Source: a virus. From it: a DNA stretch of 33,136 nt. Within the stretch, counting starts at the first letter, position 1. Each line of letters begins with the position of its first letter. The stretch covers positions 1-33,136 of IMG/VR virus record IMGVR_UViG_3300031720_000012; one strand, written 5' to 3'. The position numbers and the translations under genes are program-made. Shown piece by piece: positions 1-33,136 of this stretch. The notes beneath the pieces were generated by a model, which saw nothing but the letters and a program-made list of their open reading frames with translations, did not search any database and was not told where the DNA came from.

Positions 1-5
1 GAGAG

Positions 6-2951
6 TTGGGTGAAATAGATCTGACACCGACTGAGGTAATCACCACGGACTACTGGGCTCGTGGCTCATTCGCTGCCAGTACAAGCACGATTCCGGCCGT
101 CCTCAGCGACGCGTCGGACTCAACCTACATATCACTGACTGAGGATTACACGCTGTCCGCGGGTGTCTTCTACTCGACCATCATGCTGGGCTACAACTCG
201 GGAACCCTGCCGTTCAAGGCTCGGGTCAAGTCCATCTATCCGACCGCGCGCGTTGCCAACGTCAGCAGTGTTCCGGAGAAGATCCAGATGAGTATCTGGA
301 AGTGGAAACCGGGCGCATCGGATCACGAGTGGTCCAAATCCGGCATCGCTTGGGGCGGAGCACAAGCGCTCAGTTCGACCATCTCGACGTACAAGGGCTT
401 TGCCACGGATCGGTTCTCCAACGGAAACATGATTACTCAGAACGATATCGAGTTCCTGGCGACCGAGATCTTCAACCTGACCGATACCGACTCCCGCGTG
501 TACGAAGCGGGAATCACGATCATCTATGATGAGCAGCCCCGTGCGCTCATCAACTACCCGACCACCACAATCCCCGAATCCTCGCCGATCGTGTCGTGGA
601 ACTACTTCGACGATCTTCAAAGCCAATACGCCGTACAGATCGAGATCTATTCAGGTTCGACGCTTCTCTATACGACCGGCACGCTGGTCACGGGCGCACG
701 GACCCATGACGTCCAATACTCCTTCCCTGACGGCACGTACACGCTGAAGGTTCGCGCAGCTCAATACTGGTCCGGACCTGGTGGGATCTTCTGGTCGGAA
801 TGGGACACCAAGACATTCTCTGTACAGGGATCAAGGCCTTACCCGCCTGCGCTGACCACTACTGATCAGACCGGCTTTGTTCGGGTCAGCGCGCTTGGCT
901 ACCTGAACTTGCTTCCGTCCAACGCTTCCGACTTCGCTGATGCCGGTCACCCCGATTGGTATTCGGTCAACAACGCCACCGTATCCGCAAGCTCCGGCAC
1001 GTTCGCGCGCACGGGTACCAAGATGATGACCGTGGTGCCAACGGGATCATCGTCTGAAGCCATCAGCGTGCCTGTGCCTGCTGTGGCGGCGTCCCGCTAC
1101 TACGCCGGTTTCTACGTGCGCAACGCGCCCGGCACAACCACGAACACGGCCGAATGTGATATCTCCTGGTACAACTCTGCCGGTTCGCTAATATCGACCT
1201 CTACAGGCTCTTCAGCGACCATCACGAACGGTGTCTACACGCTGTTCACGGTGACCGCCACAGCCCCCGCGCTGACTGTTTGGGCAGCCATGAGGATCAA
1301 GCTAGGCGCCACATCGGGGACGTTCCTGGTAGATAGCGCGTTCATCACTGCAGTCCCCACCGGCTCAGCTCTGCCCGACTTCTCCGCGGCGCCCAACCTG
1401 ATACCGCTAGGCGGGATGCTCAATACCACGCCCAACCTCTTGACGTGGGAAGATGCATCCATCGAGACCAACCACAAATGGGTGGTGGGCCAGGACACCG
1501 TGGGCAACACCTACGTTGAGGCGGACCTGTATACGTCGTCGGCTGGCGTAACAATCTCCTCCCCAGAGCCGAACTCAAGCAACGGTGCCGTGGTCGATGT
1601 CCCCTCTTCTGGTACGCGCTGGATCAGGTTCTCCGGCGTAAGCACGGTGGGTCTGTCGAGCGTGACCATCAAGGCCGTGACCTCGCCCGGTCAGTTCACG
1701 GGCAGGCTGCGCAACGACACGATTGCGGGAACGATCCTTGGCACTTTCTCCGCCTGGTACAACGGCAACGGAACCATCTACCAATACATACGATTCAATG
1801 TAACCGCGGGAACCCTACCGGCGGTCATTGAGTTCACCGGCGCGCACGGTCAGGTGGACTCGATCTACTTCAACTACTCGTCCCCGAGCGCGACAGTCGT
1901 CAGCGACACGGCGCAGGCGCGTAACGGCACCACCAGCCTGAAGGTCACCAACTCCAGTGGATCTACCAACAAGATCACGGTATCCAACGGCTCGATAACG
2001 GCGGATGGTCAGCTTACCGAGGCTTCCGGCTACTTCGACGTCACGCCTGGAGAACAGCTCAATCTGGCAGCGTCGATCTACTCCCCGTCCAACTCGCGCA
2101 CGTTCCGGCTACAGGTCTCCTACTGGACCGACCTCTACGCGGGATCGTCGGGCCTGACCGAGGTAACCAGCACGAGCACTGTGGGCGCCTGGAAGGATTT
2201 GACGGGTAACGTCACGGTCCCCGCGGGTGCGCGCTACGGCAAGCTGTTCTTGGCCACCTCATCTACGCCCAACAACGAGGTGCACTACTGGGATCGCATA
2301 GCGGTGTGGCGGAACTCTGTCAACCCCCACACCACCAGGTGGTTTGAGGGATCCCGCACACTTACCGGTCCGTTCCTGGTGGTCGAGTACAGCGAGGATG
2401 CGGGCGTGACCTGGGGAGAGCTTGGTACTACAACGCTCACCCAATCCTCCGACATCGTGCTGTTCGACGACTACGAGATTCCGCACCAGGTTGACCGGAT
2501 CTACCGCGGCTATGTGTACGGTAACTGGGAGTCGATCATTAGAAGGTCCGTACTGTCGGCTTCAACGGCCGCGGCGAACATCGACCTTCCCAACGTGTGG
2601 CTCCACAAGGTGTCCGATCCAGACGGCTCGATCTACAACTTCAGGTATGACGGTGCGGGTCGCAGCGCCACACCCGGAGCCATGCCCGTACTGAATCAGT
2701 TCGCAGGCAGAGACTACGCCGTGGCTTCATTCGGCGAGGTGGACGATTACCAGATCAACGTGTCGCTCCGGCTGGCTTCCACGACGGACCAAACGAAGAT
2801 GCGTCAGTTCCTGGCAGCTAAGGAGTTGCTCGTTTTCCGTGACCAGCGTGGGCGCCGTGGGCGTGGTGTCGTCATGGCTCGAAACATCGTGGATGAGGTG
2901 TGGGGGCAGTCCTGCACATTCGCGTTCGTGCTGGCGGGTGAGCAACCGTGA
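6..2951 (+). CDS. Minor tail protein, large, multidomain
   Basis: A 981-residue structural protein of the tail tip or side fibres. The middle is rich in Ser, Thr, Gly and Asn, as in phage adhesion proteins. Residues about 178-270 look like a fibronectin III-type fold (alternating strands, Trp and Tyr rich). Residues about 640-770 look like a carbohydrate-binding jelly-roll (pattern NGTTSLKVTNSSG, later HYWDRIAVW). The last 190 residues resemble the C-terminal part of distal-tail proteins. The first codon shown is TTG at 6, and the frame is open to the window edge, so the true start may lie upstream. It overlaps the next tail gene by 4 bases (GTGA), so the two are probably translated together. 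Role in host-surface binding is inferred. Confidence 0.8.
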   Translation: MGEIDLTPTEVITTDYWARGSFAASTSTIPAVLSDASDSTYISLTEDYTLSAGVFYSTIMLGYNSGTLPFKARVKSIYPTARVANVSSVPEKIQMSIWKWKPGASDHEWSKSGIAWGGAQALSSTISTYKGFATDRFSNGNMITQNDIEFLATEIFNLTDTDSRVYEAGITIIYDEQPRALINYPTTTIPESSPIVSWNYFDDLQSQYAVQIEIYSGSTLLYTTGTLVTGARTHDVQYSFPDGTYTLKVRAAQYWSGPGGIFWSEWDTKTFSVQGSRPYPPALTTTDQTGFVRVSALGYLNLLPSNASDFADAGHPDWYSVNNATVSASSGTFARTGTKMMTVVPTGSSSEAISVPVPAVAASRYYAGFYVRNAPGTTTNTAECDISWYNSAGSLISTSTGSSATITNGVYTLFTVTATAPALTVWAAMRIKLGATSGTFLVDSAFITAVPTGSALPDFSAAPNLIPLGGMLNTTPNLLTWEDASIETNHKWVVGQDTVGNTYVEADLYTSSAGVTISSPEPNSSNGAVVDVPSSGTRWIRFSGVSTVGLSSVTIKAVTSPGQFTGRLRNDTIAGTILGTFSAWYNGNGTIYQYIRFNVTAGTLPAVIEFTGAHGQVDSIYFNYSSPSATVVSDTAQARNGTTSLKVTNSSGSTNKITVSNGSITADGQLTEASGYFDVTPGEQLNLAASIYSPSNSRTFRLQVSYWTDLYAGSSGLTEVTSTSTVGAWKDLTGNVTVPAGARYGKLFLATSSTPNNEVHYWDRIAVWRNSVNPHTTRWFEGSRTLTGPFLVVEYSEDAGVTWGELGTTTLTQSSDIVLFDDYEIPHQVDRIYRGYVYGNWESIIRRSVLSASTAAANIDLPNVWLHKVSDPDGSIYNFRYDGAGRSATPGAMPVLNQFAGRDYAVASFGEVDDYQINVSLRLASTTDQTKMRQFLAAKELLVFRDQRGRRGRGVVMARNIVDEVWGQSCTFAFVLAGEQP

Positions 2952-4090
2952 CCGTTACTGGCGACACTGATATTGGCAGCTACACCGACGTAGAGATCAT
3001 GGAGCAGCTTCGTACCGGGTATCGCAATGAGCGTTTCAGGTTCGAGCACCTTGACGGATCTAATCAGTCTCTACGCTTCCTCACCACGATCATGCCGGGC
3101 GCCCGGATCGACTACCAGTACTTCGCGGACATCAAGCGCACCATCACATTCAGAATGTGGGAAACCGAAGAAGAGTCGAAGCTCATCAAGTGGGAACGCG
3201 ATCGTATCCGCGCGCACATGGACCTGAAGATGCCCGACGGCGGTTGGGCGCGCCGATCCCTTGGGGTCTTCCTTCCCACCTCGCCGCGGCGATCGTCCAG
3301 CAAGGGCTCTGTATTCCTTGATCTGCAAGGCTACGACCAGACGCTCATCCTGAGGGAGAACACCTACACCACAACGCAACTGTGGACGGCCGGTTACCTT
3401 CTCACGGACCTGGCTAGTCGCGTACTAGCCGACAACGGAATTACTGCGCAGGTGGTAGCGTCGGCAAAACAGCTACCCACGGAAAAGTCTTGGCTCGTGG
3501 GCACCACACACGCTCAGTTCCTACAGGACATCATCGAGAAATTGGGATACGGGTCGGTGTGGTTCGACGGGGAGGGTTTGGCGCATGTGGAGCCTTACGT
3601 GCTTCCAGAGAACCGCACTCCCGAAATCTCTTACGCCACAGATGAATTCTCGATAACCAAAGAAGAGGGCACAGACTTCCTGGATCTGTTCAAGGTCCCC
3701 AACCGATGGACGTCAGTGAAGAGCCAACCGGACACCACTACGGTTCTGTCCGCCACGATCACCAACTCGGATCCCGAGGATCCCTCATCCACGGTTGGCC
3801 GCGGTCGGGTCATAACGGACATCCGTACTGATTCCCAAGCGGTTGACCAGGAAGCGCTCAATCAGGAAGTACGACGCATCGCGGCTGAAGCGCAACAGAA
3901 GTACCGGGAGATCGAGTTCACCACTGGCCTTGTGCCGCTGCACGCCGAGGCAACCACAGTTCAGCTTCAGCATGACCCGTTGGAGTTAAACGACGTCTAC
4001 AATGAGACAAAGTGGTCAATGGACCTTAAGGCAGGCGGACTTATGACACACGCTGCTAGGAAGGCCGTAGTGGTAGGAGACGTAACGTGA
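2948..4090 (+). CDS. Minor tail protein, ReqiPepy6 Gp37-like
   Basis: A 380-residue protein recognised as the siphovirus Gp37-like tail family found in many actinobacterial phages. Seen in the sequence: a start rich in beta strands that wraps charged residues, a central segment with LLTDLASRVLADNGI and the aromatic pattern GYGSVWFDGEGLAHVEPY, and a C-terminal part containing EEVRR-like helices. The pattern fits a baseplate hub or tail-tip protein that assembles next to the distal tail protein. Starts with GTG inside the stop of the preceding gene and ends with a 4-base ATGA-type overlap with the next, so all three tail genes are coupled. Confidence 0.75.
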   Translation: MTVTGDTDIGSYTDVEIMEQLRTGYRNERFRFEHLDGSNQSLRFLTTIMPGARIDYQYFADIKRTITFRMWETEEESKLIKWERDRIRAHMDLKMPDGGWARRSLGVFLPTSPRRSSSKGSVFLDLQGYDQTLILRENTYTTTQLWTAGYLLTDLASRVLADNGITAQVVASAKQLPTEKSWLVGTTHAQFLQDIIEKLGYGSVWFDGEGLAHVEPYVLPENRTPEISYATDEFSITKEEGTDFLDLFKVPNRWTSVKSQPDTTTVLSATITNSDPEDPSSTVGRGRVITDIRTDSQAVDQEALNQEVRRIAAEAQQKYREIEFTTGLVPLHAEATTVQLQHDPLELNDVYNETKWSMDLKAGGLMTHAARKAVVVGDVT

Positions 4091-4344
4091 TATCCCATGA
4101 CCGGTTTCTGGAGTCTGTCGGCGCAGCCCGTGATCGAGACAAAGAATTCAAATGGTCCGAGTATGTGCGCTTGGGCGCCGCGGTAAGCGTAGCTGGCGGC
4201 AACGTGACCGTGCTGCTGGACGGAGAGACGTCGTCCATCAAGGTCAGCTACGACCCTGCCATTGCGGGCGTAATCACCGGCGACCGCGTGCTGTGCATCA
4301 AGGTGGGGACAGGCTGGATCTGTCTTTGCGTGGTTCACCTTTGA
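4087..4344 (+). CDS. Small tail-associated protein, OB or spike-like
   Basis: An 85-residue protein starting with GTG inside the stop of the Gp37-like gene. After a short charged helix (residues 1-24) it is almost all predicted beta strand (VRLGAAVSVAGGNVTVLLDG, then VITGDRVLCIKVGTGWICLC). This resembles the small OB-fold proteins that often follow the Gp37-like protein in tail operons. A tail-tip or spike role is inferred from position and length only. Confidence 0.6.
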   Translation: MISHDRFLESVGAARDRDKEFKWSEYVRLGAAVSVAGGNVTVLLDGETSSIKVSYDPAIAGVITGDRVLCIKVGTGWICLCVVHL

Positions 4345-4347
4345 CAT

Positions 4348-4405
4348 CCAGTCCCGGGGGGCGTAGCGTATTTCTTGTAAGGAGAGGTCGAACACTAGGG
4401 ACTGG
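4348..4405 (+). promoter_or_regulatory. Inverted repeat in tail-operon leader
   Basis: An 8-base perfect inverted repeat, CCAGTCCC at 4348-4355 and GGGACTGG at 4398-4405, frames a strong Shine-Dalgarno-like run (TAAGGAGAGG, 4377-4386) with no start codon at a usual distance. In RNA the arms would bring the run to within a few bases of the ATG at 4411. This could be a structured leader or a weak intercistronic element. No function is shown. Confidence 0.3.
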
Positions 4406-4410
4406 TGACC

Positions 4411-4581
4411 ATGAAACTCTCCGATTATCCGCTCATAGGTCGAGTCAAGAACCCAGAGATTCCCGATGCGGAACGCCGCGAAATCGCCCGCTACGTGCTG
4501 GCCATCGAGCAGCACGACAAGCGTAAGGCCCACATCCACCGATTGGCGCTACGACGTATTCGTGGCGGAGAGACTTGGTAA
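4411..4581 (+). CDS. Hypothetical protein, 56 aa, basic helix
   Basis: ATG start. The product begins MKLSDYPLIGRVKNP and continues as one long basic helix with several Arg, His and Lys. Phages of this type often place a short protein with the opening LxDYPLIGRVxNPE in this spot, where it is thought to sit at the end of the tail operon, but the function is not known. Spacing of 66 bases from the preceding gene, with an inverted repeat between. Confidence 0.6.
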   Translation: MKLSDYPLIGRVKNPEIPDAERREIARYVLAIEQHDKRKAHIHRLALRRIRGGETW

Positions 4582-4629
4582 CGCGCTCCGAAGTCTGAAG
4601 TTCGCTATCGACTCCCACATGGTCTTGCC

Positions 4630-4646
4630 CCTAGCTTTTAGCTAGG
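4630..4646 (+). promoter_or_regulatory. Small hairpin covering a ribosome site
   Basis: CCTAGC and GCTAGG (4630-4635, 4641-4646) form a 6-base-pair stem with loop TTTTA. The right arm contains the AGGA that would serve the GTG start at 4650 or 4653, so folding would hide the ribosome site. Whether this regulates anything is inference. Confidence 0.3.
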
Positions 4647-4649
4647 AAT

Positions 4650-4775
4650 GTGGTGAACCGAAAAGTGAAGCCAGAGATCCTTCTGGAACTCCTCCCGATC
4701 GTTATAGAACTACACGAAATAGCTGAATTCGCCTTCCACAGGCTTAAGCACGCAATCGATATGAGGAAGTCATGA
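4650..4775 (+). CDS. Hypothetical protein, 41 aa, amphipathic
   Basis: Reading frame opens with two GTG codons (4650, 4653). The product is mostly one Leu/Ile/Glu-rich amphipathic helix (ILLELLPIVIELHEIAEFAF) with basic ends. It ends in a 4-base overlap (ATGA) with the next small gene, which supports it as real. No family recognised. Confidence 0.45.
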   Translation: MVNRKVKPEILLELLPIVIELHEIAEFAFHRLKHAIDMRKS

Positions 4776-4885
4776 CTATAGATCTGGTTGTTGAAATCTC
4801 ACCGATAGAAATGGCTAACATGGTCAACGCGCTGACCGAAGAGGAAAACGCAGCGCTGGCAGAACAAACAGACGACGACGTCTAG
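4772..4885 (+). CDS. Hypothetical protein, 37 aa, acidic
   Basis: ATG overlaps the preceding stop. The product is acidic and ends EQTDDDV. It is the last gene of the plus-strand tail operon, and its TAG stop shares the bases CTAG (4882-4885) with the stop of the convergent cytidylyltransferase-like gene. No family recognised. Confidence 0.45.
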   Translation: MTIDLVVEISPIEMANMVNALTEEENAALAEQTDDDV

Positions 4886-5325
4886 CACTCCGGCCGACTC
4901 ACCCAGATCCGCCGTTTGATTTCCGAACTGGAGATCAACGGCGGATCTGGTCTTGGTATGTACTCAACGCGAATCCCCAGGTCCCTGATCAGCAGCTCTG
5001 CCCTTTTACCCAACTGCCCCATGTAGTCGCGGCGTTCCCAGTCCGAGCCGATGGTGATGATGTCAGGCTTGACCATCTCGATGACCGCGGAGAAATCCTC
5101 ATCCATCAGGTTGCGCACCACATGATCCACGTACTTGCAAGCGCTCAGCACACCACAGCGTTCCCCATAGGACATGATCGGAGCGACTCCCTTGAAGCGC
5201 TCTACGAAGGAGTCCTTGTTAACCGCCACAACTAGCTCATTGCCCAGGATGGCGGATCTTCGGAGCAACTCGACGTGACCCACGTGAAACAGGTCAAACG
5301 TGCCGCCGGTGAGAACTCTAATCAT
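4882..5325 (-). CDS. Cytidylyltransferase-like nucleotidyltransferase
   Basis: A 147-residue protein of the TagD/RfaE-like nucleotidyltransferase fold. The N-terminal GGTFDLFHVGH (residues 7-17) carries the HxGH nucleotide-binding motif, and ISSSEIK (131-137) is the matching C-terminal motif. Length is normal for glycerol-3-phosphate cytidylyltransferases. The reaction is transfer of a nucleotidyl group from CTP or ATP to a sugar or polyol phosphate, giving an activated donor. The substrate cannot be read from the sequence. Overlaps the upstream glycosyltransferase by 4 bases, so it probably supplies or modifies a donor for it. Confidence 0.8.
   Translation of the reverse strand: MIRVLTGGTFDLFHVGHVELLRRSAILGNELVVAVNKDSFVERFKGVAPIMSYGERCGVLSACKYVDHVVRNLMDEDFSAVIEMVKPDIITIGSDWERRDYMGQLGKRAELLIRDLGIRVEYIPRPDPPLISSSEIKRRIWVSRPEC
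4903..4950. terminator. Bidirectional hairpin terminator inside a CDS
   Basis: Arms 4903-4920 and 4934-4950 pair over 17 base pairs with one bulged T (4917) and a 13-base loop. It lies 18 bases past the last tail gene, where transcripts from both strands meet. No strong T-run follows, only TCTTGGT. On the minus strand it lies inside the end of the cytidylyltransferase-like gene and encodes its conserved ISSSEIK motif. Role as a terminator is inferred from position and strength. Confidence 0.55.
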
Positions 5326-5987
5326 TGATGCATTCTAAGGTCATATCCCCGATCCTCCAAAGGTGGGATGGCATCGGGGAAGTGTGGCACCACAGCGTCA
5401 CGCCGAACGTATTGATATTCGTTAAGGAAGCGCAAACAATCCGCCTGGAATCCCCAGTCATCCATCGGACCGTACCGAAGCTTGGTGAAGACGTGGCTGC
5501 TGATCAACGTACAGCCCGTCGCCAGGTGAATGCGGGTATCTCCAGGAAAGTCGATCTCCCTCACGCCGTCCATGGCAAACGCGGGGCAGTAGGCTCCAAC
5601 TACGTTCACGCTAGTTTCTTCCACCACTTCAAGCAGCTTTGGTATCGTGTCGTCCTGGAGTATGACGTCAGCGTCCATCATGAGTACGTAGTCCGCTCTG
5701 TACTCTATCGCGAAGTCGAAGATCATGTTTCGGCCCATGGCGATGTGGCGACCGCGGTTGGCTGAGGTGACCTGCTCACGACCGTCACCGTAGTGATAGG
5801 TCCAGTGGGTGAGGGGCTCGTAGTTGTACTCAATCATGTCCTGATACACACCGCGTCCCCGCTTGTCTACTTCGAGAGCGGCGAAGTACTTGTGCGGCTG
5901 AGGGTTCCGGAGCCACGATCCCCACACACCAGGGTCGGACATAGCGAATGGCGCCAGCGTGGCGCCTATGACGATCGATGGATTCAT
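5322..5987 (-). CDS. Glycosyltransferase, GT-A fold (family 2-like)
   Basis: A 221-residue protein. Residues 1-15 (PSIVIGATLAP) form the usual first strand, and MMDADVI (103-109) holds the DxD motif that binds the metal and nucleotide sugar. The chosen start is the ATG at 5987 because AGAGAGGA precedes it and the longer frame would run into the tRNA. The protein has no clear membrane segment. It is expected to move a sugar from a nucleotide donor to a phage or host acceptor. Forms a pair with the downstream cytidylyltransferase-like gene. Confidence 0.75.
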   Translation of the reverse strand: MNPSIVIGATLAPFAMSDPGVWGSWLRNPQPHKYFAALEVDKRGRGVYQDMIEYNYEPLTHWTYHYGDGREQVTSANRGRHIAMGRNMIFDFAIEYRADYVLMMDADVILQDDTIPKLLEVVEETSVNVVGAYCPAFAMDGVREIDFPGDTRIHLATGCTLISSHVFTKLRYGPMDDWGFQADCLRFLNEYQYVRRDAVVPHFPDAIPPLEDRGYDLRMHQ

Positions 5988-6005
5988 GGGGGATCCTCTC
6001 TTTGA

Positions 6006-6078
6006 TGCGGGGATCGGACTCGAACCGACAACCATCAGCTTATGAGGCTGGTCGCACTACCTGTTGGCGTACCCCGCA
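6006..6078 (-). tRNA. tRNA with anticodon CAT (Met-type)
   Basis: The minus strand folds as a cloverleaf: acceptor TGCGGGG/CCCCGCA (7 pairs), T8 A9, D-arm CGC...GCG with GGTA in the loop, anticodon arm CCAGC-CTCATAA-GCTGA with anticodon CAT, and T-arm GTCGG-TTCGAGT-CCGAT. It lacks the GGG/CCC pairs of initiator tRNA, so it is an elongator Met or a lysidine-type Ile tRNA. Oddities: one C-A mismatch at the base of the anticodon stem, a U1-A72 end pair, U at the discriminator position, and no encoded CCA. Confidence 0.88.
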
Positions 6079-6085
6079 CGTTGAA

Positions 6086-6150
6086 CGATCCTGGGCGTGG
6101 CCACTAGCGGAAGAGGCATCTTCATGGTTTAGCAACCACACCCAGGATCG
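6086..6150 (-). other. Long branched hairpin next to the tRNA
   Basis: Arms 6086-6100 and 6136-6150 pair over 14 of 15 positions (one C-A mismatch at 6096/6140). The enclosed 35 bases hold a smaller perfect hairpin, GAAGA/TCTTC around GGCA (6110-6123). A second, GGTT/AACC around TAGC (6126-6137), overlaps the end of the main arm. It lies between the endolysin stop and the tRNA on their transcript. It could be a terminator-like or processing structure. It lacks a T-arm, so it is not a normal tRNA. Confidence 0.5.
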
Positions 6151-6163
6151 AGTCTTTAACCTA

Positions 6164-7783
6164 TCACGGGTTTCGGAGCTTGGCGACCAAGTCGTAGATG
6201 CCGTGCAGATCGTCGATTGTGCTGTTGATGGAATCCAGCGCCTTGCGCCGAAAATCCTCAACGGGCGGAGTCACAACCGGCGGAGGCGTGACGACCGGGG
6301 GGACCGTGGGATCCGGCGCTGGTGCGGGCAGCGTCGAAGGGATCGGGATGAGCTTCGCCCACGTCAGCGGACCGACCTTGCCGTCCACCGCAAGACCGTT
6401 GGCTGCCTGGAACTTCTTCACCGCTTCGATGGTCGGTCCCTCGTAGAGACCATCCGCCCACGCCGGACCCGCGGGAGCGAACCCTAGCGCCTGAAGGCGT
6501 TGCTGAATCCGCTTGACGTAGGCCTGCTCAGCGGGAGTGTAGCCGCCGTGGGACTCTGCCGGGCCGTCGATGTCGCCGAAGTACTCACCGGCGGGTAGCG
6601 GGAAGTCGTCGCCTGTAGGCGGAGTAGTTCTCACAGGTGGCGGAGATCCGGCGTACTTGGCCAGCAGGATGTCACAGTGCGACTCGTTGGATGCCAGGTG
6701 GATGTGGTTGATATGCGCGGTGACTATCTGAGCGTTGTAGAAGTTCGGGCCGACCACGGCAAAGTTCTTGACGTAGAAACCGTTGTCGTCAGCGTATGGC
6801 GTGGTGTGGATGAGTTCGAGCAGATTGTTCGAGTCTTCGAGGATCAGGCGAGAGGCTGCCTGCATAGCGCGCTGCCCGGTTTCGTCCATGGTTCCCGCCA
6901 CGTCGAGCGCGCCAGCGTCGCCCGTGTTCTCATGGTAGTCCGCATTGGAGTTACCGCGGTGCGCTGAAGTAATGAACAGCTTCGCGAGGAGATCCGCGGG
7001 TAGTCGATGTTCGAGGTAGGTCTTGAGCTTGCTGGCCACAGAGTCCATGACCGAGTTGTCAATGAAAGCGATTCTGAGCGTGCCCACGCTGGTGTTACCT
7101 CCGGATGTAGGTGGGGGTGTGGTGGTAGAGAGTGGTCGTCGGGTGATCAGTCGGCGAAAGCCAGCTTCCGTGCCCTCGAACGCGTTGGCGTCGCCCTTCT
7201 GACCATCGTTGAAAATAGCGTCAGAGCAGTACTGCCAAATCACGGGCATGCGGCCGGAGTAGGGAGTCCAGCCCGGCCCGTTGGCGCCGGAGTACATTTG
7301 CTCGTACTGACGGCTTGCGCCGGAACCGTTGTAGTTGGCGTTCCACAGGGGGCGCCCGTCATCGGGGTAGCTGTTGCCGTACTGGCCTTTGGAGACATAG
7401 ATGATGGCCGGTTTGCCGGTGATCGCTTCCAGTGCGTCCGCCATCTCTTTGCCGATGTTGGGCGCCACATCGTCATACGGCCACTTCTCCAGGTCTACTT
7501 GCCAGAAGAAGTCCGGGTGAGACAGCAGCCAGGGTGCGGTGTCTCGGACGAACTGGACCGCGGTTGAAGCCTGGACACTGGCACTGACCCCCGTACGAGG
7601 TACCACATAAGCGCCGAGAAATGGAACACCCTGATCGCGAGCCGAAGCAAGGACCGAAGCCATGTTCGTGTGCTTGTAGATGCCGTCTGGATCTTGCTCC
7701 GTAGCCTTGTGGGTGACAAAGCTCAGACCTCCGAAGTTCCGTACAGCAGTGAAGTCACTGCCGTCATAGCCAAACAGAGTCAT
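6164..7783 (-). CDS. Endolysin: GH25 + M15-like + PG-binding
   Basis: A 539-residue peptidoglycan hydrolase released at lysis. Residues 1-215 are a GH25-type lysozyme (FGYDGSDF at the start, acidic pair in QVDLEKW at 97-99, QYCSDAIF near the end). Residues about 235-375 look like a zinc carboxypeptidase of the M15 type, with SAHRG (273-277), the Asp in GALDVAG, and HINHIHLA (357-364) as likely metal ligands. Residues about 415-480 are a PG_binding_1 domain (IQQRLQALGF, DGKVGPLTWAKL). Pro/Thr-rich linkers separate them. No signal peptide, so a holin or other exit route is needed. The last 30 residues form a helix of unknown role. Confidence 0.85.
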   Translation of the reverse strand: MTLFGYDGSDFTAVRNFGGLSFVTHKATEQDPDGIYKHTNMASVLASARDQGVPFLGAYVVPRTGVSASVQASTAVQFVRDTAPWLLSHPDFFWQVDLEKWPYDDVAPNIGKEMADALEAITGKPAIIYVSKGQYGNSYPDDGRPLWNANYNGSGASRQYEQMYSGANGPGWTPYSGRMPVIWQYCSDAIFNDGQKGDANAFEGTEAGFRRLITRRPLSTTTPPPTSGGNTSVGTLRIAFIDNSVMDSVASKLKTYLEHRLPADLLAKLFITSAHRGNSNADYHENTGDAGALDVAGTMDETGQRAMQAASRLILEDSNNLLELIHTTPYADDNGFYVKNFAVVGPNFYNAQIVTAHINHIHLASNESHCDILLAKYAGSPPPVRTTPPTGDDFPLPAGEYFGDIDGPAESHGGYTPAEQAYVKRIQQRLQALGFAPAGPAWADGLYEGPTIEAVKKFQAANGLAVDGKVGPLTWAKLIPIPSTLPAPAPDPTVPPVVTPPPVVTPPVEDFRRKALDSINSTIDDLHGIYDLVAKLRNP

Positions 7784-7798
7784 GCATCAATCCTATCA

Positions 7799-8710
7799 TC
7801 AGTAGTGGGATCCCCACCGTTTACCGTAGATCTCCCCTGAGGCGGTCAAGGGTACACCCATGAACTTTTGCGTCAGGCACTCACCATAGCAGCGCGCCAC
7901 ATCCTCCGCCTCATCCTCGCGAGCTTCCCCGATGGCCTCATCATGCACCGCCATCAACAGTGTCTCCGCGTACTTGGTGCGGGAGATCCGGAGTAGTCCG
8001 ATGGCCAAGACATCTCGGGCTGTGGACTGGACGATGTAGTTCACACCAGAGTAGGCACGATCCGCATCGACGTAGAGAGTTCGGCCAAAAGGTGTAGTGA
8101 CCGAGCCAACCTTGCCGTAGCACAGGCGCTTGATCTGGCTCTCGATCGACGCACGGTCCTTCTCGTCCTCTACTCCCCACAGTTCCTTCCTCAGTTGTTT
8201 GTAGACATACTTCTGCCGCGAATTGAAAGCTTGATCCAGAACATGCTCTGTAATCTCATTCTTGTAGTCCGTGAGTGCTGGCAGCGACTCGCGGTATAGC
8301 CGGGACGTGCGCTGTGCGTCTTCCAATGGGACACGAGCCTGCTCACTAATCGCCTTTGCTCCACCCCCGTAGACAGAGCAAAAGCCAGCAACCTTGGCCA
8401 GCTTGTATTTCTCAGGATCAGCACTTTTCCAGTCATCGAAGCCTTTCGGCTTGCCGTACATGGCGAGGCACGTGACCTCGTGCTGGCTCTCGCCAGCGAA
8501 CGCAGCGTCGATCATCGATTGCTCACCGGCCAAGGCGCCGATGATTCTCATCTCGACCTGATCCATGTCGGCGCCCACCAACAGGTACCCGTCCGGAGCG
8601 ATGATGCAGTTACGAACCGCCTTGGCGCCGAGCAAGTCATCGGGGTCGAAGAGATCATCTTCGTCCTCGATCAGCTCATCATCTATGACGTCGTATTCGT
8701 CAGTCACCAT
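7799..8710 (-). CDS. DNA polymerase I, polymerase (C-terminal) half
   Basis: A 303-residue product with the palm and fingers of a family A polymerase. Motif A is ADMDQVEMR (47-55, catalytic D48), motif B has K106, F110 and Y114 in AKVAGFCSVYGG, and motif C is VHDEA (255-259, catalytic D257). NYIVQSTARDV is also as expected. It starts with about 28 very acidic residues and then joins at AVRNCIIAPDGYLL, the position just before motif A. The exonuclease half is a separate upstream gene (9080-10282), with two small genes between. Phe at the F762 position predicts discrimination against dideoxynucleotides. Confidence 0.9.
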   Translation of the reverse strand: MVTDEYDVIDDELIEDEDDLFDPDDLLGAKAVRNCIIAPDGYLLVGADMDQVEMRIIGALAGEQSMIDAAFAGESQHEVTCLAMYGKPKGFDDWKSADPEKYKLAKVAGFCSVYGGGAKAISEQARVPLEDAQRTSRLYRESLPALTDYKNEITEHVLDQAFNSRQKYVYKQLRKELWGVEDEKDRASIESQIKRLCYGKVGSVTTPFGRTLYVDADRAYSGVNYIVQSTARDVLAIGLLRISRTKYAETLLMAVHDEAIGEAREDEAEDVARCYGECLTQKFMGVPLTASGEIYGKRWGSHY

Positions 8711-8892
8711 GAGAACTTGTCATCCAGGTAGTGATCGTAGACAACCTCGTGAATCTCGTGAAGTTCCTTCAGAGTTGAATACGAACACCACCACGAGCAG
8801 TTTTTACACGAAACCTGAAGCTCGGAACCATCACAATTATCCGGAACCGCTTGGATCGTAAAGCTCTTGAGCCACGGCAATAGTTCGCTCAT
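8704..8892 (-). CDS. Small CxxC protein inside split pol, copy B
   Basis: A 62-residue protein with Cys19, then SCKNCSWWC as a likely zinc site. It ends VYDHYLDDKFSW. It is a paralog of the adjacent 63-residue gene: both have W-x(2-4)-F near the start, a central CxxC-x-W and the tail YDHYL(D/E)DKF. Overlaps the upstream copy by 4 bases and the polymerase half by 7, so it is translated with both. The function is not known. Pairing with the split polymerase suggests a role in joining or regulating the halves, but this is inference. Confidence 0.65.
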   Translation of the reverse strand: MSELLPWLKSFTIQAVPDNCDGSELQVSCKNCSWWCSYSTLKELHEIHEVVYDHYLDDKFSW

Positions 8893-9080
8893 TGGAACTT
8901 GTCCTCCAAGTAGTGATCGTAGAGCTTTTCAAACACGTCTTCGAAGTTGACCGTGCATTCGTCCCATTTGTACTCCCAGTGGCAGGCAAGGCATTTGACC
9001 ATGAGATCGCAATCATCTCGGGCGATGACATCGAAGTTTTCTGCCCACGAGGGTGCCTCTCCGCGATTCATCCAACTCAT
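8889..9080 (-). CDS. Small CxxC protein inside split pol, copy A
   Basis: A 63-residue protein with Cys24, KCLACHWEYKWDEC as a likely zinc-binding loop and the tail LYDHYLEDKFQ. Paralog of the next small gene (8704-8892), and the DNA of the two 3' ends is also alike, so a tandem duplication is likely. Its ATG overlaps the TGA of the exonuclease half by one base. Not recognised as any HNH or other nuclease. Confidence 0.65.
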   Translation of the reverse strand: MSWMNRGEAPSWAENFDVIARDDCDLMVKCLACHWEYKWDECTVNFEDVFEKLYDHYLEDKFQ

Positions 9081-10282
9081 CAGTCCGCCTTAGTGCTTGG
9101 TAGTTGCTGGAAGGGAGGCTTAGACACCGACATGCGCGACGTGCGGGCCGCGTGAGTGTTGATCGAGGCGTGGATTCTGTCGTCGCTATCCCGGATTCTC
9201 AGCATGGCGTCAGCGTAACTCTTCTTACGTTTGGACATCTGTTTGACGGTTCGAATCTTGCTGGCCAGCTCCCCGGCCGGACCGCCAGCGTTGGTCAGAT
9301 CGCGGAGGACGTCCTTATCGGCGCTCAGTCCGCCCGTCTTCGTTTTCTTGGTAAGATGAGCACCGGCCGCTCGCAGCGCGGCAACAACCTGCTTCGGTGC
9401 ATTAGGATTCGTGAGCCCCATTGCCTGGAGTTCAACCATACCCAGTTCGATCTCCCTGGTATACGAATCCGATAGTTTTTGCGTGTAGTCCGCATCGATC
9501 ATCATTCCCTTGCGAGAGCGACCGTCCATAAAGAGCTGAAGCGCGTGCTCGTACTCTGTGGCGGACATCCACACTCCGTCCACCTCGATCGGCTCAAGGA
9601 CGTGGGGATGAGAGCGCAGGACTTGCCACACGCGGTAGGTCAGGAGAGGGTCTGTTCCGCTGTACGTAAGATACCGATCATCGAACAGGTCGATGTAGCG
9701 CCAACCCTCTTGCAGCTTGATCTTCTTCATCTTGGGCTGACCCTTTTTGGCGCCCGTGGTGTAGAACTGGCCCGTAGGCAGCGAGATCTCTTTGAAGGCA
9801 GCCTTCAGCGCGCGTTCACCATCCGCGGCGGTCTCATCCACGTAATGCACGGCGAGGTCTTCCTTCAGCCGATGCCCCACGCCTCCGTCGAACCGGGATC
9901 GGGAATCCACACGTCGAGACAACAGGCTGGTGTCCACGGTGTTCTCAAGCATGCCCATGCTCTTCTTCAGGTGCGTGTCCACGGCAAGGCAGTCGTGTGG
10001 CGCGTTGTGCATTATCCAGGGGCGTGGCTTCGAGCAGATCCACTCGATGAGACCCATTTCGCGAGCAGGAATGTTAAAAGCTGTTTGTCGGTCGCCGAAC
10101 TGAAACAGCCGTAGCTCCCAGTCCTTCTCGTACGGGTCGAGACCTGTGGCCTCGGTATCCGAAGCGAGAGCACGAGCACCGTAGCGGTCAAGCCAGTTCG
10201 TAACCTCGCTGAGATCCTTCGTGCCCTGGTACGTGAAGATGTCACAGACATCACCATCAATGGTTACTTGGTGTCTTAGCAT
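9080..10282 (-). CDS. DNA polymerase I, 3'-5' exonuclease half
   Basis: A 400-residue product. Exo I is ASDTEATG (D42, E44), Exo II is NAPHD (N93, D97) and Exo III is YSGTD (Y207, D211), so proofreading should be active. Residues about 240-400 form the thumb and the start of the palm: ADYTQKL, KQMSKRKKSYADAML, THAARTSRMSV and PPFQQLP, which is the usual PNLQNIP block. The gene stops six codons later, just before motif A, and the rest is encoded at 7799-8710. Together 703 residues, normal for a phage PolA. No intein residues are visible at the break. Confidence 0.9.
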   Translation of the reverse strand: MLRHQVTIDGDVCDIFTYQGTKDLSEVTNWLDRYGARALASDTEATGLDPYEKDWELRLFQFGDRQTAFNIPAREMGLIEWICSKPRPWIMHNAPHDCLAVDTHLKKSMGMLENTVDTSLLSRRVDSRSRFDGGVGHRLKEDLAVHYVDETAADGERALKAAFKEISLPTGQFYTTGAKKGQPKMKKIKLQEGWRYIDLFDDRYLTYSGTDPLLTYRVWQVLRSHPHVLEPIEVDGVWMSATEYEHALQLFMDGRSRKGMMIDADYTQKLSDSYTREIELGMVELQAMGLTNPNAPKQVVAALRAAGAHLTKKTKTGGLSADKDVLRDLTNAGGPAGELASKIRTVKQMSKRKKSYADAMLRIRDSDDRIHASINTHAARTSRMSVSKPPFQQLPSTKAD

Positions 10283-11279
10283 CGCTCACCATCTTCGGAG
10301 ACAGGAACCCTCCTGCACCATACGCCGCTTCCCACACCGTCCACCAGTTCTCGATTATGTACCCCCACGCTAGATTTCTAGCCGCGCGGCCCATGTCCTT
10401 ACGAAGGAACGGATCACGGGCTAGAGCATGGAGATAGTGACCCCATTGGTAGTCTTTCTTGACAAGGTATCCAGTCTCGTAGTGGGCGACAAACTCTCGA
10501 TATGGCCCGACGTCAGAGGCAATGACAGGGATTCCAAGGGCCGCATACTCAAGAGCTTTGAGTGGAGACTTGGATCGGTTAAATCGATGATCCCTAAGCG
10601 GCGCAAGACCGATGTCAAAGTCGATAGCGGACCAGAGAGCACCAACCGTGTCCGTCCATGGTGTGTGACGGTAGCGACCATCCAGTCCGAACCTCGACCC
10701 GTAGGCCTCTCCAATGTCATGAAATTGGACGTCGCGGTTACGGTGCAAGAATCTCTTGACATGCGGGGATACCTCTTTCCAATCCATGTCGTGTGTGGCC
10801 GAGCCTGCCCATCCGACCGTCAGCGCTGGCGCTGTGGTGCGCTCGAATTCGAGCAGCGACTTAGGGACCGTGTTGGGGACGATGTACACCCGGGGGTTGA
10901 GCTTCGAGACCAGCTCGGCGAGTTGCATCGTGGAGACCGTCACGGCGTCCGCACACTGGATGTTGCGCTTCAGGTTCGCGCGGATGTGTGCCTGCTCGTA
11001 AAAGGCGTAGCCAGGGTTCGAGGGATCGAGGTTGAGCAGGTCGTCATCAAGCTCATACACGCGGTAGATGTCGCTGCGCTTCTGCCAGGTCTTGGATGGT
11101 CCATCCTGGCATATACGTTGGCCCACAACGATATCGGGCTTGTCCCAACCATGATCGTAGGCCCACACCACACCCACACGCGTCTCGTGGCCGTGCTTGG
11201 CAAGCTCATCGAGCGGCATCTTCATCCGGTAGAACCAGCACCCATCACGGACAGACGCGGACCAGCCGAAGATCTTCAC
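10257..11279 (-). CDS. Glycosyltransferase, GT-B fold (GT1/GT4-like)
   Basis: A 340-residue protein with two Rossmann halves. The N-terminal half starts MKIFGWSASVRDGC and contains AVTVST and VYIVPNTV, the usual link region. The C-terminal half has TVGWAGS and then KSPLKALEYAALGIPVIAS (from residue 236), the donor-binding E-x7-E-type loop of GT4 enzymes, followed by GPYREFV. It overlaps the exonuclease half by 26 bases. Acceptor and donor are unknown. It is the second glycosyltransferase of the window, and unlike the first it is embedded between replication genes. Confidence 0.8.
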   Translation of the reverse strand: MKIFGWSASVRDGCWFYRMKMPLDELAKHGHETRVGVVWAYDHGWDKPDIVVGQRICQDGPSKTWQKRSDIYRVYELDDDLLNLDPSNPGYAFYEQAHIRANLKRNIQCADAVTVSTMQLAELVSKLNPRVYIVPNTVPKSLLEFERTTAPALTVGWAGSATHDMDWKEVSPHVKRFLHRNRDVQFHDIGEAYGSRFGLDGRYRHTPWTDTVGALWSAIDFDIGLAPLRDHRFNRSKSPLKALEYAALGIPVIASDVGPYREFVAHYETGYLVKKDYQWGHYLHALARDPFLRKDMGRAARNLAWGYIIENWWTVWEAAYGAGGFLSPKMVSDAKTPSNH

Positions 11280-11596
11280 TCAGGGTTCCCCTTGATCTCC
11301 ATGATGATCCTGTTCGCGATGCCCTGCATTGACATGGTGTTCTGGTAGCGGTTGTAGGCCGTGTCCAGGATGGCCATGGTCAGAGCCGGGGACTGCCCGC
11401 GCTCGTGCCACTCGCTGATGAACGACGACTCTTCGGCGAAGTCGTGTTCGTGCAGTACAAGAGACCACCCCGTGAGAGATCCCATAGGCCGACCGGATCC
11501 CCCTTCTTCACGGAAAACACGAACAGCTTCAGCCAGTTTCCGGAAAGCAGTCTCGGCACGCTCTTCTGTCCATTCATCGTCGTGAAATCCAGCCAT
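11276..11596 (-). CDS. Hypothetical protein, 106 aa
   Basis: Acidic and mostly helical, with FRKLAEAVRVFREEG and ALTMAILDTAYNRYQNT. The ATG at 11596 is preferred over the GTG one codon earlier because AGGGAG lies at the right distance. It overlaps the GT-B gene by 4 bases. It is the first gene after the long non-coding structured stretch. No family recognised. Confidence 0.6.
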   Translation of the reverse strand: MAGFHDDEWTEERAETAFRKLAEAVRVFREEGGSGRPMGSLTGWSLVLHEHDFAEESSFISEWHERGQSPALTMAILDTAYNRYQNTMSMQGIANRIIMEIKGNPE

Positions 11597-11620
11597 CACT
11601 ACTCCCTAACGAATTGGTGT

Positions 11621-11946
11621 GGTGACCTCAGCCCCTAGTCACCGTGTCCGGCCTATTGGTGCCGCTGTCGTAAAGGCCGCTTCCCCAAACAGCTAGCACG
11701 CCCGTGCACAAGTCATTCCATAACCCGGATTCTATCCCGCTAGCTTGGAAGGGTGGTGGGTCGCTTTACCAGCGCTTGCGTAACCCCACTCTTACCTGCT
11801 TACTTGACCCTGCCGTGCGGCGCACTAGCGTGTCGTTTAAGGAGTCCCTCTCAGGCTCCGCATCCCCGCACAAAGATTCGATGGGGCAGCATTTAGGCAT
11901 CGCTTATTTAATGCAGGCCAGCCGTGTGCGCCTTGCACCCCATCGA
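11621..11946 (-). ncRNA. Candidate ornate non-coding RNA
   Basis: A 330-base gap between two coupled minus-strand genes has no convincing ORF. In minus-strand RNA it holds, in order: TCGATGGGG/CCCCATCGA (9 pairs, 11938-11946 with 11878-11886); GTGCGG/CCGCAC (11866-11871 with 11815-11820) enclosing a GGAG/CTCC hairpin; GTGGG/CCCAC (11785-11789 with 11756-11760) enclosing CGCT-GGTAA-AGCG; AGCTAGC/GCTAGCT extended by CTTCC/GGAAG (11739-11751 with 11680-11697); CGGCCT/AGGCCG (11674-11679 with 11649-11654); and GGTGAC/GTCACC (11621-11643). GNRA-like and purine-rich loops sit between. Class is not identified. Confidence 0.6.
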
Positions 11947-11949
11947 CGC

Positions 11950-12585
11950 TCAGAAACCTGCGAGCATCTGAAGCTTGTCGTCTTTGGACAGCTTGTCCCA
12001 GATCGACTGCTTCACGCCGTCCGGCGCCTTGGCCAGGTCTTCCTTGGAGTACTCCGGCGTGACTGCCTCGGCGGTCGTGGTCGAAGCGCGGCGTGTGGTA
12101 TCAGTTTTTGATCCTTTCACGCCTTCCTTGACACCACTGCCACGCTTGCCCGGGGTGATCTCGACGTTGTACAAGAGGGGTGGCTGGAAGTTGCGCGATC
12201 GAGCCTTGCCCTTGCCGATGACCTCGATCTTGAGGTGATCGCCCGGAAGCAGGTCCGCCTCATCCACCTTGGCGCGGCCGTCCTTCTCCATCGCTTCCAG
12301 TTCGCGCTTGAGCGCCGTGAACGCGTTGCCGCCGAAGATGAGGGAGGTTTCGCCGTACTCAGGGGAGTCGATCGTCGCGGAGGGAGCCATCATCGGGCGG
12401 GTCTGAGCTTCGTCCCAGTACTTCGGTTTGGTGGTGTCGAGGTTGCCCTCAGCGTCGAACTCGAACTGCTGGACCATCTTCGATTCTTTGATCGTGCCTT
12501 CAAGCACGTCTCCCACGTCGCGTGGGCGATCGAGGTGATCGACCCAAGACGGGATCTTCTTCTTCATGACTTCACGAACGGACAT
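11950..12585 (-). CDS. SSB-like OB-fold protein
   Basis: A 211-residue protein. Residues 26-60 (GDVLEGTIKESKMVQQFEFD, then YWDEAQTRPM) and 112-146 (LLPGDHLKIEVIGKG, PPLLYNVEITPG) follow the layout of an actinobacterial phage OB-fold family thought to bind single-stranded DNA. After about residue 150 comes a Lys/Thr/Ser-rich linker, then a helical end. The ATG at 12585 has AAAGGAG upstream, so the much longer open frame is ignored. Sits next to a Cas4-like exonuclease, as recombination proteins often do. The function is likely but not certain. Confidence 0.5.
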   Translation of the reverse strand: MSVREVMKKKIPSWVDHLDRPRDVGDVLEGTIKESKMVQQFEFDAEGNLDTTKPKYWDEAQTRPMMAPSATIDSPEYGETSLIFGGNAFTALKRELEAMEKDGRAKVDEADLLPGDHLKIEVIGKGKARSRNFQPPLLYNVEITPGKRGSGVKEGVKGSKTDTTRRASTTTAEAVTPEYSKEDLAKAPDGVKQSIWDKLSKDDKLQMLAGF

Positions 12586-12595
12586 GACTACTCCT

Positions 12596-13441
12596 TTACT
12601 CTGTGTACAACTGGGTTGCTTCGCCACCGTAGACACAGTCACGGCGGACGTAGCAGGACGTACAGAAGGATGATACACGAGGTAAGTACAGACCGGCACT
12701 TTCGGCACGATCCATCGTTTCGTACATGTGTACGATGGCATCCAGGGGGATCTCATCCGTCTGGTACACGCGCGACATCTTACCCTTACGCAGGTCGAAA
12801 TACGATCCCCCGCGCACATCTAGATGGGGGTAGAGCTGCTGGACGGCGTGAGCCGTGGTGATGACCTGTAGACCGCGATCCTGTGGCAGCATCCGGCCGG
12901 ACTTGTAATCGATGATGTCCACCACGCCGTACTTGTCCAGGGTCATGTGGTCGGCGATCAGCACGTCCTTGACCGATCCGAAGTCCAGTTCAAGCCTGAC
13001 CTCCAACGCCAGCTTGCCGGGCTCTAGAAGGACTGTGGAGAACCCACGGTTGGCAGGGTTCATCTCGGCGTAGTACTGAGCCATCAGCGTGCCCTCACGC
13101 AGCCACCAGGCGAAATCTTCCTTGCCCTTGTTAGCCGCGGACCAGTCGGACAGCTCCATGTACTCAGGGGGTGCGCTGTCCTTCTCTTTCTCTATCTCGT
13201 TGAGCATGTGGTTGCGGAACCAGGTCCTAGCCTGGGCCGCTGAAGGCCAGGCGTCCGGCCGCTTGTGCGTCTCGGCGTAGGTGGCCTTGCGCTCGAACGT
13301 CTCTATCGTGGCGTGGATGGCACGCCCGCCGATGAGCGCCCACGAGGGTCGCTGTACAGAGTCGCGCTTGCGAGACAGGTAGTACTTGTAGCCACAATCC
13401 GCGAACTGCGTAACCTGGCTATGAGACCGGCTTGACGACAC
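12596..13441 (-). CDS. Cas4-like / RecB-type exonuclease
   Basis: A 281-residue PD-(D/E)XK nuclease. H43, E147, D164, D178 and K180 (in VVDIIDYKSG) make up the active site. C16 with C260, C263 and C269 (CTSCYVRRDC) match the four ligands of the iron-sulfur cluster in Cas4 and AddB-type nucleases. It most likely degrades DNA ends with a defined polarity and works in phage recombination beside the SSB-like protein. No CRISPR array or other cas gene is near, so adaptation is not implied. GTG start, preceded by GGGAG. Confidence 0.85.
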   Translation of the reverse strand: MSSSRSHSQVTQFADCGYKYYLSRKRDSVQRPSWALIGGRAIHATIETFERKATYAETHKRPDAWPSAAQARTWFRNHMLNEIEKEKDSAPPEYMELSDWSAANKGKEDFAWWLREGTLMAQYYAEMNPANRGFSTVLLEPGKLALEVRLELDFGSVKDVLIADHMTLDKYGVVDIIDYKSGRMLPQDRGLQVITTAHAVQQLYPHLDVRGGSYFDLRKGKMSRVYQTDEIPLDAIVHMYETMDRAESAGLYLPRVSSFCTSCYVRRDCVYGGEATQLYTE

Positions 13442-13745
13442 CCAGGATCTCCCATACCTTCAGGGCAAGAGCCAAGCTGTGCGACGGCCGTAGATCCATG
13501 ACCAGCCGACGCGACTTGTCTATCATCACCCAACGATTCAATGGGACGATCCTAACAGGCGCCATCTCGACGTCCTCTATGACGGCCGCGTTGTGTCCTT
13601 CAAGATGGCCAGCAAACAGAGTCGCGCTGTCACGATCCAGTCGGAGAACCGTGCGCCCGTTCTTGCGGAACCTGACTTGCCACTGGCCATCTTTGGTGAT
13701 GATTTCTTGGACTTCAACCTTCTTCCCCTTCACGTCCTCGATCAC
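13419..13745 (-). CDS. Hypothetical protein, 108 aa, beta-rich
   Basis: A Lys/Arg-rich, beta-strand-rich product (KKVEVQEIITKDGQWQVRFR, TVLRLDRDSATLFAGH). The GTG at 13745 is chosen because it makes a 4-base GTGA overlap with the upstream gene; TTG at 13775 would give 10 more residues. The end overlaps the exonuclease start by 23 bases. No family recognised. Confidence 0.55.
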   Translation of the reverse strand: MIEDVKGKKVEVQEIITKDGQWQVRFRKNGRTVLRLDRDSATLFAGHLEGHNAAVIEDVEMAPVRIVPLNRWVMIDKSRRLVMDLRPSHSLALALKVWEILGVVKPVS

Positions 13746-13939
13746 ATCGGTGTCCAACCTGAAGCGGCGGCCCAAACGGTAGCGAAGAATCCCGTCGCGC
13801 CCACGATCAACAACGCGAGACCTCTGAAAAGCCGAAGCTTCGAATCACGAGATTCGGGACCGGTGAACTGCTTCACACCGAACACCAAAGCCGTCAGCGA
13901 CGTGAGCACCAAGAGCAGTGCCAAGATTACGTTGATCAT
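13742..13939 (-). CDS. Small membrane protein, 65 aa, two helices
   Basis: Residues 1-22 (MINVILALLLVLTSLTALVF) and about 41-60 (ALLIVGATGFFATVWAAA) are hydrophobic helices joined by a charged loop with KLRLFR. Overlaps its neighbours by 4 bases at each end. Could be a small holin-like or helper membrane protein, but it lies far from the endolysin. Function unknown. Confidence 0.65.
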   Translation of the reverse strand: MINVILALLLVLTSLTALVFGVKQFTGPESRDSKLRLFRGLALLIVGATGFFATVWAAASGWTPM

Positions 13940-14121
13940 TCGGTCACCTCGTGACTCGGGTAGATGACTACGGCCGGGTAGGTGGGATCGTAGTTGACGC
14001 TCATCTCTTCGGGTTCATCACCCAGTTCCCACATCCGGTTGCCCTCGGGATCACCAGCGAAGATGACGCGCTCGTCCGGAGCGTGGTCGGTCAGCAAAGC
14101 TAGCAAGTCTGCGATGATCAT
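13936..14121 (-). CDS. Hypothetical protein, 61 aa, acidic
   Basis: Acidic, with MIIADLLALLTDHAPDERV and VIYPSH near the end. The start resembles a phage family in which a short helix is followed by a small sheet, but the function is unknown. Coupled to neighbours by 4-base ATGA overlaps. Confidence 0.6.
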   Translation of the reverse strand: MIIADLLALLTDHAPDERVIFAGDPEGNRMWELGDEPEEMSVNYDPTYPAVVIYPSHEVTE

Positions 14122-14420
14122 CTCTCGCCCTTCCTTCCTGGCATGTAGGCCTGTTTCAGGCTTTCTCGGTCCACTTGGATCGTGCGGATCTTCTCGGCGA
14201 ACGGTACGTCACACGCGCAACCGACGTTCTTAAGACGACCACACGAAGGACACCAGTTGCTGAGCGGTGCACTGAAACCAGGGCACAGATGGTGTCCGAA
14301 ACCGTCGGTCCAGCCGTGCTGTCCATGTTCACCTCTCATCTTGCATTGCGGGTGAGGCACGACGGGAACGCCACTCGTTGCGCTGGCGGAGTCGGGTCTC
14401 TCGTTCTTTTCTTGACTCAT
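14118..14420 (-). CDS. Zinc-binding hypothetical protein, 100 aa
   Basis: Contains HGWTDGFGHHLCPGF and the pair CPSC and CAC (in NWCPSCGRLKNVGCACD), which looks like a zinc site. The ATG at 14420 would overlap the HTH gene by 92 bases; an in-frame ATG at 14339 would shorten it to 73 residues and reduce the overlap to 11 bases. The zinc part is kept in both. Function unknown. Confidence 0.5.
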   Translation of the reverse strand: MSQEKNERPDSASATSGVPVVPHPQCKMRGEHGQHGWTDGFGHHLCPGFSAPLSNWCPSCGRLKNVGCACDVPFAEKIRTIQVDRESLKQAYMPGRKGER

Positions 14421-14655
14421 ATCGGCTCGGTCCTTCCACCTTCTTCTCTATGCTCTTATACCCCCACTCTGCGATCCAGTTGCGCACCGTGTTGTGCGAA
14501 CGCTGGACCCGCTGGGCAATCTCCCTGGCATCCATGCCCTTGTCCATCAGCATGCGCACCACGACCTTGGCGGTCGGCTTATCGATGGGCATGCTGTGTC
14601 CATCCTGGACAACGAACAGGATATCAAGCTCGTTCGGTTGGCTCTCCGTCACCAT
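14329..14655 (-). CDS. HTH DNA-binding protein, 108 aa
   Basis: Residues about 28-68 contain a helix-turn-helix: KGMDAREIAQRVQRSHNTVR followed by NWIAEWGYKSI. The C-terminal third is very basic (ESRKERETRLRQRNEWRSRR). ATG has GGAGGGGG just upstream. Could be a regulator of the minus operon or a terminase-like or transposase-like HTH protein. The operon position cannot decide this. Confidence 0.6.
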   Translation of the reverse strand: MVTESQPNELDILFVVQDGHSMPIDKPTAKVVVRMLMDKGMDAREIAQRVQRSHNTVRNWIAEWGYKSIEKKVEGPSRYESRKERETRLRQRNEWRSRRASPAMQDER

Positions 14656-14812
14656 CCATCACCCCCTCCACGTAATCCCTGATCTGGTCGAGCACCTTGA
14701 GCTGCGCGGCGATCCCTTCGAGGTCGTGTGTGAAGGGCTGCTTGCTCTTGATGAACCAATGCACGGTTCTCGCCGCCGTACGGCGTCCATGGTGGTAGCT
14801 GGCCAGGTCCAT
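14624..14812 (-). CDS. Hypothetical protein, 62 aa
   Basis: A mixed helical protein (GIAAQLKVLDQIRDYVEGVM). ATG overlaps the preceding TGA by one base, and its end overlaps the HTH gene by 32 bases. No family recognised. Confidence 0.55.
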   Translation of the reverse strand: MDLASYHHGRRTAARTVHWFIKSKQPFTHDLEGIAAQLKVLDQIRDYVEGVMDGDGEPTERA

Positions 14813-15177
14813 CAGAGGTTGCCCTCGATCCAGTCCGCTATGTCCTCGAAGCTGGCTCGCTTCTCGTCATTCAGCGCCACCAGGGCGCCGATTTCGTTCT
14901 CGGTCAAGCCGCAGTAGCCATCGGGGACCGTCGAGACAGAAGCACCGTTGATCCCGTTGCCAAACAAATATCTGTAACGACCTCGGATTCCCGGAACCGG
15001 ATCAACACAGCCCTTGGGGTTGTAGGGCACGTACACCGATTCCACGCCGTTGATCTCAGCCAGCACCCCGAGACAGCAGTACTCGTTGGCCTGGTTACGG
15101 AGCAACTGCCTACCCTGCTCGAAGTCACCGGAACGAAGCGCGGCCGTCCACTTGACTTTGGTTTCCGGGTCCATCAT
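14812..15177 (-). CDS. Conserved phage protein, 121 aa
   Basis: The pattern KWTAALRSGDFEQGRQLLRN, then YCCLGVLAEI, ending LTENEIGALVALND and SFEDIADWIEGNL, is a widespread phage family of unknown function. The two adjacent Cys residues are conserved in that family. Overlaps the upstream gene by 4 bases (ATGA). Confidence 0.75.
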   Translation of the reverse strand: MMDPETKVKWTAALRSGDFEQGRQLLRNQANEYCCLGVLAEINGVESVYVPYNPKGCVDPVPGIRGRYRYLFGNGINGASVSTVPDGYCGLTENEIGALVALNDEKRASFEDIADWIEGNL

Positions 15178-15365
15178 TTGTCAAACTCCTTCAGATTGGC
15201 GAGCTTCGTGCGCAGGCCTTGCAGGTGAGCGTGGACCCTGGTCTGGTCTTCTCCCAGGTGCCCGGCCTTGACGTACTGGCCCATGTACTCAGCGATCTCG
15301 AACTTAAGCTCTTTGATGTCGTCCGTGAACCTCACGGTCCTATCCCCACTGTTCGGCCATGGCAT
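15174..15365 (-). CDS. Coiled-coil hypothetical protein, 63 aa
   Basis: Mostly helix with heptads (DDIKELKFEIAEYMGQYV, LQGLRTKLANLKEF). The ATG at 15365 overlaps the preceding gene by 26 bases; GTG at 15335 starts right after that gene's stop, with ATAGGA close by, and is equally likely. Function unknown. Confidence 0.5.
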   Translation of the reverse strand: MPWPNSGDRTVRFTDDIKELKFEIAEYMGQYVKAGHLGEDQTRVHAHLQGLRTKLANLKEFDK

Positions 15366-15834
15366 CAGCGATGCCCTGGAGTGTCACGCTTCGATGGTTT
15401 CCGCTTACGAACCTAGCCGTTGGCTGGACAACCTTGGTGTGGCGCAAGGGCTGTACGTGCTTGAGCCACAGGTACGTCGGTCCGAACCACGCGTGTCCGA
15501 AGTGATACGGCTCGATCACCTGGTCGGGCCTGCGCCAACCTTCGATCTTATCGGGATTGGCCACCACAACCCGCGGCGCAGCCTTGAAGTACTTGTCCTC
15601 GCTGGCGGTCGGCTCGAACGCGAGCACCATATCGTAGCCGATGGCCGGGTGGAGCAGCTTGAGTACGTCGTAGTTCGTGTGGAACCGAGACGGTATGACC
15701 GACGGTTGCCAGTCGCAGGAGAAAGCGTTGTGGCCGCGACCGCGGAAGGCTTCGCGCACCTTGCCGGAGTAGTCACTGGCCACCAGTATCTTCATGCCCG
15801 CTGCTATCGGCTTGAAGCGCTTTGAGTTTCCCAT
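15340..15834 (-). CDS. Degenerate methyltransferase-like protein
   Basis: A 164-residue protein like the short phage DNA cytosine methyltransferase family. It keeps the SAM-binding start MKILVASDYSGKVREAF (from residue 14), the region VIEPYHFGHAW followed by LWLK, and the family ending HRSVTLQGIADAMAEQWG. Between them, where the family has a PPC motif and some 50 more residues, it reads YDMVLAFEPTASEDKYF. So the catalytic Cys is missing. Likely inactive as an enzyme. The ATG at 15834 has AGAGGG upstream; ATG at 15795 starts exactly at the conserved block. Confidence 0.65.
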   Translation of the reverse strand: MGNSKRFKPIAAGMKILVASDYSGKVREAFRGRGHNAFSCDWQPSVIPSRFHTNYDVLKLLHPAIGYDMVLAFEPTASEDKYFKAAPRVVVANPDKIEGWRRPDQVIEPYHFGHAWFGPTYLWLKHVQPLRHTKVVQPTARFVSGNHRSVTLQGIADAMAEQWG

Positions 15835-16027
15835 CCCGCTTTTCCCTCTTCTCGATGTAGGCCATCAGGTTAGCGTTGTGCGTGGCCACCTCGTCCACCT
15901 TTTGATTCAGCCTGCCAAGCTGCGCTCGAAGATCCATCTCGAACTGAGTGGAGTTCATCAGCATCAGCTTGACGTGCATGATTGTCTGCTTGTTAAGCCG
16001 TCTTGTTTGCCACGGTTTCATCGGCAT
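15773..16027 (-). CDS. Coiled-coil hypothetical protein, 84 aa
   Basis: A helical protein with a Leu/Val heptad stretch (FEMDLRAQLGRLNQKVDEVA) and a Lys/Asp-rich end. It starts at ATG 16027 or 16021 and overlaps neighbours by 35 and 62 bases. No family recognised. Confidence 0.5.
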   Translation of the reverse strand: MPMKPWQTRRLNKQTIMHVKLMLMNSTQFEMDLRAQLGRLNQKVDEVATHNANLMAYIEKREKRDGKLKALQADSSGHEDTGGQ

Positions 16028-16214
16028 GGCTTAGTTCCCTCTCCTCCACGGCACGCGGAAACATGCCGCCAGTCTCGTAGTAGATCCGGTATCGCGCAGC
16101 TTCGTCGTCGTACCAGATTCCATACACCTGCACCACCACGGCACGATAGATGGTGTTGTTGCGCTCATCCGTGCCGTGGTGCCATACGGTATCGCCGAAC
16201 TTGAACTTGCTCAT
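15993..16214 (-). CDS. SH3-like hypothetical protein, 73 aa
   Basis: Beta-rich, with FKFGDTVWHHG, YRAVVVQVYG, then YRIYYETG, like small phage SH3-barrel proteins. Start overlaps the upstream stop by 4 bases. Function unknown. Confidence 0.6.
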   Translation of the reverse strand: MSKFKFGDTVWHHGTDERNNTIYRAVVVQVYGIWYDDEAARYRIYYETGGMFPRAVEERELSHADETVANKTA

Positions 16215-16402
16215 ACCGGGTCATCCTCCAAGAGCCAGGCGTCCATGTTGCGCGTGACGTCGTCGCTCATCTTGACGTAGGTCTGACACACGGGAATCTG
16301 CTCGGTAGTGTAAAAGCGGATCCTGCATTCCTTGCACTCGTCGGCGTGGGCAGCGCGGTCATCGCAGGCTTTGATATACGCTTCGAAGTATTTGCTCTTC
16401 AT
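16211..16402 (-). CDS. Cys-containing hypothetical protein, 63 aa
   Basis: First gene of the minus-strand operon. Helical with CDDRAAHADECKECR and a later Cys, which could bind metal. Preceded by GGGGATGAG as ribosome site. No family recognised. Confidence 0.6.
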   Translation of the reverse strand: MKSKYFEAYIKACDDRAAHADECKECRIRFYTTEQIPVCQTYVKMSDDVTRNMDAWLLEDDPV

Positions 16403-16616
16403 CTCATCCCCTGATTCCCTTGCTCTCCCCCGTCAGCCAGCGTGACTTTTCGGTAGAGTCCCATCGCGCCATGTCGCCCCAGAGAGGTCTTTCATCGTCA
16501 CGCGAATGCTCGGAAAAGCTTGTTTCTCTTCTTCCCTTGCCTTACAACTCAAGCCTAGTGCGAGGTGGGGGTACAGTCAAGGGGATCCCCCATCAGATTT
16601 CCTAAGGAGCGCTACC
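16403..16616. promoter_or_regulatory. Divergent control region
   Basis: 214 bases between the minus operon and the RHH/primase operon, with no convincing gene. On the plus strand TTGTTT (16520-16525) and TACAAC (16543-16548) are a possible promoter with a 17-base spacer. A palindrome GGGGATCCCC (16579-16588) sits 28 bases before the RHH start and is a possible operator. No clear minus-strand promoter can be read. Confidence 0.45.
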
Positions 16617-16793
16617 ATGAAAGCACGATACACCGCCCAAACGACTGTCCAGCTTACCCCGGAGATGCGCAAGTGGCTGGAAGACCACGCTGAGGCTACC
16701 GATCAGAAGCTGGCTGACTCCATCCGCGAGATGCTCAACCGCGGCATCAGCGCCCACCAAAGCGACACAGCGAAAGCGAGGCAGCTTCCGTGA
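16617..16793 (+). CDS. Ribbon-helix-helix regulator, 58 aa
   Basis: Arc/CopG-type fold: strand ARYTAQTTVQLTPEMRKWLE, then helix and SIREMLNRGI. Such proteins dimerise through the strand and bind the DNA major groove. The start at ATG 16617 has TAAGGAG at the right distance; the longer frame from 16506 is not needed. It overlaps the primase gene by 4 bases and follows a palindrome, so it probably represses its own operon, and perhaps the divergent one. Confidence 0.75.
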   Translation: MKARYTAQTTVQLTPEMRKWLEDHAEATDQKLADSIREMLNRGISAHQSDTAKARQLP

Positions 16794-18694
16794 CAATCTC
16801 CCCCATAGCTGGCTCTCCGGCCAATGTGCGGGCGATGTGGGAAAAGGGGTACATCGTCGTACCTCTCAAGGACAAATCACCCGCGCACCTGGGCAAACGC
16901 TGGCAGGACCGCGCACCAACCAACCTCGCCGAAGCTCTCGCGCTGTTCCGTGAGCATCCGGGGGACATCGGCATCTTCACCCCTGCCTCCGGCCTGCTGG
17001 TCGCTGACGTGGACGTCAAGGACGGCAAACAAGGCCGACGCACCTGGGCGTCCCTCATCCGCACCCTAGGCCCCAATGGCGCGCACACCGTCGAGACACC
17101 CTCGGGCGGGCTGCACGCCATCTGGCGGATGGCTCCCGGCCACGAACGAGACAACGCGATGCTAGGCCCTGGTGTTGATGTCAGAGCGGCCTCAAACGGC
17201 GTGGTGGTGGGTTACCACACCCCCGACCATTATCCGAGCCTCCACGATCTACTGGTACCCCCCGAATCATGGTTGGATGAGTTCGCCCGCAACACCCGCG
17301 CACCCATCGACGTGGGCGAACTGGAGTACAGCGACTTCGAACCATCAGCTCAGCTTCTGATCTTGACTGATGAGTGGGACGGCGTGGATCACGATCGCTC
17401 CGAATGGTTCTACAAGGTCGTCTCGCTGGCCTACGACGAGGGCGCCCTATCGGGTGACTCTGACTGGCTGATGTCCCGCCTATGCGCCGAGAAGTACGAA
17501 GAGCGTGGTGATCTTGAAGAGCAGTTCGCGCTGTGCTGGCTCAAGGCCGAACGAGCCAAGCGCACCATCGACGCCAAGCCCGGGGGTGGTATCGGTCTAG
17601 CCCCAAAAGGCGCAAAGCTCACCGAACGTGAGAAAGCGGCTATCAACGATCCCAAGACCTTTCATGGCAACTTCATCGTTCGGTGTCTCGACGACGTTGA
17701 AGAGCAGCCCACTCTGTGGCTGTGGGACGATCGCATACCGCTTGGTGAGCTAACCCTGATCGCAGGTAGAGAGGGTGTGGGTAAGAGCACTTACCTTGCT
17801 CACCTGGCAGCGCGCATCACCAACGGCACGGCGCAGGGTGATCTCTACGGCAAGAGGAAGGGCGTGCTCTATATCGCCCAAGAGGATTCATGGTCTCGAA
17901 CCATCAAACCTCGCATGATGGCCGCGGGTGCTGACATGAAGAAGGTCTTCTATCTCGATGTGGTGGAAGACGGTACGCCGCTTACGATTCCGGAACACTC
18001 TGAGGTTTTGGCGTCGCTGGCCACCGACTACGACGTGGCGGCAATCATGTTCGATCCCATCGTGTCGGTGATCGACGATGAGATCTCGACGGACAAGACT
18101 CGTGAGCTGCGTACGGCATTAGAGCCATTGCGCAAGGAAGCCGAGCGTGCCGGGGTGGCATTGCTTGCCCTGGTACACCACAACAAGACGCCAGGCACCG
18201 ACGCCAACAGCAAGATAGCCGGGGCAAGAGGGTGGACCGAGGTGGCTAGGGCCATCATCCAACTGGTCCAGAACCCTGAGGATGAGGACACCTGCATACT
18301 CAGCTCGACCAAGAACAACCTTGGGAAGCTTCATCGCAATCACCTGCTGTATGAGATCAAGGGCAAGAAGTTCTCGAAAAACGGGCAGGAGATCAGGACG
18401 TCGCGGATCGAGTTCACCGGCTCGTCCACCATCTCAGCTCAAAGCGTCTTAGAGGGTCGAAACCATGGAAAGCGTGGTCGTCCGGTGACCGAAGAGACCA
18501 AGACATTGATCGAAATCATTAAGGACAAAGGGCCGATTTCTACCTCAGAGTTGGCTAAAACGACCAACACTAAATACGAAGCGGTCAGAAAGACCCTTGT
18601 CAGGGCAGAAGCCCGACAGGATGTCAAACGGGATGTTGATGGTCATTGGGTTGTCGGTGATCCAATCCAGGATGAAGTGGACTCGGACAACTAG
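16790..18694 (+). CDS. PrimPol-helicase replication protein
   Basis: A 634-residue fusion. Residues 10-165 are a bifunctional primase/polymerase domain: GLLVADVDV holds D73 and D75, TPSGGLHAIW holds H109, and GVDVRAASNGVVVG follows. Residues 205-270 form a helical linker. Residues 310-515 are a RecA-like RepA-type helicase: Walker A GREGVGKST (326-334), Walker B AIMFDP (418-423), and HHNK at 463-466. Residues 565-625 form a winged helix with SELAKTTNTKYEAVRKTL. It would prime and open DNA at the phage origin. GTG start overlaps the RHH gene. Ends at a strong terminator. Confidence 0.88.
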   Translation: MTISPIAGSPANVRAMWEKGYIVVPLKDKSPAHLGKRWQDRAPTNLAEALALFREHPGDIGIFTPASGLLVADVDVKDGKQGRRTWASLIRTLGPNGAHTVETPSGGLHAIWRMAPGHERDNAMLGPGVDVRAASNGVVVGYHTPDHYPSLHDLLVPPESWLDEFARNTRAPIDVGELEYSDFEPSAQLLILTDEWDGVDHDRSEWFYKVVSLAYDEGALSGDSDWLMSRLCAEKYEERGDLEEQFALCWLKAERAKRTIDAKPGGGIGLAPKGAKLTEREKAAINDPKTFHGNFIVRCLDDVEEQPTLWLWDDRIPLGELTLIAGREGVGKSTYLAHLAARITNGTAQGDLYGKRKGVLYIAQEDSWSRTIKPRMMAAGADMKKVFYLDVVEDGTPLTIPEHSEVLASLATDYDVAAIMFDPIVSVIDDEISTDKTRELRTALEPLRKEAERAGVALLALVHHNKTPGTDANSKIAGARGWTEVARAIIQLVQNPEDEDTCILSSTKNNLGKLHRNHLLYEIKGKKFSKNGQEIRTSRIEFTGSSTISAQSVLEGRNHGKRGRPVTEETKTLIEIIKDKGPISTSELAKTTNTKYEAVRKTLVRAEARQDVKRDVDGHWVVGDPIQDEVDSDN

Positions 18695-18702
18695 TGATCG
18701 CT

Positions 18703-18737
18703 GGGAGGAAGTTGGTCAAAAACCACGGCTTCCTCCC
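18703..18737 (+). terminator. Rho-independent-like terminator
   Basis: GGGAGGAAG (18703-18711) pairs perfectly with CTTCCTCCC (18729-18737), with a small inner GGT/ACC pairing. Pyrimidine-rich TACTCTTCT follows. It is 8 bases after the primase stop. Confidence 0.75.
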
Positions 18738-18769
18738 TACTCTTCTAGAGCATGTATTCATTAGGGAAG

Positions 18770-18787
18770 TACTACTACTACTACTAC
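18770..18787 (+). repeat. (TAC)6 microsatellite and AT-rich patch
   Basis: Six tandem TAC units followed by CTAATATATGTTAC (18788-18801), the most AT-rich place in this neighbourhood. It lies right behind the PrimPol-helicase gene and may be an unwinding element, a promoter or both. TAATAT or TATATG could serve as a -10. No repeat array typical of iterons is seen. Confidence 0.4.
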
Positions 18788-18820
18788 CTAATATATGTTA
18801 CTAAGAGAAACGTCCTGAAG

Positions 18821-18834
18821 TAGAACACGTTCTA
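18821..18834 (+). promoter_or_regulatory. 14-base palindrome, possible operator
   Basis: TAGAACACGTTCTA is a palindrome except for its two central bases (AC). It is near the start of the accessory operon, 32 bases before the ATG at 18866. It has the GAAC/GTTC half-sites of the actinobacterial SOS box, but with a spacer of 2 instead of 4, so LexA binding is doubtful. Could be bound by the phage RHH or HTH protein. Confidence 0.35.
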
Positions 18835-18865
18835 GTGAACATTCAACTATCGCAAAGGATCGAAG

Positions 18866-19066
18866 ATGGCAGATCTAAGATACTACCGAGACGATGGAAC
18901 CCTGGTTGAGGGTGTGGTGCTCGATGCTCCAAACAGAGACGGCCTTGCGCCAGGCAACTGGAAGTGGGAACCATCGATACCCGGCCTGATGATTACTCGG
19001 ATGAGTGATGATCAACGATCTGTTCATGCGGGGCATTGGATTTTTGTCCCGTCTGAGCAGGATTAA
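18866..19066 (+). CDS. Hypothetical protein, 66 aa
   Basis: A beta-rich small protein with several Trp (PGNWKWEPSIPGLM, AGHWIFVPSEQD). AAAGGAT precedes the ATG. First gene of the accessory operon. The 174 bases after it (to 19240) hold no convincing gene; see the mini-ORF listed as rejected. Function unknown. Confidence 0.6.
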   Translation: MADLRYYRDDGTLVEGVVLDAPNRDGLAPGNWKWEPSIPGLMITRMSDDQRSVHAGHWIFVPSEQD

Positions 19067-19240
19067 CTCCAACACGACAACTTACCTGATAGACCCTGGA
19101 TAACGCAGGGGAGGGTGTGGTAGATTAGGAGTTCAGGAGTAGACCAGCATCTTCACCTGTTGCCAAGATGGCAGAACGAAGGAGTTGCCCGGTTTGTGGT
19201 CCGAGTTACCAAAACCACATTTAATCCAATTTAGAGAGGT

Positions 19241-19339
19241 ATGACCGTGATCGCGCTGACTATCGCCGCTATCATCGTCGGCAGCATTGTCGTAGGTAAG
19301 TCCATCATGTTCGTCGTTGAGAGGGTATGGCCGCGATGA
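19241..19339 (+). CDS. One-helix membrane peptide, 32 aa
   Basis: MTVIALTIAAIIVGSIVVG is a clear transmembrane helix, with a short basic end. ATG is preceded by TTAGAGAGG, and its stop overlaps the next start (ATGA at 19336). Function unknown. Confidence 0.55.
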   Translation: MTVIALTIAAIIVGSIVVGKSIMFVVERVWPR

Positions 19340-19764
19340 CCGAAACGTTTAACAAGGGTGACCGGGTGTCGGTTATGGCCACTGTGATCGAGCCCAAGGG
19401 CTACCTGACCAAGATCGAGGTCGATGGGACTAACGAGGAATACCAGTTCAGCATCAAGTCCGATCGCCTCACCCTGTTCGAGCGGGCCAAACCCGAGCGC
19501 CCTCCCCAGCCACCTGTGGGCGCCGTGGTGAAGTACACGCTCTTCCAGGAGGAGAAGACCTACCTCCGCCTGCGTGAAGGTTGGATGGCAATCAGCGCAG
19601 GCGGTAGGGTCTTCAGCGGTATTGGCTGTTACCGCTCGTACGAACAGATGTTCGAGTGGGAGAACATCAGCTTCCTGCCCGCGATCGAGAAGTACTGGGA
19701 AGACACGCACACTAAGCGGGTAAGTCTCAAGAGAGCCAAGCTGAGGGATGCGTACAGTGGCTAG
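19336..19764 (+). CDS. Hypothetical protein, 142 aa
   Basis: Opens MTETFNKGDRVSVMATVIEP, like small KOW or SH3 proteins, and has a Pro-rich middle (PERPPQPPVGAVV) followed by a second beta domain ending in a basic helix. ATG at 19336 is preferred because it overlaps the membrane peptide stop; ATG at 19327 would add three residues. Unknown function. Confidence 0.6.
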   Translation: MTETFNKGDRVSVMATVIEPKGYLTKIEVDGTNEEYQFSIKSDRLTLFERAKPERPPQPPVGAVVKYTLFQEEKTYLRLREGWMAISAGGRVFSGIGCYRSYEQMFEWENISFLPAIEKYWEDTHTKRVSLKRAKLRDAYSG

Positions 19765-19879
19765 CTACTGGCCCAACCGCAAGACCTGGCTGATGCTGCT
19801 GGAGTGGGCGCTGTTCGTCGTCTTCGTTGGTACATTGCTGGGCTTGGCCATAGCGGTATGGCGAGGTACACATGGCTGA
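19757..19879 (+). CDS. One-helix membrane peptide, 40 aa
   Basis: GTG start. A basic start (ASYWPNRK) is followed by a hydrophobic helix (LFVVFVGTLLGLAIAVW). Its ends overlap both neighbours by 8 bases. Function unknown. Confidence 0.5.
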   Translation: MASYWPNRKTWLMLLEWALFVVFVGTLLGLAIAVWRGTHG

Positions 19880-20288
19880 CGGCCCTGTCTGCAAGGGGTG
19901 TGTGGCAGAGTTCGGCTCTAACAAGGGTCGCAACTTGTGGAGGGATTCCAAGCTCTGCCACACGCACTTCTACCGTAAGAAGCGTGAGCAGGCCAAGAGG
20001 CGTCACGATAAGCGTGTCCAGGTTGTCTACGGCCTAGAGCCAGGTGAGTACGATGAGCTGTACCAGTTCCAACATGGACGCTGCGCAATCTGCTTCCGCG
20101 CGACGGGTCGGACCAGGCGTCTATCGGTGGATCATGATCACAAGACGGGTCATGTTCGTGGTCTGCTTTGTCGCCCTTGCAATGATCTGCTAGGCCATCT
20201 GCGTGACGACCTCTTGGCAGCCATGCGTATCGTGCGCTATCTTCGCGAAACCCCCTACGATCACATGAGGCGAACGAGAGATCAATGA
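19872..20288 (+). CDS. Recombination endonuclease VII
   Basis: A 138-residue protein of the T4 gp49 family. Four zinc Cys: C71 and C74 (CAIC), C100 and C103 (LLCRPCND). The catalytic core is DHDH (87-90) with TGHVRG. It resolves Holliday junctions and other branched DNA before packaging. An extra N-terminal pair CKGC (7-10) and LCHTHF may bind a second zinc. The basic linker 36-50 may contact DNA. Length is close to the family norm. Confidence 0.9.
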   Translation: MADGPVCKGCVAEFGSNKGRNLWRDSKLCHTHFYRKKREQAKRRHDKRVQVVYGLEPGEYDELYQFQHGRCAICFRATGRTRRLSVDHDHKTGHVRGLLCRPCNDLLGHLRDDLLAAMRIVRYLRETPYDHMRRTRDQ

Positions 20289-20389
20289 GCTGCGATCATC
20301 TCTGGGAGGCTGGCGATGTCCACTCCGATTGGATATGTGCCAACTGCGGCGAACGAGAGGACATCCCCGATGCCTACCCACAAGCGTGA
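20285..20389 (+). CDS. Zinc-knuckle peptide, 34 aa
   Basis: C3 and H5 near the start and CANC in WICANCGERED make a likely zinc site. ATGA overlap with endonuclease VII. Its end overlaps the next gene by 20 bases. Function unknown. Confidence 0.5.
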   Translation: MSCDHLWEAGDVHSDWICANCGEREDIPDAYPQA

Positions 20390-20597
20390 GACGTACTTCC
20401 TCATCACCATGTCCAACGGCCACACGTACCGGCGCAAGTTCCACGAGTCGGAGAAAGCCGTATACAAGTCCCACGAGTTCATCGTGTACTTGCTGGGCAG
20501 CGCGTCCTACGTCGTGACGGAACGGGGTGTGGTGCTCAACCCCAGGCACATCGCATCCATCGCTATGGACCGCACAAGGACGGGAGCGCCCGAGTGA
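20370..20597 (+). CDS. Hypothetical protein, 75 aa
   Basis: Start chosen at ATG 20370 with GAGAGGA upstream. The product opens MPTHKRETYFLITMSNGHTY and is mostly beta with FIVYLLGSASYVV. Resembles small phage proteins that bind nucleic acid, but no family is recognised. Confidence 0.55.
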   Translation: MPTHKRETYFLITMSNGHTYRRKFHESEKAVYKSHEFIVYLLGSASYVVTERGVVLNPRHIASIAMDRTRTGAPE

Positions 20598-20668
20598 TAT
20601 GTGACGAGCACTGTCCTTGCTGGGAAGACGGTTATGAATGCTGCTATTGCTTGGAGCTACCTGAATGA
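20594..20668 (+). CDS. Cys-rich peptide, 24 aa
   Basis: GTG start overlaps the previous stop. Six Cys in 24 residues (C3, C7, C9, C16, C17, C19) with H6. Stop overlaps the next ATG by 4 bases. The coupling and Cys pattern support it, but its size makes it uncertain. Confidence 0.4.
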   Translation: MICDEHCPCWEDGYECCYCLELPE

Positions 20669-20865
20669 GCTGCAAGGGCTGCCAGGCGCATTGGACGGGA
20701 CTGAAGATCGCCCATTGCGCTTCCTGCCACGAAACCTTCACCACGCCCGCCAACTTCGACAAGCACCGCGTACGAGGTAAATGCGTCGATCCTTCGATAC
20801 ACCTGGTCAAGAACGCCCGTGGTATCTGGCACAAGCCGTACGAGAGGGAGGACGACGATGTCTAG
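20665..20865 (+). CDS. Phage zinc finger (FDxHR type), 66 aa
   Basis: MSCKGCQAHW opens, followed by HCASCHETFTTPANFDKHRV and GKCVDP. This C2-HC arrangement with FDxHR and a closing Trp (GIWHKP) is a common small zinc finger of actinobacterial phages. DNA, RNA or protein partner is not known. Confidence 0.75.
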   Translation: MSCKGCQAHWTGLKIAHCASCHETFTTPANFDKHRVRGKCVDPSIHLVKNARGIWHKPYEREDDDV

Positions 20866-21103
20866 CCGCGATGGTCTCTCTGGCCGAGAGTGGGCCTTCA
20901 ATCAGTGGATGAAGGAACTTGGCACCGTTGGCTACAGCAACGGATTCATGGAGATCAAGATCGACAACTTCAAGAATCCAGCACATCGATCTAGGATGCG
21001 CTGTAACAAAGACGTGTGCTCGACGTGCTACCTGAACGGGTGGTCATTCACGCACTGTGCTGTCCCCAGCCATCCCAAGGAAGACCCACCTCGGTTCATC
21101 TAA
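20858..21103 (+). CDS. Cys-rich hypothetical protein, 81 aa
   Basis: Start chosen at ATG 20858 behind GAGGGAGGA. The first half is helical (GLSGREWAFNQWMKELG). The second half has CNKDVCSTCYLNGW followed by THC, a likely zinc site. Overlaps the finger gene by 8 bases. Confidence 0.6.
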   Translation: MSSRDGLSGREWAFNQWMKELGTVGYSNGFMEIKIDNFKNPAHRSRMRCNKDVCSTCYLNGWSFTHCAVPSHPKEDPPRFI

Positions 21104-21117
21104 TGTAGACTGTAGGT

Positions 21118-21363
21118 ATGAGTTATCACGCATCCGTACAGTACGTTTACCCTGGATTTGACGTCCCCAGCGAAGAGGACGACTTCGATACCGAGGCTGA
21201 GGCAGATGCCTACGTCGCGGACAAGATCACTGCTTTCGCCTCCATCCTTGAGGCAAACACCCTCTGGTTGACACCACAAGGTGAAGGTGTGACCCGCTGG
21301 CATCTACCTCCGCGGGCTATCCTGCGTATCGGTACATCGGTACAGGAGAACTTCGAAGAGTAG
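21118..21363 (+). CDS. Hypothetical protein, 81 aa, acidic
   Basis: A short acidic protein (PSEEDDFDTEAEADAYVADK) with a beta end. No Shine-Dalgarno is seen; TAGACT (21106-21111) ends 6 bases before the ATG, so the message may be leaderless. Function unknown. Confidence 0.55.
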   Translation: MSYHASVQYVYPGFDVPSEEDDFDTEAEADAYVADKITAFASILEANTLWLTPQGEGVTRWHLPPRAILRIGTSVQENFEE

Positions 21364-21397
21364 CGCAATCATGCTCTAACCGGATAGACTACGCGTT

Positions 21398-21814
21398 ATG
21401 CCAAAGAGGGTTGCGAAACGCGTAGGATTCCGGGGATCGATCCTCTTGGTTTTCTGCACGTTTGGCCTGTTCTTTGGCCTTGGCAACTTGGGTACCACTC
21501 CCCCGCCCGTCGCCTTGGCCAATGCGCAGGTCATCACTCATTTGGCCCCACTTGTCTTCTGGTATGGCTTTTGGACTGCTGTGGGCGTTATATGCATCAT
21601 CGGGGCGTTCTGGAAGTCCTTCGATCCATTCGCATACGCTGCGTGGATATTCGCCAGTCTCGTATTTGCCTTTGGCTATTCGGCGTGCCAGGTTCTGGCT
21701 TGGCAGCACCAGACCCACGCTGTCCAGGGCATAGCGCCCCTACGGCCTTGGGTGTCCGCCCTGCTGTTCGGCGTACTGGCCTTCATGGGCTATATCGAGA
21801 GCAGGCGCCCGTGA
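21398..21814 (+). CDS. Membrane protein, 138 aa, four helices
   Basis: Four hydrophobic segments (about residues 13-32, 47-70, 78-100, 118-133) with a basic N-terminus (MPKRVAKRVGF). No Shine-Dalgarno; TAGACT again lies 7 bases before the ATG. Overlaps the next gene by 4 bases. Could be a holin or superinfection-exclusion protein; nothing in the sequence decides. Confidence 0.6.
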   Translation: MPKRVAKRVGFRGSILLVFCTFGLFFGLGNLGTTPPPVALANAQVITHLAPLVFWYGFWTAVGVICIIGAFWKSFDPFAYAAWIFASLVFAFGYSACQVLAWQHQTHAVQGIAPLRPWVSALLFGVLAFMGYIESRRP

Positions 21815-22065
21815 ACTCCGCCATCCTCGCCGCCCTGTTTACCGCCGTGGGTGCTGTGATCATCTCGGTAATCAGTGCGATACAGGCACGCGGCGTTCAG
21901 CATTCCAAGAACGAGCAGGACCGACTAGCCCTTGCCCAGGTTGAGATAGATCGGGTGCTCTCCCACGTCAAGGAGGAGAACGCCCAACTGTGGACAGAGG
22001 TGAGAGCTTTGCGCACAGAGAACGACACTCTCCGGAAAAGACTCAGGGCCGCGGGAATAGACTGA
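21811..22065 (+). CDS. TM + coiled-coil protein, 84 aa
   Basis: GTG start. Residues 3-23 (ILAALFTAVGAVIISVISAI) cross the membrane. The rest is a coiled coil with heptads (ENAQLWTEVRALRTENDTL), probably facing the cytoplasm or the periplasm. The gene shape (TM then coiled coil, ending LRKRLRAAGI) is shared with the gene at 22210. The pair flanks a one-helix protein. Possibly spanin-like, but no lipobox or second partner fits. Confidence 0.6.
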   Translation: MNSAILAALFTAVGAVIISVISAIQARGVQHSKNEQDRLALAQVEIDRVLSHVKEENAQLWTEVRALRTENDTLRKRLRAAGID

Positions 22066-22193
22066 TGATCACGTGTGAGATGCCCATGTGGTTCCCCGTC
22101 GCGGTCTGCACGGTGGCTGGTGTGCTGACGTTAGGTGCCGGGTTTGTCGCGATGTGGTGTGTTTATCGCCTAATTGCTTATTTTACGTCTTAA
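22065..22193 (+). CDS. One-helix membrane protein, 42 aa
   Basis: ATG overlaps the previous TGA by one base. The helix WFPVAVCTVAGVLTLGAGF is preceded by MITCEMPM, so a short N-terminal stretch is exposed. Function unknown. Confidence 0.5.
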   Translation: MITCEMPMWFPVAVCTVAGVLTLGAGFVAMWCVYRLIAYFTS

Positions 22194-22209
22194 GCACTAG
22201 GATTCGGGT

Positions 22210-22521
22210 ATGCAGTTCATCGGATGGATAATCGCCAACATCGTGGTGGTTGGTGGGTTCATCCTGGGCTTCCTGAAGTACCGGCGTGAAGAGCGTGATC
22301 ATCGGCTGGAAGAGATGAAAGCGGCCTTTGACCCGCGGCCCAGTGTGGAGGCAGCCAAGACCGTGGTGGACATGATGCGCTCACAGGTCGATTCCATGTC
22401 ACGTAGTCTCTCCAGGATCCCCGAACTAGAGCGGACGGTATACGACCTAAGGGTCGAGCTGGATGACACGCGAGAGCAGCTTAGAAAAGCGATCCTGAAG
22501 ATAGAGGCGGCGGGGCTGTGA
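22210..22521 (+). CDS. TM + coiled-coil protein, 103 aa
   Basis: Helix MQFIGWIIANIVVVGGFILG, then a basic stretch (KYRREERDH) and a long coiled coil (LERTVYDLRVELDDTREQLR). Same architecture as 21811-22065 and a similar last decade (LRKAILKIEAAGL), so the two may be distant paralogs. Function unknown. Confidence 0.6.
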   Translation: MQFIGWIIANIVVVGGFILGFLKYRREERDHRLEEMKAAFDPRPSVEAAKTVVDMMRSQVDSMSRSLSRIPELERTVYDLRVELDDTREQLRKAILKIEAAGL

Positions 22522-22537
22522 ATTGGTGGGAACTACC

Positions 22538-23062
22538 ATGAGCCAAGAGCTTGACCGGACCAGGCAGAACCAAGAGCAGAAGACCCAACTTCGTATGCAG
22601 GCCTATGAGCTGAGGCTTGAGGGACATCGATACGACGAGATAGACGCGTACCTGCGACTGAGGGCAGGGACCGCGGCCCGCTGGTGTGCGGCCATCCGCA
22701 AGGCTGCCCAGCGTGACGCTGATGCCAGCGTGCTTGACATGGAGAAGGACCGGCTGGACAAGCTGAGGGCGCGTGCCTCCGCCGACGTGCAGGTGCTTGA
22801 AGCGCACATGGCCGAAGAGGAGAAGATCGTCGGCTACATCAACCCCAAGACGGTGGAGAGCCATGGTAAGGCGCTGCTCGTACTGCTGAGGATTGATGAG
22901 TCGTATCGGAAGCTTGTGGGCGCTGACGCTGATGAGCGGATCAAGGTGGAGGCTACGGTCAACAACACCAAAACCCCCCAAGAAGAGGCGCTCATGGATA
23001 TGATCCGCAAGGTACAGCGGGAGAACCAGCAGACCATGAAAGACATGAAGGGGGATCAATGA
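22538..23062 (+). CDS. HTH protein, terminase small subunit candidate
   Basis: A 174-residue protein. N-terminal helices QLRMQAYELRLEGHRYDEID with AYLRLRAGTAARW form a HTH like the phBC6A51-type DNA-recognition domain of small terminase subunits. A long coiled coil follows, ending in a polar tail. The ATG at 22538 has GGTGGGAA upstream. The large terminase is 6 kb downstream, an unusual distance, so the role is a proposal only. Confidence 0.5.
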   Translation: MSQELDRTRQNQEQKTQLRMQAYELRLEGHRYDEIDAYLRLRAGTAARWCAAIRKAAQRDADASVLDMEKDRLDKLRARASADVQVLEAHMAEEEKIVGYINPKTVESHGKALLVLLRIDESYRKLVGADADERIKVEATVNNTKTPQEEALMDMIRKVQRENQQTMKDMKGDQ

Positions 23063-23142
23063 GCGTCCGTGCGTGGGGCTATACACTGATTGCCATCTCG
23101 GGTTTCCTGTGGGGATTACTAGGCAAGATCTTAGGAGTTTGA
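23059..23142 (+). CDS. One-helix membrane peptide, 27 aa
   Basis: ATG overlaps the preceding stop. WGYTLIAISGFLWGLLGKIL is one membrane helix. Supported only by coupling and by its resemblance to the other tiny membrane peptides around it. Confidence 0.4.
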   Translation: MSVRAWGYTLIAISGFLWGLLGKILGV

Positions 23143-23144
23143 TC

Positions 23145-23543
23145 ATGGCACGACAAACACAGACATTGTTCAGTAACGGGATCATCTGCTATCGATTCGC
23201 TCAATCAGATCAGGCGACGATCGTCTCTTTGGCTGTGGATTTCGATGAAGGTGAGACGACCTACACCGCGTCTGGCACGGCGAAGAAGGACAACCACGAC
23301 AAGCCTGATGATGAGGTGGGCCGCAACCTGGCTGTGGCTCGTGCGCTGCGCTCGCTGGCCAACAAGTTGGAGAAGGAAGTGGCCGATCGCGCTTTCCCTC
23401 AGCATTACCCGATAAGGGATCCCTACGCGGAACACACGAACATCGACCAGACGCCGGACACTCCGATAGAGCCGATGTTGGTCGATGGGCTGCTGCACCG
23501 TCTCGCCAAGAACCTGAAGAATATCTATGGGGAGTACAAGTGA
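23145..23543 (+). CDS. DUF1876-like protein, 132 aa
   Basis: ATG at 23145 with TTAGGAG upstream. The stretch TTYTASGTAKKDNHDKPDDE, followed by GRNLAVARALRSLANKLE, is the pattern of the actinobacterial DUF1876 domain, a small dsRBD-like fold of unknown role. The C-terminal 50 residues have no assignment. Suggests an actinobacterial host or donor. Confidence 0.65.
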   Translation: MARQTQTLFSNGIICYRFAQSDQATIVSLAVDFDEGETTYTASGTAKKDNHDKPDDEVGRNLAVARALRSLANKLEKEVADRAFPQHYPIRDPYAEHTNIDQTPDTPIEPMLVDGLLHRLAKNLKNIYGEYK

Positions 23544-24055
23544 TGCGTTGGTATTGCAGCGAGTGGCCAGTGTGCGACTTCGCCCGTCCGTTTACCGAGG
23601 TGGGTAAGGAGGTGGTGGCAGAGCACGAGAGGGAAGAGCACGGGGTCTTCTACACCAAGCGAGACCTACTAGAAAAGGCAATTAAGGACTCTCGCGGCCC
23701 CTACAGCGACTTCGAGAGTTACGTTAGCCCCCGTGAAGCCATATTGGATGAAGCCAAGGGCTACACGACCAAGGATCGCAACTCCCAATACGGTGAGCCT
23801 GAAGACAACTTCGCCAACATCGCGCGCTTCTGGCAGGCGTGGCTGCACCACAAGCTCAAGCCGGGTGAGACCATCGACCCGTTCGACGTGGCCGAGATGA
23901 TGTCGCTGATGAAGAAGGGCCGCTTGGTCACTACGCCGACACACCGCGACTCCCACGCCGACGACATCGGATATTCTGCTTGTGCTTGGGACATCGTCAG
24001 CAAGTACCACGGGGTACCTGAAGGCGAGGAGGTTGAGGATTGTGAGCGAACCTAG
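23543..24055 (+). CDS. DUF6378-like phage protein, 170 aa
   Basis: Residues about 70-155 (RNSQYGEPEDNFANIARFW, IDPFDVAEMMSLMKKGRL, HADDIGYSACAWDIV) match a widespread phage family of unknown function. The N-terminal part is specific: C6-x5-C12 and H29, H34 in EHEREEH suggest a zinc site. ATG overlaps the previous TGA by one base. Confidence 0.7.
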   Translation: MRWYCSEWPVCDFARPFTEVGKEVVAEHEREEHGVFYTKRDLLEKAIKDSRGPYSDFESYVSPREAILDEAKGYTTKDRNSQYGEPEDNFANIARFWQAWLHHKLKPGETIDPFDVAEMMSLMKKGRLVTTPTHRDSHADDIGYSACAWDIVSKYHGVPEGEEVEDCERT

Positions 24056-24428
24056 CTACGGGCTGATGAAGCTCACCGCGGAGACGTTCGAGAAGTTCCG
24101 TGATCCCGAATTGTCTGAAGATCCCAGCGATCCCGTGGCTAATGTGGTCGCAGCAACAAGATACTTTCAAGCCAGATACGGAGATTCAACGATGAACGGA
24201 AACCCGCTCAACTACTCGAACATCGAGAACCTGAAGCCTGTGATCAGGACGGTGCCCATGACCAAGCTCGAAGCTCTCAAGGCTGCGCAGGAGTACGTGA
24301 ACGGCGTGGTGGACCGCAAGAACGAGCGCGGCTATCCCGTGTCCACTCTGGGTACCGAAGCCCGTGTGGCGCTGACCCTGCAAGTGGCCCGGTTCTTGTA
24401 CGAGGAAGATCATGAAGAGGAAGCGTAA
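24042..24428 (+). CDS. Hypothetical protein, 128 aa
   Basis: GTG start at 24042 with GAGGA close by; the end of the preceding gene overlaps by 14 bases. Mostly helical, with PMTKLEALKAAQEYVNGVV and a very acidic end (YEEDHEEEA). No family recognised. Confidence 0.6.
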   Translation: MSEPSYGLMKLTAETFEKFRDPELSEDPSDPVANVVAATRYFQARYGDSTMNGNPLNYSNIENLKPVIRTVPMTKLEALKAAQEYVNGVVDRKNERGYPVSTLGTEARVALTLQVARFLYEEDHEEEA

Positions 24429-24433
24429 AGTCG

Positions 24434-24604
24434 ATGCCAAGGCGCAACAGGCGGGAAGACCGGGAAAGGCTGCCTCAGACCAAGAGGCGGCCGAACCGGG
24501 CTATTTCACCCGATTCGACAGAGAACTCCGGGCTGCTTTGCAGAGATTGTATCGTTGAACATTACTGTCCCGTGCACGACGGCGTTAGGGAGTACGACGA
24601 ATGA
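24434..24604 (+). CDS. Zinc-binding basic protein, 56 aa
   Basis: The first 25 residues are Arg-rich (MPRRNRREDRERLP). Near the end LCRDCIVEHYCPVHDG gives C-x2-C-x5-C-x2-H, a zinc site. ATG is 5 bases after the preceding stop with AGAGGAAG upstream, and the TGA overlaps the next ATG by 4 bases. This coupling favours it over the competing frame at 24412-24558. Confidence 0.55.
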   Translation: MPRRNRREDRERLPQTKRRPNRAISPDSTENSGLLCRDCIVEHYCPVHDGVREYDE

Positions 24605-24765
24605 GCACCTATCCTGAACGGTTCCACCTGGACGAAGAAGAGTACGGCCGCTTCGTCAAGGCCAGCCACATCATGCACAAGGCACAGGCTGAGGTCGAGT
24701 ACTGGAAGGCGCTTGCCAAGATGCGTGAGATCAGCGGCGATGAGCGTAGGCGTCCACGTGGTTGA
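24601..24765 (+). CDS. Hypothetical helical protein, 54 aa
   Basis: TTAGGGAG lies 10 bases before the ATG. Helical with KASHIMHKAQAEVEYWKALA, and a basic end. Overlaps the next gene by 26 bases. Function unknown. Confidence 0.6.
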   Translation: MSTYPERFHLDEEEYGRFVKASHIMHKAQAEVEYWKALAKMREISGDERRRPRG

Positions 24766-25084
24766 AACTCGCACAAAGACGACAAGGCCGTACTTCCTGG
24801 AACGTCTGTACCAGGACGAGCGCGACGGTACATGGCTGGTCTTACTCTATGTTTGGTCGTGGTCGGGTGGTAAACTCCAATTCGTGATGTCCGTGACTGA
24901 GCGGGAGTTTTGGGACGATTCCCATTACGTCGAGCAGGAGTGGGCAATGGTAAAGCTTGCGCGCGAATGGAGGCGGAACTTTGGAAGATCTACGCCGAAG
25001 AATCGTTACTCTGTCGTGCGACTATCTCCGTCTGGAAGTTCGGGACAAAAACGGTGGGCTCGCAATAGCCCGCGTTTCACGTGA
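24740..25084 (+). CDS. Hypothetical protein, 114 aa
   Basis: The N-terminal 70 residues are a regular beta-rich domain (TWLVLLYVWSWSGGKLQFVM). The last 35 residues are basic and low in order, and they share DNA with the next gene for 104 bases. The end may therefore be a chance extension. No family recognised. Confidence 0.5.
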   Translation: MSVGVHVVETRTKTTRPYFLERLYQDERDGTWLVLLYVWSWSGGKLQFVMSVTEREFWDDSHYVEQEWAMVKLAREWRRNFGRSTPKNRYSVVRLSPSGSSGQKRWARNSPRFT

Positions 25085-25169
25085 AGCCTGGATACGCGCG
25101 CATGATACACTCCGCGAAAAGACGTGGGATTTCATATCCAGGCGCTTCCGAGAGAAGGTCACCTCATGA
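24981..25169 (+). CDS. Hypothetical protein, 62 aa
   Basis: TTG start with GGAGG 7 bases upstream. Basic, mixed fold (EDLRRRIVTLSCDYLRLEVR, TWDFISRRFREKV). Overlaps the previous gene by 104 bases in another frame, and its stop overlaps the next ATG by 4 bases. The coupling downstream supports it. Confidence 0.5.
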   Translation: MEDLRRRIVTLSCDYLRLEVRDKNGGLAIARVSREAWIRAHDTLREKTWDFISRRFREKVTS

Positions 25170-25345
25170 AGGATCCCTACAATTCCGCGACGTGGGCAGC
25201 GTATAAACGCTCGTCAGGTGAACGTACCTGGCTCGTAGCTATGGCGCTGGCCAACGGCCTTGCCGACAAGAATCAGGCCAAGCAAACGGTTCGTGGGTAC
25301 CGGATGCCTAAAGGTACATGGGTCTATTCGGTCGTCATCCCGTGA
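25166..25345 (+). CDS. Hypothetical protein, 59 aa
   Basis: ATG with AGAGAAGG upstream. Helical start and a beta end (RGYRMPKGTWVYSVVIP). Overlaps both neighbours by 4 bases. Function unknown. Confidence 0.55.
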   Translation: MKDPYNSATWAAYKRSSGERTWLVAMALANGLADKNQAKQTVRGYRMPKGTWVYSVVIP

Positions 25346-26115
25346 AACTACTGACGATCGACATAGAGAACACTCCTAATGTGAGCTTCAACTGGGAAGC
25401 CAAGGCTATCTATATCCCCCACAAGATGATGATCCAGCACCGCAAAATGCTGTGCTTCGCGGCCAAGTGGCACGGGGATGACCACACCTACTTCTACCGC
25501 GGCAAGGGAATGGTCGAAAAGGCTCTTGAGATGATGTCCGAAGCGGACGCTCTCATAACCTACAACGGGCGCCGACACGACATCCCCATCCTGAACACAG
25601 AGATCAAAAAGGCCGGGCTAACTCCGCCTCCCCCGCCGATCCACATAGACCTGATACAGACCGTGCGCAGCCAGTTCAAGCTCTACTCCAACTCGCTGGA
25701 CTACACATGCAAGTACTTCGGCCTTCCGGGTAAGGAAGAGTCCGGCGGTTGGGAGACGTGGCAGCACATCGCCATGGATGAGTTCATCAAGGACCAGGGT
25801 CTCAAGCCCCCAGCCAATCCCAATCTCGAACCAGCGTGGTTGTTGATGGAGAAGTACAACCGTTGGGACGTCGAGATTACGGAGATCCTCTATGACTTCC
25901 TTCTCCCTTGGATTCCTAATCATCCCAATCGCGGTCTCTTCGGAGAGGCATCCGCGATATTCGGCGAAGCTTGCTGTCCTCGCTGTGGTGGTACCGACCT
26001 CCGGCCGCAGGGCTTTACTTACACTTCCAGTGGTCGCTTTCAGCGATACAGGTGTGCCTCTTGCGGTCGCTGGTCAAAGCACTTTAGCCGTGATCGGTCG
26101 ACTGAGACTAGGTAA
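25342..26115 (+). CDS. DnaQ/RNase H-like exonuclease + zinc ribbon
   Basis: A 257-residue protein with a GTG start overlapping the previous stop. TIDIENTP holds D7 and E9, TYNGRRHDIPIL holds N75 and D80, and YNRWDVEI holds Y172 and D176. These are the Exo I-III sites of a DnaQ-like 3'-5' exonuclease of the RNase_H_2 (PF13482) type. Residues 211-241 add a zinc ribbon, CPRCGG and RCASCGR. It is separate from the exonuclease of the split polymerase. DNA or RNA substrate is not evident. Confidence 0.8.
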   Translation: MKLLTIDIENTPNVSFNWEAKAIYIPHKMMIQHRKMLCFAAKWHGDDHTYFYRGKGMVEKALEMMSEADALITYNGRRHDIPILNTEIKKAGLTPPPPPIHIDLIQTVRSQFKLYSNSLDYTCKYFGLPGKEESGGWETWQHIAMDEFIKDQGLKPPANPNLEPAWLLMEKYNRWDVEITEILYDFLLPWIPNHPNRGLFGEASAIFGEACCPRCGGTDLRPQGFTYTSSGRFQRYRCASCGRWSKHFSRDRSTETR

Positions 26116-26124
26116 GGATGACTG

Positions 26125-26361
26125 ATGGGTCTGTTCAAGGCTGCTGAAGACCGCAAGCGCGTCTACGAGATCCCGGGCAAGGACGGTCCCACGATCGTCT
26201 GTTCAATCCGTGAAGTGGACCGTATACTGAAAGAGTTGGTGGCTGCCGCAAGGGGATTGCAAGGGAAACTTCCCCACGTGAACACCGCCGCTAACGTTCA
26301 GCTCTGGATGGAACTGGACATCGTGTTAGATGCAAGGCTTTTCTTCATGAATAAGGAGTAA
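26125..26361 (+). CDS. Hypothetical protein, 78 aa
   Basis: ATG with TAAGGATG upstream. Opens MGLFKAAEDRKRVYEI; helical later (VDRILKELVAAARG). Function unknown. Confidence 0.55.
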   Translation: MGLFKAAEDRKRVYEIPGKDGPTIVCSIREVDRILKELVAAARGLQGKLPHVNTAANVQLWMELDIVLDARLFFMNKE

Positions 26362-26364
26362 ACC

Positions 26365-26529
26365 GTGGCTTACCTCGTTGCTGTAGTGTCCGTCTTAACC
26401 GGCGTCATCGGTGCCGCGGGGATGCTCATGTACGGCCGAGAGGGCAGGGTTGGCCCGTTTATCCTTTCCACGGCATGTTTCGTATTCGGTGTCTTACTTG
26501 GAATCTACGGGGCGGTGACGTTCGGATGA
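26365..26529 (+). CDS. Membrane protein, 54 aa, two helices
   Basis: GTG start 4 bases after the previous gene, with TAAGGAG upstream. AYLVAVVSVLTGVIGAAGML and GPFILSTACFVFGVLLGIYG are two hydrophobic helices joined by a basic loop (YGREGRV). Ends in an ATGA overlap. Function unknown. Confidence 0.6.
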   Translation: MAYLVAVVSVLTGVIGAAGMLMYGREGRVGPFILSTACFVFGVLLGIYGAVTFG

Positions 26530-26810
26530 CACCAGAAATCAAAGTCCAGTACCAGTATTGGACCGGGACGCAATGGCAGCTTCAGGAGATCTACATCGGT
26601 CCGCCGATGTCCACTGGATGGCACATCTTTCATGTGGTCATGACTCTGCTGACGTGGGGGATGTGGTCGCTTGTGTACCTGACCCTGTACCTGAACGCGC
26701 GCAGCGACAAGGTCAAGAAGACCGTGGCGGCACACCACGCGGTGGATCTGTACTACCAGCAGCTTGACGAAATCCGGCAGGCACACGAGAAGGTGAGCGC
26801 CGATGTCTGA
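26526..26810 (+). CDS. Membrane protein, 94 aa
   Basis: ATGA overlap start. An N-terminal beta part (MTPEIKVQYQYWTG) is followed by one or two helices (HIFHVVMTLLTWGMWSLVYL) and a soluble helical end. Overlaps the next peptide by 8 bases. Function unknown. Confidence 0.6.
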   Translation: MTPEIKVQYQYWTGTQWQLQEIYIGPPMSTGWHIFHVVMTLLTWGMWSLVYLTLYLNARSDKVKKTVAAHHAVDLYYQQLDEIRQAHEKVSADV

Positions 26811-26910
26811 GACTCACCAGTTCATACTCGCGGTGGTCGGCATCGGCTGTGGTACCGCCGTAGTCCTGTTCCTGATCTACGCATGGATGAGAGTGCTGCT
26901 TGATGGCTAA
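26803..26910 (+). CDS. One-helix membrane peptide, 35 aa
   Basis: FILAVVGIGCGTAVVLFLIY is one membrane helix. Start and stop overlap both neighbours by 8 bases. Function unknown. Confidence 0.45.
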   Translation: MSETHQFILAVVGIGCGTAVVLFLIYAWMRVLLDG

Positions 26911-27079
26911 GGTAAAAGTCCGGTATCGAGACTACGCGGGCGCGCGATCGATAAGCGATCTTCAGCTTGAAGATGTCCAGGGCGTGACGATAGAGGAGGG
27001 CATCCTGATTATCCGGATGTCCAACACAGAGGGGTACTTCATCCCGATCGACGTCGTTCTCAACGTCAAGTACGAATGA
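26903..27079 (+). CDS. Hypothetical protein, 58 aa, beta-rich
   Basis: ATG within the previous gene. Short beta protein (KVKVRYRDYAGARS, GILIIRMSNTEGYF, VVLNVKYE). No family recognised. Confidence 0.55.
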   Translation: MAKVKVRYRDYAGARSISDLQLEDVQGVTIEEGILIIRMSNTEGYFIPIDVVLNVKYE

Positions 27080-27087
27080 GGTGAATC

Positions 27088-27267
27088 GTGATCATCGAGC
27101 CTGATTCAATCTGGATCACCGATGCGCCCAAGCTCAAGCCCGTCGTCAAGGTCACTCGGTCCAACACCAGCCACGTCTACTACAAGGCTGTTGACAAGCG
27201 CGGCGAGCACCACTGGGACAAGGCTTTCTTCCTGCGCTATTACCGAAGGAGAGACGAAGTTGATTAA
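27088..27267 (+). CDS. Hypothetical protein, 59 aa
   Basis: GTG start with GAGGTG upstream. SIWITDAPKLKPVVKVTRSN opens, and a basic end follows. Its stop overlaps the TTG start of the dehydratase gene by 8 bases. Function unknown. Confidence 0.5.
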   Translation: MIIEPDSIWITDAPKLKPVVKVTRSNTSHVYYKAVDKRGEHHWDKAFFLRYYRRRDEVD

Positions 27268-28339
27268 GAGAGTACTGATCACTGGCGCCGCGGGATTCCT
27301 TGGGAGTCACGCGGTTCGCCATTTCCTGATGAACACGGACTGGGACGTCGTGGCGCTGGTGTCGTTCCGGCACAGGGGGATGAGTCCACGGCTCTATCAA
27401 TCCATGTCTGAGGGCCGCGGGCGCGTGACCGTGGTGACCCACGACCTTATAGGTCCGATAGACAAGGTGACGGCGCATGAGATCGGTCCTGTCGATTACA
27501 TCATCAACTATGCGGCGGAGTCGCATGTGGACCGTTCGATTGCTGAACCGGGTCCGTTTATCAGCAACAACGTTACGAGCGTGCTCACTATGCTTGAGTA
27601 CGCTCGTACCCTCGAAGGACTTAAGGCATTCGTGCAGATCTCAACCGACGAGGTTTACGGTCCTGCGCCTGAGGGTCACGCACATAAGGAGTGGGAAGCA
27701 CATCTTCCTTCGAATCCGTACAGCGCCAGCAAATCCGCTCAAGAGGCGATTGCTTTTTCATATTGGCGCACATACGGGGTCCCTGTGGTCATCACGAATT
27801 GCATGAACCTGATCGGCGAGATGCAGGACCCCGAGAAGTTCGTGCCCATGGTGATCAAGAAGGTTCTCCGCGGCGAAGAGATCCCCCTGCACGCCCGGCA
27901 GATCACCTTCCCGTCCAGCCCGTTCGACTCGGCCACCAAGCTCGGTTGGGAGTACGGATCGCGGTTCTACCTGCACGCGCGCAACATGGCCGATGCCGTG
28001 CTCTTCCTGCTGACGGAGGGCGGCGCGTGGTCGCCCCCTAAGTTCTCTCAAGGCTTTGACAGGCCTGCGAAGTTCCACATCGTTGGCGAGCGTGAGGTGG
28101 ACAACTTCGAGATGGCTTCTATGATCTTTGACGCTTACATGGAGGCTAGCCCGCCTGGCGTCAAGTACTTTAAGCCGAAGCCCGTGGATTTCCACAGCTC
28201 TCGACCCGGCCACGACATGCGCTACGCGCTCGACGGCTCGAAGCTTGAAGAGCTTGGCTGGAAGCGTCCCGTATCGCTCGAAGAGGCGATCAAACGTACC
28301 GTCGCGTGGTACCTGAAGAATCCGGAGTGGCTGGGATGA
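27260..28339 (+). CDS. NAD-dependent sugar dehydratase, RmlB-like
   Basis: A 359-residue short-chain dehydrogenase of the dTDP-glucose 4,6-dehydratase type. NAD-binding GAAGFLG (9-15), catalytic TDEVYG (129-134) and YSASK (154-158) are present. The later stretch GEMQDPEKFVPMVI is the RmlB family pattern. The TTG start at 27260 has GGAGAGACGAAG before it, and the long upstream frame is a shadow. It would make a 4-keto-6-deoxy sugar nucleotide. With the cytidylyltransferase-like protein and two glycosyltransferases, it supports a sugar-attachment pathway. Confidence 0.82.
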   Translation: MIKRVLITGAAGFLGSHAVRHFLMNTDWDVVALVSFRHRGMSPRLYQSMSEGRGRVTVVTHDLIGPIDKVTAHEIGPVDYIINYAAESHVDRSIAEPGPFISNNVTSVLTMLEYARTLEGLKAFVQISTDEVYGPAPEGHAHKEWEAHLPSNPYSASKSAQEAIAFSYWRTYGVPVVITNCMNLIGEMQDPEKFVPMVIKKVLRGEEIPLHARQITFPSSPFDSATKLGWEYGSRFYLHARNMADAVLFLLTEGGAWSPPKFSQGFDRPAKFHIVGEREVDNFEMASMIFDAYMEASPPGVKYFKPKPVDFHSSRPGHDMRYALDGSKLEELGWKRPVSLEEAIKRTVAWYLKNPEWLG

Positions 28340-28578
28340 AGTTCCAAAAGGGCGACACCGTAAAGATCACTTTCGGCACGTGGGAGGGCATGATCGGCCG
28401 TGTGCTGGGTACCTTCCCGCGTGACGGCCTGGTGAACGTCTACCTTGATGAAACGGGTACGGCGGTTACCAAGCACGAAAATACCCTTGAGATGGTTTTC
28501 AGCAAAGAAGTCCCGAAACGCCCTCGGAATGCTATAATCCGAGACATACGTGATCTTCTAGCTGAATTGGAGATTTGA
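28336..28578 (+). CDS. KOW/SH3-like protein, 80 aa
   Basis: MKFQKGDTVKITFGTWEGMI is the KOW-type opening seen in ribosome- or RNA-polymerase-binding proteins, followed by a beta strand and a helical end. ATGA overlap with the dehydratase. A promoter for the packaging operon lies in its last 50 bases. Confidence 0.6.
   Translation: MKFQKGDTVKITFGTWEGMIGRVLGTFPRDGLVNVYLDETGTAVTKHENTLEMVFSKEVPKRPRNAIIRDIRDLLAELEI
28530..28538 (+). promoter_or_regulatory. Extended -10 promoter TGCTATAAT
   Basis: TGC directly before a perfect TATAAT (28533-28538), an extended -10 that needs little of a -35. Weak -35 GTCCCG lies 17 bases upstream. The start would be near 28545, 33 bases before the first gene of the packaging operon. 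Confidence 0.6.
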
Positions 28579-28772
28579 TGGCTGAGGGTTCATACGAGCT
28601 GGTTCCCAAGCCAGCCTTCATCAAGACGATCCATCTCAAGATGTCGATCGGCGAGGCCAAGGCCAATCTGAAGGCTTTGACCGATCTCGCGACTCCCAAT
28701 GACAAACAGCTCGCGGTCATAGCCGCTCTGCAAGCAGCCTTGGCGGCAGCGCCAGCCGATGACCTACCTTGA
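28578..28772 (+). CDS. Hypothetical protein, 64 aa
   Basis: ATG overlaps the previous TGA by one base and has GGAG upstream. Helical, with IGEAKANLKALTDL and an Ala-rich end (ALQAALAAAPADD). Precedes and overlaps the large terminase by 14 bases, a place where small terminase subunits are common, but no HTH is seen. Confidence 0.6.
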   Translation: MAEGSYELVPKPAFIKTIHLKMSIGEAKANLKALTDLATPNDKQLAVIAALQAALAAAPADDLP

Positions 28773-30381
28773 TGGAATCGACGGATCTACCTTCGACCCA
28801 GCCGAATATCTGGCGCAGTTCCCTATCGAACTGCTACAGAGTTCGGCGGGTCGAAGAGCTTTGTGCAAGCTCGATCCGATGCTCTTCTCAGTCATCTATT
28901 TCGGAGATCATCTCCGCGCTGGTGATAACCACGACGGAGACATCACCTTCTCCAACTTTCACCTGGATGTATGCCGCGTCGCCCGCCAGTGGGCAGACAG
29001 CGGACCACATCGAGACGCTTTTGTCGCCCCTCGTGGAGGCGGAAAGAGCACGTGGAGCTTTCTCATCCTTCCCATGTGGGCTCTTTCGATGGGTCACCGC
29101 AAGTATGTGGCCGCCTTTGCCGACTCAGGACCACAGGCAGAGCAGCATCTCATCAGCTTCAAACGCGAGCTGGACAACAACGCACTACTCCGGTTGGACT
29201 TTCCAGAGCTGGTCAAGCCTGCTGTCCGACTGAGCGGCGTAACCGTCTCGGACAACCGGAACCTGTACATCGCCCACAACGGTTGTGTGTTCCAAGCCAA
29301 GGGCATCGACAGCTCCACACTGGGCGCCAAGGTCGGTAACCAACGGCCGGACTTGATCCTCTTCGACGACATCGAGCCTGATGAGTCCAACTACTCGGAT
29401 TACCAGAAGGACAAGCGCGCCCACTCGATGATCAGCTCGGTTCTCCCCATGAACCTCAATGCCGCCGTGGTGGTCTCTGGTACCGTCACGATGCCTGGCA
29501 GTGTGGTGCACGACCTCGTTCGTACGATCCTTCAGCCTGACGGGGAGTGGAAGACCCACCTGCGTGGGCGCCCGGACATCACTGAGGAGCAGTTCGTCGT
29601 CCACTACTACCCCGCGCTGTTCGAGGTGGACGGTGAGAAGCGGAGCGTGTGGCCACAGAAGTGGACCGTGGTGTTCCTGGAATCGATCTGCCACACCCGC
29701 GCCTTCCAGCTCAACTTCATGAACAATCCCCGCGGTATCGAGGGCAACTACTGGCAAGAGGAAGACTTCCATTATGAGTCGCTGGATAATGCAACGCGCT
29801 GGATACTCCAAATCGATCCCGCTGTCACCACGAAGGGAACTAGCGACTATACCGGTCTCGCTGTGGTTGCGTTTCAGCCTCCATCTAAATCTCACCCCAG
29901 GGGGCGGTGTGAGGTCGTCTATGCGACAGATGTCAAGCTCGTGGGAGAGGCTTTCAGAGATCGGGTATTGCAAATCCTTGAATGGTTTCCACAGATTTCA
30001 CGTATTCGAGTTGAGGCAAACCAGGGTGGGGAGATGTGGGTTGGCCCCGTCCCTGATGTACCTAAAGATAAAACCCCTCCATTCGTCATACCCTCGCGTG
30101 GAACTGCTCTCTTTGGCGTGCCGGTACCTGTCCAGATACAGAATTCGACGATCCCTAAGGAGACTCGAATTGCAATGGGTCTTAGCTGGTACCAGAGACC
30201 AGGGCGGCACGTAGTCCACAGGGAGCGGTTTCACCGCGCTGAAGAGCAAATGCTGACCTACGGACCCAAGGCCCCAAACGATGACATCGTGGACGCTGTG
30301 TGCCTCGCGATCCTTTACTTCCTGAAGGATGAAAGAGGAAAGATCACGGTTGGAAAGAAGCGTTCGTTCTCTTATGCGTAG
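28759..30381 (+). CDS. Terminase large subunit
   Basis: A 540-residue packaging motor and nuclease. Walker A is APRGGGKST (90-98), Walker B is LILFDDIEPD (199-208), with the usual catalytic Glu. The C-terminal RNase H-like nuclease has IDPAVTTKGTSDYTG (D353, D363) and DDIVDAV near the end. It cuts concatemeric DNA and drives it into the head through the portal. Length is typical. Confidence 0.9.
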   Translation: MTYLDGIDGSTFDPAEYLAQFPIELLQSSAGRRALCKLDPMLFSVIYFGDHLRAGDNHDGDITFSNFHLDVCRVARQWADSGPHRDAFVAPRGGGKSTWSFLILPMWALSMGHRKYVAAFADSGPQAEQHLISFKRELDNNALLRLDFPELVKPAVRLSGVTVSDNRNLYIAHNGCVFQAKGIDSSTLGAKVGNQRPDLILFDDIEPDESNYSDYQKDKRAHSMISSVLPMNLNAAVVVSGTVTMPGSVVHDLVRTILQPDGEWKTHLRGRPDITEEQFVVHYYPALFEVDGEKRSVWPQKWTVVFLESICHTRAFQLNFMNNPRGIEGNYWQEEDFHYESLDNATRWILQIDPAVTTKGTSDYTGLAVVAFQPPSKSHPRGRCEVVYATDVKLVGEAFRDRVLQILEWFPQISRIRVEANQGGEMWVGPVPDVPKDKTPPFVIPSRGTALFGVPVPVQIQNSTIPKETRIAMGLSWYQRPGRHVVHRERFHRAEEQMLTYGPKAPNDDIVDAVCLAILYFLKDERGKITVGKKRSFSYA

Positions 30382-30386
30382 TTTCA

Positions 30387-30395
30387 TGCTAGAAT
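30387..30395 (+). promoter_or_regulatory. Extended -10 promoter TGCTAGAAT
   Basis: TGC plus TAGAAT (30390-30395), almost the same 9-mer as at 28530. Start would be near 30402, about 20 bases before the portal gene. The -35 is weak (TTCTCT, 30367-30372). Confidence 0.5.
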
Positions 30396-30421
30396 GCGCT
30401 TGATGAGAAGGGGGTCGATTA

Positions 30422-32254
30422 GTGTCCGGAAGCTACTACACGCGTGATCTTGACGACTACAATCATGATCAAATAGCGGTGCCAGAGGATGAAGATCCTC
30501 TTTACGACCTGATGTACGGTATTCAAAAGCTGATCGAAGCACGACCCCGCTATCGTGAAGCTGAGCACCAGTACGACGGACAAATCCAGGTCGATGTTTC
30601 CGATCCCCGCCTCAACAAGATTTTGCAGACCCACGCCGACCGCCACAAGTTCAACCTCTCTTCGGTACCCGTCAAGGTTTTGAGCCACCACGTTCGACTG
30701 GCCGGTATGAAGATCGAGCAGAAAGCGGCGCAGAAGCAATGGGATGAGATCTGGAAGGCGAACGACCTTGATGGTTGGGCGCCTAAGGTCCATTCCGACA
30801 CATTCAAGCGCGGCGATTACTACGTCATGGTGTGGCCTACCGAGGTAGACGCGGAAGATACCGGCGATACCGCGGATGGTGAAGGCGAGTTTGAATCGTC
30901 TGATAACGATGTCCTCGTGTCCGGCGTGGACTTTTTCTTTTTCTCCCCCATGCACACGCGGATGATCTACGACAAGAACAACCCGCGTATCTCCAAGTAC
31001 GCAATCCGGATGTGGCAAGAGAACGGATACATGCTCGCGGACCTGTATTACCGCGACACCATTCAGCACTACATCACCCGATCCAAGACTGCCCGCGGCG
31101 TGAAGAAGGAAGACTGGGAGCCTTACGCGCCAAGTTATACGGTCGTTGTCGGTGACCAGCTTGAGACGATCCTGGATGAGCCTGTGGTGGAAAACCCCTT
31201 CGGCGAGATCCCCATCAAGCACTTCTCCACCGATCTTCCCTACGGTAAGCCCGTGCACGAGGACGGCTACGGCGCAGCCAACGCCATCTCCGAACTGCTG
31301 GTAGCCCAGCTGGCCACGATCACGGCGCAAGGTTGGCCAGCACAGATAGCGCTGGAAGACCCCGACGCGACGATCGAGAACAACACGGACACGCCCAACT
31401 GGGATGACGACGATGACCCGCTGTCCGACCAGGGCAAGGCCACGCAGGGTTCGCAGTTGCGAGCAGGGCCGGGAGCTATCACCGTACTTCAGGGCATCAA
31501 GGACGTCATCCAGCTCATGCCCGCGGACCCGTCCGTGTTCTCCGAACCGGTGGAGCTGTACCTGGGTATTCTCTCCACACTCACAGAGACCCCGTTCTAC
31601 TCGTTCAACCCTGGTGGTGAGCAGCCATCCGGCAAGGCACGTGAGATCGCCGATGGACCACGCAAGGCGCGTGAGGCTTACATGAAGATCCTGCTCGGCA
31701 ACAAGTGGAAGGAAGCCGCCACGCTCGCACTGAAGATGGTCGGCGTGGAAGACCCGGGCGACATCGAGCCCAACTGGGCGCCGTCCACCATGACCACAGA
31801 GTTGGATGACTGGACCAAGTTCGCGCTGATGCTCAAGACCGGAGTCCCGTTTGAGCAGGTCATGCAAGAGGCTGGCTACGATTCCGAGACGGTTAAGTCT
31901 TGGTTGGACAGCCTGCCTGAGATGTCCGTTGAGGAAGAGGTCGAGGTGACCACCCAGATTGCCGAGCTGATGACCGCACTGGGCTCGGGCATCAAGAGCT
32001 ACATCATCTCCGAAGACGACGCTAACCTGATCTTCAGTACCCTCATGGAGAAGATCGGCGTAACCATCAGCGCGGCGCCGGAGAAACCAGACCCCATGGA
32101 GCTGATGGGCGGTCTCGAGGGTGCGCTTCCTGGAACCAGCATCGCCCACGGCGACATGAAGGCGTCCCTTGGAAAGCCGACGCCTCCGCCCAAGCCACCT
32201 CCGGGTGGTCCGGCGGCACCAAAGGGTAATGTTCCACCAGTTCGAAAGTCGTAA
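30422..32254 (+). CDS. Portal protein
   Basis: A 610-residue protein of the phage portal (SPP1 gp6-like) family. A helical N-terminal part with KVLSHHVRLAGMKIEQKA leads to the wing, the central region has AANAISELLVAQLATITAQGWP, and the end is acidic then Pro-rich (GKPTPPPKPPPGGP). GTG start with AGAAGGGGGTC upstream. Forms the twelve-part ring for DNA entry and tail joining. Follows the terminase as in most siphoviruses. Confidence 0.85.
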   Translation: MSGSYYTRDLDDYNHDQIAVPEDEDPLYDLMYGIQKLIEARPRYREAEHQYDGQIQVDVSDPRLNKILQTHADRHKFNLSSVPVKVLSHHVRLAGMKIEQKAAQKQWDEIWKANDLDGWAPKVHSDTFKRGDYYVMVWPTEVDAEDTGDTADGEGEFESSDNDVLVSGVDFFFFSPMHTRMIYDKNNPRISKYAIRMWQENGYMLADLYYRDTIQHYITRSKTARGVKKEDWEPYAPSYTVVVGDQLETILDEPVVENPFGEIPIKHFSTDLPYGKPVHEDGYGAANAISELLVAQLATITAQGWPAQIALEDPDATIENNTDTPNWDDDDDPLSDQGKATQGSQLRAGPGAITVLQGIKDVIQLMPADPSVFSEPVELYLGILSTLTETPFYSFNPGGEQPSGKAREIADGPRKAREAYMKILLGNKWKEAATLALKMVGVEDPGDIEPNWAPSTMTTELDDWTKFALMLKTGVPFEQVMQEAGYDSETVKSWLDSLPEMSVEEEVEVTTQIAELMTALGSGIKSYIISEDDANLIFSTLMEKIGVTISAAPEKPDPMELMGGLEGALPGTSIAHGDMKASLGKPTPPPKPPPGGPAAPKGNVPPVRKS

Positions 32255-32275
32255 CAACGAAAGGAGTTGAACCAC

Positions 32276-32620
32276 ATGGATTTTCCCGTACTTCCCAGCG
32301 TGATGTTCGATAGATCGTGGGTCGGTCTGGCGAGCCTGATCGTGGCTGTGATTCTGCCGTTCCTGGCTGCCCTGCTGGTAAGGGTGAGTTGGAGTGTCCA
32401 GAAGAAGGGCTTGGTGCTGCTGGCATTGAGCGCGGTCAAGACGTTCATCGACATGTTCATTGCTGTGAAAGGTGTGGACTTCGACGTCGTCGGCGCCGTG
32501 TGGACGGTCGGCATCAACTTCGGGATCGCCGTGATCATGTACTTCGGATTCTTCCGGGACGGCGCGCTCATCACCAAGCTTCAGACCGACTATGGCCTGA
32601 AGGACAGACCGAGACTGTAA
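32276..32620 (+). CDS. Membrane protein, 114 aa, holin candidate
   Basis: ATG at 32276 with GAAAGGAG upstream. Three predicted helices (about 17-39 and 46-62, and 76-95, with GLASLIVAVILPFLAALLV and WTVGINFGIAVIMYFGFF) and a charged end. This size and shape suit a small holin, but it lies between portal and scaffold genes and 25 kb from the endolysin. Could also be an unrelated membrane protein. Confidence 0.5.
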   Translation: MDFPVLPSVMFDRSWVGLASLIVAVILPFLAALLVRVSWSVQKKGLVLLALSAVKTFIDMFIAVKGVDFDVVGAVWTVGINFGIAVIMYFGFFRDGALITKLQTDYGLKDRPRL

Positions 32621-32636
32621 GGAAGGTTGAGAGAGG

Positions 32637-33136
32637 ATGACAGAGAAAGAGGCTCCCGCTGAAGAAGTCGAAGAGCTTGAGGAAGAGGATGTCGCAGAAG
32701 ATGGCGATGAAGAGATCGAAGATGAGGATCTCTCAGCTCTACAAGAAGAGCTCAAGCAGACCAAGCGTGCGCTAGCCAAGGCCAACCGCGACGCGGCCCG
32801 CAACCGCCGGAAGGCACAGGAGGGCTCCAAGGACCCTGCTGAGTCCGATGCCAAGGTGGAGAAACTGGAAGGCGAGGTACGGCGCCTGCACGCCGCTGAG
32901 GCGCTGCGTGAGGCTGGAGCCGTGGGAACTAAGAAGAAGGTGGCTCGCATGGTCACCATGCTCGACTCGATCGACCCCAGCGAGGTTGACGACGCGATCG
33001 ATGAGCTGAGGGACGAGTTCCCAGAATTCTTCAAGGCGGAGGAGGAAGAGAAACCCAAGGGCAAGCGTGCGCCACGGCTCAACACCTCCGACAACGAAAC
33101 CAAGGACACAAAAAACAAGGGCGGATTGTCGCCCAT
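32637..33136 (+). CDS. Scaffolding protein (partial)
   Basis: Cut by the window end; 166 residues are visible. Very acidic start (EEVEELEEEDVAEDGDEE), then a long coiled coil with many Lys, Arg and Ala (EELKQTKRALAKANRDA). Typical for phage scaffold proteins, which guide capsid assembly. Starts with ATG at 32637 behind AAGGAAGG. Confidence 0.8.
   Translation, partial: MTEKEAPAEEVEELEEEDVAEDGDEEIEDEDLSALQEELKQTKRALAKANRDAARNRRKAQEGSKDPAESDAKVEKLEGEVRRLHAAEALREAGAVGTKKKVARMVTMLDSIDPSEVDDAIDELRDEFPEFFKAEEEEKPKGKRAPRLNTSDNETKDTKNKGGLSP

Follow-up and report, generated by a model that had tools for sequence, protein, structure and literature searches.

A phage family A DNA polymerase encoded in two genes split within the palm, a probable two-subunit enzyme

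Family A DNA polymerases such as Klenow, Taq and T7 are textbook single-chain enzymes that typically, though not by strict definition, carry thumb, palm and fingers on one polypeptide. The IMG/VR virus contig IMGVR_UViG_3300031720_000012 (33,136 bases, analyzed over its whole length and here called the window) instead encodes its family A polymerase in two genes, with two small genes between them (Table 1). Is this a damaged gene, a gene interrupted by something that is removed, or an enzyme that works in two pieces? A sequence-only reading of the window had described the split and the two small genes, and had proposed that the enzyme either works from two subunits or is joined by something that the insert brings. 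The gene coordinates and the Pfam and PHROG matches agree with that description of the locus on every point; the two proposals fare differently, as set out below.

Table 1. Features of the split polymerase locus in the window
Feature	Position	Strand	Description
polA-N	9080..10282	-	400 aa; 3'-5' exonuclease, thumb, first palm segment; C-terminus PPFQQLP-STKAD-stop
Small gene 1	8889..9080	-	63 aa; 3' end bears ribosome-binding-like GGAGG of small gene 2
Small gene 2	8704..8892	-	62 aa; paralogue of small gene 1
polA-C	7799..8710	-	303 aa; palm and fingers; motifs A, B, C
Acidic leader of polA-C	8627..8710	-	28 residues, 14 D/E, 0 K/R
Clade-specific insertion in polA-C	8114..8239	-	residues 158-199; helices 164-178 and 183-197 in model
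Direct repeat, first copy	8708..8741		34 bases; 3' end of small gene 2, codes YDHYLDDKF up to polA-C start codon
Direct repeat, second copy	8890..8923		34 bases; 3' end of small gene 1

polA-N matches DNA_pol_A_exo1 (PF01612, E 1.5e-6) and positions 6-134 of the 381-position DNA_pol_A profile (PF00476, E 9e-16), and polA-C matches positions 139-380 of the same profile (E 3.9e-29). The two PF00476 matches abut, so nothing is missing at the seam and the polymerase is complete in two pieces. On PHROG 17 the two genes cover positions 656-990 and 993-1233. All three exonuclease motifs (DTE, HN..HD, Y..TD) are present in polA-N, and polA-C contains motif A (DMDQVEMR), motif B (the K106/GGG region) and motif C (HDE). 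The pair is therefore a family A polymerase with a 3'-5' exonuclease, and it departs from the usual form of the family in that the chain is split between profile positions 134 and 139. The break is as clean as had been claimed, with the exonuclease half ending shortly after PPFQQLP. An AlphaFold2 model of polA-C alone is confident (pLDDT 92.6, pTM 0.86) and matches Taq and Klenow fragments in a Foldseek search (E 4e-13). The acidic leader, also noted earlier, has low confidence in the model and is probably disordered; it is private to the window.

Aligned to Taq polymerase, the profile of the first half runs up to residue 585 and that of the second sets in at residue 594. The cut (Taq 586-593) therefore falls in a loop of the palm, after the QNIP/QQLP segment and ahead of the IRRAF segment preceding motif A. 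This position bears on the possibility that the halves act independently, one as a free exonuclease and the other as a minimal polymerase. LUZ24-like phages resemble the window in having proofreading and polymerization on separate genes (PMC3517423), and PHROG families for single halves exist. The cut of the window, in contrast, lies inside the palm and not at a domain boundary; the exonuclease half retains the thumb, the first palm part, the RMS motif and the QQLP strand, which leaves subunit 2 without a thumb of its own. We consider independent work of the halves improbable.

The closest cultured relatives of both halves are actinobacteriophages with an unbroken gene, at about 34-36% identity. 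Microbacterium phage Caron and Streptomyces phage AbbeyMikolon have the closest cultured PolA, as one gene where the window has two. A scan of the genome collection returned only 26-53-residue fragments of the N half, and single window proteins used as IMG/VR queries found nothing. Loci found with two other alignments (A1 and A2) were nearly all unbroken (162 loci), and only a two-sequence alignment (A4, the window N half plus L010, a contig with the same break on its N half and its C half off the contig) reached further split loci. The same cut, with both halves present, occurs in 12 other IMG/VR contigs (L170, L171, L173-L177, L216, L218, L219, L221 and L222), which puts the observation beyond chance. 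With the window these make 13 split contigs from different metagenomes. L172, L178 (the same contig as L010) and L179 have the N half at or near the contig end, and L172 is identical to L171 over the stretch compared. The window terminase has no match in the relatives' contigs, an uninformative result because the search had no positive control.

The catalytic motifs of both halves are kept in every clade member (motif C of L175 lies off the contig). For the two most closely related pairs, both halves have a pN of 0.13-0.15 against a pS of 0.66-0.72, with synonymous sites near saturation; pN far below pS indicates that both proteins are under strong purifying selection. Each contig contains exactly two PolA pieces (the C half is matched as two stretches in two contigs). 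No family B or C polymerase was matched on the clade contigs, which are fragments of genomes, by a search that detected its positive controls. These results concern the possibility that the break is an assembly error, which the sequence-only reading had named, or that the gene is dying, as a single metagenomic contig with a long branch might suggest. Twelve relatives share the cut, so it is not an assembly error, and the motifs are intact and under selection. We give this explanation virtually no credence for the window, and for the clade it is refuted.

In a tree of 59 polymerases, built by a quick method with SH-aLRT support and no bootstrap, the 13 split polymerases form a single clade (SH-aLRT 99) in which the window is a long basal branch. 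The catalytic half of all 13 contains an insertion of 42-47 residues, while the 45 unbroken sequences have 2-3 residues at that place. The split clade also shares a shorter insertion, at residues 166-190 of the N half, but at least one unbroken sequence is equally long there.

Gene fission of a phage polymerase is already known. In the OM43 phages MEP401 and MEP402, PolA is spread over two genes that flank a small one (PMC10580990). As in the window, one gene of such loci encodes the exonuclease plus the first part of DNA_pol_A and the following gene its remainder; a small uncharacterized gene intervenes in some of them. Of the MEP401-type IMG/VR loci (L008-L009, L295-L374), all 76 that could be tested are split; some have gap genes of 40-97 residues, and in many the halves overlap by 17 bases with no gap gene, which leaves no room for an intron. 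Their cut differs from that of the window clade: it falls about a dozen residues nearer the C-terminus, immediately ahead of motif A (..SRYGE / MILNADAK), and the MEP401/402 loci have no tblastn match at 1e-5 to either window half. They are also far away in the polymerase tree, on a very long branch, and their gap protein is not detectably related. Since the window clade branches among unbroken polymerases, two independent origins of the split are likely, as judged from a tree with one MEP-type row.

Two further systems are instructive. Alongside the MEP401-type phages stands the cultured Alcaligenes phage vB_Af_QDWS535 (OK172329, L375), whose two PolA genes overlap by one base; for bench work on a naturally split family A polymerase it is the handiest system. 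In Aeromonas T4-like phages the split gene 43 gives 43A and 43B, whose halves co-purify as an active polymerase (PMC2988022). These resemble the window in having a replicative polymerase in two adjacent genes and differ in being family B and in having untranslated sequence or a homing endonuclease as the insert. As a separate observation, MW202697 (L376) contains a gene between its PolA halves at 1782-1988, annotated in the record as 'R67 dihydrofolate reductase'.

In relatives of the window the first half ends with QQLP-TK[DN]... or similar, followed by 5-16 mostly acidic residues, and the second half starts with [MV][KR]LLS[SA][AD][AT][IV]RRC, in most cases eight residues ahead of the IRRC block. 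Starts and stops are coupled at both lips in most clade members, and the [MV][KR]LL start of subunit 2 is conserved. In the window, polA-N and polA-C share one reading frame, interrupted by several stop codons. Among clade members the phase of one half relative to the other varies, which rules out their joining by read-through or a simple frameshift. The 7-base repeat AAGGCGG stands at both lips of the window in equal phase and might have marked an insertion scar or a splice site; we dropped this idea because it is not shared by the relatives' tails.

The gap might still be an intron, or split inteins might join the halves, with one full polymerase after splicing. Phage polymerase genes commonly carry introns (PMC11878797), and the MEP401 authors considered one (PMC10580990). 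The fractured PolB of jumbo phage MIJ3, which uses a split intein (PMC6892783), resembles the window as a broken gene with a gene between its parts; unlike in MIJ3, we found no intein blocks here and recognized no homing endonuclease among the gap proteins tested. No conserved group I or II intron RNA structure was found at the break in the window locus (no Rfam match at E <= 1) or in eight relatives. Overlapping reading frames tile the gap, subunit 2 starts at a conserved site of its own, and the halves differ in phase from member to member, all of which argues against an intron, as do MEP401-type loci whose halves overlap by 1-17 bases. Seam tails of 5-16 residues are too short for inteins; the window has an N tail of 5 residues and a C leader of 28 acidic residues, Pfam finds only polymerase and exonuclease domains, and no intein N or C blocks are fused to the lips of the break. 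Splicing at either level is very improbable.

Across the clade the gap is 266-1599 bases long and never empty, with one to seven small genes that mostly overlap by 1-20 bases (called as a simple chain of reading frames, not by a trained gene caller). Gap contents differ among relatives and turn over quickly. The gap of L174 encodes a VapB/ParB-like protein (7412-7801, PF23719, E 4e-14), and a protein in that of L218 (5670-6011) is VapB/ParB-like by resemblance, judged by eye. L175 has a SLOG/DprA-like, nucleotide-binding type of protein (7572-7946, PF10686, E 8e-15). Other SLOG/DprA-like proteins are found in or near the gap of L177 (7301-7789, by resemblance only) and L178 (7672-8139, weak). 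Short uncharacterized families also occur, and one family, which we name DELIEE for its motif, is clearly present in nine of the 13 gaps and marginally in L176 (E 0.014).

The split could be the scar of a past insertion by a homing endonuclease or mobile element that was later replaced by other small genes. Such an origin is known for nrdA of phage Aeh1 and is discussed for gene 43 of T4-like phages (PMC2988022), and the quick turnover of gap contents fits it; however, no endonuclease or intron relic was found among those of the 13 gaps that were tested. We regard this origin as plausible, at somewhat below an even chance. It concerns how the split arose and is compatible with a two-subunit enzyme.

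A small protein from the gap could also act as a third subunit or as an assembly factor, by keeping the two halves together or by regulating how they join. In its favor, the gap is never empty, and nine or ten of the 13 gaps contain DELIEE, which is missing from all of about 270 other PolA-region loci. DELIEE is, however, absent from the window, L177 and L218; the two small genes of the window have no relative in any other gap; and many MEP401-type loci are split without a gap gene, so a joiner is not needed in general. A homology between DELIEE and the MEP401 gap protein was considered on the basis of a first comparison (E 0.004, probability 8%), which weakened with more sequences (E 0.02, probability 2%). 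We do not claim it, as one in 100 shuffled controls scored better and the likeness is no better than chance. A general third subunit of this kind is unlikely.

The more specific proposal is less likely again: the DELIEE protein would be a third component dedicated to clamping, loading or gating the assembly of the polymerase, the helical insertion of subunit 2 would dock DELIEE or subunit 1, and the window would have passed this job to its acidic leader or its paralogue pair. DELIEE is predicted to be a two-helix hairpin, the model has no Foldseek match, and the family has no match to the small proteins of the window or to polA-C with its acidic leader. If the proposal were true, the phage would control when its replicase becomes active.

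The gap of the window itself is 369 bases long, close to the 370 or so first described, and successive genes from polA-N to polA-C overlap by 1, 4 and 7 bases, in line with the coupling noted earlier. The two small proteins are paralogues, as had been claimed (34% identity, E 2e-8). Both keep C24, C30, C33 and H56 (small gene 1 numbering), residues that could form a zinc site. No family or relative of small gene 1 was found in Pfam, PHROG or the other collections searched, and small gene 2 is without relatives in INPHARED or IMG/VR. In Pfam and PHROG, small gene 2 has weak matches to PinA, a Lon inhibitor (E 0.02-0.04); they fall below the cut-off and were judged to be chance. The copies of the direct repeat are 88% identical, 182 bases apart and code YDHYLxDKF. 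The repeat before small gene 2 includes the ribosome-binding-like GGAGG, and the corresponding site before polA-C is weaker. A repeat that carries the next gene's ribosome-binding-like site suggests tandem duplication of a gene plus its junction. Because gap contents differ between relatives, the two small genes are probably not joiners. Of the two earlier proposals, that of two subunits stands as likely, and joining by the window's insert is not supported, given genes found in no relative, variable gap contents and MEP401-type loci that are often gapless.

We therefore favor a two-subunit enzyme: with good confidence, the split is a genuine and long-established gene fission whose halves form a non-covalent complex. 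The cut lies at Taq 586-593, in the loop of the palm that links the QQLP block to motif A, and coupled translation of one operon would give two polypeptides. The exonuclease, the thumb and the first palm part would come from subunit 1, and the catalytic residues, the fingers and what remains of the palm from subunit 2. We infer that the two associate non-covalently and that the complex is active, so that the halves very probably dock into one working enzyme, a proofreading replicase. The gap would act as a landing site, and the small accessory genes found there differ from one relative to the next.

We did not find the split clade, its cut site, its private insertion or its cargo-filled gap described in the literature searched. 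A clade that has kept its PolA split in a loop next to the catalytic centre, together with an apparently independent cut a dozen residues away in another lineage, indicates that this palm region tolerates fission in nature. Natural split polymerases are thus on offer for switchable DNA synthesis, and they provide a test case for how enzymes become multi-subunit. Such splits may also account for adjacent pairs of 'DNA polymerase' annotations in phage genomes.

The window contains several other genes of note. An endolysin-like protein with GH25 and peptidoglycan-binding domains is encoded directly downstream of polA-C (6164-7783), so that lysis and replication genes lie side by side on the minus strand. 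A cytidylyltransferase-like gene (4882-6035, PF01467, E 9e-20) overlaps a family 2 glycosyltransferase, and another glycosyltransferase adjoins polA-N (10257-11279); the cytidylyltransferase-like and glycosyltransferase genes may have glycan-related functions. Away from the polymerase locus, the plus strand encodes a Prim-Pol/AAA primase-helicase-like protein (16790-18694) and an RNase H-like 3'-5' exonuclease with a C-terminal CxxC..CxxC region (25318-26115).
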